Below, piece after piece: positions 1 to 64,000 of a stretch of 64,000 nt of DNA (its first letter is position 1; every line of letters begins with the position of its first letter). Position numbers and translations under genes: made by a program. The stretch spans positions 1 through 64,000 of the forward strand of contig NZ_QOLD01000073.1 of the NCBI RefSeq assembly GCF_003333305.1. The letters run 5' to 3'. Below the pieces are notes generated by a model that saw nothing but the letters and a program-made list of their open reading frames with translations, made no database searches and was not told the DNA's origin. Source of the stretch: Candidatus Colwellia aromaticivorans (GTDB taxonomy: Bacteria > Pseudomonadota > Gammaproteobacteria > Enterobacterales > Alteromonadaceae).

Positions 1-545
1 TTTGTACTATTTGAATTAAATATTGAACAGCTCATTGATGATTTCTCTATATTTTTAATTCATAGCTAGGTTAGCAACTAGCTAACTTATTGTAAATGCA
101 AAAATTAACCTTAAGTTAATGACATTGATGAGCTTGCAGCGGTCATAGATATTGTTCTCGTTCTATAACTGTATTTTACGTTTTTGAACTTTTAATTAGT
201 CTCAAAATCGATCTTTGGAACGTCCGCTATACCAATGATTAATAAGTTGGCTGTCGAGCTGATTAGGTCAACTAACAGGTGTACTGTTGACCTCCACCAA
301 CACTAACAATTTCAAATTTTTTCTTCCGCTATGCGCACAAAACGACATCTTTGGTAAATCCCTTTACAAATTAAAGTAGCGAACTTCTCAGGTTGAACAT
401 CAAAGGACGGTAGCTGCCACAGAGCCGACCTATTTCATAGCTTAAAATCATCTACACTTAGGTTCACTTTGGCAACTAAAGTGAACCTAAACAGCGCTCA
501 AAATTTTGTTTCCGCTGTTTTGATCTTACCTTAAGCCTGATCGCA
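1..545. other. Gene-free stretch at window start
   Basis: No convincing coding region was seen in these 545 bases. A small inverted repeat has AGGTCAAC at 265-272 and GTTGACCT at 286-293. The perfect hairpin at 458-490 is listed separately. Otherwise I see nothing here. Confidence 0.5.
458..490. terminator. Perfect 13-bp hairpin downstream of the lipoprotein gene
   Basis: The arms TTAGGTTCACTTT (458-470) and AAAGTGAACCTAA (478-490) are perfect complements around a 7-base loop. The hairpin lies 55 bases past the stop of the minus-strand lipoprotein gene. No uridine tract follows on either strand, so terminator function is a guess. It could equally be a protein-binding palindrome. Confidence 0.35.
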
Positions 546-1262
546 CTACGGGGCAGCCATTGAAGTCTCGACCTCATTGATCGCCCATCCGTACGCCGTG
601 ACCTGTGTATCGAGACGATCGATGTCGGTAGCAGAACCACCAGTAGCCCTTAACCTATCTGCCTTCGCTTGCGCTTCAGTTTGCTCAGCTTTCAGCTTCG
701 CGATTAATTTCTTTTTTGCTGAGTCATGGTAGGCGGTGATCTGATTCTTGGTTACAGATCGAACGCGATCCTCAGCAGGGGGATAGTGAAACGGGCTCTG
801 AATATACGATCGGATCGCTTCCATTCCAAGCTGCGCGAGCCAAGCGTCATACCACCACTCTAGAAAAGCTCTTCGCAACCGACTTCCGATGGTTGCGCGC
901 ACACCGCCGCCGACTGCGTCGTCACCGCCTAGTGAGGCTAAAATATCGCGATACAGCAAGACAGTAGGGAGTGTAGAGTAGTCATCGTCCTCGAGTCGGA
1001 GGTCGATGAGCCAAAGCTGATCTAGTGCGTTTACGAGGGCATTTGGATCAAGATCTGCCACTCGAGTCTGGAGCTGAGTAAGCGCTTCTTTTCTCATCTG
1101 GCTCGACTCTTCGTCCATCTTGATCGCTAGGATCGCCTCTACGGTCTCTTCAGTAATTAAGGGGTGTTCCGCTGTTGTAGTGGTTTTCTGGTCGCAGCCC
1201 TGAAGCAGGAGAACGGCCAGAGCGACTACAGCTAGTGTGGAGGTGAATATTCGACGTATCAT
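546..1262 (-). CDS. Orphan lipoprotein of unknown function
   Basis: A 238-residue protein with a lipoprotein signal: basic MIRR, a hydrophobic stretch to about residue 20, then lipobox LLQGC with Cys23 as the expected lipidated residue. It should therefore be membrane anchored. The mature part is mostly helical, charged and rich in Ala/Leu/Glu, with a likely coiled segment near 175-215 (KKKLIAKLKAEQTEAQAKAD). I do not recognise the family. AGGAG lies six bases before the ATG and supports the start. The gene is monocistronic. Its base composition is visibly richer in G+C than the housekeeping genes nearby, and palindromic elements follow its 5' side, so horizontal acquisition is likely but unproven. 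Confidence 0.75.
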   Translation of the reverse strand: MIRRIFTSTLAVVALAVLLLQGCDQKTTTTAEHPLITEETVEAILAIKMDEESSQMRKEALTQLQTRVADLDPNALVNALDQLWLIDLRLEDDDYSTLPTVLLYRDILASLGGDDAVGGGVRATIGSRLRRAFLEWWYDAWLAQLGMEAIRSYIQSPFHYPPAEDRVRSVTKNQITAYHDSAKKKLIAKLKAEQTEAQAKADRLRATGGSATDIDRLDTQVTAYGWAINEVETSMAAP

Positions 1263-1349
1263 GAGTAAATCTCCTAGTGTGCTAACAGGTAAAGTATAGG
1301 TAGATTAAATCATATTTCCAATTAATCTAAATGCTTACAACAGGCAAAA

Positions 1350-1428
1350 TTGGCGGCAGCACCCAAGGGGCGACGTACCGCCGCGTCTCCCCTTGGAACC
1401 CCTGCGACGTCCTGTCTCGGGTCGAGGT
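1350..1428. repeat. GC-rich palindromic element, copy 1
   Basis: A sharply GC-rich stretch contains CCAAGGGG (1363-1370) facing CCCCTTGG (1389-1396). Read on the minus strand its edge is CCCCTTGGGTGCTGCCGCCA, which differs at two positions from CCCTTTGGGTGCTGTCGCCA on the plus strand near 2015-2034. The two segments are therefore inverted relatives. Function unknown; structured RNA or a repeat family are both possible. Confidence 0.5.
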
Positions 1429-1470
1429 CTACCATTGCTCATTTATCATTTCATTGCTGAGATGGGAATA

Positions 1471-1629
1471 ATACCAATCAGACTAACTAAGTGATCATTT
1501 TAAATGGCTTAAATACTCAATAACATCGTTGCTTTCAATCCCAATAGCTGGCTATTGCTCAATCAAGCGCCTTGTTCTTGAAAATTTACACTCATTAAAA
1601 TTTGAACCATTAATTAATCTGATTGGTAT
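1471..1629. mobile_element. Degenerate M1-family MITE-like element
   Basis: 159 bases bounded by ATACCAATCAGACTAAC and TTAATCTGATTGGTAT, the same terminal inverted repeat type as the 162-bp elements at 29486 and 34256. The internal ACTAAGTGATCATTT also resembles those copies, but the middle has diverged. It carries no transposase, so it would be a non-autonomous element. A 68-codon open frame overlapping it (1529-1735) has no ribosome-binding site and is not called. Confidence 0.6.
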
Positions 1630-1791
1630 AAAGGTTTTTGGCACTATTAGTGTAAGAATTTTTTTAGTGTTTTTTGTTATTTTCATCAAAAAAACACAAA
1701 ATATTGAGGTACTTCACTATATCAAAAAGCGCTAAATCTGCGTGTACAAACGCTGGAAAGAGTGAAAGTGTTCACGTATGTTCATCATGAC

Positions 1792-1915
1792 GCTGCATGG
1801 ATGCAGCTTATTAGACAATGCAGGAGCATATTGTCCTGATGATGAACAAAGCGATGTAGGGCATGACGGTACAGGATGTACCTTATTAGACAATGCAGGA
1901 GCATATTGTCCTGAT
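1792..1915. repeat. Tandem pair of nested-palindrome units
   Basis: Two units (1792-1840 and 1868-1915) share the 34 bases at 1807-1840 and 1882-1915, which contain GACAAT...ATTGTC around GCAGGAGC. Each unit is preceded by its own small palindrome: GCTGCAT-GG-ATGCAGC at 1792-1807 and GGTAC-AGGAT-GTACC at 1868-1882. The palindromes differ in sequence but keep their folding, which suggests selection on structure. Open frames run across on both strands but look accidental. Confidence 0.6.
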
Positions 1916-1968
1916 GCCCGTTCATCGCTGCTACGTCGAAAACACTTGAGTGAATGCAAGATTAAGTT

Positions 1969-2045
1969 TGGATCGCAGCTCCGAGAGAGTCCAGAGGGAT
2001 GCCGGAGGCAGTATCCCTTTGGGTGCTGTCGCCACCGCGACGCGA
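1969..2045. repeat. GC-rich palindromic element, copy 2
   Basis: A nested hairpin has GGGAT (1996-2000) pairing ATCCC (2013-2017) around GCC-GGA-GGC, followed by a TTTGGGTGCTGTCGCCA segment shared, inverted, with 1350-1428. It lies between the palindrome pair and the obgE terminator. Function unknown. Confidence 0.45.
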
Positions 2046-2082
2046 AAGAAACAAAGAGCACAAGCAGCATTTAAAAGGCATA

Positions 2083-2120
2083 AAAAAAAGAGCAATGACA
2101 CACTGCCATTACTCTTTTTT
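2083..2120 (-). terminator. Intrinsic terminator of the obgE transcript
   Basis: Minus-strand GAGTAATG pairs with CATTGCTC (one G-U) and runs into a T tract. A-rich and T-rich flanks make it potentially bidirectional, but the plus strand has a C-A mismatch. It lies about 40 bases past the obgE stop. Confidence 0.8.
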
Positions 2121-2160
2121 GTTATTCTTACTTAGTTAGTTAAGTCAATACTAGATAAAC

Positions 2161-3333
<1,173 letters not shown>

Positions 3334-3429
3334 TTACACAACCCTAAAGTCTTGTGGTTTATATCTTGTTAGTATAAACGATTTTTCCATCAGAAAGAAT
3401 CATCACAACAAGATCGTAATAAATAGGTA

Positions 3430-3460
3430 AAAAAAAACCTCGCATGATGCGAGGTTTTTT
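3430..3460. terminator. Bidirectional hairpin between rpmA and obgE
   Basis: A perfect stem CCTCGCA/TGCGAGG (3438-3444 and 3448-3454) with a TGA loop is flanked by an A tract and a T tract, so it can act on both strands. It sits just after the rpmA stop and upstream of obgE, and probably lets only part of rplU-rpmA transcription through. Confidence 0.8.
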
Positions 3461-3478
3461 AGAAAATCGAATCTAATA

Positions 3479-3736
3479 TTAATCAGCAATAATGCTAATA
3501 AACTTACGATTTTTTGGACCTTTAACATCAAACTGAACTTTACCGTCAGTTAATGCGAATAAAGTGTGATCTTTACCGATACCCATATTGGTGCCAGCGT
3601 GGAAACGAGTACCACGTTGACGAACAATAATGTTACCTGCTAACACTGATTCACCACCGAAACGCTTAACACCTAAACGTTTTGCTTCTGAATCACGACC
3701 ATTTCGTGTACTACCTGCCGCTTTCTTATGTGCCAT
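3479..3736 (-). CDS. rpmA: 50S ribosomal protein L27
   Basis: An 85-residue L27 starting [20 protein letters not shown], the conserved N-terminal arm that reaches toward the peptidyl-transferase centre. GTRFHAG and GKDHTLFAL are also family-typical. It begins 15 bases after rplU and is co-transcribed with it. Length is normal. Confidence 0.98.
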
Positions 3737-3751
3737 GTCAAATGCTCCTAA

Positions 3752-4063
3752 TTAGCCGTTAATACCAGTAATTTTCACTTCAGTGAACCATTGACGATGG
3801 CCCGCTTGTTTGCGTGAATGCTTACGACGTTTGAATTTTACTATAGTAATTTTATCAGCACGACCTTGGTTTACCACCTCAGCCACTACTTTACCACCAG
3901 CAACGTAAGGCGCGCCTACATTGATGTTCTCGCCATCGGCGATCATTAAAACGTTATCAAATTCTACTGCTGCGCCTACTTCAAGCTCTAGCTTTTCTAG
4001 ACGAACTGTTTGCCCTTCGGTTACACGATGCTGTTTACCACCGCTTTGGAATACCGCGTACAT
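3752..4063 (-). CDS. rplU: 50S ribosomal protein L21
   Basis: A 103-residue L21 ([18 protein letters not shown]) that binds 23S rRNA. The open frame extends seven codons further, but the ATG at 4063 gives the standard L21 start and length and is preceded by GGAG seven bases away. It is first gene of rplU-rpmA-obgE, divergent from ispB. Its leader contains a small hairpin (GCAAC near 4079 facing GTTGC near 4092). No recognised L21 leader motif was identified. Confidence 0.97.
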
Positions 4064-4347
4064 AGCTACTCCGTACTGCAACAACTTTATGTGTTGCTAA
4101 ATTTAAAAATATAGGGCGCGAATTCTACGCGAAGAAACTCAGTAGAGCAAGTATAAAAACGATCATTTATAAAGTTTTTAATTCCTAGAAAAAAATAGCA
4201 AAATAAATTAACAACAAAGTCATTATAAACCTTTTGTGTAAGCTTTTATATCCGTGAATATAGTGTAGAATTTACTATATAAAAATAAAAACCCCCATCG
4301 ATATAGTGGTTATATATAACCCCCTAGCCCAAGCGGAATTAAGTATA

Positions 4348-5334
4348 GTGGATATAAAAGCAATTCAAGCACTCTCACAAGATGATATGACCAAGGTTAA
4401 TGATCTTATTTATGGTCAGTTACACTCAGACGTTGCTTTGATCAATCAATTAGGCATCTATATTGTTAATGCTGGCGGTAAACGCATGCGTCCTATGCTT
4501 ACAGTGTTAACAGCACAAGCACTCAACCAGTCGAATACTGAAGAGCTTGATGATAAACACTGCACCATTGCTGCCATTATTGAGTTTATACACACTGCTA
4601 CCTTATTACATGACGATGTGGTTGATGAATCTAACATGCGCCGTGGTCGAGAAACGGCCAATGCATTATTTGGTAACAGTGCTAGCGTATTAGTCGGTGA
4701 TTTTCTTTATACCCGTTCTTTTCAAATGATGACCAAGTTGGGTGACATGCGCATTATGGATATTTTATCTGACGCAACTAATATAGTTGCCGAAGGTGAA
4801 GTATTACAGTTGATGAATTGTAATGATCCAGACACCACTGAAGAAAGCTATTTACAGGTTATTTATTGCAAAACGGCCAAACTTTTTGAAGCAGCTACTC
4901 GACTTGCTGCCGTTATTACTCAACAAGATAGCTCAATTGAAACAGCAATGGCTGAATACGGAAAGTACCTAGGTACTGCCTTTCAATTAGTGGATGATAT
5001 TATGGATTACACTGCTGACGCCAAAGAAATGGGTAAAAATGTTGGTGATGATTTAGCAGAAGGCAAACCTACTTTGCCACTACTTTATGCCATGGCACAT
5101 GGCACTGATGAGCAAAGACAATTAATTAGAAATGCGATAGAACACGGTAATGGCATGGAGCATTTAGACGATATTTTAAGTGCCATGAAACAAACCGGCG
5201 CTTTAGTTTATACGCAGAAAAAAGCAGAAGCAGAAGCAGATAAGGCTATCAATGCTTTATCGATACTGCCTGAATCTGATTACAAACAAGCATTGGTTGC
5301 CTTAGCCCATATTGCTGCTAATCGTAGTGCTTAA
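4348..5334 (+). CDS. ispB: Octaprenyl diphosphate synthase
   Basis: A trans-polyprenyl synthase that extends farnesyl diphosphate with isopentenyl units to make the ubiquinone/menaquinone side chain. Both aspartate-rich motifs are present: DDVVD in LLHDDVVDESNMRRG and DDIMD in FQLVDDIMDY. GGKRMRP and GKPTLPLL are also family motifs. The open frame reaches back to a GTG at 4306, but the GTG at 4348 aligns with the start of E. coli IspB and gives 328 residues; the earlier GTG has no visible ribosome-binding site. The exact start is the only uncertainty. It is divergent from rplU, the usual arrangement. Confidence 0.95.
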   Translation: MDIKAIQALSQDDMTKVNDLIYGQLHSDVALINQLGIYIVNAGGKRMRPMLTVLTAQALNQSNTEELDDKHCTIAAIIEFIHTATLLHDDVVDESNMRRGRETANALFGNSASVLVGDFLYTRSFQMMTKLGDMRIMDILSDATNIVAEGEVLQLMNCNDPDTTEESYLQVIYCKTAKLFEAATRLAAVITQQDSSIETAMAEYGKYLGTAFQLVDDIMDYTADAKEMGKNVGDDLAEGKPTLPLLYAMAHGTDEQRQLIRNAIEHGNGMEHLDDILSAMKQTGALVYTQKKAEAEADKAINALSILPESDYKQALVALAHIAANRSA

Positions 5335-5359
5335 ACATTTAAAGCAAGAGTAAAATAGT

Positions 5360-5764
5360 ATGAGTTCAGATAACATATATGAAAACAATCCGCTGCACGG
5401 TATTGGTTTAGAACAAGTTCTCACTGAGTTAGTCGATCATTACGGTTTTGAGATTTTAAATGCTTATTTAAGCTTAAACTGCTTTAAAACACACCCAAGT
5501 ATTCAATCTAGCCTAAAGTTTCTTAAAAAAACAGATTGGGCAAAAAATAAAGTAGAAGCTTTTTATTTATATCAATATAAAAACTTGCCACTTGCCGATA
5601 ATGCCCAATTTGAATTACCACCACGTGATCGCATAGTGCCAGCTCATCAAAAACCGGGAACACCGGCAGAGTTAAGTTTTGATGATGCTGAAAACCTTAG
5701 ACAAAAACGTGCTAAAAAAACCCGCGCGCGATCTTCTACCCCGACGAACCCTTGGGGGAAATAA
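5360..5764 (+). CDS. VF530/DUF2132 family protein
   Basis: A 134-residue cytoplasmic protein. Residues about 8-75 match the VF530 (DUF2132) family in phrases such as [20 protein letters not shown] and [16 protein letters not shown]. The family is reported to adopt a small helical fold with possible DNA binding; its role is not established. The C-terminal 30 residues are basic and low complexity ([13 protein letters not shown]). It begins 25 bases after ispB and may be co-transcribed. REP-like sequence follows the stop. Confidence 0.85.
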
Positions 5765-5766
5765 CT

Positions 5767-5905
5767 CATACTTCGACTGTTCGTTCCTCACGCTCAGTAC
5801 AAGTAGAGGCTATACATTCATCATACTCAGTATAAACAGCGGCCTAATCCGTTTATCCTGAGCCCTGAGCGTGTCGAAGGGTCGTAAGGGTCGAAGGGTT
5901 ATTGA
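5767..5905. repeat. REP-like elements (CCTTCGAC family)
   Basis: Contains CTTCGACTGTTCG...CGCTCAG near 5771-5797 and the opposite orientation CTGAGCGTGTCGAAGGG near 5865-5881, with a further TCGAAGGG shortly after. The two orientations could fold together. The family recurs near 15328, 22601, 44014 and 52051. Confidence 0.6.
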
Positions 5906-5997
5906 TCTAACACAGGTTTACGTGAACTTTGGCTTGTGTATTTCACCACCTACAACTAACGTTAATAAAAGATTATTAACTTTTGTAAGGTACTTTT

Positions 5998-6408
5998 ATG
6001 CCACTAATTGAATGGACAGCCGAATTAAGTGTTGGGATAGACAGCATTGATGAGCAACACAAGAAGCTAGTCAATATGATCAATGCACTTAATGATGCCA
6101 TGTTAACAAATAGCTCACATGAATTATTAGGTAAAATATTTACAGGTTTAGCGGCTTATACTCAAAAACATTTTACCTATGAAGAAGATATGTTTGCTGA
6201 GTATGGTTATGCAGATTCAGTAGAGCATAAACGACAACACAGTGAACTAATCGCTCAAGTAGTGGAATTAAAAGAAAGATTTATTGAAAACCCTCAAGGA
6301 ACCATGAGTGCTGATTTAATGCTATTTCTTAAACGCTGGTTAACGAACCATATTATGAGAACAGATAAAGAGTATGCGGAGTTTCTTATTTCAAAAGGGG
6401 TGAAATAA
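5998..6408 (+). CDS. Bacteriohemerythrin
   Basis: A 136-residue single-domain hemerythrin that binds O2 at a non-haem di-iron site. All ligand residues are visible: His21 (DEQHKKL), His58 and Glu62 (HFTYEED), His77 and His81 (HKRQH), His118 and Asp123 (NHIMRTD). There is no fused signalling domain, so it is a free cytoplasmic O2 carrier, sensor or iron store. It has its own start after a repeat-containing gap and is probably monocistronic. Confidence 0.93.
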   Translation: MPLIEWTAELSVGIDSIDEQHKKLVNMINALNDAMLTNSSHELLGKIFTGLAAYTQKHFTYEEDMFAEYGYADSVEHKRQHSELIAQVVELKERFIENPQGTMSADLMLFLKRWLTNHIMRTDKEYAEFLISKGVK

Positions 6409-6540
6409 GTAAAGTGACGAGAAAGTAAAGTTACTAGAAAGTAAAGTAGCGAGTTACGAAAAGCTCGGTTACGAGAAAGGGGAGTTGCTAGTGAGTAAAG
6501 TCACGAGTTACGAAGTTCGATACTCGCAACTCGGTACTTT
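6409..6540. repeat. Degenerate AGTAAAGT/ACGAG short repeats
   Basis: A run of imperfect units of roughly 13-20 bases built from AGTAAAGT, TTACGAG and CGAGTTACGA fills the gap between two convergent genes. Similar phrases recur at 16353-16380, 16595-16620 and 50035-50055, suggesting a dispersed low-complexity family. No function is apparent. Confidence 0.5.
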
Positions 6541-6561
6541 TATTACTGTTGGTTTTTGGCT

Positions 6562-7494
6562 TTATGCCATAAAATCAACACCTTCTTGGATATCAGCTTT
6601 TAATGTATCAAGCATATCGTTTTTAGCTTTTTCTTCAAACGCGCTTAATTCACCGTAAGGTAATATTTCAGCAATACCATTTGCGCCTAAACGTACTGGG
6701 TGAGCAAAAAATGGTGCATCACCACCTTCAACGTCAACATAAGCGTAATCTACAACGTCTTCGCCTTGTAAACCTTTCACTAAAGATAAACAAAAACGAG
6801 CAGCAGCAGCGCCCATAGATAACGTAGCAGAACCGCCACCAGCTTTAGCATTTACAACTTCAGTACCAGCATTTTGAATGCGAGGAGTTAACGCAGCGAC
6901 TTCTTCATCAGAGAAAGTAACGCCTTCAACTTGTGAAAGAAGTGGTAAAATTGTTGTACCTGAGTGACCACCAATTACTGGTATTTTAACGTCACTTACG
7001 TTCAAGCCTTTTAATTCAGCGATGAATGCTTCACTGCGAATTACATCAAGAGTTGTTACACCAAATACACGGTTTTTGTCATAAGTACCCGCTTTTTTGA
7101 ATACTTCAGCAACAATTGGCACAGTGCCATTAACTGGATTAGTAATAATACCAACTAAAGCTTTTGGACAAGCAGCAACAATGCCTTCTGCTAATGTTTT
7201 GATGATACCTGCATTTACTGCAAATAAATCAGCACGGTCCATACCAGGCTTACGTGGCATACCTGCAGGAATAATTACAATATCAGCACCTGAAAGTGCA
7301 CCAGCTAAATTGTCCGCACCAAAGCCTTCAACTTTAACAGCTGTAGGGATGTGAGATAAATCTACCGCCACACCTGGAACTACTGGGGCAACATCGTAAA
7401 GTGATAACTCAGAACCAGCTGGTAATTGAGTTTTTAATAGTAAAGATAATGCTTGACCGATACCGCCAGCTGCGCCTAATACTGCTACTTTCAT
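6562..7494 (-). CDS. mdh: Malate dehydrogenase
   Basis: A 310-residue NAD-dependent malate dehydrogenase of the TCA cycle, close in length to the E. coli enzyme (312). Visible are the dinucleotide-binding GAAGGIGQ (8-15), substrate-binding [11 protein letters not shown], the NPVNGTVPI segment and the catalytic histidine in [12 protein letters not shown]. It is divergent from argR, as in enterobacteria and vibrios. Confidence 0.98.
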
Positions 7495-7637
7495 GTGTTC
7501 TCTCCGAAATTAAAGTGGGTGTAAAACTGTATAATAAATATTATTCGAGTAAATACGTAAATTTTGTTGTGCAAAAGATATAGTATAGCCAACAAAAAAA
7601 CAATTATTATTGCATATATGATACCGTATAATACCTA

Positions 7638-7719
7638 GTTGAAAAAATTCAACTTTAGTATTAAGGCTATATCAAGCAACTTAAAGGCTATATCAAGCAA
7701 CTTAAAAATAAATAATTCA
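7638..7719. promoter_or_regulatory. Putative operator region upstream of argR
   Basis: GTTGAA-AAAA-TTCAAC forms a palindrome at 7638-7653, and ATAATTCAAC near 7712 has an intact ARG-box half site. Two exact 21-base tandem copies (AAGGCTATATCAAGCAACTTA at 7663-7683 and 7684-7704) lie between. The spacing of the palindrome is two bases short of the ARG-box consensus, so ArgR autoregulation is plausible but not shown. Confidence 0.35.
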
Positions 7720-7765
7720 ACTTGAAGCTGTTTGAAAAATAGCAAAAAAGGGTTTATCTCACATA

Positions 7766-8239
7766 ATGAATGGCCAACAAAAACAAGAAGCATTAGTACA
7801 AGCATTTAAAGAATTATTAAAACAAGAACAATTCGGTTCTCAAGGCGAAATTGTTGATGCATTAAAATCGTTAGGTTTTGATAATATCAGCCAATCCAAA
7901 ATATCACGGATGCTAAGTAAGTTTGGCGCAGTTCGAACGCGTAACGCACGCCAAGAAATGGTTTATTGTTTACCCGCAGAGCTTGGTGTACCCACCGCAC
8001 AAAGTCCGTTAAAGCAATTAGTATTAGAAATAGAACATAATGGTATGATGATCATTATCCAAACAAGCCCAGGGGCTGCACAATTAATTGCTCGTTTGTT
8101 GGATAGCTTAGGTAAAAGTGACGGTGTACTTGGCACAATTGCCGGTGACGATACTATTTTTATTGCGCCAACAGATGTCAATAATATCAAAGAAACTATT
8201 AATAAATTAGAACGACTATTTTCTAAGAGTCTAAGTTAA
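7766..8239 (+). CDS. argR: Arginine repressor
   Basis: A 157-residue ArgR, an arginine-dependent hexameric repressor of arginine biosynthesis and an accessory factor for cer-type recombination. The winged helix occupies about residues 1-75 ([22 protein letters not shown]) and the C-terminal oligomerisation/arginine-binding domain contains the [11 protein letters not shown] motif. It is divergent from mdh. Length is normal. Confidence 0.97.
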
Positions 8240-8246
8240 GCATATC

Positions 8247-8317
8247 TATACCCATGTTACTTCAATATGTCGGATTCAGCTGCCCTGAAACGCACATCTT
8301 GAAGTATCATGGGTATA
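8247..8317. mobile_element. Minimal M2-family palindromic element
   Basis: A 71-base element with 23-base terminal inverted repeats, TATACCCATGTTACTTCAA... and its complement ...TTGAAGTATCATGGGTATA, differing at two positions. The core keeps CAGCTGCCCTGAAACGCA, found also near the ends of the 314- and 267-bp copies at 17531 and 56918. It is probably an internal deletion derivative. Lies eight bases past the argR stop and may act as its terminator. Confidence 0.7.
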
Positions 8318-8423
8318 TTCATCTTCCTCTGAGAAGAAGTAACAGTTAGGTATTATTTTAATACTTAAATTAAATCAAGTTGTAGTGTTCTTGATTATTA
8401 CCCATTACGTATTAGAAAATTTC

Positions 8424-8789
8424 ATGAAAAAAAACATTTTTATCACTGTTGGACAATTAGCACGAAGTGCCGGCATTTTATTGCTTTTTTTATATTTAGG
8501 TAGAGGCATTCAATACATAAGCCATTTACCCATTCCTGGTAGTATTTTTGGTTTACTCTTGTTATTTTTAGGCTTGAACCTTCGGTTAGTTCCTTTATAT
8601 TATGTATTACCGACAGGCAGTTTTTTACTCAACTATATTACGCTCTTTTTTGTTCCTGTTGGTGTAGGGTTATTACAATATTCAGAATTGTTATCAACAC
8701 ATTGGCTCACCATTATAGTGAGCAGTGTGATCAGCACAGTAGCAACGTTAATCTCTGTTGGTTGGCTTTATCAAAGGTTTTCTAAATGA
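8424..8789 (+). CDS. LrgA/CidA family holin-like membrane protein
   Basis: A 121-residue integral membrane protein with about four hydrophobic segments and the family-typical PIPGSIFGLLLLFLGL. LrgA/CidA proteins act as holin/antiholin-like modulators of murein hydrolase activity, or as small-metabolite transport partners. A GTG 13 codons upstream keeps the frame open, but the ATG at 8424 (MKKNIFITVGQL) begins the usual domain; neither start has a strong ribosome-binding site. It overlaps the LrgB gene by four bases, so the two are translationally coupled. Confidence 0.85.
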   Translation: MKKNIFITVGQLARSAGILLLFLYLGRGIQYISHLPIPGSIFGLLLLFLGLNLRLVPLYYVLPTGSFLLNYITLFFVPVGVGLLQYSELLSTHWLTIIVSSVISTVATLISVGWLYQRFSK

Positions 8790-9475
8790 TATACCTTTAT
8801 CTTATTGCTACAGTGATTGTTTTTTTAACGGCCCGTAAACTTTTAAGCCCAATTAAAAGCCCATTAGCTAACCCTCTATTAGTGAGTATTTTATTTTTTA
8901 TTGGCCTTTTTAGTTTTACCCCACTTATTTATCAAGATTATGCAACAGCAAACATTCCTTTCATTTGGCTTTTAGAGCCCGCAGTTGTTGCGCTTGCAAT
9001 TCCCTTATTTTGTCAAGTCAAACAAATAAAGAAACAATTTAAAGCAATAATAATCAGTTGCTGCCTTGGTGTTGTTATTGCCATTTCAACGTGTATATCC
9101 GTCGCCTTATTATTAACTGACGATAAAATATTATTACTTTCTTTATTGCCAAAATCAGTGACTAGCCCTATAGCAATGGCCGTTGCCAACGAAACAGGAG
9201 GATTAGCATCTTTGGCTGCCGCAGTGGTTATTGCCGTTGGATTATTAGGCGCGCTGGGCGGTTTTAGCCTACTCAAGCTTTGTAAAATAACGAATCCACA
9301 AGCACAAGGTTTAGCCATGGGGTGTAGTGCTCATGCCATTGGCACAGCAAAAGCAATGGAAGTGGGTAATGAACAAGGGGCTTTTAGTTCTTTGGCTTTA
9401 GTTATCTGCGGTGTTTTAACCGCCGTTTTAGCCCCATTGTTTGCTTGGTTGATCACCATAATGACAACTATTTAA
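8786..9475 (+). CDS. LrgB/CidB family membrane protein
   Basis: A 229-residue polytopic membrane protein of the LrgB family. Family phrases include LLPKSVTSPIAMAVANETGG and CSAHAIGTAKAMEVGNEQGAF. It acts with the LrgA-like partner encoded immediately upstream (ATGA overlap). No LytTR or LysR regulator lies beside the pair here, unlike the cid/lrg loci of Gram-positive bacteria. Confidence 0.92.
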   Translation: MIYLYLIATVIVFLTARKLLSPIKSPLANPLLVSILFFIGLFSFTPLIYQDYATANIPFIWLLEPAVVALAIPLFCQVKQIKKQFKAIIISCCLGVVIAISTCISVALLLTDDKILLLSLLPKSVTSPIAMAVANETGGLASLAAAVVIAVGLLGALGGFSLLKLCKITNPQAQGLAMGCSAHAIGTAKAMEVGNEQGAFSSLALVICGVLTAVLAPLFAWLITIMTTI

Positions 9476-9526
9476 AATAGTACCTGTTCATCAATGACTA
9501 TAATATTGGCAGTATACTTAAACCTA

Positions 9527-10912
9527 CTAAAAATTCTTTTCAGTAAATTCAGCTAGTGAACTTCGTTCTACTTCATCAAATATTAGCACACTACCCTTCT
9601 CGTAATTCCTGTATATATTCACCGCAGCGCTAGCACCAGAACTGGCAGGAGTAACGAATCGGTCATCGATTTGGGCAAGGTTTCCCAATACAATAGTACG
9701 ACAGTTTTTCCCCCCTCGGCTGAGCATTCCTTTCATTTGCGCTCTGGTCATGTTCTGTGCTTCATCTATAATTAAAACAGCATCATCAATAGAACGTCCT
9801 CTGAAATATGCCATGCTAGTAAATTCTATATTAGCTCGGTCAATAATATGCTCTACAGTCGCACGAGTGCTTTTTTCATCCTCATCATCACTAGCATGCA
9901 TTGAGATTAGCGCATCGGTAACTCCAGCCAGCAAAGGTAAAGATTTTTCGGTTAGATCACCTGGTAAAAAACCAGGATCGTCATCCATAAAGTTCCGGCT
10001 TCGTACAACAACAATTTTTTTATATTGTTTAGTCTCGATCACTTGGTGTAACCCTACGGCAACTGCTAAAAAAGTCTTTCCAGATCCGGCAGGGCCGAGG
10101 AGGATATTTAAGTCAAATTCTGGATCGGTAAGTTGGTCTAAAGCCACCGCTTGTCGTGGATTTTTAGGAAGTATCCCCCAAATTTTCTCCTGCTTCCTTT
10201 GAAGTAATGTCGTAAATACATGCTCGTCATTAACTTCTTTTATTTTTCCTATATGACCAATTTCATCATACCAATACATGTTAGGCTGTGTTTCATCATT
10301 GAAAATATCACGATTAAAACGATATAATTTCCCTGACATAGCGAAATCTTTTTCTTCTTCACATCGGTCAAATAAGTCACCTGTAAATGACTGTACCCCT
10401 GTGTATAGTAAATCAATATCCGATATTTGATTATCAACTAGAACATCTTCCGCATCTACGCCAATTGTTCTTGCTTTTAGACGCATATTTATATCACGAC
10501 TCACTATTGTGACATCTTGCTGCAATTCGTTTTGCATATGAAGAGCGTAATTAATAATGCGATTATCCGCATCACTACCCGCTGCGTACTTCAATTCTTT
10601 TGCAAAATCTAGCTGTGTATCTATACCAATAAATAGCTTACCTCGTTTTGCTGTTTCCGTAGAGGGTAACTGAATACCTTTTTCCATCTCTTCGCTAGAA
10701 TGACCATTTATAATGTCCTCAAGCATTCTAATAACAAGACGAGCATCTTGACTAACACTTTTATCCAACCGCTCTTTTAAATTGTCTAATTCTTCTAATA
10801 CCGTTAAACAGATATAAATATCATCACGGTACGCTAGTAAACTTTTTGGATCATGAACTAAGGCTGACGTATCAAGTACTCTAGGGTTGCGATTTTTATT
10901 AGGGTTTATCAT
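9527..10912 (-). CDS. PIN-PhoH fusion ATPase (PhoH2/YlaK type)
   Basis: A 461-residue two-domain protein. The N-terminal PIN-like nuclease domain (about 10-150) carries acidic residues Asp14 (LDTSALVHDP) and Asp140 (SRDINMRLKA). The C-terminal PhoH ATPase has Walker A GPAGSGKT (273-280) and Walker B IIDEAQN (381-387). Proteins of this architecture have been described as RNA helicase/RNases. The gene stands alone, without the small antitoxin-like partner seen upstream of some actinobacterial homologues, although a short ORF of unknown status (11040-11246) lies upstream on the same strand. Confidence 0.92.
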   Translation of the reverse strand: MINPNKNRNPRVLDTSALVHDPKSLLAYRDDIYICLTVLEELDNLKERLDKSVSQDARLVIRMLEDIINGHSSEEMEKGIQLPSTETAKRGKLFIGIDTQLDFAKELKYAAGSDADNRIINYALHMQNELQQDVTIVSRDINMRLKARTIGVDAEDVLVDNQISDIDLLYTGVQSFTGDLFDRCEEEKDFAMSGKLYRFNRDIFNDETQPNMYWYDEIGHIGKIKEVNDEHVFTTLLQRKQEKIWGILPKNPRQAVALDQLTDPEFDLNILLGPAGSGKTFLAVAVGLHQVIETKQYKKIVVVRSRNFMDDDPGFLPGDLTEKSLPLLAGVTDALISMHASDDEDEKSTRATVEHIIDRANIEFTSMAYFRGRSIDDAVLIIDEAQNMTRAQMKGMLSRGGKNCRTIVLGNLAQIDDRFVTPASSGASAAVNIYRNYEKGSVLIFDEVERSSLAEFTEKNF

Positions 10913-11039
10913 TAGAGGTTCACCTCAAGGTTATTTTTACACAATTTTATTATCGCTGGTTAAAACCATAGATTATAAAAGGAAAATAGTTGGGTTGTGA
11001 GCTAAAGTTACTGATGCTGAAATACTCATTGTTTTATGA

Positions 11040-11246
11040 TTAGGCATAACGTTCTCCTAACCTAATACCTGACAAGATATTACTATAATGAGATACAGAA
11101 TTATTCAGTCTATATTTACTCGACTCTAACGCTTCAAGTAGCGTCATTGGTATAACAGCACACTGTTCTGTAAAGGATGAAAAGGCTAAGAATTCAGGTA
11201 GTAGGATTTTAATATAGAGGATATAAACAATTTTTTCTTCACTCAT
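11040..11246 (-). CDS. Small hypothetical protein
   Basis: A 68-residue open frame (MSEEKIVYILYIKILLPEFL) with GGAG nine bases before the ATG, on the same strand as and upstream of the PhoH2-type gene. The first 30 residues are hydrophobic; the rest is polar. I do not recognise it. The ribosome-binding site and position make it a candidate small gene, but short frames are common in this AT-rich DNA. Confidence 0.35.
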   Translation of the reverse strand: MSEEKIVYILYIKILLPEFLAFSSFTEQCAVIPMTLLEALESSKYRLNNSVSHYSNILSGIRLGERYA

Positions 11247-11459
11247 CTAAGCATCTCCAGCATTAATGATAAAAAACTGTGTAACAAACCATGATCGTCA
11301 GCTACCATTTAACAATGGCAGTTTATTTAAAGCTTAACAAGAAAAAATGCCAAAATACTGGTTTTTTAGTTAAGCTAACTATGAATATTAATCACTAACA
11401 GTTACTATAGCGCCGTTTTTTTCATGTTAATTTTTTAAGTTTTTTTGGAGTTCTATTAT
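11247..11459. other. rapA upstream region
   Basis: AT-rich, with several T runs immediately before rapA. I see no clear promoter hexamers, palindromes or RNA motif. Confidence 0.4.
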
Positions 11460-14372
11460 ATGCCATTTCAGCCCGGCCAACGTTGGATCAGTGACAGTGA
11501 ATCAGATCAAGGATTAGGAACAGTTACTGGTATAGAGCACCGATTTGTTAACATTGTTTTTACTGCCACGGGAGAATCTCGTCAGTATGCAAAAGCCAAT
11601 GCGCCATTAACGCGCGTTATTTTTAATGACGGCGATCTTATTCCAAGTCATGAAGGTTGGATGTTAAAAGTTGAGTCCAGTACTGAAGCGCATGGTATTT
11701 TGACTTACCATGGCATTCGACAAGACAACTTAGAAGAAACATCTTTAAAAGAAGTGATGATAGATCACTTTATTAAATTTAATAAACCACATGATCGCTT
11801 ATTAAATAGTCAAGTAGACCGACTCGATTGGTTTCGCCTACGTAAAGACTGCTTACGTCACCAATATGAGCAACAACAATCAGAATTAATGGGCTTAACT
11901 GGCGGACGTGTTAGCCTTATTCCTCATCAATTGTATATTGCCGATGAAGTGGGTAACCGTTTTGCGCCACGCGTATTACTTGCCGATGAAGTAGGTTTAG
12001 GAAAAACCATTGAAGCGGGTTTGATTATTCATCAACAACTGGTGAGTGGTAGAGCCCAGCGTATTTTGATCATAGTACCTGAATCATTAATGCATCAATG
12101 GTTAGTAGAAATGCTACGCCGCTTCAACCTTAAATTCAGCATTTTTGATCACGACCGATGTGTTGAAACAGCGGGAGAAGATGACACTAATCCTTTTAGT
12201 ACTGAACAATTAGTCTTAGTTAATTTAGGTTTTGTCACTAAAAACCCTAAGTGGTATGAAGCATTAATTAGCGAAGATTGGGATTTAATGGTGGTAGATG
12301 AAGCCCATCATTTAAATTGGCAACAAGATAACCCAAGTATGGAATATCAATGTATTGAGCAATTAGCGCAAGTGATACCTGGTGTTTTACTACTGACAGC
12401 TACACCCGATCAATTAGGTCATGAAAGTCACTTTGCTCGATTACGCTTGCTTGATTCAGACCGATTTTATGATTATCAAAAATTTATTGAAGAAGAGTCA
12501 CATTATAGTGAAGTTGCTGATGCCGCCAATGCCTTAGTTGAAAAAGAGCAATTAACTAACGAACAAGAAACCACCCTAACGGCATTATTAAAAGAATCTG
12601 ATATTAGCGAACAGTTAATAGCACTTAATAGCGATAATTGTGCTAATCAAACAGAAGTACGCCAACAACTAGTCAAGCAGCTGCTTGACCGACATGGTAC
12701 TGGTCGTATTTTATTTAGAAACTCACGAAATACTATCAAAGGCTTTCCGGCACGAGAAATTCACCCTGCGCCACTGACAATGCCTGAACAGTATCAAGAT
12801 ACAATCAATGAGTTTATGCTTAGCGACTGTCCTGAAGCCATTGCAAACTCTAAACAAGCTAAATATATTTTCACGCCAGAAATGCTTTATGGACTTGATC
12901 ACCAAAATGAAAAGTGGACCGACTTTGATCCACGGGTAAATTATTTGATCGACTTATTAAAGTCATTAAAAAAAGAAAAAGTGTTAGTTATCTGTGCTCA
13001 CGCGCAAACAGCGATAGATTTAGAAGCCGCTTTACGTGTTAAAGAAGGCATTCGCGCAGCAGTTTTCCATGAAGGTTTATCAATTTTTGAACGGGATAAA
13101 GCTGCCGCTTATTTTGCTCAAGATGAAGACAGTGCACAGTTGTTACTCTGTTCTGAAATTGGCAGTGAAGGCAGAAACTTCCAGTTTGCCCATCATTTAG
13201 TATTATTTGATTTACCCAGTAACCCTGACTTATTAGAGCAGCGTATTGGTCGACTAGATCGTATCGGGCAAACTGAAGTTATTCGATTACATACGCCTTA
13301 CTTTGAAGATTCAGCCCAACATTTATTATTTGATTGGTATCACCAAGGGTTGCAAGCATTTGAACATACTTGTATTACTGGTCGAGTAGTATTTGAAGCC
13401 TATGGTCAAAAATTATTATCACTCGTATTAACCGCGCAACAAGCTTCCTCATCAGCAGAGAAATTAATTAATGACAGTTGGCAAAAGCATTGTGAAATTA
13501 AAGCAGAGCTAGAATCTGGCCGTGATAAATTACTTGAACTCAATTCATCGGGTCAAGGCCGTGCTTATGAATTAGTAGAAAAAATTGAGCGCAATGACAG
13601 ACAAATTGATTTACCTCAATTTATGTTCCAGGTATTAGATGTTTTCGGCGTTCAACAAGATGATAAAGCCGACAATGCCATTGCGCTCAATCAAAGTGAA
13701 CATATGCTTAATAGCAACTTTCCTTGCTTACCTGAAGATGGCACAACCGTAACCTTTGATCGTGATACCGCATTAATTAATGAAAACTACCAACTATTAA
13801 CCTGGGATCATCCTATGGTGCGTGGTGTTTTAGATTTAGTGCTTAGTGATGAAATTGGTAATGCCAGCATAGGCTTATTAAAAGCCGAAGCATTACCTGT
13901 AGGCACTTTTTTTCTTGAATGTTTATTTACCGTTGAAGCAACAGCGCCTGCACATTTGCAGCTTGGTCGATATTTACCCACCACACCTATTCGTATTTTA
14001 GTGGATAAAAACGGTAATGACCTTGGCAATAAAGTCAGCGAAGCAGTGTTAGATAAACAACTAACACCCGTTAAAAAAATAATGGCTTTACAATTAATTA
14101 AGGCATTAAAATCACAAATTGCGCCGTTAGTGGCTAAAGCAGAATCCCATGGCGAACAACAAATTTCAGCCATTCAAGCTAAAGCCTTAAAGAGCATGCA
14201 AAGCAAACTAGGGCAAGAACAACAAAGGTTAACCGCATTAAAAACCATTAACCCGAGTGTACGCCAAGCAGAAATTGATTTTCTTACTCATCAACAAGAT
14301 GAACTAAAACATTATATTGATAAAGCTCAGTTAACGTTTGAAGCGGTACGTATGATAGTGGTAACACACTAA
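11460..14372 (+). CDS. rapA: RNA polymerase-recycling ATPase RapA (HepA)
   Basis: A 970-residue Swi2/Snf2-family ATPase that binds core RNA polymerase and promotes its recycling after transcription. The N-terminal MPFQPGQRWISDSESDQGLG matches RapA. Helicase motif I is DEVGLGKT (about 176-183), motif II is VVDEAHHL, and the C-terminal helicase lobe has LLCSEIGSEGRNFQFAHHLV and EQRIGRLDRIGQ. The open frame extends five codons to a TTG, but the ATG at 11460 has GGAG nine bases upstream and gives the length of E. coli RapA (968). Its stop shares one base with the rluA start. Confidence 0.98.
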   Translation: MPFQPGQRWISDSESDQGLGTVTGIEHRFVNIVFTATGESRQYAKANAPLTRVIFNDGDLIPSHEGWMLKVESSTEAHGILTYHGIRQDNLEETSLKEVMIDHFIKFNKPHDRLLNSQVDRLDWFRLRKDCLRHQYEQQQSELMGLTGGRVSLIPHQLYIADEVGNRFAPRVLLADEVGLGKTIEAGLIIHQQLVSGRAQRILIIVPESLMHQWLVEMLRRFNLKFSIFDHDRCVETAGEDDTNPFSTEQLVLVNLGFVTKNPKWYEALISEDWDLMVVDEAHHLNWQQDNPSMEYQCIEQLAQVIPGVLLLTATPDQLGHESHFARLRLLDSDRFYDYQKFIEEESHYSEVADAANALVEKEQLTNEQETTLTALLKESDISEQLIALNSDNCANQTEVRQQLVKQLLDRHGTGRILFRNSRNTIKGFPAREIHPAPLTMPEQYQDTINEFMLSDCPEAIANSKQAKYIFTPEMLYGLDHQNEKWTDFDPRVNYLIDLLKSLKKEKVLVICAHAQTAIDLEAALRVKEGIRAAVFHEGLSIFERDKAAAYFAQDEDSAQLLLCSEIGSEGRNFQFAHHLVLFDLPSNPDLLEQRIGRLDRIGQTEVIRLHTPYFEDSAQHLLFDWYHQGLQAFEHTCITGRVVFEAYGQKLLSLVLTAQQASSSAEKLINDSWQKHCEIKAELESGRDKLLELNSSGQGRAYELVEKIERNDRQIDLPQFMFQVLDVFGVQQDDKADNAIALNQSEHMLNSNFPCLPEDGTTVTFDRDTALINENYQLLTWDHPMVRGVLDLVLSDEIGNASIGLLKAEALPVGTFFLECLFTVEATAPAHLQLGRYLPTTPIRILVDKNGNDLGNKVSEAVLDKQLTPVKKIMALQLIKALKSQIAPLVAKAESHGEQQISAIQAKALKSMQSKLGQEQQRLTALKTINPSVRQAEIDFLTHQQDELKHYIDKAQLTFEAVRMIVVTH

Positions 14373-15055
14373 TGGCCGCTAATCCTGACTTTGTTTATCA
14401 GCCTCCTATGTCCCCTTATCTTGATATTATTTTTCAAGATAAGGATATTGTTGTACTCAATAAAAGTAGTGGTTTACTCAGTGTGCCTGGACGCCTACCT
14501 GAGCATCAAGACTGTTTACAAAACCGAGTACAACGCGTGTTGCCAACTGCCACCATAGTTCACCGTTTAGATATGGCAACATCCGGCATCATGATTATGG
14601 CATTGAACAAGCCTGCCCATGTGGCCATTAGCCGTCAATTTGAACAACGAAAAACTAAAAAGAGTTATATTGCCCGTGTTTTTGGTAAAGTGGCTAAAAT
14701 AGAAGGCAGCGTTGATTTACCTTTAATTTGTGATTGGCCCAACAGACCAAAACAAATGGTAGATCATGACAATGGTAAACAATCGCTAACTAATTACAGC
14801 GTGCTAGATTATTCAACATTAAGCTCTGGCGATGAAAGCACTTTACTCGAACTAAGACCTGTGACTGGTCGCTCTCATCAATTACGAGTACACATGCTAG
14901 CGATTGGGCACCCTATTTTAGGTGACCGTTTATATGCGCATGAAAAAGCATTAACAATCAGCCCTAGGCTGCAACTTCATGCGAGAAACTTAAGCTTAAC
15001 CCACCCAGTTACGGGCGAGTTACTCTGTTTTGTTAGTCCTTGTCCATTTGATTAG
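14372..15055 (+). CDS. rluA: 23S rRNA/tRNA pseudouridine synthase RluA
   Basis: A 227-residue pseudouridine synthase. RluA modifies U746 of 23S rRNA and U32 of several tRNAs. The catalytic motif HRLDMATSG holds Asp67; LLSVPGRLPEH, LICDWPNRPKQ and GRSHQLRVHMLAIGHPILGD match E. coli RluA closely. No S4 domain is present, as expected for RluA. The start overlaps the rapA stop (TAATG), so the two are coupled, an order shared with E. coli. Confidence 0.96.
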   Translation: MAANPDFVYQPPMSPYLDIIFQDKDIVVLNKSSGLLSVPGRLPEHQDCLQNRVQRVLPTATIVHRLDMATSGIMIMALNKPAHVAISRQFEQRKTKKSYIARVFGKVAKIEGSVDLPLICDWPNRPKQMVDHDNGKQSLTNYSVLDYSTLSSGDESTLLELRPVTGRSHQLRVHMLAIGHPILGDRLYAHEKALTISPRLQLHARNLSLTHPVTGELLCFVSPCPFD

Positions 15056-15115
15056 TAGCAGTTTATTAAAGATTATTAAGGCTTTTAGTATTAAAGCCGA
15101 TATATTAAAAGTAAG

Positions 15116-15286
15116 GTAACTACTCACCTATCGTCACTCCCGAGATGTTTTAATCGGGAGTCTACTGTTTAAAACAGGCAGATTCCGGCTTCAGCTTTGT
15201 AGTTCCAGACCAAAGCTAAGTACCCACGTCCTGTCGGCAAAGATACAACCGGAATGACGTGAACGCTGGGTATGGTGAATAATTAC
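15116..15286. mobile_element. M3-family MITE-like element, copy 1
   Basis: 171 bases ending in GTAACTACTCACC and GGTGAATAATTAC as imperfect terminal inverted repeats. An internal hairpin pairs CTCCCGA with TCGGGAG. An inverted relative of about 170 bases lies at 28775-28944, sharing the segments around CGTCACTCCCGAG, GTAGTTCCAGACCAAAGCT and CGTCATTCC. No coding capacity. Confidence 0.7.
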
Positions 15287-15326
15287 AAAGTAAGTAACTA
15301 TTTTATAAGTTGCCGTTAGTGCTGAG

Positions 15327-15360
15327 CAGTCCTTTGACAAGCTCAAGGTAAGCGGAATCA
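15327..15360. repeat. REP-like fragment
   Basis: CCTTTGACAAGCTCAAGGTAAGCGG is a diverged copy of the element at 22601 (CCTTCGACAAGCTCAGGATAAGCGG). It sits about 60 bases before the DUF3530 gene. Confidence 0.5.
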
Positions 15361-15415
15361 TGGTAGGTGAATAGAAACAAAAGTATCACCATTAAACAAA
15401 ACCAAAGGAAATAAT

Positions 15416-16348
15416 GTGCAACTCAAGCTAATACTCACCGTAATACTATTTATTTGCACAAACATCACTGTTCTTGCCCAAGAAGATAAACAAGAAGAAG
15501 TTAAAACGACAGTAGAAAATAAAAAAGACAGTAAAATAGACAGCGAAAAAGAAAAGAACGTAACCATTCCGTTACCTGTTTCAGTAGAGCAGCAACACAA
15601 AGAAGACTTAACACACTATCTTCCTACTAATCGTGTTGCGCCTATTTTAGCAGGCCCCGACGATTACCTTACCTTGATTGATGAAAATACCAGTGTAAAT
15701 AACAAAGGCGTAGCGATTTTACTACCTGATTGGCAACAAGGAGCGGTTAACCCAAAAGCAATTAACTTTTTACGAAAAACATTACCCAAACAAGGCTGGA
15801 CTACCATCAGTATTCAACCAGCCAATAAGCCTAGTAACTTTCCCTCTAGAGCACTTAAAGTTAGTGAGCAACAAGAGGCTAATAAAACTATTATTGATGA
15901 CTATAAGACTAAACTAGCCGCCTTAATTAACGCTGTACTTAATAAAAGCAAAGAATACCCTGGCATTGTCATTATCATCGCCCAAGGAAACCATGGCGCT
16001 ATGTTAGTTGATATTTTTGATCAACAAAGCACAAACCAAAATGGTACAACACCAAACGCGTTAATATTATTAAGCAGTTATTTATTAAATAGTAATGAAT
16101 TAATAGATAGAACGAATACTGCTTTTGCAAAGACATTAGCCTACAGCGAATACCCTATCCTAGATTTATACCTAAAATACGATAACGCCATTGTGCTTGA
16201 TAAAGCAGCACAGCGTTTAACCATGGCAAATCAGGAATTAAAAGCGTATTACCGCCAACGTCAAATCAATAATAATGCAGTAGGTTATTATCCTGAACAA
16301 GAATTACTTGTTCAAATTAATAGCTGGTTGAAGTCTATTGGTTGGTAG
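15416..16348 (+). CDS. DUF3530 family secreted protein
   Basis: A 310-residue protein with a signal peptide (hydrophobic run to about residue 20, likely cleavage after VLAQ), so periplasmic. A charged Lys/Glu-rich linker occupies 22-50. The remainder resembles the DUF3530 family, which looks like an alpha/beta-hydrolase derivative: VAILLPDWQQG, and GIVIIIAQGNHGAMLVD in the position of a nucleophile elbow, with no evident Ser nucleophile. Activity unknown. The start is GTG, with AAGGAA about five bases upstream. Monocistronic. Confidence 0.8.
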   Translation: MQLKLILTVILFICTNITVLAQEDKQEEVKTTVENKKDSKIDSEKEKNVTIPLPVSVEQQHKEDLTHYLPTNRVAPILAGPDDYLTLIDENTSVNNKGVAILLPDWQQGAVNPKAINFLRKTLPKQGWTTISIQPANKPSNFPSRALKVSEQQEANKTIIDDYKTKLAALINAVLNKSKEYPGIVIIIAQGNHGAMLVDIFDQQSTNQNGTTPNALILLSSYLLNSNELIDRTNTAFAKTLAYSEYPILDLYLKYDNAIVLDKAAQRLTMANQELKAYYRQRQINNNAVGYYPEQELLVQINSWLKSIGW

Positions 16349-16399
16349 GAAGTTTCGAGTAAGAAAAGTTACGAGTAACATGTAGTTGCTCAAATTTCG

Positions 16400-16510
16400 A
16401 ATCTATAAGCTGTAATCAAGTCTGACAGTCACAAAAGCCATGTGAGTTCAACCAATGTGTTGCGTTGATCGGTTGAACTCACAGCTTATTGCTGCCTGTC
16501 AGGTTTAGTT
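16400..16510. repeat. Structured intergenic element with nested inverted repeats
   Basis: Perfect 13-base arms TGTGAGTTCAACC (16441-16453) and GGTTGAACTCACA (16471-16483) lie inside an outer pair CTGACAG (16422-16428) and CTGTCAG (16496-16502). It lies between the convergent DUF3530 and djlA genes. There is no T tract, so it is more probably a repeat or structured RNA than a simple terminator. Confidence 0.5.
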
Positions 16511-16623
16511 AAACTCTGATATTTAAAATCGTTAGATCTAGCTTGAGCAAATACAAGTAACGAAAACATCAAACTTTACGTAACTTGTCTTCGTAACTAT
16601 CAACTCGACACTCGCAACTTCAT

Positions 16624-17448
16624 TTATTTATTTTGCTTAGAAATCAAATCATAGGCTGCTTGAATATCTTGCGTCTTTTCTTTCGCTGCTTCCATCATCG
16701 CTGGCGGTAAACCTTTTGCAATTAATTTATCCGGATGATGCTGCGACATTAATTTTCGATAGGCTTTTTTGATATCACCAATTGAGGTCTCTTTATTAAC
16801 GCCCAAAACTTTATAAGCATTATCAAGTTGCCCGGCTCTGGTCGGTGCATTATCACCATTAAATTGCTGATAGCCTTGCCCTGGTTGTTGATGAAAGGAA
16901 GCACTAGCAATAATCATTTCTAATAAATTATCTAACTGACGAGCTGAGTAGCCTAAAAATTTAGCAATAGTGTGTAAAACTTCACGTTCTTTACTGTCTA
17001 AATCACCATCAGAAAAAGCAACTTGAATTTGAATTTCTAAAAACATCAATCGTAGATCATGGCGGTTACCACAAATTCGCTTAAATTTAACCAAGCGATC
17101 TTTTAATGGAAATCCGTCCGATTTGCCTTCACGAAAAGCATCTTGTGCTTGTTCTCGCAATTCATTCGTTAGCCCAAGTTTGTCCATGTAAGCATTAGCA
17201 AAAGCAATTTCATGATTAGTCACCTGTCCTTTAGCTTTAGCAACATGTCCCATCACCGAAAAAGTGGTGTAAAAAAAAGCGGCTTGACGGGCGACATCAT
17301 CAGATTTCCCTCCCGTTATGCCATCAAAATCAAAGCCTCTACCTCGATCAAACATATGACCAAGCCAAACACCTAATAAAGCGCCAAATAAGCTTTTACT
17401 CAACATAAAGCCAAATAAAAACCCTAAAATTTTCCCCCAGATACGCAT
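16624..17448 (-). CDS. djlA: Co-chaperone DjlA
   Basis: A 274-residue membrane-anchored J-domain protein that stimulates DnaK. A single N-terminal transmembrane segment is Gly-rich (GFLFGFMLSKSLFGALLGVW). A TerB-like central domain follows, and a C-terminal J domain carries HPD at 238-240 (SQHHPDK). A Gln/Gly-rich linker separates them (about 186-205). It is divergent from lptD, as in E. coli. Confidence 0.96.
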   Translation of the reverse strand: MRIWGKILGFLFGFMLSKSLFGALLGVWLGHMFDRGRGFDFDGITGGKSDDVARQAAFFYTTFSVMGHVAKAKGQVTNHEIAFANAYMDKLGLTNELREQAQDAFREGKSDGFPLKDRLVKFKRICGNRHDLRLMFLEIQIQVAFSDGDLDSKEREVLHTIAKFLGYSARQLDNLLEMIIASASFHQQPGQGYQQFNGDNAPTRAGQLDNAYKVLGVNKETSIGDIKKAYRKLMSQHHPDKLIAKGLPPAMMEAAKEKTQDIQAAYDLISKQNK

Positions 17449-17530
17449 GCTTATTTTATTACCTTATTCTTTATTTGCTATTTACGTGCTACGCCTATAG
17501 CCAAACCACCTCAAGATGAGGGTTTGGGTA

Positions 17531-17844
17531 TATACCCATGATACTTCAAGATGTGCGTTTCAGGGCAGCTGAACGATTCATGATCAAGGCGCATCTTTTT
17601 ATTAAGGGTCGTTCAGGAGAATATACTCCTGCATTCTCTAATAACACCATCCATGTAGCGCCCTTAAAAAGAGATGCAACGAAGAACATGATTTGATCAG
17701 GGGCCCCTGTAAAGCTGGTTTAGAAACGCTTTATGCTACGTTATTGATTTCGACAATGGAGCAACCATTATCTTCAATCAAAGCCTTGCCTAAAGACGTT
17801 TCTAACTCCTGCTGAATCCGACATATTGAAGTAACATGGGTATA
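17531..17844. mobile_element. M2-family MITE-like element, 314 bp
   Basis: Bounded by TATACCCATGATACTTCAAG and TTGAAGTAACATGGGTATA. The interior is non-coding with its own hairpins. The 267-bp element at 56918-57184 is an inverted relative: its reverse complement matches the left end through the phrase CGATTCATGATCAAGG. It lies between djlA and lptD, so it occupies their shared promoter region. Confidence 0.75.
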
Positions 17845-17912
17845 GCTACAATATTATATTTGCTATATCATATACGCTTCATCACGTATATTTAAGATAA
17901 CCTTAAAAATAA

Positions 17913-20237
17913 ATGCTTTTTTTCCGACAAATCTTTTCCTGTAGCGTTATATTAGCGATAGTATTGCCTTTCCCTGCGTTTGCAATTACTACTGAGCAAG
18001 AAGCTACAGAACCGCAACTTCAATGTGCTATTCCAACTTTTGTACCTATAGCAACTGATGCTGTGCAAATAACCGATGATAGCATTCGTATTACCTCAAA
18101 GTACTCCAGAATTGAAAAAGATCGAGTTGCCAGCTTTAGTGGTGATGTCACGCTAATCGATAAAAGCCAAACTATAACGGCTGATCAACTAACATTTGAT
18201 CGATTACTGATGCAATTTAATGCGCACGGAAATATACATTATCAAAACCAAAGCATTGATATTCTTGCTGACGAGCTAAATGCCAGTAAAGATGATAAGT
18301 CCAGTGTTATGCTTAATACCTCGTATCAACTGTATGGCAACCCCGGTCATGGTAGTGCCGGTGAATTACAACTCAACTCAACTGAGGGATTAAGTTTATT
18401 AGATTCAACCTATACAACCTGTATTGGTGAAGAACCTGATTGGCTGATAAAGGCATCTGAGATTGAAATATCAGCCGATGGTAGCACTGGCGAAGCTTAT
18501 CATGCCCAAGTTCGACTTTTCGATGTACCTGTTTTGTATTTACCTTATTTTTCATTTCCCGTTTCAAAACAGCGAAAAAGTGGTTTTTTATATCCTAAAA
18601 TTGGTAGTTCCAGTAATTCAGGGCTAGAAATTGAAACGCCTTATTATTGGAATATAGCCCCCTTTATGGACGCAACTTTTACACCTCATTATATGTCTAA
18701 ACGGGGTACACAATTAAAAACTGAATTTCGTTATTTAACTGAGCTGCAATCAGGTAATATTAATATAGAATACTTAAATAAAGATAATGAAATAACGTCA
18801 AACGATGACGCCCGTTATCTTGCAAGGCTACAACATGTAGGTACATTTTCAGATGATTTTCGTGCCTATATTGATTATACGACCATCAGTGATGACAACT
18901 ATTTAGTTGATATCGGCTCAAAAGAGTATAATTCAAACGATGCTTATTTGTATCAAGTAGGTGAACTTTCTTATTTTGGGGAGAACTGGCAAACTACAAT
19001 GAAAATACAAGATTTTGAAGTACTTGGTAATCACCAACCAAGCTATAAAACCTTGCCTCATATTGAAGTTTTAGCCCAACAACCCTTCAGTCTTTTCTCT
19101 GAGCAAACATTACAAGGACAATTTGAACTCTATTCTGAATTAACAAGCTTTAAAGCCGAAACCAATCAACAAGCCAGCGCTAATCGTTACCATGTAGAAG
19201 CGGGGTTAAGTTTTCCGGTTTCGACCCCTGCGTGGTTTTTAAATTCAGAGTTTAAGTTAATGCATACTTATTACCAACAAAGCGACATTCAAGATGGCAG
19301 TGAATTAACAAAAAATGTTAACCGTACGCTCCCTAAAGTAAGGTTTCATGGCGGCATTAATTTCGATCGAACGCTATCCTGGTTTGGTAATAATTACACC
19401 CAAACCATAGAACCACAAATACAATACTTATATATTCCTGAAGAAGATCAAGCAGATATTGGTCTCTACGACACGACTAATTTGCAAGATGACTATAATG
19501 GTTTATTTAGAGACCGAAGTTATAGTGGTTTAGATAGAATTGCCGGTGCCAATCAATATACTTGGGGTATAACAAGCCGAGTACTTGATCAATCAAACCT
19601 GGAAATTTTTCGTTTAAGTGTCGGTCGAATACAATACTTATCTGACAATAATACTTTTGATGAACTCATTGATACTGTCGATGCCGATATCGACTCTCTA
19701 ACAAGTCAGCAATCCTCTGTAGCCGCAAATTTATTTTATCGATTAAATCACAGATGGCAAATCAGTAGTGATATTCAATACAATACGATGGAAAGCTTCA
19801 CCAACAAAAGCCAAGTGTCACTAAACTATCAAATTGATAAATATAATTCAGTTCAATTGAACCATAGGTACACTCGTAATGTCTCAGGTAGTAGCTTAGA
19901 GCAAGCTTCAGTATTGGCTAGCTTTGCTATTAATAAAGACTGGGCTTTTGTAGGGCGACTTACCGAGGACTTAAAACAAACCCGTAGTTTAGAAAGTTAT
20001 GCTGGCTTGCAATATGAGAGTTGCTGCTGGGCTATACGCGTTGCGTATCATAGATATATAAACTCGAACTTAAGCGATGATGGCTTATTCAATGAAAACC
20101 GCGATGAATTTAATAGTGGTTTCGTGCTACAGTTCATCATCAAAGGGCTAAATGGCAAACAAGGGGCTATTGGCACACAAGAAATGTTTGATTCAAGTAT
20201 TTTCGGCTATAAACGCCCTTACTACTTACAAAATTAG
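17913..20237 (+). CDS. lptD: LPS-assembly outer membrane protein LptD
   Basis: A 774-residue outer-membrane beta-barrel that inserts lipopolysaccharide at the cell surface with LptE. It has a signal peptide (to about residue 24, ending FPAFA), an OstA/LptA-like N-terminal domain (about 50-200: [22 protein letters not shown]) and a large C-terminal barrel. Conserved cysteines (Cys38; Cys169; Cys-Cys in [15 protein letters not shown]) are in place for the interdomain disulfides. First gene of lptD-surA-pdxA-rsmA. Confidence 0.97.
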
Positions 20238-20313
20238 TGGTTTACCAATCTAACGACTAATAAAATCAAGTATATAAAAACTAACAATGCACCATAACCA
20301 AGATATATAATTC

Positions 20314-21612
20314 ATGAAAAATTTAGTTAAAATATTAATCCTCACCTGCACAATTTACGCAGGGTTAACTACGCAAGTTCAAGCTAAAGAAGAAATGCTA
20401 GACAAGGTTGCCGTAATTGTTAACGCTGGTGTAGTACTAGAATCAGAAGTACAAGACTTACTGAAAAACATAAAAAAACAAGCAAAACAAAATAATCAAG
20501 AGCTACCTTCTGACAAGGCATTACGCACACAAGTCATGGATAAGCTGATTAATGACAGTTTAACTGTACAAATTGGTGAGCGTATGGGCATACAAGTTAG
20601 TGATGCTCAATTAGATCAAACCATTGCTAATATGGCCAAAGAAAATAAATTAACCTTATCTCAGTTTCGCCAAGCTATCATTAATGATGGTGATAATTAT
20701 GAAAAATATCGTGAAAATGTTCGTACCGAGCTAATTTCAGGTGAAGTACGCCGTAATAGTGTCAGACGCCGTATTTATATTTCACCACAAGAAGTAGCTA
20801 ACTTATTAGAGTTAATGAAAGAACAAATTAACAATGATGTAGAATATCACCTTGGTCATATTTTAATTGAATTCCCTACGGATGCTACACAAGCTGATAT
20901 GATCGCAAGTAAAGAGCGAGCTGATAAAGTTATTGAACTGCTCAATAGAGGCTCAGATTTTACTAAAATTGCTATCGCCTCATCAGGCGGCGCAAATGCC
21001 TTAGAAGGCGGTGATTTAGGCTGGAAAAACATCAACGAAATGCCAACACTATTTTCAGAGCTCATTGCAGGAAAAAATAAAGACACGGTAGTAGGCCCAA
21101 TTCGAACAGGCTTAGGTTTTAGTATTGTAAAAGTACTCGATATCCGTGGTCGTCAAGTAGTTGAAGTAGAAGAAGTAAAAGCTAGCCACATCTTAATAAA
21201 ACCTTCTATCATTTTAAGTGAAGCCAAGGCAGAAGCGCAATTACAAGATATGCTAGATAAAATTAATGCTGGAGATGCAACGTTCGCCGACTTAGCCAAA
21301 GAGTTTTCTGAAGGACCTACCTCTGTTCGTGGTGGCGATTTAGGCTGGGCAGATCCCAAAAGTTATGATCCTGCATTTAAGAAAGCATTAGCCACCATGA
21401 AAATTGGTGAATACCACAAACCATTTCGTTCTTCTTTTGGTTGGCACATTATTCAGTTAAATGATCGTCGTATGATTGATGCTACCTCACAAATGAACCA
21501 AAATCGCGCTTATCAAATATTACATAATCGTAAGTTTGGTGTTGAAAGCGCTAGATGGATCAAAGAAACTCGCGATGAAGCTTATATCGAAATTTTTGAA
21601 CAGGATAAATAA
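20314..21612 (+). CDS. surA: Periplasmic chaperone/peptidyl-prolyl isomerase SurA
   Basis: A 432-residue periplasmic chaperone for outer-membrane proteins including LptD. It has a signal peptide (ends TQVQA, about residue 24), the N-terminal SurA chaperone module ([19 protein letters not shown]) and two parvulin domains with HILI motifs ([11 protein letters not shown] and [11 protein letters not shown]). Length matches the family. It lies 76 bases after lptD and two bases before pdxA. Confidence 0.97.
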
Positions 21613-21614
21613 AA

Positions 21615-22598
21615 ATGACTACACGCATAGCCATTACTCCCGGTGAGCCCGCAGGCATAGGTCCTGATCTAGTTGTTTCTATAGCTCAGCAGGCTTGGCC
21701 TGTACAACTTGTCGTCGTAGCATCAAAAGAGCTAATAAAACAGCGTGCTGAACAACTAAATTTACCGATAGTATTAATTGATTACGATGCTAACCTTGAC
21801 GCTATTCCTCAAGCCGCTGGTACGTTAACCATATTAGATATACCACTTGCTCAAGCGTGTATTCCTGGCACTCTTGATACAAGCAACGGTGCTTATGTAG
21901 TTGAAACCTTGAAAGTGGCTAGTGATAAAAATATGTCAGGGGAATTCGAGGCAATAGTAACCGGCCCCGTACATAAAGGTTTAATCAATAAGTCGGGGGT
22001 TCCTTTTAGCGGACACACCGAGTATTTTGCGCTTCAAGCTAACTGCTCTGATGTCGTAATGATGTTAGCTACCAAAGGATTACGTGTTGCATTAGTGACT
22101 ACTCACATACCACTTGCCTATGTAGCAAAAGCCATAACTTTTGAGAGATTGCAGAAAGTAACTCGTATTCTGCATACAGACTTAAAAAGTAAATTTGGCA
22201 TAAAAAATCCGAAAATATATGCTTGCGGCATTAATCCACATGCAGGTGAAGATGGTCATTTAGGTCGAGAAGAAATAGAAGTAATGGAGCCAGCATTTGC
22301 CGAATTAAGAGCAGAAGGCATTAATGTCATTGGTCCCCTACCAGCCGACACTATATTCCAAGAGAAATACTTAGAAGATGCGGATGCTATTTTAAGTATG
22401 TACCATGATCAAGGTTTACCTGTATTAAAATACAAAGGCTTTGGTTCATCCGTTAATATTACTTTAGGTTTACCTTTTATTCGCACCTCTGTTGACCATG
22501 GAACTGCATTAGAACTCGCAGGCAATGGAGCAGCAGACTCTGGTAGTATGATAGAAGCCATTAACAGTGCAATCGCTCTAGTAAATAGCAGTAAGTAG
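21615..22598 (+). CDS. pdxA: 4-hydroxythreonine-4-phosphate dehydrogenase
   Basis: A 327-residue NAD-dependent enzyme of pyridoxal 5'-phosphate synthesis. Family motifs include [13 protein letters not shown] at the N-terminus, [20 protein letters not shown], and the metal-site histidines in [13 protein letters not shown] and [11 protein letters not shown]. The start is two bases after the surA stop and is translationally coupled. Length is normal. Confidence 0.98.
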
Positions 22599-22640
22599 TA
22601 GTCCTTCGACAAGCTCAGGATAAGCGGTTCACGAAAACGA
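22599..22640. repeat. REP-like element between pdxA and rsmA
   Basis: CCTTCGACAAGCTCAGGATAAGCGG lies directly after the pdxA stop inside the operon. It is the single-unit form of the sequence that is tandemly repeated at 52051. Confidence 0.6.
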
Positions 22641-22664
22641 AAACGAAATGTTAAACGAGAAATT

Positions 22665-23537
22665 ATGAACAGTAAAACCCATTTAGGTCACCAAGCAAAA
22701 AAACGTTTTGGCCAAAACTTTCTTCATAATGATGCCGTCATCAGCGACATTGTTGATGCTATTAATCCTGAGCCTGGAGAAAATTTAGTCGAAATAGGTC
22801 CAGGTCTTGGTGCGTTAACGGAGCCAGTAGTAGAGCGAGCAGAGAAATTATCGGTAGTAGAGCTTGATAGGGACTTAGCTAAAAGGCTACGTCATCATCC
22901 ATTTTTGGCGCCACACTTAACTATTTATGAAACCGACGCTTTAAACTTTGACTTCGCCCAACTAGCAACAGAGAAAAAACCATTACGCATTTTTGGCAAC
23001 CTCCCATATAACATTTCCACACCGTTAATTTTCCACCTATTAACGTTTAAAGATAAAGTTCAAGACATGCACTTTATGCTGCAAAAAGAAGTCGTTCAAC
23101 GCATGGCTGCTGGGCCACACTGTAAGGCTTATGGTCGATTATCAATTATGACCCAATACCAGTGCCAAGTAATTCCAGTGATGGAAATAGGTCCAGAAGC
23201 ATTTAAACCCGCACCTAAAGTTGATTCTGCTATAGTGAGATTAGTGCCACACAGTAATATTAAAAATCCAGTAAAAGATATAAGTGCCCTTAATACAGTC
23301 TGTTTGGCTGCATTTAATCAACGCAGAAAAACCATTCGCAATGGCTTTAAAAACCTCATTAGTGTTGCACAATTAGAAGCGCTAAATATTGATGCCAATT
23401 TACGTCCCGAAAATTTAACCCTTGATGATTACATCATGCTGGCTAATTTTATTGTTGATAATCCACCAGAGCCAGTTAAAGTTGATAATAAAAAACTTTC
23501 ACGACGGGCTATGAAAAGAGCAGAAGAGCAAGATTAA
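22665..23537 (+). CDS. rsmA: 16S rRNA dimethyladenosine transferase RsmA (KsgA)
   Basis: A 290-residue SAM-dependent methyltransferase that dimethylates two adjacent adenosines near the 3' end of 16S rRNA. Visible are [11 protein letters not shown], the SAM loop [12 protein letters not shown], the acidic residue in VVELDRDLA and the catalytic NLPYNIS. The C-terminal helical domain includes [13 protein letters not shown]. It lies in the pdxA-rsmA-apaH order, but apaG, usually next, is absent. Confidence 0.98.
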
Positions 23538-23574
23538 TCGCTAAATTTTGAGAGTGAACTTTTTCAAAAAAATA

Positions 23575-23705
23575 CTACCTGTATGCAGCGTTTTAAAGAA
23601 TGAATAACACATTATCCTGAACAACCATTTTATTCAATCAACGCCTATTTTAAAAGCGTTTCTAATATCAGCTGAATTCTGCATATTGAGGTAACATGAG
23701 TATAT
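23575..23705. mobile_element. Eroded right half of an M2-family element
   Basis: The sequence from ACGCC...AAAGCGTTTCTAATATCAGC through GCATATTGAGGTAACATGAGTATA parallels the right half of the 314-bp element (GACGTTTCTAACTCCTGC then ACATATTGAAGTAACATGGGTATA). The terminal ACATGAGTATA contains the apaH start codon, and GAGG of the repeat end is its ribosome-binding site. Confidence 0.6.
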
Positions 23706-24535
23706 ATTTAGTCGGTGATATCCAAGGCTGTTACAGCGAACTAACTGCTTTATTAAAACAGGTCTCTTTCAATAGCAAAGTCGATCAACTTTATGTCGCG
23801 GGTGATCTTGTTGCTAGAGGACCCGACTCTTTAGCAACGCTACGTTTTATAAAGTCACTTAATGATTCTGCAAAAGTAGTACTTGGCAATCATGACCTTC
23901 ATTTACTTGCCGTTTATGCAGGTATTAAAAAAGTAAAAAAACAAGACCGACTCAATGCATTGCTCGATGCTGACGATGTTGATGAATTAATAAATTGGTT
24001 AGCCCAACAACCCTTATTACAAAAAATAGGCAATGATAGCGCCTACATGAGTCATGCCGGCATTTCCCCTCAATGGACTTTAGCCCAAGCAATAGAGCAA
24101 GCAAACTTTGCCCAACAGCGACTTAGCTCTAGCAATAGAAACGCTTGGTTATCGTCAATGTACGGTGAAAAACCAAATGATTGGAAAGATGCCAAAAGCG
24201 AGATAGAAAAATTTCGCTATACAATCAACTCATTTACTCGCATGCGTTACTGTTATAGAAATAAAAACCTAGAATTTGAAAATAAATCCGCTCCCAGTAC
24301 TATTCACAACAACCAACAATCAAACATAACTTTATTACCTTGGTTTGAGTTATCATCGACTATCAATGAAACACCTTGGGTTTTTGGCCATTGGGCTGCG
24401 CTAATGGGTGAATGTTCCCATCAAAACATCTATCCATTAGACACAGGATGCGTTTGGGGCAATCATTTAACACTGTTACGCTGGCATGATAAAAAACTCT
24501 TCACTGAACCTGCACACAAAGCACCAAGTAAATAG
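23696..24535 (+). CDS. apaH: Bis(5'-nucleosyl)-tetraphosphatase, symmetrical
   Basis: A 279-residue metallophosphatase that splits Ap4A into two ADP and removes Np4 RNA caps. Metal-binding motifs are GDIQGCYSEL, GDLVARGPDS, GNHDLHLLAV and SHAGISPQW, with FGHWAALMGE near the end. A low-complexity insert occupies about residues 195-210. The ATG has GAGG five bases upstream; this whole initiation region matches the end of an M2 element. apaG is missing between rsmA and this gene. Confidence 0.97.
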   Translation: MSIYLVGDIQGCYSELTALLKQVSFNSKVDQLYVAGDLVARGPDSLATLRFIKSLNDSAKVVLGNHDLHLLAVYAGIKKVKKQDRLNALLDADDVDELINWLAQQPLLQKIGNDSAYMSHAGISPQWTLAQAIEQANFAQQRLSSSNRNAWLSSMYGEKPNDWKDAKSEIEKFRYTINSFTRMRYCYRNKNLEFENKSAPSTIHNNQQSNITLLPWFELSSTINETPWVFGHWAALMGECSHQNIYPLDTGCVWGNHLTLLRWHDKKLFTEPAHKAPSK

Positions 24536-24624
24536 ACATAAGGGATAAAAAAGCAGCGAGGCTTGATATACTCAAAACGTTAGCCAAATTCATCTTTTAA
24601 ATATATATTCATAAAAATCGTCGT

Positions 24625-25290
24625 GTGATAACTATAGCCGATATTAACAAGGGCAATCAGTCACTGGTGCTCCATATAAATACAAGCCTAACAATAAATA
24701 AAAACAAACAAACAATAGAGCAACTCGCAACTGAAGTAGACTTGGCTGCCCAAGTGATTAATCAATTACAACAAGATAGTGCCTCTATTGGCGGTATTTT
24801 AGATGTTTTTCGTGGTATTGCTGATCAAACCAACCTCCTTGCTTTAAATGCTGCCATTGAAGCGGCTCGAGCGGGTGAACAAGGTAGAGGCTTTGCTGTT
24901 GTTGCTGATGAAGTACGCACTTTAGCTACTAGAACACAAGAGTCAACGTCAGAAATTCAAACCATGATTGAAGCGCTACAAACAGGCGCAGGTAAGGCTG
25001 TCACGGTAATGGACACTGGCAAGTCAAAAGCATTTGATTGTGTAAACAGCTGAGAAAGCCTTAGAAACCATTACCCACGCAGTTCATGAAGCTTTCGACG
25101 CAGTTCACAGATTGCTACTGCAGCAGAAGAGCAAAGTGTTGTTGCCCATGAAATTAGTGAAAATCTTGAATCTATTGTTGCCATAGCTGAACAAACTACA
25201 GCTGGATCACAACAAACTGCCGCATCAAGCAGTGAAGTCGCCCGCCTTGCTGAAGAATTACAACAATCAGTGCAAGAATTTAAGTTGTAG
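24625..25290 (+). pseudogene. Broken methyl-accepting chemotaxis protein
   Basis: Only the cytoplasmic signalling domain remains. The first piece reads [20 protein letters not shown] and [16 protein letters not shown], the conserved hairpin tip, then stops at 25053. Downstream, other frames continue with [12 protein letters not shown] and then IATAAEEQSVVAHEISENLE to a stop at 25290, so at least two frameshifts occur. A direct repeat of ACGCAGTTCA near 25077 and 25099 suggests a small duplication caused one of them. Sensor and membrane segments are absent. Not expected to be functional. Confidence 0.85.
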
Positions 25291-25310
25291 CGCTCACTCT
25301 AATTAACATT

Positions 25311-25346
25311 AAAACGATTCTATACACGCTCCAGAATCGTTTTTTT
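25311..25346 (+). terminator. Intrinsic terminator after the MCP relic
   Basis: AAAACGATTC pairs with GAATCGTTTT around a 13-base loop and is followed by a run of T. It insulates the cold-shock promoter downstream. Confidence 0.85.
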
Positions 25347-25378
25347 TGTTTTAACACGATCAAAATCAACAACTTCTA

Positions 25379-25406
25379 TTGACAACACCTACCACAGCTT
25401 TATAAT
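25379..25406 (+). promoter_or_regulatory. Sigma-70 promoter of the cold-shock gene
   Basis: Perfect hexamers TTGACA (25379-25384) and TATAAT (25401-25406) with a 16-base spacer. Transcription from it would give an untranslated leader of roughly 210 bases before the csp ATG, typical of cspA-type genes whose leaders respond to temperature. I did not identify a cold-box sequence with confidence. Confidence 0.75.
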
Positions 25407-25626
25407 CCATAGCGCTTGAAGTTAGTTTTATATTTTTGTACACCATTTCGATGTTATGTTTTGCTTGATTACCCGTAATAGGTTTTTGACCCGTATTAAA
25501 TAACCCGTCCTGTTTTATAAGTAATAGCAACACTTTTTAGCAAACCCGCTTTTATCATTTGCATTTAACCTAGTTAAAAATAAATGAAAGAAGCTAAATT
25601 ACTCATAAATAAATTAGGATATTCTT

Positions 25627-25833
25627 ATGTCTACAACTACTGGTACAGTAAAATGGTTTAACGAAGCTAAAGGTTTCGGTTTCATCGAGCAAGAAAATGG
25701 CCCTGACGTTTTCGCTCATTTCAACGCGATTGTTGGTGACGGTTTCAAAACTTTAGCTGAAGGTCAAAAAGTTGAATTCACAGTTACTGAAGGTCAAAAA
25801 GGCCCTCAAGCTGAGAACATTGTAGCTCTTTAA
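25627..25833 (+). CDS. CspA-family cold-shock protein
   Basis: A 68-residue single OB-fold RNA chaperone. RNP1 KGFGFIEQ and RNP2 VFAHF are both present, and [14 protein letters not shown] is the family signature. It likely melts RNA secondary structure at low temperature. Monocistronic, with a strong promoter, a long leader and a clear terminator. Paralogue assignment (CspA, C, D, E) cannot be made from the sequence alone. Confidence 0.96.
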
Positions 25834-25854
25834 TTTTTATTAATTAAAAGTACA

Positions 25855-25890
25855 AAAAAAAGCGAGTAACCTTTAGGTACTCGCTTTTTT
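25855..25890 (+). terminator. Intrinsic terminator of the cold-shock gene
   Basis: GCGAGT pairs with ACTCGC, extended by ACC/GGT with one bulged base, and is flanked by A and T runs. Confidence 0.85.
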
Positions 25891-26096
25891 ATTATTAAAA
25901 TGCTTCATAGCGCTTCATTTATCGATACATAGCAAAAATAAAAAATCAATAAATCATTGCTGCACTTGGACTCAATACAGACAAAATACTTAATCGTTCT
26001 AAATTTCAATAATCAACGGCTCACGTAATACTTCACTATCAATTCCTATCAATGTTAACTATTTATCATTACCCAACGGCTAAATACTCTACAACA

Positions 26097-26951
26097 TTAA
26101 TATTCAACACTAATTTGATAGGAAGAAAACTTACGCATATTTATCACCCCTTTTTCGAAAATAAGGTATTGGCCTTTTATACCTAACAGAACACCTGAAA
26201 CACAGGGGGTTTTATCAAAGTTAAACGAACTGATTTTAGTTAAATATTGGCTAACAGGGTAATTTAAATTAACGATGTCTTCATCTAGCAATTGCACAGC
26301 ATCGTCACCAAACTTAAGTGATATATCGTCTAAACGTTCCTTTATTTGAGGGATCAACACCTTAGCTTCAGCTTTTAAATCAATAGCGTCATTACTACCT
26401 TTAAGCATTGCCCGCCAATTGGTTTTATCACCAATATATTCAGCTAGTGCTGTTTCAACCAACCCTGATTGTAAGCGAGTACTCACTTTAAAAATAGGCA
26501 GTGCTTGTGTTGCCCCTTGATCAATCCATCGCGTTGGTATTTGAGTATGACGAGTTATGCCTACTTTTAACGCTGAAGTATTTGATAAATAAACATAGTG
26601 ATCTACCATACAATGTTGCTCGCCCCACTTTGGTTCTCGACAAGTACCGAGGTGGTGATGGCAAGTTTCAGGCTTCATAATGCACATATCACACTGTGCA
26701 AGTGTAATCATACAAGGGTAACAAAATCCCTGAGAGTAACTTTTTTTAGTCGTTTTACCACAATGTTTACAGGCAATTTTACCATGAAAATTTAATGTGA
26801 GGGTTTTGCCTATAATAGGGTTCAAGGCAATACTTTGTTTTTCAGTCGTGTCTGAATTTATCACCGCTAAAGGTAATTGGTATTGTACTAAGTTATTAGT
26901 ATCCAGTTGCGCCGTTAATTTTTCTATAGCGCCTATCTCACTTATTGGCAT
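26097..26951 (-). CDS. DUF2797 family zinc-ribbon protein
   Basis: A 284-residue cytoplasmic protein. Cysteine pairs CKHCGK, FCYPC and QCDMC, then CHHHLGTC, indicate zinc binding (about residues 60-105). The following HYVYLSNTSALKVGITR resembles a GIY-YIG strand order, with the family's typical RWIDQGA. Function is not established. AGAGAGAAAAC precedes the ATG. Monocistronic. Confidence 0.82.
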   Translation of the reverse strand: MPISEIGAIEKLTAQLDTNNLVQYQLPLAVINSDTTEKQSIALNPIIGKTLTLNFHGKIACKHCGKTTKKSYSQGFCYPCMITLAQCDMCIMKPETCHHHLGTCREPKWGEQHCMVDHYVYLSNTSALKVGITRHTQIPTRWIDQGATQALPIFKVSTRLQSGLVETALAEYIGDKTNWRAMLKGSNDAIDLKAEAKVLIPQIKERLDDISLKFGDDAVQLLDEDIVNLNYPVSQYLTKISSFNFDKTPCVSGVLLGIKGQYLIFEKGVINMRKFSSYQISVEY

Positions 26952-27129
26952 GTTTTCTCTCTATAATTGACTTCAATATTAAAATTTTATTTTTTCGTGT
27001 TTTTTAAATTACTTTTGATTAGCTTTACTCGTACATTTAAAGCTAAATAACTCTCTTTTGAAGCTATTTAAAATAAGGATCATCTAATATCAAGGCGAAA
27101 ATAATTCTAATTACACATGAATGCATTCA

Positions 27130-27543
27130 CTAATGGTCTACTTTTCTGCGTAATGATTTATTAGAACTTGCCTTCTTCTTTGAATCTAATCTTCGAAGGT
27201 TCGAGCCTTTTGTCGGCTTAGTTGGTCGCCTAGATTTTTTGACAACCATTGCTGATATGATTAACTCTTTCAGTCGCTTTAGTGCATCGTCTTTGTTCAT
27301 TGATTGAGTTCTAAATGATTGGGCCTTGATAATGATAATGCCATCACTTGTTATACGGCTATCTGATAGCTTTAGTAATCTCTCTTTGTATATGGAAGGT
27401 AATGATGATCGCTTGATATCGAAACGTAAGTGTATAGCAGTTTCTACTTTATTGACTCGTTGACCCCCGTTGCCAGTGGCTCTGATTCCAGTAAGTTCAA
27501 TTTCCCAATCAGCGATGATTACTGCATTTGATATCTCTAGCAC
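27130..27543 (-). CDS. arfB: Alternative ribosome-rescue factor ArfB (YaeJ)
   Basis: A 137-residue peptidyl-tRNA hydrolase that releases ribosomes stalled at mRNA 3' ends. The catalytic GGQ is at 26-28 (RATGNGGQRVNKVETAIHLRFD), and the long basic C-terminal tail that occupies the empty mRNA channel is present (KKKASSNKSLRRKVDH). Length matches E. coli YaeJ (140). The start is a GTG with only a weak ribosome-binding site. ArfA is encoded about 9 kb away. Confidence 0.93.
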   Translation of the reverse strand: MLEISNAVIIADWEIELTGIRATGNGGQRVNKVETAIHLRFDIKRSSLPSIYKERLLKLSDSRITSDGIIIIKAQSFRTQSMNKDDALKRLKELIISAMVVKKSRRPTKPTKGSNLRRLDSKKKASSNKSLRRKVDH

Positions 27544-27584
27544 TTTTATTTACCATTATTTAAAATAACTAACATTTACTATTT

Positions 27585-27866
27585 ATGACACAAAACAACA
27601 CTTGGACTGTTTATTTTCTTCGCTGTAATGATAATAGCCTCTACACAGGTATCACCACCGACATCAAACGACGCCTGCATCAACACAATAATACTAAACT
27701 AGGAGCAAAGTATACGCGAGCAAGACGACCAGTAAAACTTGTTTATAGTGAAACCGCTATAGATAAAAGTAGTGCGAGTAAACGTGAATATCAATTACGA
27801 ACACTGACTAAAAAGCAAAAAGAGGAATTGGTATTGGCTTACCCTGATTCCTCTATCATTAATTAG
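27585..27866 (+). CDS. GIY-YIG domain protein (UPF0213/YhbQ-like)
   Basis: A 93-residue stand-alone GIY-YIG nuclease-fold protein. The motif appears as VYFLRC...LYTGITTDIKRRLHQHN, with the usual Arg in the helix and KREYQLRTLTKKQKEELV near the end. E. coli YhbQ/YihQ-like relatives have uncertain roles. It is divergent from arfB, separated by about 40 bases. Confidence 0.9.
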   Translation: MTQNNTWTVYFLRCNDNSLYTGITTDIKRRLHQHNNTKLGAKYTRARRPVKLVYSETAIDKSSASKREYQLRTLTKKQKEELVLAYPDSSIIN

Positions 27867-27992
27867 AGGTCTGCTGAGTTACTTTTACAATCATTTATTT
27901 CGATTTATGAACTAGGTACTGTTAGAATGTCCTGTTGTGTTGATTTAGTACTAAATCAGTACTAAATCTTATTTAAAATAAAAGTTGTAACT

Positions 27993-28715
27993 ATGTCACA
28001 AGAAAAAATGTTTATTGAAAAATATTGCTCTATTAATAATGAGCAAATCAGCTTTACTCGTCAACAAGGGAGTGATTTTGCTAAACAAGTCGCTGATGAT
28101 TTTAACCCCTTGCATAATATTGAAGCCAAGCGATTTTGTGTGCCAGGCGACTTACTATTTTCAATAATCATCGCTAAATCAGGCCTACATAAAGAAATGA
28201 GTTTTAACTTTTCAGGCATGATAAATGATGGAATAGCATTAACTTTTCCTAATGAAATAATCAATACTTTCGATATTGTAGACAGCAAAAATAAAACTTA
28301 TTTATCTGTTGAAGCAAGTGGAGAAAAAACTCACTGCACATCATTAATAAATGCCTTAACGAAAGCTTATGTTGATTTTTCTGGCCATACTTTTCCTGAT
28401 ATTTTAGTCAAATTAATGACCGAAAATAATGTCATGATTAACCCTGCACGTCCTATGATTATGTATCAATGCATGAAGATAAGCTTAGATCGTCTTGACA
28501 TTACCACCCTGACATTGAAATTAGCGAAAACAAGTTTAACTATCGAAGGCAAACGTGGTGATGCTTGGCTCGAGTTTGATTTAATCAGTGACGGTGAAAT
28601 AGTTGGTCATGGTAAAAAACACATGCTGTTAAGTGGCTTACGTGAATATTGCCAAGATAATGTTGATACTATGGTGGCACAATATAAAAACACAAAAATC
28701 GCTTATAGTCGCTAG
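27993..28715 (+). CDS. DUF3581 family protein
   Basis: A 240-residue cytoplasmic protein that I assign to DUF3581, a marine-gammaproteobacterial family. Residues about 30-50 (VADDFNPLHNIEAKRFCVPGDLLF) resemble the MaoC/hot-dog dehydratase motif, in which an Asp and a His pair lies beside F-N-P-x-H. A role in acyl-thioester chemistry is therefore possible, but this is inference. No neighbours suggest a pathway. Confidence 0.72.
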   Translation: MSQEKMFIEKYCSINNEQISFTRQQGSDFAKQVADDFNPLHNIEAKRFCVPGDLLFSIIIAKSGLHKEMSFNFSGMINDGIALTFPNEIINTFDIVDSKNKTYLSVEASGEKTHCTSLINALTKAYVDFSGHTFPDILVKLMTENNVMINPARPMIMYQCMKISLDRLDITTLTLKLAKTSLTIEGKRGDAWLEFDLISDGEIVGHGKKHMLLSGLREYCQDNVDTMVAQYKNTKIAYSR

Positions 28716-28774
28716 TAAACAGCTATGCGATTCACAATCTGATACTCAGTAGCGGTTTGTAACTTAAAAAATCA

Positions 28775-28944
28775 GTATCTATTCACCATACCTAGTATTC
28801 CCGTCATTCCAGTTGTGTCTTTGCCTACAGGACGTAGGGTCTAGCTTTGGTCTGGAACTACAAAGCTGAAGCTGGAATCTCAGTGTTTAAAATTCTAGAC
28901 TCCAGATTTAAAGACCTCGGGAGTGACGATAGGTGAATAGTTAC
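28775..28944. mobile_element. M3-family MITE-like element, copy 2
   Basis: About 170 bases, inverted relative to the copy at 15116-15286, ending CTATTCACC and GGTGAATAGTTAC. The shared interior phrases are CGTCATTCCAGTTGTGTC, TAGCTTTGGTCTGGAACTAC and CTCGGGAGTGACGATAGG. It abuts the 3' end of the next minus-strand gene within six bases. Confidence 0.7.
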
Positions 28945-28949
28945 AAAAA

Positions 28950-29438
28950 TCATTCATATTCCTGCTCAAAATTAATCCGCTGTACTTGTTTATTTTCACT
29001 ACAAGAGGCAAAAACAGCTAAGCTTTTAGGACGATTACACTGAGTGGGTTGTTGGTAAAACTTAAGCCATGCTTGTTTTTTATTCCCTTGATATTTTGAT
29101 TTAATAACAATGACATTATTAGTCTTAAACGGCGTCCCCGCTGGTGTTTTTTTGTAAGCAGTCTTAGAATAGCTACTTTTATTTTTACTGCTTTTCTTAC
29201 CTTTACTCTTCGTTTTTTTCTTGTTCTTTGCCCCCTGCTCACATTGCCACCACTTATCACGCGCTTTATCTTCTCTTGCGCGTAAACTAAGGCCACGTGG
29301 TGATGAATAACCACTACGCTGCATTGCTTGAATATTATGTAATTTTTCTAATAGGGGTTTGCAGCGTTTTTTTGCCTCGCTTACGGAAGTAAACAAGAGT
29401 AACGAGCTAATAAAAATCAATAATTTGATAAGGGTCAT
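28950..29438 (-). CDS. Small secreted basic protein
   Basis: 162 residues with a signal peptide (LLIFISSLLLFTSVSEA, cleavage near residue 22), so periplasmic or secreted. The N-terminal mature part has two Cys (CKPLLEKLHNIQAMQRSGYS and WWQCEQ); a Lys/Ser-rich linker follows (about 72-95), then a short conserved-looking tail with two more Cys (QPTQCNRP, ASCSEN). The cysteines could form two disulfides. I do not recognise the family. The stop lies beside the M3 element. Confidence 0.7.
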   Translation of the reverse strand: MTLIKLLIFISSLLLFTSVSEAKKRCKPLLEKLHNIQAMQRSGYSSPRGLSLRAREDKARDKWWQCEQGAKNKKKTKSKGKKSSKNKSSYSKTAYKKTPAGTPFKTNNVIVIKSKYQGNKKQAWLKFYQQPTQCNRPKSLAVFASCSENKQVQRINFEQEYE

Positions 29439-29485
29439 TCATTCATCCTTGAATTTTTTACATTAATTCTTTTCTATACATACTT

Positions 29486-29647
29486 ATACCAATCTCACTA
29501 ACTATGTGATCATTTCTACTTGTTAAAACGACCAACTACTTCGTTATTTATTTAATAGCTAGAACAACTAGTTATTGAAATAAACGCCTTGTATTTGACC
29601 GTTTTTCCTACGTATAAAATAGATCACCTAATTAATGAAACTGGTAT
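29486..29647. mobile_element. M1-family MITE-like element, copy A
   Basis: 162 bases from ATACCAATCTCACTAAC to TTAATGAAACTGGTAT. Its reverse complement matches 34256-34417 at 161 of 162 positions; the single difference is a GGAAAAA versus GGGAAAA site. Both copies are flanked by TTA on each side, which could be a target duplication or the outermost part of the repeat. Non-coding. Confidence 0.85.
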
Positions 29648-29698
29648 TATCTATAAGTACTTCTCAATAAAGATTAATACTAGACTAAAAAGTAGACT

Positions 29699-30592
29699 AT
29701 GATTAAATTAATTACTCAAACATGGATGTTACTGATGAAATTATTGATTACTACTTTGCTGATACTATTTGCAGTTAACGCTCAAAGCAAGCCTCTACCA
29801 AAGCCAGCCATTCAACAGGCAACAGTCTATAAAACCGTTACTGATATTAACCAATATTGGCTGTCTGAAAAATTAGATGGTATGCGTGGCTATTGGAATG
29901 GTACACATTTGTTAACTCGCCAAGGTAACCTTATACATAGCCCTAAATGGTTTACCAAAAACTGGCCTGACAAGGCAATGGATGGCGAATTATGGGTTAA
30001 GAGAGATTATTTTCAACAAACTCTCTCTTGTATCAGAAAAAAGATTATTGATGAGACTTGCTGGAAATTTGTCCGCTTTATGATATTTGACCTTCCTGAA
30101 AATAAAGAAACCTTTACCAAACGAATAATAGCCATGCAGCAATTAACAAAGAAAGCAAACTCGCTATACTTATCAATAATCGAACAATTTAAACTCACTA
30201 CGGTTGAACAACTACATGAAAGACTTAATAAAATAGTCAAAAATAACGGAGAAGGGTTAATGTTACACCTTGGCATTGCTTATTATCATGTCGGTAGAAC
30301 TGCGAGTATAATGAAGCTAAAAAAACACCATGATGCAGAAGCAGTAGTGATGGCACACATTGAAGGCAAAGGTAAATATCAAGGTCTATTAGGCGCTATA
30401 CAAGTAAAAACAAGTGAAGGTGTCATTTTCAAAATAGGCTCAGGTTTTACTGATCAAGATAGACATAAGCCACCAGAAATTGGCAGCTTAATCACTTTTA
30501 AATACAACGGTAAAACCCAAGCAGGTATACCAAGGTTTGCCCGTTATTATCGGATTAGAGAAAAAAGAACTAGTCTTTTGGCTGATAAGTAA
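29699..30592 (+). CDS. Secreted ATP-dependent DNA ligase (LigE type)
   Basis: A 297-residue minimal DNA ligase. Motif I is SEKLDGMRG with nucleotidyl lysine Lys58; MDGELWV (motif III) and EGLMLH (motif IV) follow, then KLKKHHDAEAVV (motif V). An OB-fold ends in the lysine/arginine-rich RYYRIREKR. A hydrophobic N-terminal segment ending VNAQS is a signal peptide, so a periplasmic site of action is expected. Such ligases have been linked to DNA uptake or extracellular DNA. The start may instead be a Met at codon 9 or 13. Its 3' end overlaps the convergent methyltransferase gene by 23 bases. Confidence 0.9.
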   Translation: MIKLITQTWMLLMKLLITTLLILFAVNAQSKPLPKPAIQQATVYKTVTDINQYWLSEKLDGMRGYWNGTHLLTRQGNLIHSPKWFTKNWPDKAMDGELWVKRDYFQQTLSCIRKKIIDETCWKFVRFMIFDLPENKETFTKRIIAMQQLTKKANSLYLSIIEQFKLTTVEQLHERLNKIVKNNGEGLMLHLGIAYYHVGRTASIMKLKKHHDAEAVVMAHIEGKGKYQGLLGAIQVKTSEGVIFKIGSGFTDQDRHKPPEIGSLITFKYNGKTQAGIPRFARYYRIREKRTSLLADK

Positions 30593-31472
30593 AAATCAGT
30601 ACTTTTAAGCCTTTACCCTTATATGCTTCTTTAAACACTTCAGGGTTAGCCAGCCGTTGCTCAAAAGCGCAGTCTGGGCACTCTCGCGCTACTTCTTCTA
30701 TTAAAAATTGTTCATCAAGATCAGGTGAATTTAAACATAACATCAACTTAGCACCCGTATTCATCCATTGAGGAATTCGACGGATAATTTTAGCGTAATC
30801 ACGTTCAATATTTACACTGCCTTTTTGAAAAGAAGGCGGATCACAAATGAGTAAATCATAGGGTCCGTATTTTTTTATACGGCTGTTAGATTTGAAGATA
30901 TCTAGCCCTTCAAAAATAATTTTCTTACCGTCCTTTTTTGCTAGCTGATTTAATTGATGATTTTCTCGTCCCTTACTTAAAGACGCTTTACTTAAATCTA
31001 TATTAACAACTTTACTCGCGCCACCCGCAGTAGCAGCAACAGAAAAGGCACAAGTATAAGCAAATAAGTTAAGTATATTCTTATTTTGAGCATGTTCTTT
31101 TACCCAAGTTCGGCCAACACTCATATCTAAAAATAAGCCACAGTTTTGTGCTTTGCCAAATTCAATATGATAGGACAAATCATTTTCAGTCACGACTGTC
31201 TTATCGATAGACTCACCTAGCAATACTTGTGTGGGAGAAAATTTTTCATATCTACGCTGCACTTGCACACTCTGGCATTCGCTAAGTAAACTTTGTAATG
31301 CTTTTGCTTGTGTTAGTAACCAAGCTTCATCTACTACTTGATAAAGCGTAATTAAAATAACAGGGGATAGCCAATCAACATTTACATGAGACAAGTTTTC
31401 ATAGCCATGGCCACGTCCATGAAAAAGGCGTTGGCAATCAGTAAAGTTAGTAGCAGCAATGTGTTCAATCAT
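30570..31472 (-). CDS. Class I SAM-dependent methyltransferase, RlmI/RlmK-like
   Basis: 300 residues resembling the catalytic domain of 23S rRNA m5C/m7G methyltransferases such as RlmI and RlmK. Visible are NLFAYTCAFSVAATAGGA (SAM loop), VVNIDLSKASL (acidic residue contacting ribose) and LLICDPPSFQKG, the catalytic DPPSF motif. The N-terminal PUA domain of RlmI is absent, so the substrate is uncertain. The lack of PUA and different N-terminus argue against a simple RlmI name. Confidence 0.85.
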   Translation of the reverse strand: MIEHIAATNFTDCQRLFHGRGHGYENLSHVNVDWLSPVILITLYQVVDEAWLLTQAKALQSLLSECQSVQVQRRYEKFSPTQVLLGESIDKTVVTENDLSYHIEFGKAQNCGLFLDMSVGRTWVKEHAQNKNILNLFAYTCAFSVAATAGGASKVVNIDLSKASLSKGRENHQLNQLAKKDGKKIIFEGLDIFKSNSRIKKYGPYDLLICDPPSFQKGSVNIERDYAKIIRRIPQWMNTGAKLMLCLNSPDLDEQFLIEEVARECPDCAFEQRLANPEVFKEAYKGKGLKVLIFTYQPKD

Positions 31473-31512
31473 AGGGGAAGTATCAGTAATGAGTAATGAA
31501 TAATGAATAAAA

Positions 31513-31546
31513 GAAAGCCGGTCAATAATAACATTGACCGGCTTGT
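31513..31546 (-). terminator. Terminator of the NSS transporter gene
   Basis: Perfect 12-base arms AAGCCGGTCAAT (31515-31526) and ATTGACCGGCTT (31533-31544) with a six-base loop. On the minus strand a T-rich stretch follows. Confidence 0.8.
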
Positions 31547-31581
31547 AGACTCAAAATAATTTATTAGTGGTTTTTTCTAGA

Positions 31582-33006
31582 TTAGAAACCAAACAAACTA
31601 ACAGCAAAGAACTTTTGCGCAACCGTATTAACAAAAATAACTAACACGATAGCGGGTATAAAAGTACCTAACGAGAAATTAATATACTTCTCAACCCAAG
31701 AGCCAATATAGCCATCGTTACCAACACTTAATTGCTCAGATAAATTATTTTTCTTCCATCGATAACTAACAAACACACAAAGTAAGAAACCATTCAGCGG
31801 TAAAATAGTGTCGTAGAAAACATCTACAATGACATCAAAAAATGATTTTGTGCCACCAGCATACGAGGTAAATTCAGTAAAAAAGGTAATCATACCAAAC
31901 GAGACAGTAGCAAACACAGTCAAAATACCGGCGGTCATTAGCAGAATTGATAACGCTTTTTTACGGCTATGCTTTTTCTCAGTCACTAAGTAAGAAACGG
32001 GCACTTCAAGAATAGAAACTAACGACGTTATTGCCGCAAAAAATATCAAAATAAAGAAGAAAGCCGCTACTGTGCTAGCCCCAATGTAACCAATAGATAC
32101 TTGTAGCGCTAAAAATATTTTAGGTAAAAACGTAAAAATTAATGACACTGAACTATCACTTAATTCATTTGGATTAACATCAGGATTAAACGAGAAAACG
32201 GCCGGCAAAATCATTAAACCAGCGATAAAAGCGACGCCAGTATCGGTAAGGGCCACTAATTTTGCCGAATTTGGAATATTGGTTTGATTGTTAATGTATG
32301 AGCCATAGGTGATTAAAATCCCCATACCGAGAGACAAGGAAAAGAAAGCTTGTGACAAAGCTCCATTAATAACGCTTGGCGTTATTTTACTGATATCAGG
32401 AATTAAGAAAAACTTCACACCCGCTATAGCATTATCAAGCGTTAGCACAAAAATAACCATAATAATAAGCATGACAAATAATGTCGGCATTAATATTTTT
32501 GCTGCCTTCTCAATGCCATCTTTGACACCCGCGACTAAAATAAAATTTATAATCGCAGCAACAACAGCCATGGCTATAAACAAATAAGGGCTATTAATAA
32601 TCTCTCCAAAACCACCATTACTCGCTAAATAATCTAGATTCCCCGTTAGTGTTAAGACAATGTAACCAAAAATCCATACGGTTATCACCATATAAAATAC
32701 CGCAATCATAAAAGGCGTTAGCACCCCCAAAAAACCTGCAGCTCCCCATAAACCACTCTTCTGACTTAAAGCCTTATAAGCTCCAACGGGTTCTTTTGCT
32801 GTTTTTCTACCTACCGCCATTTCCGCAATCATAACGGGTAAGCAGATTAAAAATACAAATAATGCGTACATAAGTAAAAATGCACCACCACCGTTTTTCG
32901 CTGCATTTACCGGAAAACCAACTAAGTTACCAATACCGACAGCAGAGCCTGCAGCAGCAAGAATAAAACCAATACGTGAGCTGAAATGTTCTCTAGATGC
33001 GCTCAT
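31582..33006 (-). CDS. Sodium-dependent transporter, NSS (SNF) family
   Basis: 474 residues, about 11-12 transmembrane helices. The family signature RIGFILAAAGSAVGIGNLVGFP lies at the N-terminus, in the unwound TM1 that binds Na+ and substrate; the later SLSLGMGILITYGSYI corresponds to TM6. Such proteins import amino acids or related solutes with sodium. The substrate cannot be told. Monocistronic with a strong terminator. Confidence 0.92.
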   Translation of the reverse strand: MSASREHFSSRIGFILAAAGSAVGIGNLVGFPVNAAKNGGGAFLLMYALFVFLICLPVMIAEMAVGRKTAKEPVGAYKALSQKSGLWGAAGFLGVLTPFMIAVFYMVITVWIFGYIVLTLTGNLDYLASNGGFGEIINSPYLFIAMAVVAAIINFILVAGVKDGIEKAAKILMPTLFVMLIIMVIFVLTLDNAIAGVKFFLIPDISKITPSVINGALSQAFFSLSLGMGILITYGSYINNQTNIPNSAKLVALTDTGVAFIAGLMILPAVFSFNPDVNPNELSDSSVSLIFTFLPKIFLALQVSIGYIGASTVAAFFFILIFFAAITSLVSILEVPVSYLVTEKKHSRKKALSILLMTAGILTVFATVSFGMITFFTEFTSYAGGTKSFFDVIVDVFYDTILPLNGFLLCVFVSYRWKKNNLSEQLSVGNDGYIGSWVEKYINFSLGTFIPAIVLVIFVNTVAQKFFAVSLFGF

Positions 33007-33151
33007 AAACGTCCTTCACTTTTATTTATTATAATTTTTATAGGTGGTTGATGCTAGCAAGCTTTACTAGCATTGTCTTCTTTGGGCAAAGCATAAATTT
33101 ACGTAAAGTGTATAATAATTTGTCCACTTTTTGTTTTATGTCAAACGAAAC

Positions 33152-33997
33152 TTACCTAGAAAATAATTTAGGATTCATTACCGTTAAAATCCCTACGGCA
33201 TCCTCTGCTGCAATTTCAGCAACTTGATGTATGTCGTCTTTACTCAATCCTAAGCTTTTGCAGAGTGATTGATCAATCACAACATCATAGTCAAATTCAT
33301 CACCATGGCTATCAAGTAATGCTAATCTTGAAGCTAAGTTTAAGACTTTAACATCTTTATTTATTTGATTACTTTGTGCTTGATTGAAATGACGAATAGG
33401 AATAATTATTTTTTCTGGTAGTTGCCAAATTTTAAGTAATTCAGCAGAAATATCCGTATAGGTAAAACCTAATGCTAATTGTTGCAGATCCCAAGGTAAA
33501 TTATCCCGATTATATTGTTCACAGCGTTGGGCAATTTCAGGGCTAATTTTAGCCACTAATAACTCGCCAAAATTCTGCAATAAACCAGCAACGAAAAGGC
33601 GTTCGATATCTTTTATACCTGCTTTTATAGCTAAGTTTTTAGTGACTAAGCCACAATAAATACTCATTCGCCAAAAACGTTTAAGATCAATCGCTTGGTT
33701 AGCAAAATGCTTAAATGCCGAAGCGGCAACATCCACCAGCATCATATTATAAATAGCTTGTGTACCGATAACAGTAATAGCCCGAGAAATAGTACTAATT
33801 TCACCGGGAAAGCGATAAATGGCACTATTCGCTATTTGTAATAATCGTGAAGTCATGGAAGGATCTACACTGATCACATCAGCAAAATCACTAATCGCTG
33901 AATTTTCATCTTCCATCAAAGCTTTTATTTTAAAACAAGCATCTGGCAAAGCAAAAGAGCCGTTAGCTTGTAAGGCGTATTCACGCGAATTCATCAT
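33152..33997 (-). CDS. HDOD-domain signalling protein
   Basis: About 281 residues, essentially a single HDOD domain (PSMTSRLLQIANSAIYRFPGEISTISRAITVIG is typical). These are HD-related domains without catalytic metal ligands, thought to act in protein interaction within c-di-GMP or stress signalling. An open frame extends 11 codons to a GTG at 34030, but the ATG at 33997 is preceded by GGGATAGAAA and is preferred. Confidence 0.85.
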   Translation of the reverse strand: MMNSREYALQANGSFALPDACFKIKALMEDENSAISDFADVISVDPSMTSRLLQIANSAIYRFPGEISTISRAITVIGTQAIYNMMLVDVAASAFKHFANQAIDLKRFWRMSIYCGLVTKNLAIKAGIKDIERLFVAGLLQNFGELLVAKISPEIAQRCEQYNRDNLPWDLQQLALGFTYTDISAELLKIWQLPEKIIIPIRHFNQAQSNQINKDVKVLNLASRLALLDSHGDEFDYDVVIDQSLCKSLGLSKDDIHQVAEIAAEDAVGILTVMNPKLFSR

Positions 33998-34255
33998 ATT
34001 TTCTATCCCATTTACTAGTGAGTAAAACACTGTTCAATATATTACTTATACCCATGATACTTATTTCTATCGAAAAATTAGAAAGATATACCGAAATCAT
34101 CTTTTATATGTTCAGTCATCATAGTCAGCTGCAACTATGTTACATTCGACTACTTCCTTTATTTTGATCACTTCGACTTTAAATAACTTAAACACATCTG
34201 AGGTTGTTCTGTCTAACGTTACTTGAATATAGGCCGTCATTGAATAATTTAACTT

Positions 34256-34417
34256 ATACCAGTTTCATTAATTAGGTGATCTATTTTATACGTAGGGAAA
34301 ACGGTCAAATACAAGGCGTTTATTTCAATAACTAGTTGTTCTAGCTATTAAATAAATAACGAAGTAGTTGGTCGTTTTAACAAGTAGAAATGATCACATA
34401 GTTAGTGAGATTGGTAT
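34256..34417. mobile_element. M1-family MITE-like element, copy B
   Basis: 162 bases, the inverted near-identical partner of 29486-29647 (one difference). The two copies enclose 4,608 bases carrying the ligase, methyltransferase, transporter and HDOD genes. The near identity means recent transposition or ongoing gene conversion. Confidence 0.85.
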
Positions 34418-34471
34418 TACTAACATCCATAAAGGCATTCACTTTAGCAACTAAGCTTTTGAGTTGCCTCT

Positions 34472-35653
34472 TTAATAAAAAGCTTGTATTCCCGTAATTG
34501 CTTTACCTAAAATCAAGGCATGAATATCATGAGTCCCTTCATACGTATTCACCGCTTCTAAATTCATTACATGGCGAATAATACCGAATTCATCACTGAT
34601 ACCGTTTCCACCATGCATATCTCTGGCAATACGTGCTATATCTAATGATTTACCACAATTATTACGTTTCATCATAGAGATAAGTTCAATAGGACATTGA
34701 CCATTATCCATTAATCGGCCCATTTGCAAACAGCCTTGTAAACCCAAAGCTATGTCGGTTTCCATATCCGCCAATTTTTTTTGTATTAGCTGGTTAGCGG
34801 CTAACGGCCGATTGAATTGTTTTCTCTCTAACGTATAATTACGCGCACCTTCAAAGCAGAACTCTGCCGCGCCTAAACTTCCCCAAGCAATACCGTAACG
34901 CGCTTTATTAAGACAGCTAAAAGGCCCTGCTAAACCTTTTACTTCTGGGAACATGTTTTCTTCTGGCACAAAAACATTATCCATCACTATCTCGCCTGTA
35001 ATAGAAGCACGCAGCGAAAATTTACCTTCAATTTTAGGTGTTGTTAAACCCACCATGCCTTTTTCAAGAATGAAACCACGTATCACATCGTCTAATTTAG
35101 CCCAAACAATAAAAATGTCAGCAACGGGTGAGTTGGTTATCCACATTTTATTACCCAACAATGTGTAACCACCATCAACTTTGCTGGCTCTAGTGTTCAT
35201 TGATGCGGGATCACTACCAGAATCAGGCTCAGTTAAGCCAAAACAACCGATCCACTCGCCACTAGCAAGTTTAGTTAAGTATTTATTTTTTTGATCTTCA
35301 CTGCCAAAGGTATGTATTGGGTGCATAACCAATGATGATTGCACACTCATAGCGCTACGATAACCACTGTCAACACGCTCAACTTCACGTGCTATCAAAC
35401 CATAACTAACATAGTTCACGTCACTACCACCATATTGGGAAGGTAAAGTAGCTCCGAGTAAACCAAGCTCACCAAGCTCTTTCATGATTTCAATATCAAA
35501 AACTTCATCTCGATTAGCTTTTAACACTCTAGGTAGTAATTTACTCTGGGAATAATCATGAGCCGTGTCTCTAATCATTCGCTCTTCTTCAGTTAATTGA
35601 TTATTTAGAAACATTGGATCTTGCCAATCATATGAATTTAATGTTTTTTTCAT
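34472..35653 (-). CDS. Glutaryl-CoA dehydrogenase
   Basis: A 393-residue FAD-dependent acyl-CoA dehydrogenase. The C-terminal [24 protein letters not shown] is the glutaryl-CoA dehydrogenase signature and contains the catalytic glutamate. [14 protein letters not shown] and [17 protein letters not shown] form the FAD/substrate region. It oxidises and decarboxylates glutaryl-CoA to crotonyl-CoA in lysine/tryptophan breakdown. No other genes of that pathway are beside it. Confidence 0.93.
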
Positions 35654-35731
35654 TGATTATTCCTGTAAACATTTATTTAGTCCTATGAAAGTATGATACA
35701 TCTTATTAAAGAAACTTATAATCTGATTTAG

Positions 35732-35900
35732 GGTATTAATAAATACCTTTTCAAATTGCTGAGATGACACAGGCTTAGAAAAAGATAACCCTGACCAAAG
35801 TCACATCCAACCTTAGTTAGAATCTTTCTTTGTAGCTCTGTTTCTATACCTTCTGCTATAACACTTAAATCCAATTCATGAGCAATGGTAATTATGGGCC
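35732..35900 (-). pseudogene. Relic of an EAL-domain protein C-terminus
   Basis: Minus-strand translation gives ITIAHELDLSVIAEGIETEL, then KVGCDFGQGYLF, the typical last third of an EAL phosphodiesterase domain (AEGVET and GxxQGYLFS). A one-base loss in a T run then shifts the frame before SKPVSSQQFEKVF. There is no upstream part, so this is a decayed fragment of a c-di-GMP phosphodiesterase gene. Confidence 0.75.
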
Positions 35901-35998
35901 TTTATCTTAAATAATTTATAGTTTTTCCTATGCATTAAGCTGTATAATAAATAGACATTACTTTAGCGTAATGGATAAACAACTTTAAAGGAAAAATC

Positions 35999-36202
35999 AT
36001 GAGTAAGCAGAAAAAGCCATTAGCGAAAGCTGTTATGGGTGCAACAGATCTAGGTCGAGGAAAAATTAAAAGTAATTTTTTAGCGGCATTAGTTACATCA
36101 AAGCTGTATAAAATGCAGGTAGTGAAAGCCAAAAAAGGCAAAGGTTCGTACCAGCGTAAAGCTAAAAATCTAAGACGAGAGTCTTATTTAATGGCCGCTT
36201 AA
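35999..36202 (+). CDS. arfA: Alternative ribosome-rescue factor ArfA
   Basis: A 67-residue basic protein. The core LGRGKIKSNFLAALVTSKLY followed by KAKKGKGSYQRKAKNLRR matches ArfA, which recruits release factor 2 to ribosomes stalled on mRNAs lacking a stop codon. AAAGGAAAAATC provides a ribosome-binding site. A perfect stem-loop TAAGAC-GAGA-GTCTTA at 36171-36186 lies inside the last codons, as in genes whose message is cut or terminated before the stop so that tmRNA controls ArfA level. That control is inferred by analogy with E. coli arfA. Confidence 0.85.
   Translation: MSKQKKPLAKAVMGATDLGRGKIKSNFLAALVTSKLYKMQVVKAKKGKGSYQRKAKNLRRESYLMAA
36171..36190 (+). promoter_or_regulatory. Intra-ORF hairpin in arfA
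   Basis: A six-base perfect stem (36171-36176 with 36181-36186), GAGA tetraloop, followed by TTTA, lies five codons before the arfA stop. It could be a transcription terminator or RNase III site that yields a non-stop mRNA. Confidence 0.5.
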
Positions 36203-36673
36203 TATATTACTCATAGCAACTATTAAATAAAACTTTCTACTTAATCCCAACTCTCTCTGTTTTAGCAATAACACCGTACTCAGAAGCTTTGAGTAACGCC
36301 CGCACACAAACTTTTTTCTTATTTATGATTATCAATTATAATTTGATAATCATTCAAATTTTAGACTGTTTAAGTACGAGTAATAATACTCTATTATTCT
36401 AATCACTGAGGTACAATGAAGCGGACGTTTAAGAATTACAAATTAAGGACTATTTATGTCTGCCAACTAGCATAAGGCTTCCAGTTTAAAACAATATGGG
36501 ATTGTTAAATTGTTCACACAAATAAATATAATCGTACGAACTAAAACCAAACTTTTGCTCTAATTCTGTTAAGCGGTAATATTCGATTATTACTCTTAAG
36601 GTCTGAAATTAGCGATTAGTTGACCTTATAGCTAACGGTAGCGAAGCACTCTCATACCAGATAAATTCTGACC
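36203..36673. other. Intergenic region with AT-rich palindrome
   Basis: No coding region is supported in these 471 bases. GATTATCAA (36327-36335) faces TTGATAATC (36343-36351); the right half with CATT resembles part of a Fur box but the left half does not fit. The rest shows no clear structure. Confidence 0.45.
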
Positions 36674-36871
36674 TTAAAGCGGCTTGTGTTCGTCTATTGT
36701 GGTCTCTAATGTGTCTCTTTTATCAGAGGATTCTGCTCTCCATCTGTATACACCGTAAAAAGCCACAATAGCTAAGGCTACAGCCCCTACTCCTGATAAG
36801 AAGTTTCCAATAACCGCTAGATCTGCTGCAGTAAGAGCTATTAGATCAGTTACTTTAGAGCTTACTTGCAT
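36674..36871 (-). CDS. Small single-pass membrane protein
   Basis: 65 residues. A hydrophobic helix at about 18-43 (AVIGNFLSGVGAVALAIVAF) is followed by a basic then acidic tail (RWRAESSDKRDTLETTIDEH), predicting one membrane span. AAGGA lies eight bases before the ATG, which supports translation. I do not recognise the family and there is no partner gene. Could be a small regulator or a phage-derived remnant. Confidence 0.5.
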   Translation of the reverse strand: MQVSSKVTDLIALTAADLAVIGNFLSGVGAVALAIVAFYGVYRWRAESSDKRDTLETTIDEHKPL

Positions 36872-37074
36872 ATAGATTATCCTTTAATATAAGAGTGTAA
36901 TGGTAACTAAACTTGTAGAGTATTTTTCAAACTAGGGTTTACGCACTACGAGCATCTAATGTAGCTTTCAAAGCGACCATCACAGCCATCAATGACTAAA
37001 CTCCAGACATACAAAAGACCCGAAATATACAAGTCGGTGGGCCTGGGGTATTTGATTGATTTGTAACATGAAAA

Positions 37075-37151
37075 TGGTGGGCCTTCGCAGACTTGAACTG
37101 CGGACCTGCCGATTATGAGTCGGATGCTCTAACCAACTGAGCTAAAGGCCC
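37075..37151 (-). tRNA. tRNA with CAU anticodon, probably tRNA-Ile2
   Basis: A 77-base cloverleaf including encoded CCA. Acceptor stem GGGCCTT/AAGGCCC, D arm GCTC...GAGC, anticodon loop CTCATAA, T arm CGCAG-TTCAAGT-CTGCG. CAU anticodons serve elongator Met, initiator Met and Ile2 (with lysidine at C34). The CGACTCATAATCG stem and TTCAAGT T-loop resemble E. coli Ile2 rather than Met. The outermost anticodon-stem pair (27:43) is a T-C mismatch. Identity is an inference; the tRNA call is firm. Confidence 0.9.
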
Positions 37152-37327
37152 ATTTTCATTTATTTGGACAGTTTTATAAAAAGGTTTATTTATTTAATTA
37201 CATATACCACTTTAATAAAGCGCGTGCAGTATAAGCATTTTTTATTTTATTGTCACCTACTGAGCAAAAATATTTTGTCTTTATTTACTGATAGCTTATT
37301 TGTTGAGCAGCTGAAGTAAAAAATGAA

Positions 37328-37957
37328 TTAAAAAGAAAAAGTAATACCTGCATTTACTTCACTTTGTACCCATAAGTCACTTGATATCGATATTGCACAA
37401 TTATTTTCATTACAGAATATCTGGCTATCTGAGTTAAAGAAGGTTGCGTATACTCGCCCGCCAAATCGTAAACTAACATTCTCAGATACCGGTATTTTAG
37501 TAGATAATCCTATATTCAGCGAAAAACGAGTTTCATTACTTAATTGATTATCATTAGGTGAAAAGTGAGTTAAACCTAATCCTCCGGATACAAAAAAAGG
37601 TACTGCGCCATCAGAAATAGGTACATTACCGCCAATATGTGCATAAGTAATCGCCAAGTCATTATTACTTGCTAGTGGATTTATCGTTTGAGAAAACCGA
37701 CTAGTATAATGACTAACAAGCAGTTCACCTTGACGCTTTTTGTCATAATCCCAAGCAAGTAAAAAACCATAGCTTGTGTCTTCATTTAGCTTTATTTTGG
37801 TGGTAGTTTCAGCTTCATTATTAGTCGCATCAAAATCGCCACCAAAACGATAACCAACGAATGGCGTTATTTCAACGTTACTACTTTCATCAGCAGTAGC
37901 TGCTATTGAAATAAAGAGTAAACATAAAAGACTAAATATTTGCAGTTGAATTGACAT
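37328..37957 (-). CDS. Outer-membrane beta-barrel protein
   Basis: 209 residues with a signal peptide (cleavage near ATA-DESS, residue 22). The mature chain alternates hydrophobic and polar residues (VEITPFVGYRFGGDFD) and ends in an aromatic residue (VNAGITFSF), both typical of small eight-stranded barrels related to OmpA/OmpW. Two Cys (IFCNENNCAI) may form a loop disulfide. Ligand or role unknown. Transcribed alone. Confidence 0.82.
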   Translation of the reverse strand: MSIQLQIFSLLCLLFISIAATADESSNVEITPFVGYRFGGDFDATNNEAETTTKIKLNEDTSYGFLLAWDYDKKRQGELLVSHYTSRFSQTINPLASNNDLAITYAHIGGNVPISDGAVPFFVSGGLGLTHFSPNDNQLSNETRFSLNIGLSTKIPVSENVSLRFGGRVYATFFNSDSQIFCNENNCAISISSDLWVQSEVNAGITFSF

Positions 37958-37988
37958 TCTATTCCCTTCTTTTTCACATAAAGCAATT

Positions 37989-38029
37989 AAAAAAAAGAGT
38001 AAGCTAGAAAACTAACTTACTCTTTTTAT
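37989..38029 (-). terminator. Terminator of rpoD
   Basis: AAAAAGAGTAAG pairs with CTTACTCTTTTT around a small inner stem TAG/CTA, about 20 bases after the rpoD stop. The flanking A and T tracts would work on both strands. Confidence 0.85.
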
Positions 38030-38048
38030 ATATCTCGTAAAAACTTAT

Positions 38049-39896
38049 TTACTCGCCATCAAGGAAGCTTTTTAGCTGTTCTGAACGAGATGGATGTCGC
38101 AATTTACGCAGTGCTTTCGCTTCAATTTGACGAATACGTTCACGTGTTACGTCAAACTGCTTACCAACCTCTTCTAAGGTATGATCCGTGTTCATATCAA
38201 TACCAAAACGCATTCTTAATACTTTTGCTTCACGAGCAGTTAAACCAGCAAGTACTTCATGTGTTGCGCCTTTAAGGTTTTCAGCCGTTGCTGAATCAAC
38301 CGGCAATTCACCGCTGCCATCTTCAATAAAGTCACCTAAGTGTGAATCTTCATCATCACCTATGGGGGTTTCCATTGAAATAGGTTCTTTGGCTATTTTC
38401 AATACCTTACGAATTTTATCTTCTGGCATGATCATGCGTTCAGCTAATTCTTCAGGCGTTGGCTCACGTCCCATTTCTTGTAACATTTGACGAGAAACAC
38501 GATTCAATTTATTGATAGTTTCAATCATATGTACTGGGATTCGAATAGTACGCGCTTGGTCAGCAATTGAACGAGTAATTGCTTGGCGTATCCACCACGT
38601 TGCATAAGTTGAAAATTTGTAACCACGACGGTACTCAAACTTATCAACGGCTTTCATCAAACCGATATTACCTTCTTGAATTAAATCTAAGAATTGTAAT
38701 CCACGGTTGGTGTATTTTTTCGCAATAGAGATAACTAAACGTAAGTTAGCTTCAACCATTTCTTTTTTCGCACGGCGCGCTTTCGCTTCACCAATTGACA
38801 TACGACGGTTGATATCTTTTATGCCGTGTATATTTAAGAAAGTTTCTTCTTCAATTAGGTTTAATTTGTAGATACAACGCTCAACATCTAATTCGATATC
38901 AGCAAGTTTGGCGGAATAACTATGTCCTGCTGCTTTTTCTGCCTCATACCAGTCTTTAGAGGTTTCATTACCAGGAAAGATTTTAATGAAGGTAGTTTTA
39001 GGCATACCTGCACCGACTACACAGTGCTTCATGATCAAGCGTTCTTGTACGCGTAATCTGTCCATAACACTACGCATATTTTTAACTAACTTATCAAATA
39101 ATTTAGGAATTAAGCGAAATTCTTTGAATACTTCAGCAACGCCGTCAATCGCTTCTTGAGCATCACTATGACCGCGGCCTTTTTTCGCAATAATTAGATT
39201 CGCATTTTCATACGCTTCACGTAATGCGGTAAATTTTTCACGTGCTAATTCTGGATCTGGCCCAGTATCTTCTTCTTCCTCTTCTTCTTCGTCAGAATTA
39301 TCTTTATTTTTATCTTCATCTGCTAATTCATCCTTAGAAAGCTCAGAGCCTACGTGCGTAGCCGCTGCAGGGATATCTTCATCTTCAGCATCAGGATCTA
39401 AAAAGCCGACAATAATGTCAGTTAAACGTAATTCTTCCGCTTCAAAGTTATCCCACATATCAAGCAGGAAGTTTATCGCCGGTGGATATTCAGAAACACT
39501 ACGTTGTACTTCTTTAATCCCTTCTTCAATACGCTTGGCGATTACAATTTCGCCTTTACGAGTCAATAACTCAACGGTACCCATTTCACGCATATACATG
39601 CGAACGGGATCAGTTGTACGACCAATTTCACTTTCTACGGTCGCGAGGGCTTGCGCAGCAGCTTCAGCAGCGTCTTCATCGGTATTAGCTTCGCTCATCA
39701 TTAGCGTATCAGCATCAGGGGCGTTTTCAAAAACTTGAATACCCATGTCGTTGATCATACTAACAATGTCTTCGACTTGGTCTGAGTCGATAATATCTTG
39801 AGGAAGATGATCGTTAACTTGTGCAAACGTTAAATAACCTTGCTCTTTACCTTTGGTTATTAAATCTTTCAATCTAGATTGAGGGGCTGGTTCCAT
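38049..39896 (-). CDS. rpoD: RNA polymerase sigma-70 factor RpoD
   Basis: A 615-residue primary sigma factor. Region 1.1 is at the N-terminus, region 1.2 at [21 protein letters not shown], followed by the acidic non-conserved region ([13 protein letters not shown]). Region 2 has [20 protein letters not shown], and region 4 has [20 protein letters not shown]. Length equals the E. coli protein (613) within two residues. It is last gene of rpsU-yqeY-dnaG-rpoD, with a 199-base gap after dnaG that may hold its own promoter. Confidence 0.99.
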
Positions 39897-40095
39897 TGAC
39901 GAGTGTCCACCTATGTTTGGTAATATGGTTTATTCAAACAATATTTTATAAAATTGAATAGCAAAAGCTGCACAAATAAAGCGGGAAATTATAGCGAGTT
40001 TTCTGTACTATTTCCAGTCTTCAGTTCAACTAAAAAGTGCCTACATTCTTTGTTTTAACTACTTTGTTTAAATCAAGTATAGTCGTTACGCTACA

Positions 40096-41853
40096 TTAAG
40101 CATTGAGTATTGCTTGTAGCTCTTGTTTTTCTTGCTGTGACATCTGCCCTGTTCGTGCTTTTTGCAACAAAAACTCGGCACGCTGTTCAACAAAATTATT
40201 CAGTAATTTTTCAATGCTATCAAGAAAAACATCCTGCGCGGCTTCCGCTTCAATATGATGTTGCCAACACATTAATTTTGCCAGTTGTTTACCTTGCTCT
40301 GTATCACGAAAATATTCAAGTAATTGCGCTGTTTTTATATTCGGGTTTTGCTGACATAACACTAACAATTGCGTTAGTAAATCAACACCGGGAATAGTTA
40401 ACGGTTGCAACGCTGAAATATCTCCTAATGATTTAACTATATGGGGATGCTCTAACAGTAATGCAATGGCTAACCTAACTGGTGTGACTTTAGTACTCAC
40501 TTTAGGCTTTTTAATCATGCCTGTATTGGTAACCGTTTTACGAAATTTTGTTAGAAATTGCTCACTGCCGGTACCAAAATTATTAGCTACATCGTTAATG
40601 ATGCCATCTTTTAATACACTATCGGGTAATTTTGCCAGTAAAGGTTTAAATGATTCGACAAAACCAGCTCGCCCTTCTGATGAGCTCATGTCTACTTTAT
40701 TCATTAACTGTTCAAACAAAAATTTAGATAAAGGCATTGCTTCATCAAGAATTTTTTCAAATGCCTGCTGACCTTGTTTACGAATTAACGAATCAGGATC
40801 TTCACCATCAGGCACAAAAACAAATCTCAAAGAAAAACCATCACGAATTAATGGTAAAGCATTTTCCATCGCACGCCATGCAGCATCGCGCCCTGCTCGG
40901 TCACCGTCATAGCAACAAATGACTTCTTTAACAGTGCGAAACATAGTTTGTAATTGTTCTGTTGTTGTGGCTGTGCCTAGCGATGCAACCGCATAATCAA
41001 CGCCATGTTGTGCTAACGCCACCACGTCCATATAACCTTCAACAACCACTAAACGTTTAAGGTTTTTATTCGCTTGCTTAGCTTCATATAAGCCATACAA
41101 TTCTTGACCTTTATGATAAACACGCGTTTCGGGGGAGTTTAAATACTTAGGTTTTTCATCACCTAATACGCGCCCGCCAAAACCGATTACTCGACCGCGT
41201 TTATCGCGAATAGGAAACATGATTCGACCACGAAATCGATCATAGGGCCGACTTTTATCCCCTTGAATTGCCATACCTAATTCAACAAGCTGCTGATTCG
41301 CTTGGCCGTTACGTGAGTAGGCTTTCATCATGCCATCCCAAGCATCACTGATATAACCAATACCAAAGCGTTTAACCACTTCACCACTTAAGCCTCGGCC
41401 TTTTAAATAGCTAACTGCTATTTCTTTATCGGCGGAAACTTTTAATTGCTGTTGATAAAAACGACTGATTTGATTCATCAATTCGTAATCATCTTGTTTT
41501 TGCTGATAAACTTGCTGTTGTCGGCGCTGCTCTGCAGGAGTAGCATTATTTTCTTCTCGAACAACTTCTATACCACAGTGATTAGCAAGCTCTTCTACTG
41601 CATCAACAAAATCAAGTCGGTCGAATTCCATTAAAAATGAAATGGCACTGCCATGTTCGCCACAACCAAAACAGTGATAAAACTGCTTGTCTTGACTTAC
41701 AGTGAAAGAAGGAGATTTTTCATTATGAAAAGGACAACAAGCTTGGTAGTTTTTACCGGCTTTTTTTAATGGGACACGGGAATCTACAATGTCAACAATG
41801 TCGGCACGCGCAAGTAGATCATCAATAAACTGTCGAGAAATGCGTCCGGCCAT
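40096..41853 (-). CDS. dnaG: DNA primase
   Basis: A 585-residue primase that makes RNA primers at the replication fork. The CHC2 zinc finger uses Cys40, His43, Cys61 and Cys64. The TOPRIM domain is marked by VVVEGYMDVVAL and CYDGDRAGRDAAWRA. The C-terminal 150 residues form the DnaB-interacting domain. Part of the macromolecular synthesis group. Length is normal. Confidence 0.99.
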   Translation of the reverse strand: MAGRISRQFIDDLLARADIVDIVDSRVPLKKAGKNYQACCPFHNEKSPSFTVSQDKQFYHCFGCGEHGSAISFLMEFDRLDFVDAVEELANHCGIEVVREENNATPAEQRRQQQVYQQKQDDYELMNQISRFYQQQLKVSADKEIAVSYLKGRGLSGEVVKRFGIGYISDAWDGMMKAYSRNGQANQQLVELGMAIQGDKSRPYDRFRGRIMFPIRDKRGRVIGFGGRVLGDEKPKYLNSPETRVYHKGQELYGLYEAKQANKNLKRLVVVEGYMDVVALAQHGVDYAVASLGTATTTEQLQTMFRTVKEVICCYDGDRAGRDAAWRAMENALPLIRDGFSLRFVFVPDGEDPDSLIRKQGQQAFEKILDEAMPLSKFLFEQLMNKVDMSSSEGRAGFVESFKPLLAKLPDSVLKDGIINDVANNFGTGSEQFLTKFRKTVTNTGMIKKPKVSTKVTPVRLAIALLLEHPHIVKSLGDISALQPLTIPGVDLLTQLLVLCQQNPNIKTAQLLEYFRDTEQGKQLAKLMCWQHHIEAEAAQDVFLDSIEKLLNNFVEQRAEFLLQKARTGQMSQQEKQELQAILNA

Positions 41854-41985
41854 ATTGCTTAAAAGCTCATCAATTAAAAGAAAGAATTAATAGTGACTAT
41901 TCACCTCGCTTTGAGGCAGCCGTCATTCAGTAGATATTTTGTATGGAACTTTGTAAATAAATACAATTGATAAAGTATTCTACAC

Positions 41986-42022
41986 AAAAAAGCCGTAATA
42001 ACCTAAGTCATTACGGCTTTAT
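41986..42022 (-). terminator. Hairpin between yqeY and dnaG
   Basis: Perfect arms AAGCCGTAAT (41990-41999) and ATTACGGCTT (42010-42019), followed on the minus strand by a T run. It would terminate or attenuate transcription before dnaG, comparable to the partial terminator between rpsU and dnaG in E. coli. Confidence 0.8.
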
Positions 42023-42040
42023 TAAAGCTTTCAACCTATA

Positions 42041-42484
42041 TTAAGTTAGCGCGGCTCTTACTTGGCTGCTTACAGCACCCATGTCAGCTTTGCCTTGTAA
42101 CAAAGGTTTTAACACTGCCATTAACTTGCCCATGTCAGCCATTGAAGCCGCACCAGTTTCGTTAATCGCCTTATTAATTAAATCTTTAATTTCTGCGTCA
42201 GTTAAAGGTTGCGGAAGAAAGAACTGTATAGCAATTACTTCTTCGGCTTCTTTAGCCGCTAATTCATCACGACCACCATCAGTAAACATTTTGATAGATT
42301 CTTTACGCTGCTTAACCATTTTAGTTAAGATTGCAGTAATATTATCATCTGTTGCTTCGGTGTTATGATCAATTTCAGCTAACTTGATCGCAGACAATGC
42401 CATACGTATGACACCAAGACGACATTTGTCTTTGGCGCGCATAGCATTTTTCATTTCATCTTTGAGTTGAATTAGCAGTGACAT
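42041..42484 (-). CDS. GatB/YqeY domain protein
   Basis: A 147-residue protein of the YqeY family, related to the tail of amidotransferase subunit GatB. Typical phrases are LKDEMKNAMRAKDKCRLGVIRM and GKLMAVLKPLLQGKADMGAVS. A link to tRNA-dependent amidation has been suggested from homology but no activity is established. It lies between rpsU and dnaG as in vibrios and pseudomonads. Confidence 0.93.
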   Translation of the reverse strand: MSLLIQLKDEMKNAMRAKDKCRLGVIRMALSAIKLAEIDHNTEATDDNITAILTKMVKQRKESIKMFTDGGRDELAAKEAEEVIAIQFFLPQPLTDAEIKDLINKAINETGAASMADMGKLMAVLKPLLQGKADMGAVSSQVRAALT

Positions 42485-42530
42485 CTAATACACTCTAGAG
42501 GTTACTAAGGTCATTATTAAAAATAATAAC

Positions 42531-42746
42531 TTAGTACATGCGAACGTGACGAGCGTTCTCACGAGAAACTTTTTTCGCAGCACGTTTAACAGCAGCTGCT
42601 TTCTTACGTTTACGTTCCCAAGTTGGCTTTTCATAACATTCGCGACGACGAACTTCTGAAAGAATACCTGCTTTCTCACATGAACGTTTAAAACGACGTA
42701 ATGCTACGTCAAATGGTTCGTTTTCTCTTACTTTAATTACTGGCAT
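42531..42746 (-). CDS. rpsU: 30S ribosomal protein S21
   Basis: A 71-residue S21 ([21 protein letters not shown]), basic throughout, needed for initiation complex formation. Length is identical to E. coli. First gene of the rpsU-yqeY-dnaG-rpoD group, divergent from tsaD. An imperfect hairpin (42503-42536) overlaps its stop codon and may attenuate read-through. Confidence 0.99.
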
Positions 42747-42982
42747 GTACTTATTTACCTTAGTATTGAATCTATATAAATCGGCGTCGGACTTCGAAGT
42801 GAGAGTTTATTTTAAACTAACAAAAATCTTGTCTACACCCGCTCTATTAAAAATGGGTGACGTATTCTACTGTTAAGTACTTAGCGATGTAAAGACTAAT
42901 TCTTTCATACTAACAAATAAACTAGCGAAATAAATAAATGCTAGGTAAAATCGCCCTACTTCAGTTAACAGAAACCAACTTT

Positions 42983-44014
42983 ATGCGAATTTTAGGCATT
43001 GAAACCTCTTGTGATGAAACCGGCATTGCCATTTATGATGATGATAAAGGCATTATGGCACATAGACTTTATAGCCAAATTGCTGTGCATGCTGATTATG
43101 GTGGTGTTGTTCCTGAGTTAGCTTCACGTGATCATGTCCGTAAAACTATTCCATTAATTCAGGCGGTATTAAAAGATGCCAATTTAACACCCCAAGATTT
43201 AGATGGCGTTGCCTATACTGCTGGCCCAGGGCTTGTGGGAGCATTGCTTGTAGGTTGCTCTATTGGTAGAAGTTTAGCCTATGGTTGGGACTTACCTGCT
43301 GTACCTGTACACCATATGGAAGGTCACTTACTCGCCCCTATGCTAGAAGATGATGCGCCAGAGTTCCCATTTATTGCTTTGCTAGTTTCAGGTGGCCACA
43401 CCATGTTAGTGCGCGTTGAAGGTATTGGTCAGTATAAATTACTGGGTGAATCTGTCGACGATGCTGCTGGTGAAGCTTTTGACAAAACGGCTAAATTGTT
43501 AGGGTTAGATTACCCTGGCGGCCCTGCACTCGCTAAAATGGCTGAATCTGGTGTAGCAGGGCGATTCAAATTACCGCGCCCAATGACAGACAGGCCTGGA
43601 TTAGATTTTAGCTTTAGCGGTTTAAAAACAGCGGCCAGTACGCTAGTTAGAAAAGAATGCCTAGAATTGACTGCAACAGAACTGAAACAAACTCACGCAG
43701 ATATCGCACATGCTTTTCAGCAAGCCGTAATTGATACCTTAGCAATTAAATGCAAGCGGGCACTAAAACAAGAGAATTTAAACCGTTTAGTCATCGCTGG
43801 GGGCGTAAGTGCCAATACAGCCCTGCGAGAAAAACTAGCCGTTACCACTAAAAAACTTGGTGGCAGTGTTTTTTATCCTCGACCAGAGTTTTGTACCGAC
43901 AATGGGGCAATGATCGCCTATGCTGGATTACAACGATTAAAAGCAGGTACTAACGCAGATTTAACCTTTAAAGCCAATCCGCGTTGGTCGTTAGAGTCTT
44001 TGCCTGCGATATAG
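42983..44014 (+). CDS. tsaD: tRNA N6-adenosine threonylcarbamoyltransferase TsaD
   Basis: A 343-residue ASKHA-fold enzyme that, with TsaB and TsaE, transfers threonylcarbamoyl to A37 of ANN-decoding tRNAs. The motifs [19 protein letters not shown], the metal histidines [10 protein letters not shown] and the nucleotide site [11 protein letters not shown] are intact. The open frame extends 15 codons upstream, but the ATG at 42983 matches the E. coli start. The stop TAG overlaps a perfect inverted repeat. Confidence 0.97.
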
Positions 44015-44145
44015 CCCTTCCTTCGACAAGCTCAGGACAAACGGGTATTCATCGCTGTTAATTCTGAGCGCGTAGCAGTCGAAGGAAGGGCAAGCGGTAA
44101 TACTCCGTTCATACTGAGCGCGAGGAACGAGCAGTCGAAGTACCC
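44014..44145. repeat. REP-like cluster between tsaD and the RND gene
   Basis: Perfect 14-base arms GCCCTTCCTTCGAC (44014-44027) and GTCGAAGGAAGGGC (44078-44091), then a further unit ATACTGAGCGCGAGGAACGA and GCAGTCGAAG. It starts on the last base of tsaD and supplies the final codons of the convergent RND pump gene. It probably forms a bidirectional stem-loop. Confidence 0.75.
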
Positions 44146-47100
44146 ATTTGTAATAAGCTTGGTAGAAAAATTAGTGTAAATACTGTGCTGACACTCATCC
44201 CCCCAACGATCACTGCAGCAATACCACGATAAAGTTCAGCACCTGCACCCGGAACCAATAAAAGCGGTAACATGCCGCATATACTGGTTAAAGTACTCAT
44301 TAAAATAGGCCTTAACCTTAGTCGAACCGCTTGTTCTACTGCATCATGTCGAGATAGACCTTCACCCTCACCCAATCGTGTTTGGTACACCAATAAAATA
44401 GCATTATTAACCACTAAGCCAAGTAAAATGATAAAGCCAATCATGGTTAATAAGTCTAACGGTTGAAAAATAACTAAATTGGTTAATTGTAAAAAGCCTA
44501 TACCACCAATCGTTGCTAAGGGTATAGTCAGTATAACTAGCACACTATCTTTAAATGAGTGAAATAACGCTGCCATCAATAAATATAGTATGATCAATGC
44601 TAAAGCAAAACTTTGCCCCATACTGGTTAACGCTTCAGTTAACGCTTCAGCGGTACCACGATAATTAACACTCGCGACATTGCCGCTGTCATTGGCACTA
44701 TCATTTTCCAATACCGCTAAAATTGCTGGCTCAGCTTTTAGTTTTATTGTGGCTATCGCCTCTTCTAAACTCAAATTATCAGGGGGTGTTACTTGCAATG
44801 TAATAGTACGCTGACGATTAACTCGTCTAATAGAACTTGGCCCGGCCGTTCTAACAATATTAACTAACTCTCCAACCGGTTGAACATCAGCATTAGGGGT
44901 GTATAAAGGAATGGCGGCTAGCTCTTCAGGTGATTGCCAGTCCGTTGATCTTAAAAATACATCAAGGCGTTTTTGACCATTAAAAAAGTCACCTACATAG
45001 AGGCCAGTTCCCAAAGAGCGAGTAATGGCACCCACTTGTGAACGGTTCCAACCCGCTTCGGCCATGCGCCTTTCATTAGGGATCATACGCAATTCAGGCT
45101 CGGCTAAGGTTAACCCCGGCGTAGGTTGAATTTGCGCCCCTGGCAATGCTTGGTTTATTGCACCGTAACCCGCTTGTGCTGCTTGTAATAATGTATCAAC
45201 ATCATTACCTTGAATATCAACATCAATACGGCGCCCACCGCCTAAACTTCTAAATATTTGCGATTGTGAAGCATAGGCTATTGTATCGGGAAAACCTTGA
45301 AAAAACTCACCATTAATAATTTGGATAATCTCAGCAATATCATCAACATTCTCTGCACGCCCCCCCATAAAACCAAAACTACCAAAAAAACCCATCCAAG
45401 TATGCGCAAGTTTGGGTTCTTTTTCGCCTGTTAAATACGGTTTCATACGACGATTAATTTCATCACTCATTTCAAAACGAGCAGCAGGATAACTTAATCC
45501 TGGTGGCGGCAGAATAAACGCTTGAAATCGATTCTGATTGCCTTTGGGTAAATAATCAATTTTAGGAAATAACAACCAACTACCCACAAATGAAAGAAAC
45601 ATTAAACCAAACACCCAAGCGAAGCGTTTTGTTGGTGTGCCGGTAATATGCATAACACCCTTAGTAATATTACGCCACCAATGCGCATGAGGATCATCGG
45701 CACTGACTTCTGTCAGTAGTTTACGTGCTGCAGTGGGTAAAACTGTTACCGCAATAATTAATGAAGCGACAACAGCAACAGCAATGGTAATAGCCAAATC
45801 AGCAAACAATTGCCCTGACACGGCATCTAAAAAGGCAATTGGCAGAAAAATAGCAACGGTGGTAATGGTTGATGCGATTAATGCTCCCCATACTTGACTA
45901 GCTCCCTTTAATGCAGCTTTTTCAGGATCGTCTCCTTTTTCACGCAAACGAACAATATTTTCTAATACCACAATAGCCGCATCAAGCACCATGCCAACCG
46001 CAAAAGCTAAACCTGCCATAGAAATAATATTTAACGTTCTGCCTGTAATATGCATAACAATAAGGGTAGTGACTAATGAAATAGGTATAGCTAACGCAAC
46101 AATTAATGTTGCTCGAAATTTACGTAAAAACCACCATAAAACTATTATAGCCAAGGCAACACCCATCAATAAATTATTGCGTACTAAATTCATTGACCGA
46201 TTGATATAAATGGTTTCATCTGACATTTGTATCATTTTCAGACCCACTCGTTTTAGTGGTCCAGCATTTAACTCCCTCATAGCAGCCTTGAGTTCGTCCA
46301 TCACGGCAATAACATTAACCCCTTGTTCAGCCTGAGCATTCATCGCAATAGCGGGATCTCCATCTAAGGTTAAAATACCCGTTCTATCTCTTAAGCTAAG
46401 TGCTACTTTAGCGACATCACGGAGTAATATGGGTTGGCCATCACGCCAATCTAGTACCATTTCTGCTAATTGCTCTGTGCCATATTTACCCGAAAATCGT
46501 AAGGTATATTTTCTCCGACCTACTTCATTAAAACCGCCGGAAGTGTCACTATTATTTGCTAACGTTGATGCTAGCGCTGGAATATTTAAACCCAGAGCAG
46601 CAGCTTTATAGGGATCAAACGTTATGCGTAGTTCAGACGATAAACCACCAAAGGCATTCGTTTTTGAGATACCTGCAACCCGTTCTAGTTTTGTTTGAAT
46701 AACCTCTTCAACATAATCTTGATAGCTGACAATATCTCGCTCATTACCCGGTAATGGCTTCAGCGCAAACCAAGCAATAGCTGTAAAAGTACTATTTCCA
46801 CCCACTGTAATTACCGGCTCTGTGGCATCAGCAGGGTAATTAGGTACTTGATTTAACGCGCTCATTACATCAATTAGCGCACGTTCTAAGTTAATACCTG
46901 TTCGATAACGCAAGGTAATATTACCTTTCCCTTGTTTAGACGAGGAAATCAATGACTCAAGTCCTTGCAAACCTTTAAGTACATCTTCTTGACGTTCTAT
47001 TATCTCAGCTTCTATTTCTTCTGGTGCCGCCGAACGCCAACCAGTAGAAATAATTATTTCTGGCTTACTAATATCTGGCGTTAATTGGATAGGTAGTTGA

Positions 47101-47189
47101 AATACACTGATAACACCAAACAGCGCAATCAATAAAATAGCAACGATAACCGCGGTAGGATTTTTAAGTGCGGATGCCGTTAAATTCAT
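44109..47189 (-). CDS. RND efflux transporter permease subunit
   Basis: A 1026-residue inner-membrane proton-driven exporter of the AcrB/MexF superfamily. N-terminal TM1 is followed by a periplasmic pore domain (PNYPADATEPVITVGG), then TM2-TM6 with GMVLDAAIVVLENI, a second periplasmic domain and TM8-TM12. The Asp pair normally in TM4 (GxxVDDAIVV) appears here as VLDAAIVV, with a single Asp, so it belongs to the less-studied HAE1-like branch. The last residues (MGTSTARSSRSV) are encoded by a REP-like element, so the native tail was probably replaced. It overlaps the adaptor gene by one base. Confidence 0.94.
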   Translation of the reverse strand: MNLTASALKNPTAVIVAILLIALFGVISVFQLPIQLTPDISKPEIIISTGWRSAAPEEIEAEIIERQEDVLKGLQGLESLISSSKQGKGNITLRYRTGINLERALIDVMSALNQVPNYPADATEPVITVGGNSTFTAIAWFALKPLPGNERDIVSYQDYVEEVIQTKLERVAGISKTNAFGGLSSELRITFDPYKAAALGLNIPALASTLANNSDTSGGFNEVGRRKYTLRFSGKYGTEQLAEMVLDWRDGQPILLRDVAKVALSLRDRTGILTLDGDPAIAMNAQAEQGVNVIAVMDELKAAMRELNAGPLKRVGLKMIQMSDETIYINRSMNLVRNNLLMGVALAIIVLWWFLRKFRATLIVALAIPISLVTTLIVMHITGRTLNIISMAGLAFAVGMVLDAAIVVLENIVRLREKGDDPEKAALKGASQVWGALIASTITTVAIFLPIAFLDAVSGQLFADLAITIAVAVVASLIIAVTVLPTAARKLLTEVSADDPHAHWWRNITKGVMHITGTPTKRFAWVFGLMFLSFVGSWLLFPKIDYLPKGNQNRFQAFILPPPGLSYPAARFEMSDEINRRMKPYLTGEKEPKLAHTWMGFFGSFGFMGGRAENVDDIAEIIQIINGEFFQGFPDTIAYASQSQIFRSLGGGRRIDVDIQGNDVDTLLQAAQAGYGAINQALPGAQIQPTPGLTLAEPELRMIPNERRMAEAGWNRSQVGAITRSLGTGLYVGDFFNGQKRLDVFLRSTDWQSPEELAAIPLYTPNADVQPVGELVNIVRTAGPSSIRRVNRQRTITLQVTPPDNLSLEEAIATIKLKAEPAILAVLENDSANDSGNVASVNYRGTAEALTEALTSMGQSFALALIILYLLMAALFHSFKDSVLVILTIPLATIGGIGFLQLTNLVIFQPLDLLTMIGFIILLGLVVNNAILLVYQTRLGEGEGLSRHDAVEQAVRLRLRPILMSTLTSICGMLPLLLVPGAGAELYRGIAAVIVGGMSVSTVFTLIFLPSLLQMGTSTARSSRSV

Positions 47190-48328
47190 TACTGATTTCC
47201 TTTCTTATCAGGCGTTTTACTTTTCGTACGGCTATCATGAGAAATTAGTTCATGATTATTCTTTCTTATCACTACGCTTTGACCATCCTGCAAACGCTCT
47301 GCGCCACGGATAATAATTAAATCGCCCGCTTGTATGCTTTTACTAGAATCGGTACTGGTAACAGCCACCAGCCCCCCCATACCCGCACCAATAGTCACGG
47401 CAATTCTTTCAGCTATTACGCCTTGATCGTTTTCATTAACACGAAATACACTGGCACCATCACGACGTAACACTAAAGCATCACGAGACACGGCTAATAG
47501 CATTTCACTTGGGCCATTAGCCACTTGTGCTTTAAAGTTCAAACCGATTGGCCAATCAAATGTTGACATATCCAACCGTACTTCCATCAAGTGAGAGCGT
47601 GCATTAGCCACGGGCACTATCGCTTTAATCATTGCATAGCCTGAGCCCAGTGGTGATTCAACTGATAACTGTTTAGCTTCTTTTAAAAATTGAAAAGCGA
47701 CAATAGGCGCAAAAACACTGGCTTCACTATTCGCTATTTCGACCAAACGAATAATAGCACTACCATTTTCAACATATTCACCAAGGTTAGCGATGCGCTG
47801 GGTAACAATACCTGAAAAAGGTGCTTTTAATTGCGTGTAAGCAAGGTTCTGCTTAGTTTTGTCTAATCGTGCTTGTGCAACAACTACATCACCTTGGGCA
47901 ATATCACGCTCAGACCGCGTTTTATCAAATTCGGTTTCGGGTGATAATTTTTGTTTAAATAATTGTTTTTTTCTAACAACTTCCGCCTCTAGAAAACGTA
48001 AACGAGCTTTACTATTAAGCACATTAGCTTTCTCTTCTCTTAATTGAATTTTTAACTGCTTATCATCAATTCGTGCAATCACATCACCTTGGGCAACACG
48101 AGCACCAATCGCAGATAAACTAGTCAATCGACCTGAAACTTCGGCGGCAATTTTAGAGTCATTTTGACTAACCACTGTACCTAATACTGAAACTACAGGT
48201 GATAACTCAGTCATTTTTGCACTATCAACATTGACATTAGCAGGAGGGGAATTTTGTGCAAGTACCGATTTCTGGGCTAAAACCAAAACTAAGAAATGTA
48301 AACATAATGATTTGAGTGATTGTTTCAT
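47189..48328 (-). CDS. RND efflux periplasmic adaptor subunit
   Basis: A 379-residue membrane-fusion protein with a signal sequence (ending VLAQ, about residue 25). The lipoyl/barrel-sandwich halves flank a coiled-coil hairpin (about 85-150: EEKANVLNSKARLRFLEAEV). KAPFSGIVTQRIANLGEYV is the second lipoyl half, typical of MFPs. It links the pump to an outer-membrane channel; no TolC-type gene is adjacent. Translation is coupled to the pump gene (one-base overlap). Confidence 0.94.
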   Translation of the reverse strand: MKQSLKSLCLHFLVLVLAQKSVLAQNSPPANVNVDSAKMTELSPVVSVLGTVVSQNDSKIAAEVSGRLTSLSAIGARVAQGDVIARIDDKQLKIQLREEKANVLNSKARLRFLEAEVVRKKQLFKQKLSPETEFDKTRSERDIAQGDVVVAQARLDKTKQNLAYTQLKAPFSGIVTQRIANLGEYVENGSAIIRLVEIANSEASVFAPIVAFQFLKEAKQLSVESPLGSGYAMIKAIVPVANARSHLMEVRLDMSTFDWPIGLNFKAQVANGPSEMLLAVSRDALVLRRDGASVFRVNENDQGVIAERIAVTIGAGMGGLVAVTSTDSSKSIQAGDLIIIRGAERLQDGQSVVIRKNNHELISHDSRTKSKTPDKKGNQ

Positions 48329-48357
48329 GAAGTTCCTAAAAAGCTGATAGCCGTTTA

Positions 48358-48969
48358 TTAGTAGTTGATTTTAGTCGTTATTTTATTTTCTGTACCGTTA
48401 AGCAAACGAATAATATTATCTTTATGGCGAAAAATAATTAATGCACTCAACATCAACGTGGGATACACATAAAGTGGCTTTAAAAAAAACACATAAAGTG
48501 GTGCAAGAGATACCGTAACGATTGCCGATAAACTTGAATATTTAGTCAGTTTTGCTACCGTAACCCAAGTAAGAATAAGTAAAGCACCTAAGCTAAAGCC
48601 TATGGGTAGCAATGTCCCTAGCGCAGTAGCTACAGCCTTGCCACCTTGAAAGTTAAAAAATAATGGATACATATGCCCTAGACAAGCAGCTACACCAATA
48701 ATGCCTAAGTATAATGGTTCTCTTTCTAAAAAGTGAGCGTATAAAAAGTAAGCTCCCCAGACAGGAATTGTTCCTTTTAGAATATCCAAAAATAACACGG
48801 TAGCGGCAGTTAATTTATTACTAATCCTTAAAACATTAGTCGCCCCAGGATTATGCGAGCCTGTGGTACGAGGATCGGGTAAACCAAGCATTTTACAAAT
48901 TAAAATAGCACTAGAAATTGAACCAATTAGATAAGCAGCAATAATCATGGCAAGTGTTAATAGCAACAT
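48358..48969 (-). CDS. plsY: Glycerol-3-phosphate acyltransferase PlsY
   Basis: A 203-residue polytopic membrane enzyme that acylates glycerol-3-phosphate using acyl-phosphate, the first step of phospholipid synthesis. Family motifs: [12 protein letters not shown], the loop [21 protein letters not shown], and five hydrophobic spans. It is divergent from folB, as in E. coli. Confidence 0.96.
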
Positions 48970-49074
48970 GGCAATCTGAATTTTTCAAAAAATTAACATT
49001 ATTCGTCATTCTATCTTGTTATCTGCTAGTTTTTCTACACCTGCGCAGGTAAACTCAGCTTTTATTTTGTAACA

Positions 49075-49122
49075 ATACCAATTGAGGTAATGAATTGACT
49101 AATTCATTACCTCAATTGGTAT
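49075..49122. repeat. 48-bp perfect palindrome with M1-type ends
   Basis: 22-base arms, perfectly complementary, around GACT. The outer ATACCAAT...ATTGGTAT equals the M1 terminal repeat, so this may be a minimal or solo derivative. It lies 33 bases upstream of folB, in the folB/plsY promoter region, and can extrude as a hairpin. Confidence 0.8.
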
Positions 49123-49155
49123 AATTCCTTCAAAAAATAATTTAACGGAAAATTC

Positions 49156-49527
49156 ATGGATAAAGTTTTTATCAAAGGTTTGCATATTCAAACAACTATT
49201 GGTTTTTTTCAATGGGAAAAAGAAATCAAACAAACCTTAGTTATCGATGTTGCTATGGCATGGGATACTGCCAAAGCAGCAGAAAATGATGAATTAGCAA
49301 AAACGTTAGATTATGCTGAGATATCTATCGCGATAGAAACCTTCGCCAATGACAACCCTGTTGACTTAATAGAAACATTAGCAGAGCGTATGGCCGTATT
49401 TTTAATGTCTCAGTTTCATATCCCTTGGTTACAATTAACCATAGGAAAACCCGGCGCTGTACATAATGCTGCAACTGTAGGTGTTGAAATTGAACGTGGT
49501 CAACTAAACCCAAACAAGTCAAGTTAA
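49156..49527 (+). CDS. folB: Dihydroneopterin aldolase
   Basis: A 123-residue enzyme of folate synthesis that cleaves dihydroneopterin to 6-hydroxymethyl-dihydropterin. Family motifs include IGFFQWEKEIKQTLVIDV, the catalytic Tyr in LDYAEIS, and LTIGKPGAV with the catalytic Lys. Its stop overlaps the folK start by one base (TAATG). Confidence 0.97.
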   Translation: MDKVFIKGLHIQTTIGFFQWEKEIKQTLVIDVAMAWDTAKAAENDELAKTLDYAEISIAIETFANDNPVDLIETLAERMAVFLMSQFHIPWLQLTIGKPGAVHNAATVGVEIERGQLNPNKSS

Positions 49528-50024
49528 TGGCTAATATTTATATTTCATTAGGCAGTAACGTCGAACGTGAATATCATGTTCAAAAGGGGCTTAACGCGCT
49601 CGCTGTTGCCTTCGACTTACCTTTTGAACAACTAAAGCTTTCATCATTATTTGAAAGTGAGGCGGTTGGTTTTAGTGGTAACGCTTTTTTAAATATGGTT
49701 ATAGGGATTAAAACATCACTGAGTGTTGAGCAAGTCGCCATAAAATTGCGTGATATTGAATTTAATTATGGCCGTACAAACGACGCCAAAAAATTTAGTC
49801 CACGCACTTTAGATCTCGATTTATTGCTTTATGATGATTTAATTATCGATTCGCCTGCACAATTGCCTCGTAATGAAATAAACAGAAATGCCTTTGTTTT
49901 ATGGCCATTAAGTGAAGTAGCACCGCAAGTTGTCCATCCCATAATAAAGCAAAACTATTATACGCTTTGGCAAAACTATGACAAAAATTACCAACAACTA
50001 AAAATAGTCGCTAATTGTTGGTAA
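49527..50024 (+). CDS. folK: 6-hydroxymethyl-7,8-dihydropterin pyrophosphokinase
   Basis: A 165-residue enzyme that pyrophosphorylates the folB product, the next folate step. Motifs: ISLGSNVEREYHVQ at the N-terminus, FLNMVIGIKT, and the metal/substrate motif SPRTLDLDLLLYDD. Coupled to folB by overlap. Confidence 0.97.
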   Translation: MANIYISLGSNVEREYHVQKGLNALAVAFDLPFEQLKLSSLFESEAVGFSGNAFLNMVIGIKTSLSVEQVAIKLRDIEFNYGRTNDAKKFSPRTLDLDLLLYDDLIIDSPAQLPRNEINRNAFVLWPLSEVAPQVVHPIIKQNYYTLWQNYDKNYQQLKIVANCW

Positions 50025-50125
50025 CGAAAGAAAAGCGTCAAGTTACGAGCAGCGAGTTAGATAGTTTCAAAGTAACCCATTATCATGGCAAGCACTTGGT
50101 AGCTTGAAATTTTATTTTTCGTGAC

Positions 50126-50311
50126 TTGGACAATAAAGAACTGCAGATATTATTAAATTACATGACTATACAGTTAACTCAGGATGTAACTGTAGACGTC
50201 ACCTTCGAAGTCTCTGATCGAAGATCTATTGTGCTTAATACACTAGATCCCCGATTAAGAAATCACGGGGATGATGCTCCTGAACCATCTATCATAGATA
50301 CGTTAAATTAA
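50126..50311 (+). CDS. Small hypothetical ORF upstream of uppP
   Basis: 61 codons from a TTG, or 49 from the ATG at codon 13. Composition is protein-like ([19 protein letters not shown]; then [15 protein letters not shown]) and the frame ends 20 bases before uppP. No clear ribosome-binding site was seen. I do not recognise it; treat as possible. Confidence 0.35.
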
Positions 50312-50330
50312 AGGACGAGAACAAGAATTT

Positions 50331-51152
50331 ATGTCTACATTAGAAATCATTATTTTAGCATTGCTACAAGGTTTAACAGAGTTTTTACCTATTTCAAGCT
50401 CTGCTCATTTGATATTACCTTCACAAATATTGGGCTGGCAAGATCAAGGGCTAGCTTTCGATGTTGCTGTACATGTAGGCACTTTATTAGCGGTAATGTC
50501 CTATTTTAGAAAAGAATTAGGTGTTATGTCGGTAGCTTGGCTTGGCACAATCAATATTGGCCCAGAAAAAAACAAACACTCTTTTGATGGTAAATTAGCT
50601 TGGTGGATTCTTTTTGCTACCATTCCTGCTGGTTTATTTGGTTTATTAGGTAAAGACTTTATTGAAGAACACTTACGCTCAGCCTTAGTGATTGCCGCAA
50701 CAACATTATTGTTTGGGTTTTTATTAGGCTATGCTGATATCAAAGCAGGCCACAGAAAAGAACATAAGCCACTGGACAAACTTGGACTTAAAGGCGCTAT
50801 GCTCATTGGCTTAGCACAGGCAATAGCATTAATACCAGGCACTTCTCGTTCTGGCATCACCATGACTATTGGCTTAATGTTAGGCTTAAGCCGAGATAAC
50901 GCCGCACGCTTTTCTTTTTTATTATCTATCCCTGCTATTGCGATGGCGGGCAGTTACTTAACGCTCAAGTTAGTATTATCTACAGAAGCAGTTGACTGGC
51001 AAGCGATTGGGCTTGGTAGCTTAATCGCCTTTGTTAGTGCCTATGCCTGTATTCATTATTTTCTTATTCTGTTAAATAAACTAGGCATGATGCCTTTTGT
51101 TATTTATCGTTTAATCTTAGGTGCTGGCTTACTATGGTTTGTATTAGCTTAG
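50331..51152 (+). CDS. uppP: Undecaprenyl-diphosphatase UppP (BacA)
   Basis: A 273-residue membrane phosphatase that regenerates undecaprenyl phosphate, the lipid carrier for cell-wall synthesis, and contributes bacitracin tolerance. Signature [17 protein letters not shown] near the N-terminus and the [20 protein letters not shown] loop carry the catalytic residues. About eight spans. Length equals E. coli BacA. Confidence 0.98.
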
Positions 51153-51192
51153 CTGTACCAATATTAGAAAAACTTCTTATTCTGGACATAAA

Positions 51193-52047
51193 ATGAATTC
51201 AAATATGATTGCAATTAATTTAGAAAATTTCCAACAAGTGGTATTAGAAGAATCAAAAAACAAACTTGTTTTAATCGCATTCTGGGCAGATCAAGTACCA
51301 GAAAGCATTCAATTAAGAGATGCACTATCAGCAAAGGTACAGCCTTTTGGTGAACAAATGCTGATGGCATCTCTTGACTGTCAAAGCCAACAACAAATAG
51401 CACAGCAATTTGCTATTCAAGGTTTACCAACGGCTATTTTAGTGAAAGATGGGCAACCACTTGATGGTATTTCAGGGCCACAAACCGATGAAAGTATTGC
51501 CACCTTTTTAGATAAACATTTACCTAAAGCTCAAGATCTATTACTAGCTCAAGCACAAACTGCATTAACGGAGAATAAGTTAGCCGAAGCGCAAAATGCG
51601 ATAAATCAAGCTTATCAACTTGATGCTGAACGCGCCGATATTAAACTCGTGTTAATTGATGTTTACATTCAAACAGGAAATACCGACGAAGCACAAGGGC
51701 TACTAGAAACGATAATGATGGTAGATCAAGATAGTTACTACCAAGCATTAGTCGCTAAACTTGAACTTGCCAACCAAGCAGCTAATTCGCCAGAAATTCA
51801 AGCATTAGAAGCGCAACTTGCCAGCAAACCTGATGATATAGAAATTAAACATCAATTAGCGGCACAATACAGCCAAGTCAATCGTCAAGAAGAAGCATTA
51901 ACCTTGTTATTTCGCTTAGTGCAAAGTGGCGACCCCGAAACAAAAGACAAAAGCAAAGAGCTGTTTTTAGATGTATTAAAAGCGCTACCTGATGGTGATG
52001 TTATTGCGACTAAATTTCGCCGCAAATTGTATACGCTTTTGTACTAA
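51193..52047 (+). CDS. cnoX: Thioredoxin-like chaperone CnoX (YbbN)
   Basis: A 284-residue protein with an N-terminal thioredoxin fold and C-terminal TPR-like helices (LLLAQAQTALTENKLAEAQN onward). Where thioredoxin has WCGPC this has WADQVPES (31-38), lacking both cysteines, as in CnoX, which acts as a holdase handing clients to GroEL/DnaK. FRRKLYTLLY at the end is the conserved tail of the family. Confidence 0.93.
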   Translation: MNSNMIAINLENFQQVVLEESKNKLVLIAFWADQVPESIQLRDALSAKVQPFGEQMLMASLDCQSQQQIAQQFAIQGLPTAILVKDGQPLDGISGPQTDESIATFLDKHLPKAQDLLLAQAQTALTENKLAEAQNAINQAYQLDAERADIKLVLIDVYIQTGNTDEAQGLLETIMMVDQDSYYQALVAKLELANQAANSPEIQALEAQLASKPDDIEIKHQLAAQYSQVNRQEEALTLLFRLVQSGDPETKDKSKELFLDVLKALPDGDVIATKFRRKLYTLLY

Positions 52048-52050
52048 CAC

Positions 52051-52425
52051 TTCGACGGCTACACGTTCAGGATGAACGGAGTGTTTACCGCTTGACCTTC
52101 CTTCGACTGCTACGCGCTCAGGATGAACGAAGTGTTTACCGCTTGCCCTTCCTTCGACTGCTACGCGCTCAGGATGAACGGAGTGTTTACCGCTTGACCT
52201 TCCTTCGACGGCTACGCGCTCAGGATGAACGGAGTGTTTACCGCTTGTCCTTCCTTCGACTGCTACGCGCTCAGGATGAACGGAGTGTTTACCGCTTGCC
52301 CTTCCTTCGACTGCTACGCGCTCAGGATGAACGGAGTGTTTACCGCTTGCCCTTCCTTCGACTGCTACGCGCTCAGGATGAACGGAGTGTTTACCGCTTG
52401 CCCTGAGCTTGTCGAAGGGTCGAAA
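52051..52425. repeat. Seven-unit 51-bp REP-like tandem array
   Basis: Units of 51 bases begin TTCGACTGCTACGCGCTCAG at 52051, 52102, 52153, 52204, 52255, 52306 and 52357. The first is the most diverged; later ones differ at one to three bases. The array closes with CCTGAGCTTGTCGAAGGG, the inverted form. Because 51 is divisible by three, frames stay open (17-residue repeats), but I consider these artefacts. Lies between cnoX and the convergent zapE. Confidence 0.92.
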
Positions 52426-52431
52426 CTGGAG

Positions 52432-53547
52432 CTACGGTAAATGCTCACTCGCTAAATAGTCATGCGATTGCATTTCTTGTAGACGGCTCAAACAACGTCT
52501 AAATTCGAACGCTAAATTACCACCCGTATATAATTCTTCCAGTGGATATTCCGCTGACATAATAAGCTTAACATTACGCTCGTAAAACTCATCAACTAAG
52601 GCAATAAAGCGCCGAGTACTGTCATCACTTTCATGTCCCATCTGCTTAACATTAGCCATTAATACCGTGTGGTAGAGTTGACTAATTTCCATATAATCAC
52701 CTTGGCTTCTAGCGCTTTCACATAATACTGAAAAATCAAAATAAACAACACCGTCAGAAACACATACCGTGTTTAATTGGCGATTATTGATTTCAATATC
52801 AACACCTTTTTCACCTGGCTCACAAGAAAGTTGCTTAAAGTAAAGCTGCAAATTTTCACTTGCTTGTTGATCCAGTGGGTAATGAAAAATTTCAGCTTGT
52901 TCTAAGGTACGTAATCGATAATCAACACCACTATCAACATTAATAATGTCAGTGTGCTCATTAATCAACTTGATCGCAGGTAAAAAACGCTCCCGTTGTA
53001 AACCATTGCGATATAGCCCATCAGGAATAATGTTGGAGGTGGCAACTAAGGTAACATTATGTGAAAACAACTCTTCAAATAAAGTACCTAAAATCATAGC
53101 ATCGGTTATATCAGAAACAAAAAATTCATCAAAGCAAATAATTCGAGTTTCGCTGGCAAACTTTTTAGCAATAATTTTTAATGGATCTGACTGACCTGTT
53201 AACCCCTTAAGCTCTTGATGCACTCTATGCATAAAGCGATGAAAATGGACTCTCATTTTATTTTCAAAAGGAAGGCAATCATAAAAAGTGTCAACTAAAT
53301 AGGTTTTTCCTCGTCCTACACCCCCCCAAAAATACAGGCCTTTAATTGGCTTGGATTCTTTTTTTGCATAAACTTTTTTCCAGCGATTCAATACCTTTTT
53401 AAAGCTAGATACTTTAAGCGGCTTAATTTGTAATTCTTCATATAAGCGCTGCAAATGTTTAACTGCATTTTCTTGCGCAGCATCAAAAATAAAATCATCT
53501 TTTGTTAGATCTTGTTTATATCTGTCAATTGGAGAAAGTTTAATCAT
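52432..53547 (-). CDS. zapE: Cell division ATPase ZapE
   Basis: A 371-residue AFG1-like ATPase that associates with the divisome and affects FtsZ ring dynamics. Walker A is GGVGRGKT (75-82); Walker B is IICFDEFFV; the FDEFFVSDITDAM stretch is family-typical. Length matches E. coli (375). The order zapE | zapG-degQ-degS follows E. coli. Confidence 0.96.
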   Translation of the reverse strand: MIKLSPIDRYKQDLTKDDFIFDAAQENAVKHLQRLYEELQIKPLKVSSFKKVLNRWKKVYAKKESKPIKGLYFWGGVGRGKTYLVDTFYDCLPFENKMRVHFHRFMHRVHQELKGLTGQSDPLKIIAKKFASETRIICFDEFFVSDITDAMILGTLFEELFSHNVTLVATSNIIPDGLYRNGLQRERFLPAIKLINEHTDIINVDSGVDYRLRTLEQAEIFHYPLDQQASENLQLYFKQLSCEPGEKGVDIEINNRQLNTVCVSDGVVYFDFSVLCESARSQGDYMEISQLYHTVLMANVKQMGHESDDSTRRFIALVDEFYERNVKLIMSAEYPLEELYTGGNLAFEFRRCLSRLQEMQSHDYLASEHLP

Positions 53548-53723
53548 GTTTATTTGAATATTAGTGGTTTAAAAAAAAAGAAATTACCAACATTTTTTTA
53601 ATATGAGCAAGTTAAAGCTATAAATAAAAACGCTAGCACTATATTATTGTAAACCATAACAGCGTTATGTTTAACATTGAATTATTCATTATTTTTATTT
53701 CTATCTCAATTTAAGGTAATCTT

Positions 53724-54182
53724 ATGACCGTAGTAACCGCATTAGTTGTTTTCATTATCGGCGCCATTGGTGGGTTTATTGCTAATCACTTTTTATCCTC
53801 TTCAAATCAAGAACAACGTAAATTAGCAGAGCAAGCTAATAAAAGTGAGGCAGCATTAAGTCAATATAAACTCGATGTTTCTGACCATCTTGAAAGCTCA
53901 GCAAAATTATTAGAGCAAATGAATAGTACCTGCCAAACTGCAATGAAACAAATGCAAGAAAGCACACAGTTATTAAAACGTGCAACCACGAACGATACTG
54001 ATGCTATGCCTTTTTTCTCACAAGAAACCCAAGAGCAATTAGCGCAAACAGCAGGACTAAGACACCCGAAAAAAGTAAATAAAAAAATTGATGCTGTCAC
54101 AGAAGCACCATTAGATTACTCCAGTAAAGCAAGCGGCCTGTTTGTTGATGAAAAGCACCAACAAACTTCAAGCGCTAAATAA
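53724..54182 (+). CDS. zapG: Envelope/division protein ZapG (YhcB, DUF1043)
   Basis: A 152-residue inner-membrane protein with one N-terminal span (VVTALVVFIIGAIGGFIANH) and a cytoplasmic coiled coil (about 30-90). YhcB/ZapG contributes to cell-shape and division control. The C-terminal part is polar and probably disordered. It is divergent from zapE and upstream of degQ. Confidence 0.92.
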   Translation: MTVVTALVVFIIGAIGGFIANHFLSSSNQEQRKLAEQANKSEAALSQYKLDVSDHLESSAKLLEQMNSTCQTAMKQMQESTQLLKRATTNDTDAMPFFSQETQEQLAQTAGLRHPKKVNKKIDAVTEAPLDYSSKASGLFVDEKHQQTSSAK

Positions 54183-54305
54183 AACTATACCCGAAATTAT
54201 TTACTAGAAATAAAGTGTTACAAATGCCATTAGGGCATTTGTGAACTTAATTTACATGTTTAAGTCTATCTGTTTAACATTTACGTTTTAGGATATCCCT
54301 TTCAT

Positions 54306-55676
54306 ATGAAAAAATCATCTCTTGTTCCGCTGTCTGCTATTCTTAGCGCTGTATTACTTTCTAGCTCATTTGTTATATCAAATGCCCATGCATTTTCAAT
54401 TTCGCCAACAAGTATTGAAAATCAAACTATGCCAAGCCTTGCTCCCATGCTTGAAAAGTCTACGCCTGCTGTCGTCAGTATTGCCGTAAAGGGCACCCAT
54501 AAAGTAAAGCAAGGTATTCCTGATATCTTTCAATTTTTTGGTAAACCTAATCAAAACCCAAACCAAGCACGTCAACGACCTTTTCGCGGTTTAGGCTCAG
54601 GCGTTATCATTGATGCTAAAGAAGGTTATATTGTTACCAATAATCATGTGATAGAACAAGCAGATGAAATTATTATCACTCTTAAAGATGGCCGTCAAAT
54701 AAAAGCAAAAAAAATAGGCTCAGATGCCGATAGCGATATCGCCTTATTACAAATTGATGCTGATAATTTGACCGAAATTGTCATCGCTGATTCGGATAAA
54801 TTACGTGTTGGTGATTTTGCCATAGCTATTGGCAACCCTTTTGGTTTAGGACAAACCGCGACTTCAGGCATTGTTAGTGCATTAGGTCGTAGCGGGTTAG
54901 ATATTGAAAACTATGAAGACTTTATTCAAACTGATGCAGCCATCAACAGTGGTAATTCAGGTGGCGCTTTAGTGAACTTACGTGGTGAGCTCATTGGTAT
55001 TAATACCGCTATTTTAGGTCCTAATGGTGGTAACGTTGGCATTGGTTTTGCCATTCCTAGTAACATGATGCATAACTTAGCCAAACAAATTATTGAATTT
55101 GGTGAAGTCCATCGTGGTGTATTAGGTGTCTCCGGCCGTAGCGTAAATAGCGAAATAGCGAAAGCGATGGAGTTAAAAACGAATCAAGGCGGCTTTATTG
55201 AACAAGTGATGCCTGACTCTGCGGCAGATGAAGCTGGTATCAAGCCTGGTGATGTAATTACTAAGGTCAATGGTAAATCAGTAAAAACCTTTAACGAATT
55301 ACGAGGTAAAATCGGCTCTCTTGGCGCAGGAAAAAAAGTTAAGTTAACTATAATTCGCAATGGCAATGAACAAGAATTTAACGTTAAGTTAAAACAGTCG
55401 CAAACGAATAATGTTGCCGCTGCCAGTATTCACCGCATGTTTGAAGGGGCAAAATTAGAGAATAACAACAAGAATAACGGGGTTATTATTGTCAATGTCG
55501 CAGAGAACTCACCAGCGCAACTTGTTGGCTTACAATCAGGTGATTTGATCACTGCCATAAACCGAACTCGTATCAATAATATAGCAGAGCTACGTAATTA
55601 TCTAAAAGATAAGAACGGGGTTTTTGCCCTCAATATTATTCGTGATAATTATTCACAATACTTGATGGTTAGGTAA
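54306..55676 (+). CDS. degQ: Periplasmic Do/HtrA serine protease DegQ
   Basis: A 456-residue periplasmic protease-chaperone that degrades misfolded envelope proteins. Signal peptide to about residue 28 (SNAHA). Triad His114 (TNNHV), Asp144 (SDIALLQ), Ser218 (NSGNSGG). Two PDZ domains follow (about 260-350 and 370-456). Length and the lack of the long DegP Q-linker favour DegQ, as does the position before degS. Confidence 0.95.
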   Translation: MKKSSLVPLSAILSAVLLSSSFVISNAHAFSISPTSIENQTMPSLAPMLEKSTPAVVSIAVKGTHKVKQGIPDIFQFFGKPNQNPNQARQRPFRGLGSGVIIDAKEGYIVTNNHVIEQADEIIITLKDGRQIKAKKIGSDADSDIALLQIDADNLTEIVIADSDKLRVGDFAIAIGNPFGLGQTATSGIVSALGRSGLDIENYEDFIQTDAAINSGNSGGALVNLRGELIGINTAILGPNGGNVGIGFAIPSNMMHNLAKQIIEFGEVHRGVLGVSGRSVNSEIAKAMELKTNQGGFIEQVMPDSAADEAGIKPGDVITKVNGKSVKTFNELRGKIGSLGAGKKVKLTIIRNGNEQEFNVKLKQSQTNNVAAASIHRMFEGAKLENNNKNNGVIIVNVAENSPAQLVGLQSGDLITAINRTRINNIAELRNYLKDKNGVFALNIIRDNYSQYLMVR

Positions 55677-55734
55677 TATTCATTGGTATTATTTACCTTA
55701 AGACCTACCCTTTAATATGTACTGAAGATTAAAT

Positions 55735-55768
55735 AAAAGGCTGATTTTTTAAATCAGCCTTTTATTTT
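55735..55768 (+). terminator. Terminator between degQ and degS
   Basis: AAAAGGCTGATTT pairs with AAATCAGCCTTTT around three bases, followed by ATTTTT. It separates the two protease genes into different transcripts or attenuates degS. Confidence 0.85.
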
Positions 55769-55836
55769 TAGTCGCTGTTATATTTTGTGTTAAACTCAAA
55801 TAAATCATAAAGTCATGTTCCATTGAGTATTTTCTT

Positions 55837-56895
55837 TTGAAGCTAAAGCCTGCGTTAAAGTATATTATTAACTCGATCAGTTATGGCGTATTATTTGCGG
55901 TTGCCTTGCTATTGTTGGTTCCTAAATTAAATGACAATAGTTTTATAAAGCAATTACTTAATAGGGAAACAAAAGCACCTCAACCACTTTCTTATGCCAA
56001 AGCAGTCAGTTTAGCTAGCCCTGCCGTTGTTAATATTTATTCCGAAGCTATTCAATCAAGTCCAAATTATGGTAGGTCTGCAATCAAAGCAACACGATTA
56101 GGCTCAGGCGTGATAATGGATAGCAATGGTTACATTTTAACTAACATGCATGTTATTCAAAATGCTGATCTTATTAAAGTGTTACTGCAAAGTGGCCGAG
56201 AATATTCCGCAGAGCTAATTGGCTTTGATCAAGCGACTGATTTAGCTGTACTAAAGGTAGATAAAAAGAATTTGCCCGTTATCCCTCAAAACCTGCACCA
56301 ACAATCATTGGTAGGTGATATTGTTTTAGCCATTGGTAACCCTTTTAATTTAGGCCAAACGGTTACTCAGGGTATTATTAGTGCGACAGGGCGCAGTGGT
56401 TTAAGCAATACTAATTACTTAAATTTTTTACAAATGGATGCTGCAATTAATGATGGCAATTCTGGTGGGGCTCTTATTAACAGTAACGGTGTATTGGTAG
56501 GTATTAACTCTCGTAAATTTACTCAATCAAACCCGCAACAAAATATTCAAGGTATTTTTTTTGCTGTACCTTATGAATTGGCAGCAAAAGTTATGCACCA
56601 GTTAATTGAAAATGGCATTGTAATTCGTGGTTGGTTAGGTATATCTGCTGAACGCTACTTAATCGATTTAAAGGGTTTTTTGGTTGAGTCCGTCACAGCC
56701 AACAGTCCAGCTTATAACGGAGATATACGAGTCGGTGATGTGATTTACCAAATTTCAGATCAGCCAATTAGTAGCATTACCCAAGCCTTAGATATCGTTG
56801 CAGAAACAAGACCAAATACGCCATTAATATTCAAGCTTTATCGACAAGGTAAAAGGATTGAAACCACAGTGACCATTGCTGAATTTAAGAACTAG
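55837..56895 (+). CDS. degS: Membrane-anchored serine protease DegS
   Basis: A 352-residue regulatory protease. An N-terminal span (YGVLFAVALLLLVPK) anchors it facing the periplasm; the triad is His105, Asp135 and Ser209 (NDGNSGGA). A single PDZ domain at the end senses unfolded porin tails, then DegS cleaves RseA to release sigma-E. The start is TTG with little ribosome-binding sequence, so it may be slightly misplaced. Confidence 0.95.
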   Translation: MKLKPALKYIINSISYGVLFAVALLLLVPKLNDNSFIKQLLNRETKAPQPLSYAKAVSLASPAVVNIYSEAIQSSPNYGRSAIKATRLGSGVIMDSNGYILTNMHVIQNADLIKVLLQSGREYSAELIGFDQATDLAVLKVDKKNLPVIPQNLHQQSLVGDIVLAIGNPFNLGQTVTQGIISATGRSGLSNTNYLNFLQMDAAINDGNSGGALINSNGVLVGINSRKFTQSNPQQNIQGIFFAVPYELAAKVMHQLIENGIVIRGWLGISAERYLIDLKGFLVESVTANSPAYNGDIRVGDVIYQISDQPISSITQALDIVAETRPNTPLIFKLYRQGKRIETTVTIAEFKN

Positions 56896-56917
56896 AGTCT
56901 GTTGGCATCTGTAAATA

Positions 56918-57184
56918 TATACCCGTGTTACTTCAAAATGCAGGATTCAGCTGGAATTAGAAACGTCTTTAGGCAAGGCATTGATTGAAGATAATAGTTG
57001 TTCTATTGTCGAAATAAATAACGCTGCTTAAAACGTTTCTAAACCAGCCCTACGGGGATGTCTGAGTAAATCATGCTCTTCGTTACATCTGTTTTTAAGG
57101 GAATAACCCTTAATAAAAAAATGCTCCTTGATCATGAATCGCTCTGGCATCCTGAAACACGCATTTTGAGGTATCACGGGTATA
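56918..57184. mobile_element. M2-family MITE-like element, 267 bp
   Basis: Ends TATACCCGTGTTACTTCAA and GAGGTATCACGGGTATA. Inverted relative of the 314-bp copy at 17531: GAAACGTCTTTAGGCAAGGC and TGATTGAAGATAATAG face the same phrases there. Non-coding. It follows degS by 22 bases. Confidence 0.75.
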
Positions 57185-57264
57185 TTACTTGAGCTAAGTT
57201 AGTTTCTTCTACTAGCGACATAAAGTCGTTAGGAAAAATTACTATCTTATTTGTTGTTACTCGC

Positions 57265-57555
57265 TTATTGTTCTGCGTTTTTTCTGATTTCTTCTACACG
57301 ACGTTTATTGCCACATATGGCAGATTGCTTTTCATCTCGATAGTAGCGAATATCAATACAGTCTTGTTGGTATCTACGTTCAAGTTCAGTACGAATTATA
57401 GGCTTGCCTTTGGCATTAATTATTTGACGATGTAATACTTGGCATTGCTGAATTTGCTCTGAGGCTAAAGTAATGTCTTCACAAGCATTATCATTACTTG
57501 AACAGCCAGTTAACACTATAGCAATACCCGCAGCTAGAAAAGAGGTGTAATTCAT
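57265..57555 (-). CDS. Small lipoprotein
   Basis: 96 residues with lipobox VLTGC (Cys18), so lipid anchored. The mature part has four Cys (NACEDI, QQCQVL, QDCIDI, AICGNK), which could make two disulfides in the periplasm, and a charged C-terminus. A family of short alteromonad lipoproteins with this Cys pattern seems likely, but I do not recognise a name. Monocistronic. Confidence 0.78.
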   Translation of the reverse strand: MNYTSFLAAGIAIVLTGCSSNDNACEDITLASEQIQQCQVLHRQIINAKGKPIIRTELERRYQQDCIDIRYYRDEKQSAICGNKRRVEEIRKNAEQ

Positions 57556-57704
57556 GTTATCAATCGCTTAATTATTTTTAATTTAAAGTAAATATTGTCA
57601 ACAGTATATAACAAAGTGCAAAGCGCGGTAGTTTTTTATTAACAAACTTGAATAGAGAAAAAATCCCGTTACAATCTATACCCGTTCCACTTAACGAGAA
57701 TTTC

Positions 57705-58554
57705 ATGTCACTACCTATTGTCGACTATACCGCAAAAAATGCACCACAGTGCTTTGTTCAAAGCCTAAGAGAAACCGGATTTGCCATACTGATAAATCAC
57801 CCAATTGAGCAATCATTAGTTAATTCTATCTATCAAAACTGGCAACTATTCTTCAATAGTGAAGACAAACATCATTTTGTTTTTGACGCAGACAAGCAAG
57901 ATGGTTATTTTTCTTCTAAAATATCAGAAACCGCGAAAAGTCATACACAAAAAGACATAAAAAGACATAAAAGAGTTTTACCATGTTTACCCATGGGGAC
58001 GTATACCCGAAGCCTTAAAAGATGAAATTCTAAATTACTATCAGTTAGCATCTGATCTAGCGGGTGAGTTACTTGATTGGGTTGAAAAATATAGCCCAGA
58101 ACATGTGGCAAAAAACTATTCAGAGGCGCTATCTAATATGATTAAAGATACGCCAAATACTTTATTGCGCGTTTTACATTATCCACCATTGACAGGTAAT
58201 GAAGAAGCGGGCGCAATTAGAGCAGCCGCTCATGAAGATATTAATTTATTAACCATATTACCCGCAGCAAATGAAGCGGGTTTACAAGTAAAATGTCAAG
58301 ATGGTAGTTGGTTAGATGTGCCCAGTGACTTTGGTAATTTAATCATCAATATTGGTGACATGCTACAAGAAGCATCTAATGGCTACTTTCCTTCAACAAC
58401 TCATCGAGTTATTAATCCAAGTGGTGAAGCTAATAGTAGATCGCGTATTTCATTACCGCTTTTTCTCCACCCTCGCAGTGAAGTAAAGTTATCAGAAAAG
58501 CACACCCAAGCCAGTTATTTATTAGAACGTTTACAAGAGCTTGGTGTTAAATAG
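57705..58554 (+). pseudogene. 2OG-Fe(II) oxygenase (isopenicillin N synthase-like), frameshifted
   Basis: The first frame from ATG 57705 reads MSLPIVDYTAKNAPQCFVQS and stops at 58025; the continuation in another frame reads FYHVYPWGRIPEALKDEILN and runs to 58554. Exact duplication of AAAAAGACAT (57949-57958 and 57959-57968) causes the break: removing one copy restores HTQKDIKEFYHVYPWG. The iron ligands lie in the second part (AAHEDINLL, and TTHRVINPS), as does RISLPLF for oxoglutarate. Without frameshift rescue the N-terminal peptide is nonfunctional. Confidence 0.9.
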
Positions 58555-58571
58555 CTGAACTGCGCTTAACG

Positions 58572-60698
58572 TTAAGTAATAATAGGAAGTGGTGAGGGTT
58601 TGCTAAAATAATAACCTTGTGAGTAATTAATACCTAATGCTGTAACAACTGTTTGTACTGGCTTACTGTGAACAAATTCAGCAACACAAGGAATGTTAGC
58701 ATTGTGAGCAAAAAAAGTGATGGCTCGGGTAATTTCATAACTTTTTTCATTGAGATCAATATCTTTTATGTACTTAGCATCAATTTTTAAGTAATCAATA
58801 TCAAGTTCAAGAATGCGTTCGAAATTTGAATACTCAGTACCGAAATCATCAATAGCAAGTAAATAGCCTTTGGCTTTTAATTCATTTAACTGATTGATAT
58901 GATTTTTTTTACCTGTGGCACTCACCCCTTCTAGTATTTCCAAAATAACACGCTGAGGCTGTATTTTATACTGTCCGGTTTTTTCCTCTAAATAATCTAA
59001 AAGGTAGTTTTGACTTAAATCATCTTCGGTAATGTTTATTGAAAAAATATAATCATAATCACTCATGATTTTAAAGCTTTTATCCACTATTATTCGGGTA
59101 ATTTCAGGTAATAAACCCGATAATTTTGCCGTATCTAAAAAGTGAAATGGCGAGATGACTTTATCCCCTTTAATAATACGCGCTAGTACTTCAAACTTTT
59201 GTATTGTTTGATTTTCATTATCATATATACCTTGAAAGTAAGGTGTAAACTGATCAAGCTCTAACGCTGAATACAATAAATGATTACTGGCAATAAACCC
59301 CTCTCGGGTCGAATCATCAACAAGATCATCTTTAACATCAAATATGTGATAACGGTTTTTCCCTAAGCTTTTTGCTTTCTTCAATGCTATAGCACAGTTA
59401 TGTAATAAATGTTTCTTCCCTTGCGCTGCACCATAAGTAAAAGCAATATGCAGAGAAATATCTTCAACTTGAATAAGCGTATTATAAAAGTATTGTTGAA
59501 TAATTTTTATTTGTTCCGCAACATTAATTTCGCCTTCAAATAACAAGCCAAATTCATCAGAATTAAGTCTAAATGTTTCATGAGTAGTAAAAGTATTCAC
59601 TAAAGTATTCGCAATAGCGGTTAATATTTTATCGCCAATATTAAAACCATAAGCGGTATTTAGGTAACTAAAGTTATTAATATTAAGTAGAAGCAGCGAA
59701 TAGTTTTGTTCATTAGCCAGTATTTGCTGCTCAAGGTAGGTTTTATTATGCAACTGTGTTACTGAATCATAAAATGCCATCTCTACCACTTGTTGTTGGG
59801 CTGACTTTAATTTAGTTAGATCGCTAAATACAGACAAGTAATTTTGTATTTCTCCATGTTCATCTCTAATCACGCTAATACTCATCCATTGAGCAACTAA
59901 CTCGCCATTTTGATTCTTATTAGTTATTTCGCCACGCCATTGATCTTTTAGCAACAGTTCCTGCCACAACTGTTGATAAAATGTATGACCTTGCTCACCC
60001 GAAGATAAAATTTTAGGGTCTTTACCTAGAACGTCACTTTCGCACAAACCATATATTTTTTCAAAAGCGGGGTTCACCTCAACAATGTTATTATTTTTAT
60101 CTGTAATAACCACAGCTTCCGAGGCATTTTTAAACCCAACAGAAAGTAATAGTAGACGATCTTCATTCAGCTGCCTTTTTAAAACAATACTTACAATAGA
60201 AGAACAAGTCTCGAGTATTTTTTTATGAAACAATGCCGGTGTTCTATGTTCAAATGATGATAATGCAAAAGAACCTATGGCTTGTTTATGTTCATTACTA
60301 ACAGGCATTGACCAACAAGAGCATATATTAAAGTCATAAGCGATATGACGGAGGTTTTTCCAGCGCTCATCTTCTAAAGTATTTTGCACATATTGTGCTT
60401 CATTATGAAAAACCGCATTGCCACATGAACCACCAAATGGCCCCGGCTTTAACTTAGCTAAGGCTTCATGACCAACAGTTGGAATTGAAGGAGCGCACCT
60501 CACGCTTAGTAAGCCACCACTTGCATCAAGCATCATGATAGAGGCAACAGCATTAGGCAAAATACTTTCAGCTAACAAACAAAGGGAATTTAAAATATCC
60601 GCAACAGGATCATTAGCAGCAAGTTTTTCTAAGGTTTTACGTTGAATATCAGCAATAAAATCATATTGCTTCGGGGTGATTGAAACATCCTTATTCAT
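58572..60698 (-). CDS. GAF-PAS-degenerate GGDEF-EAL c-di-GMP protein
   Basis: About 708 residues. A GAF domain (near 20-170; GPFGGSCGNAVF) is followed by PAS (SEAVVITDKNNNIVEVNPAFEKIYG), then GGDEF and EAL. The GGDEF site reads NSDEF, so cyclase activity is unlikely. EAL keeps FEVLARI (EVL), DDFGTEYSNFERI and YLKID, so phosphodiesterase activity is plausible. An open frame reaches 30 codons further, but the ATG at 60698 has AAGGAA seven bases upstream. A near-perfect Fur box lies 155 bases before the start, suggesting iron control. Confidence 0.9.
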   Translation of the reverse strand: MNKDVSITPKQYDFIADIQRKTLEKLAANDPVADILNSLCLLAESILPNAVASIMMLDASGGLLSVRCAPSIPTVGHEALAKLKPGPFGGSCGNAVFHNEAQYVQNTLEDERWKNLRHIAYDFNICSCWSMPVSNEHKQAIGSFALSSFEHRTPALFHKKILETCSSIVSIVLKRQLNEDRLLLLSVGFKNASEAVVITDKNNNIVEVNPAFEKIYGLCESDVLGKDPKILSSGEQGHTFYQQLWQELLLKDQWRGEITNKNQNGELVAQWMSISVIRDEHGEIQNYLSVFSDLTKLKSAQQQVVEMAFYDSVTQLHNKTYLEQQILANEQNYSLLLLNINNFSYLNTAYGFNIGDKILTAIANTLVNTFTTHETFRLNSDEFGLLFEGEINVAEQIKIIQQYFYNTLIQVEDISLHIAFTYGAAQGKKHLLHNCAIALKKAKSLGKNRYHIFDVKDDLVDDSTREGFIASNHLLYSALELDQFTPYFQGIYDNENQTIQKFEVLARIIKGDKVISPFHFLDTAKLSGLLPEITRIIVDKSFKIMSDYDYIFSINITEDDLSQNYLLDYLEEKTGQYKIQPQRVILEILEGVSATGKKNHINQLNELKAKGYLLAIDDFGTEYSNFERILELDIDYLKIDAKYIKDIDLNEKSYEITRAITFFAHNANIPCVAEFVHSKPVQTVVTALGINYSQGYYFSKPSPLPIIT

Positions 60699-60852
60699 GC
60701 TTTCATTCCTTGATTGTATTTGCCTAAAAGCGGCATATCCATTAAATAAATCATAGCGAACAACATTAACTATCGCTACTGTGCTCAAAAATCAAATAGG
60801 GTTTTATTATGGCTTACGCTATTACGATTTAGCACTATTGATAAATGATAAT

Positions 60853-60871
60853 GATAATGATAATCAATATC
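60853..60871. promoter_or_regulatory. Near-consensus Fur box
   Basis: GATAATGATAATCAATATC matches the 19-base Fur consensus at 18 positions, and a further GATAAT unit precedes it. It lies 155 bases upstream of the c-di-GMP gene start and 62 bases after the rsuA stop; both genes are on the minus strand, so it most likely serves the c-di-GMP gene. Confidence 0.75.
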
Positions 60872-60932
60872 AGAAAAGTATTCTTTGATTCAGCACAAAG
60901 TCTAGGGTATTAATGCAAATAGCATAACAAAA

Positions 60933-61649
60933 CTATATTACAATTTTATTACTTATGCTAATAAATTTACTTTCACCCACACATAAGTTTTCATCTAATA
61001 TAAATGGACCTATTGATGTGCGATGTAATGCGGTAACAGGGTTATCAAAGCGTCCAAACATTCGTTTTATTTGATGATAACGCCCTTCCATTAAAATCAC
61101 TTCTGCGCGATATTGAGAAAGAATATTAAGCTTTACTGGCTTGGTGGTAATATCTTCATAGGCAAAATACATACCTTTGGCAAACGCGTTAATATAATCA
61201 TGATCTAATGGATTTTTCAATGTTACTAAGTACCGCTTAGCGACTTTACTTTTAGGTGATGTTAATTGCTCTGACCAACGGCTATCATTGGTCAGTAATA
61301 CTAAACCTGAAGTATTCAAATCTAAACGCCCTACAATATGCAAACTTATTTTCTCTGCCTGTGTTAATTTTAAGTTGATTAAATCAATCACGGTTTTATG
61401 TTTATCATCTTTCGTTGCACACACCACGCCGACAGGTTTATGCAACATAATATACAAGGCGCGATTTTCCTGAATAACTTGATCATCAAACTTGATAATA
61501 GAGAACTTATCAATTGCTTGAGCAATATCTGTGGCAATAACCCCATCAACACTCACGCGTTTTTGCGCCAATAACAAGCGAACTTTTTTTCGATTAATTT
61601 GACACTTTTCGCTGATTAAACGATCTAGACGAGCACGACTGATAGACAT
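60933..61649 (-). CDS. rsuA: 16S rRNA pseudouridine synthase RsuA
   Basis: A 238-residue enzyme with an N-terminal S4 RNA-binding domain (about 5-60) and catalytic motif GRLDLNTSG (Asp110). MLHKPVGVVCATKDDKH and EGRYHQIKRMF match the RsuA branch, which modifies U516 of 16S rRNA. RluF-type paralogues are close, so the site is inferred. It follows a small unknown gene by 11 bases, probably co-transcribed. Confidence 0.88.
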   Translation of the reverse strand: MSISRARLDRLISEKCQINRKKVRLLLAQKRVSVDGVIATDIAQAIDKFSIIKFDDQVIQENRALYIMLHKPVGVVCATKDDKHKTVIDLINLKLTQAEKISLHIVGRLDLNTSGLVLLTNDSRWSEQLTSPKSKVAKRYLVTLKNPLDHDYINAFAKGMYFAYEDITTKPVKLNILSQYRAEVILMEGRYHQIKRMFGRFDNPVTALHRTSIGPFILDENLCVGESKFISISNKIVI

Positions 61650-61660
61650 AATGAATAAAT

Positions 61661-62098
61661 TTAAATTGGTTTGAGGTTTAATTGTTTAGCAATAATGTTG
61701 AGAACTTTTTGCAACTTTATTTGTAATAAACCATTGAGTAATTTTGCTTGCTGCGCTAATAAATTCTGTTCAGATTCAGTAATCGCTATTGTAAAAATTA
61801 ACTGCTGTGGTTCTTTATCATCAATAACACTAAAGACATCATCTGAGTGAGTTTTCAATGTCTCTGCTTGTTTAGTTTGCTGATTTTCTTTTTGCTTTTT
61901 CTTTTGAATAGCAAAACGTTGCGGTGTTTCTAACAATAACTGAATAAAAAGAATATTATCTTCATCACCATACCAATTGGCCGTCATAGCTTGAAAATTA
62001 AACTGTGCTGAAAGTTTATTGGTGATTGAATTAATATTAACCCATTTCTCAGTTAAGTCATCACACACATAGATTGATATAGGTAGTTGTTCTGTCAT
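61661..62098 (-). CDS. Hypothetical protein upstream of rsuA
   Basis: A 145-residue, soluble, charged protein (ISIYVCDDLTEKWVNINSIT at the N-terminus; a Lys/Gln-rich stretch at about 67-80; amphipathic C-terminal helices). No signal peptide or membrane span. I do not recognise a family. Its close spacing to rsuA suggests one operon, not a function. Confidence 0.65.
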   Translation of the reverse strand: MTEQLPISIYVCDDLTEKWVNINSITNKLSAQFNFQAMTANWYGDEDNILFIQLLLETPQRFAIQKKKQKENQQTKQAETLKTHSDDVFSVIDDKEPQQLIFTIAITESEQNLLAQQAKLLNGLLQIKLQKVLNIIAKQLNLKPI

Positions 62099-62190
62099 GG
62101 TATTTTCTTAAAGTTCATTAAAAAGCAAGCCGTAAATAGTAGTCAAAAGTGAAATACATTTATGCTGTATTGAATGCCTAGATTAGAAAG

Positions 62191-62319
62191 CTAATGTTTA
62201 ATTAACAGAAAGTAATGATGCATTATTTCTGCATTAGAAGGAAGAGTAAGGTTGTTGCAATAAATACAAACTTGAATAACTTCTTTTGCCAAGTCTACGC
62301 CAACCATAGTATTCTTCAC
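62191..62319 (-). pseudogene. N-terminal relic of an IS110-family transposase
   Basis: Minus-strand translation from a GTG at 62319 reads MKNTMVGVDLAKEVIQVCIY, then a degenerate SNAEIMHHYF segment, and stops at 62191. VGVDLAKEVIQVC is the start of the DEDD transposase of IS110-type elements. No further transposase sequence remains, so only a 43-codon fragment survives. Confidence 0.75.
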
Positions 62320-62433
62320 CCTTAGGATGTGAGAAGATCAATTATCTATTCAGCAGGCTATTCCAAACATTTCCGTTTGTTCAAATGGTTATCCAAAATA
62401 ACCTAATAAAAATATCATAATGAGGGGCAATAG

Positions 62434-63132
62434 ATGCCTAGTCGTCTTCAACAGTCTTGTTTACTTAGTCTTATTATTTTATTTGCCTTAGTGCTACCTA
62501 ATGAAGCCTTTGCACACGGTGTTGATGATAGTACACGCGCATTTCTACAACAAAATACTGGTATACAAATTTTACCCTTTTTGTATATTGGTGCTAAACA
62601 TATGGTCACTGGCTATGATCATCTACTGTTTTTAGTCGGCGTATTATTTTTTTTATACCGTGGCCGTGATGTCCTACTCTATGTCAGCATGTTTACACTA
62701 GGACATAGTTTAACCTTACTTTTTGGCGTCATTAGCGACATTCAAGTTAATGCTTATTTGATTGATGCAATCATAGGGTTGTCAGTAGTCTACAAAGGCT
62801 TTGATAACTTAGGCGGCTTTAAACAACTATTTGGTAAATCTCCCAATCCGAAATTGGCAGTGCTAATATTCGGACTTTTTCACGGCTTTGGTCTGGCAAC
62901 AAAATTACAAGAGTTTCAATTACCTGAAGATGGCCTAATTCCGAATTTAATTGCTTTTAATATTGGTGTTGAATTAGGGCAGTTCACAGCACTCGCATTC
63001 ATTTTACTAGTGATTAACTTTTGGCGTAAACACAGTAGTTTCAACTATTTTGCTACGAGTACAAACTGCTTACTGATGAGTGCTGGCTTTATGTTAATGG
63101 GTTTCCAGTTAACGGGCTATTTTATTAATTAG
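62434..63132 (+). CDS. HupE/UreJ-like membrane protein
   Basis: A 232-residue polytopic protein with a signal peptide ending AFAHG and about six spans. Histidine-rich motifs sit in TM segments: GAKHMVTGYDHLLFLVGV, FTLGHSLTL and FGLFHGFGLA. HupE/UreJ proteins transport nickel or cobalt, but this HupE_UreJ_2 branch occurs without urease or hydrogenase genes, as here, so the substrate is unknown. It is followed at 50 bases by a membrane-anchor gene. Confidence 0.87.
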   Translation: MPSRLQQSCLLSLIILFALVLPNEAFAHGVDDSTRAFLQQNTGIQILPFLYIGAKHMVTGYDHLLFLVGVLFFLYRGRDVLLYVSMFTLGHSLTLLFGVISDIQVNAYLIDAIIGLSVVYKGFDNLGGFKQLFGKSPNPKLAVLIFGLFHGFGLATKLQEFQLPEDGLIPNLIAFNIGVELGQFTALAFILLVINFWRKHSSFNYFATSTNCLLMSAGFMLMGFQLTGYFIN

Positions 63133-63182
63133 CTCAAAAATGAATAAACTACAATTATAAACAGGAATTTAGAGATAAATTT

Positions 63183-63725
63183 ATGCAACAACAAACCATT
63201 GCGCTAACCAAAGCAACACTATTTAAATACACCCTATTCAGCATTATTTTCGCTGTAATAACCTTAGTTACTATCATATTGCCTGCGGAATATAATATTG
63301 ATCCTACTGGTGTTGGGCATGCACTCGGGTTAACCGTATTCAATAGTGTAGAAGCAAAAAAAGCTCCCATTACTTCATCACAAAAAAAAGCAGAGAAAAA
63401 CAAAGGCGTTGCTGAAACCATTGATATAATGGTTCCTGCTCATAGTGGCGTCGAATACAAATTTACTATGCTGCAGCATAAAAAATTATCCTACCTGTGG
63501 TTAACAAACGGTACGGCTTTGTACTTTGATTTACATGGCGAGCCAGAAGGCGACACCACCGGTTATTTTGAAAGTTATGCCATAGCCACAGTAAATCGCA
63601 TGGAAGGTAGTTTCACTACACCATTTCCTGGCGTTCATGGTTGGTATTGGAAAAACACATCAGATACCCCCGTGACTGTGCAGTTAACCGTTAAAGGTGA
63701 TTATGCAACACACGGCTTAAAATAA
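63183..63725 (+). CDS. Membrane-anchored protein partner of the HupE-like gene
   Basis: 180 residues with one N-terminal span (YTLFSIIFAVITLVTIILP) and a periplasmic domain with no Cys. GVEYKFTMLQHKKLSYLWL and VHGWYWKNTSDTPVTVQLTV are compact beta-rich phrases found in proteins annotated as transmembrane anchor proteins next to HupE-like genes. The pairing suggests a joint metal-related role; this is inference. Confidence 0.75.
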   Translation: MQQQTIALTKATLFKYTLFSIIFAVITLVTIILPAEYNIDPTGVGHALGLTVFNSVEAKKAPITSSQKKAEKNKGVAETIDIMVPAHSGVEYKFTMLQHKKLSYLWLTNGTALYFDLHGEPEGDTTGYFESYAIATVNRMEGSFTTPFPGVHGWYWKNTSDTPVTVQLTVKGDYATHGLK

Positions 63726-63791
63726 TTTATGGTCTAAAAATAGCGCTATCATAGCCAGACAATAAGCAATATATTTAACAAGAGTAGAAAA

Positions 63792-64000
63792 ATGAATTCA
63801 GCAATACAACTTAGTAAAGAAGATCTTAGAAAAAACAAACCTACTCGAGATGAATATCTAAACCAACCTAAACTTCCTCTGATACTAGTACTAGATAATG
63901 TCACGAATAGTTATAATGTTGGTGCATTTATTCGTTTAGCCGATGCTTTCGCTATCGAAAAAATCATCGTTTGTGGGGCGTTAACTATTTCAGACAAGAA
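63792..64000 (+). CDS. TrmH/SpoU-family RNA methyltransferase (partial)
   Basis: The window ends after 69 codons. LILVLDNVTNSYNVGAFIRL is the N-terminal SPOUT motif of TrmH-family 2'-O-methyltransferases (usual form DxVxDPxNxGAIxR). IIVCG continues the strand order. The substrate RNA cannot be told from this part. The ATG is 66 bases after the previous stop. Confidence 0.88.
   Translation, partial: MNSAIQLSKEDLRKNKPTRDEYLNQPKLPLILVLDNVTNSYNVGAFIRLADAFAIEKIIVCGALTISDK

Follow-up and report, generated by a model that had tools for sequence, protein, structure and literature searches.

The rsmA-apaH boundary analyzed here raises the question of where the translation start of the housekeeping gene apaH came from, and whether the event that produced it also took away apaG, the neighbour that is missing between the two genes. 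The window, i.e. the whole stretch of DNA that was analyzed, comprises 64,000 nt of the 3.75 Mb genome, in 101 contigs, of a cold-sea bacterium (G000), the nearest named relatives of which are Colwellia MAGs. In the window, rsmA and apaH are separated by 158 bp (Table 1), and ApaH is full length by TIGR00668, with residues 1-275 matched. We find that the predicted apaH start is formed by the end of a MITE, here called M2, and that the loss of apaG is, judged from related genomes, a separate, older and genus-wide event that preceded the arrival of M2.

Table 1. Features of the rsmA-apaH region and M2 copies used for comparison, in window coordinates.
Feature	Position	Strand	Basis
71-bp M2 copy, internally deleted	8247..8317	+	
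314-bp M2 copy, reference	17531..17844	+	
rsmA (16S rRNA dimethyltransferase)	22665..23537	+	NCBIfam TIGR00755, 285.9 bits (cut-off 171)
gagagtga, probably left over from the ribosome-binding site of the old apaH start	23550..23557	+	by-eye comparison with the left flank in L003
Right end of M2 MITE, left half eroded	23616..23704	+	86-nt alignment to two window copies, 0/500 shuffles
Terminal 23 nt of the MITE	23682..23704	+	same in L001 and L003; L002 differs by one synonymous change
In-frame TGA within the terminal repeat, two codons 5' of ATG	23687..23689	+	
GAGG, candidate Shine-Dalgarno	23688..23691	+	predicted duplex with anti-SD, -7.0 kcal/mol
ATG AGT ATA, predicted start codon and codons 2-3, from the MITE end	23696..23704	+	L004 empty versus L003 filled site
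apaH, symmetrical Ap4A hydrolase, 279 aa	23696..24535	+	NCBIfam TIGR00668, 338.3 bits (cut-off 222.85)
TA target-site duplication	23703-23704	+	L004 empty versus L003 filled site
267-bp M2 copy, best aligned to the apaH relic among three compared copies	56918..57184	-	

M2 has the properties of a MITE family, consisting of many small copies with no transposase gene inside; the window copies of 71, 267 and 314 bp are too short to hold one. Both ends read TATACCCATG... inward, for example in the 314-bp and 71-bp copies, and thereby form terminal inverted repeats. The 17-mer GARGTAACATGRGTATA has 9 matches in the window at up to three mismatches compared to 0.65 expected, and the genome as a whole contains 252 M2-like ends at this threshold compared to 12 for the reversed control. 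An M2-like right arm, as in the 314-bp copy, is also present in four large Pseudoalteromonas replicons, extending over 129 nt at 74-76% and, in the fourth, over 79 nt at 82%.

With a score of 77, the region upstream of apaH aligned to the end of the 314-bp copy over 86 nt; against the 267-bp copy, taken as its reverse complement, the score was 87, and neither score was equalled in 500 dinucleotide shuffles. When the last 17 nt were left out, the scores were 53 and 68, respectively, again with 0/500 shuffles. The M2 alignment extends across the apaH ATG up to the terminal TA. A preliminary description of this DNA had placed the element over positions 23575-23705, which holds for about 23616-23704, whereas 23575-23615 has no clear similarity to M2; it had also assigned the terminal GTATA to codons 2-4, while the last bases of the element are in fact codons 1-3. 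No Rfam matches were found at the gathering threshold over 17400-24600, and a promoter and terminator scan returned 2 promoter-like sites, with 1.1 expected, and 0 terminators. Elsewhere in the window, 51999-52457 is a tandem repeat of a 153-nt unit in seven registers at 51-nt spacing, 68-97% alike to the reference.

We compared the rsmA-apaH gap at 30 loci of the genus, the remaining 7 of the 37 searched genus genomes lying outside this comparison. The M2 tip coincides with the apaH start at three of the 30: the window (L001), L002 (SRR3933376_bin.5) and L003 (NORP29). In L003 the rsmA stop is followed by a short spacer, gagagtaaATGGCTG, then TATACCCATGATATGTC... and finally ...TTGAGGTAACATGAGTATATATTTAGTTGGT, and this filled site holds the old start, ATGGCTG/TATACCC, on the left and the new start, GAGGTAACATGAGTATATATTTAG, on the right. 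The old start runs for five codons, MAVYP, before it meets a stop in the element. An exact empty site, ATGGCTGTATATTTAG, is present in L004 (DT_18), where the locus reads gagatcaaATGGCTGTATATTTAGTTGGT and the corresponding junction is ATGGCTG/TA/TATTTAG. Given a duplication of TA, the junctions of L003 and L004 agree to the letter (ATGGCTG-TA-[TACCC...GAGTA]-TA-TATTTAG), which places the insertion point within codon 3 of the old apaH. Of the element, 186 bp remain in L003 and 53 bp in L002, in which the old ATG has become ATC (by eye); in the window both the left end of the element and the old ATG, which in L003 follows the gagagtga-like site, are lost. Among the other 27 loci, 22 are without an M2-like insert, with -1 to 40 bp between the two genes, and five carry an M2-related insert with different ends and an M2b-like interior (scores of 90-173 versus shuffle maxima of 27-36), the apaH start being untouched.

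The M2-related insert of L018, L019, L020, L027 and L029 (gap of 269-326 bp) has the ends TACCAATTTGACT...TCAAAATGGTAT and is placed at the rsmA stop codon. This stop is TAG in L017 and TAA in the five carriers, and the element end may have rebuilt it. The carriers are scattered on the tree, with L027 beside the empty L030 and L029 beside the empty L024. L015 has only aatggtatag.

The empty, filled and decayed sites show the following course of events. An M2 element with terminal repeats ending in ...GARGTAACATGRGTATA inserted at a TA in apaH codon 3 and duplicated this TA, cutting off the old start codon and ribosome-binding site from the gene. Read outward, its right terminal repeat has GAGG as predicted Shine-Dalgarno and, after a spacer of 4 nt, an ATG. 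The phase of the insertion placed this ATG in frame with apaH, such that the predicted N-terminus was altered only from MAVYLVGD to MSIYLVGD. The spacing to YLVGDIQG is kept; GDIQG, which we take to be part of the phosphoesterase motif, makes up residues 7-11 of ApaH. Afterwards the terminal repeat was retained, while the remainder of the element decayed (window), was mostly deleted (L002) or partly persisted (L003).

In the window, L002 and L003 the frame reads TGA GGT AAC ATG, with no other start between the stop and the ATG, and the in-frame TGA two codons upstream means that no apaH start further upstream is possible. Furthermore, codons 2-60 contain no ATG, GTG, TTG or CTG in the apaH of the window or of L003, and only a GTG at codon 6 in L002. 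With the native start displaced, the M2 ATG is the first start remaining, as befits an exapted start. The predicted Shine-Dalgarno duplex (GAGGT) amounts to -7.0 kcal/mol in the three M2 species compared to a median of -2.9 in the other 27 loci, one of which (L009, -8.0) exceeds the M2 carriers. GAGG is not rare among M2 ends, occurring in 22 of the 122 ATG-bearing ends of the genome, and its presence at apaH does not require selection. Between L001 and L003 the terminal 23 nt are identical (23/23), whereas the rest of the aligned arm matches at 51/66 positions (Fisher p 0.007, with the border chosen post hoc). The preliminary description proposed a MITE end as the source of the apaH start; this is borne out by the empty site in L004 and the longer element with the old start in L003, and its assignment of GAGG as Shine-Dalgarno and of the ATG at 23696 as start gains support from the predicted duplex and the upstream TGA. 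The tip of the element now appears to act as the apaH start signal, and we infer that ribosomes initiate at the new ATG; such insertions presumably survived only where the frame fitted.

An equal capture of a gene start would have taken place at two further genes. In the gene for 5-formyltetrahydrofolate cyclo-ligase on contig 18 of G000 (TIGR02727, 167.3 bits), the left flank retains the former start as ATGACTAAGCCTTTAT, after which come TA, the element and GAGGTAACATGAGTATAAACCCTACTGAACTC. The frame of the former start gives MTKPLLYS and ends at a stop codon within the element, and the N-terminus is changed from MTKPLL..PTE to MSINPTE. Among 30 loci listed, uninterrupted starts of matching sequence are found in L251, L254, L256, L258 and L260, that of L258 reading ATGACTAAACCTTTATTAATACCTACTGAA. 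The TA duplication is consistent here, and the fit between empty and filled sites is close, not letter for letter, many of the 30 loci being too divergent at this position to compare; the predicted empty site departs from the relatives at codon 7 (AAC versus ATA or others). The M2 end seems to have displaced the cyclo-ligase start in G000. An orthologue of the second gene, encoding a DEDD-type 3'-5' exonuclease, was sought in 14 genomes, of which G008 and G030 gave none. The site is uninterrupted in 10 of the 12 genomes with the orthologue, G000 included (L392, L393, L394 and L396-L402), while L391 contains the insert and L395 a decayed one. In G019 the left flank ttctaATGGGCA is followed by the element and then GAGGTAACATGAGTATGCATTCA; the decayed copy of G017 has ATA in place of the M2 ATG, with the nearest ATG located at the very tip. 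The tip of the element, and with it the right copy of the target sequence, is TG and not TA in both carriers. Here, too, the M2 end seems to have displaced the gene start, in two relatives.

The distributions of the two inserts among genomes conflict: that at apaH is present in G000, G018 and G019 and not in G017, and that at the exonuclease gene in G017 and G019 and not in G000 or G018, and no single tree fits both unless recombination, lineage sorting, loss or a repeated insertion is assumed. G027 (L005) is without the apaH insert, yet it is not resolved outside the three carriers; in the protein tree the carrier group is supported at 55.6/58, and the order differs in the DNA tree. We prefer recombination between close relatives as the reading of these distributions, as a conjecture.

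To what extent M2 ends open into genes was surveyed across G000 and its relatives. In G000, 133 distinct ends were read, about half of the 252 matches; 122 have an ATG, the median outward frame is 11 aa, and three open into genes (apaH, cyclo-ligase and rsxB). A joint survey covered ATG ends that had 330 nt or more of downstream sequence, 265 in total, 131 from G000 and 134 among the matches listed for G017, G018 and G019, with 11 ends left out as too short. Among the matches listed, ten showed a frame of at least 100 aa from the M2 ATG: apaH three times, the cyclo-ligase, the exonuclease, four additions before an intact native ATG, and L299. The last of these, in a presumably SCO1-like gene, was left uncounted as a start capture, since the motif is present with no element body in the flank shown. 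We also rejected as a rule that M2 ends serve as gene starts, as most of the examined ends start nothing. The four in-frame additions lie a few bases 5' of the intact native ATG of rsxB and mutM in G000 and of rnd and an ion-channel-like gene in G019. An in-frame M2 ATG need not be used, as mutM warns (L192, contig 99 of G000 near 110270): here the M2 end puts an in-frame ATG four codons upstream, MSIYMPELPEVE. Fpg needs a proline directly after the initiator Met, this proline being catalytic, and hence the native ATG of mutM must be used or the enzyme would be dead. Beside gene starts, the M2 ends of the joint survey showed no frame preference (5/24 in frame, with first start codons at offsets of -1, 1, 2, 3, 4, 5 and 7 from the M2 end; a tally made by hand with start codons taken without orthologue comparison), and thus no sign of targeting.

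Upstream of rsxB there is a full M2 element in G000 and none in G017 (L209); in G018 (L208) the upstream cagATGAGTATAATCATGAAT resembles a bare M2 tip with the body deleted. In L049, L152, L190 and L293, M2 ends are inserted at the TA of TATG with the ATG of the gene kept; the frame from the M2 ATG gives MSI and is closed by the overlapping ATGA, and translational coupling is possible.

Whether the new apaH start brought any benefit is a separate matter. We consider the chances about even that the arrival of the M2 end was neutral, i.e. that the start was neither better nor worse than the old one and that any in-frame SD-ATG would have sufficed. Consistent with this, insertions beside gene starts lack a frame preference (5/24); against it, the M2 end has been held over a dS of about 0.6-0.7 while the body of the element decays. 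This retention points to purifying selection on the present start rather than to an advantage at its origin, and the stronger predicted Shine-Dalgarno would allow an advantage at the origin. A more far-reaching idea, which we regard as doubtful, is that the outward SD-ATG is a maintained property of M2, a portable start cassette by which an insertion into the first codons of a gene would repair some of its own damage, such that gene starts are re-founded repeatedly. It is very improbable that apaH is decaying in the carrier lineage and its start therefore irrelevant: the neighbouring apaG has already been lost, as might be expected of such decay, yet the apaH frame is open in all three carriers, and dN/dS is 0.08-0.11 among L001-L003 at a dS of 0.63-0.72.

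The preliminary description was right that apaG is missing between rsmA and apaH, and the gene is in fact absent from the entire assembly (PF04379, 0 matches). It is likewise absent from all 37 genomes of the genus that were searched (0/37), while a sample of the family has it in 137 of 147 genomes and in 50 of 52 genera, the ten genomes without it including the five members of the genus that were drawn. In the sister genera Cognaticolwellia and Thalassotalea, apaG lies between rsmA and apaH. Nine NCBI records named 'Colwellia', C. polaris among them (L084-L088 and L090-L093), have apaG; a tree of rsmA-apaH groups these records with Cognaticolwellia or Thalassotalea and not within the genus that the genome collection delimits. 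C. maritima (L098) has a short rsmA-apaH gap and no apaG. Outside the family, G037 (L045) has apaG between rsmA and apaH with a match of only 33.5 bits, far weaker than in the other 14 matching genomes. The suggestion that the insertion itself removed apaG and rebuilt the initiation region in a single event, for which the missing gene and the element in its place might speak, is contradicted by this comparison of relatives: apaG is gone from insert-bearing and insert-free members of the genus alike, 22 of the 30 loci having no M2-like insert and the short gap described above, and in the left flank of L003 the old apaH start follows the rsmA stop after a short spacer. We therefore give the single-event explanation next to no credence; apaG was lost first, across the genus, and M2 arrived later, in a few species. 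Nor is it at all credible that the native apaH start is unchanged, with the element just upstream and the likeness of GAGGTAACATGAGTATA to the MITE end due to chance, for while short SD-ATG motifs are common and most examined M2 ends start no gene, the 86-nt arm match runs past the ATG to the terminal TA, and L003 has both starts, the old one to the left of the element and the new one at its right end. Taken as a whole, the observations are very probably explained by an insertion of M2 in apaH codon 3 that created a new in-frame start, with the loss of apaG as a separate event.

Known repeat families share some of these properties, and MITEs within genes and as gene ends have, as far as the sources cover, already been described (RPE, ERIC/RU and BOX). 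Rickettsia palindromic elements are small non-autonomous repeats that lie in frame in housekeeping genes and are tolerated (PMC10969869). According to the same source they are translational fusions with a conserved peptide, whereas the M2 tip would replace initiation signals with a net change of +0 residues in ApaH; in place of an in-frame peptide insert of the RPE type, the contribution of the element to apaH is confined to the first three codons. The ERIC/RU-1, RU-2 and RU-3 elements are MITE-like repeats that form gene ends, including N-terminal parts (Delihas 2007; PMC2759123), but there the reading frame of the repeat is fused, whereas M2 carries an outward SD-ATG in its terminal repeat and has empty sites; the text of PMC2759123 nowhere uses 'start codon', 'initiation' or 'ribosome' (0 occurrences). 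In pneumococcal BOX elements, boxC can encode a start codon with a frame ending beyond the element (Croucher 2011; PMC3049150); the BOX frames are described as matching only hypothetical CDSs, without good Shine-Dalgarno candidates, while M2 is found at conserved enzymes with GAGG. Correia/NEMIS elements are TA-ended MITEs that affect neighbouring genes (PMC2229807), by way of putative promoters, an IHF site, RNase III processing and ORF fusions as reported there, in contrast to the putative translation start in the terminal repeat of M2. The 'new start codon' in PMC5678879 refers to a transposase gene. Among open PMC papers, by titles and abstract beginnings and with the terms used, we found no report of a MITE end as Shine-Dalgarno plus start of a conserved gene. 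Nor did we see in this literature a terminal repeat that provides conserved genes with both SD and ATG and for which empty sites are described.

The rsmA-apaH locus documents how a conserved gene came by a new, probable translation start: relatives provide the empty site, an intermediate in which the old start persists, and the decayed end state. It also shows how a MITE may land in coding sequence without killing the gene. If the idea of a portable start cassette were true, M2 would spread at lower cost to its host while repeatedly re-founding gene starts. The genus is a setting suited to counting and testing how genes acquire their starts.
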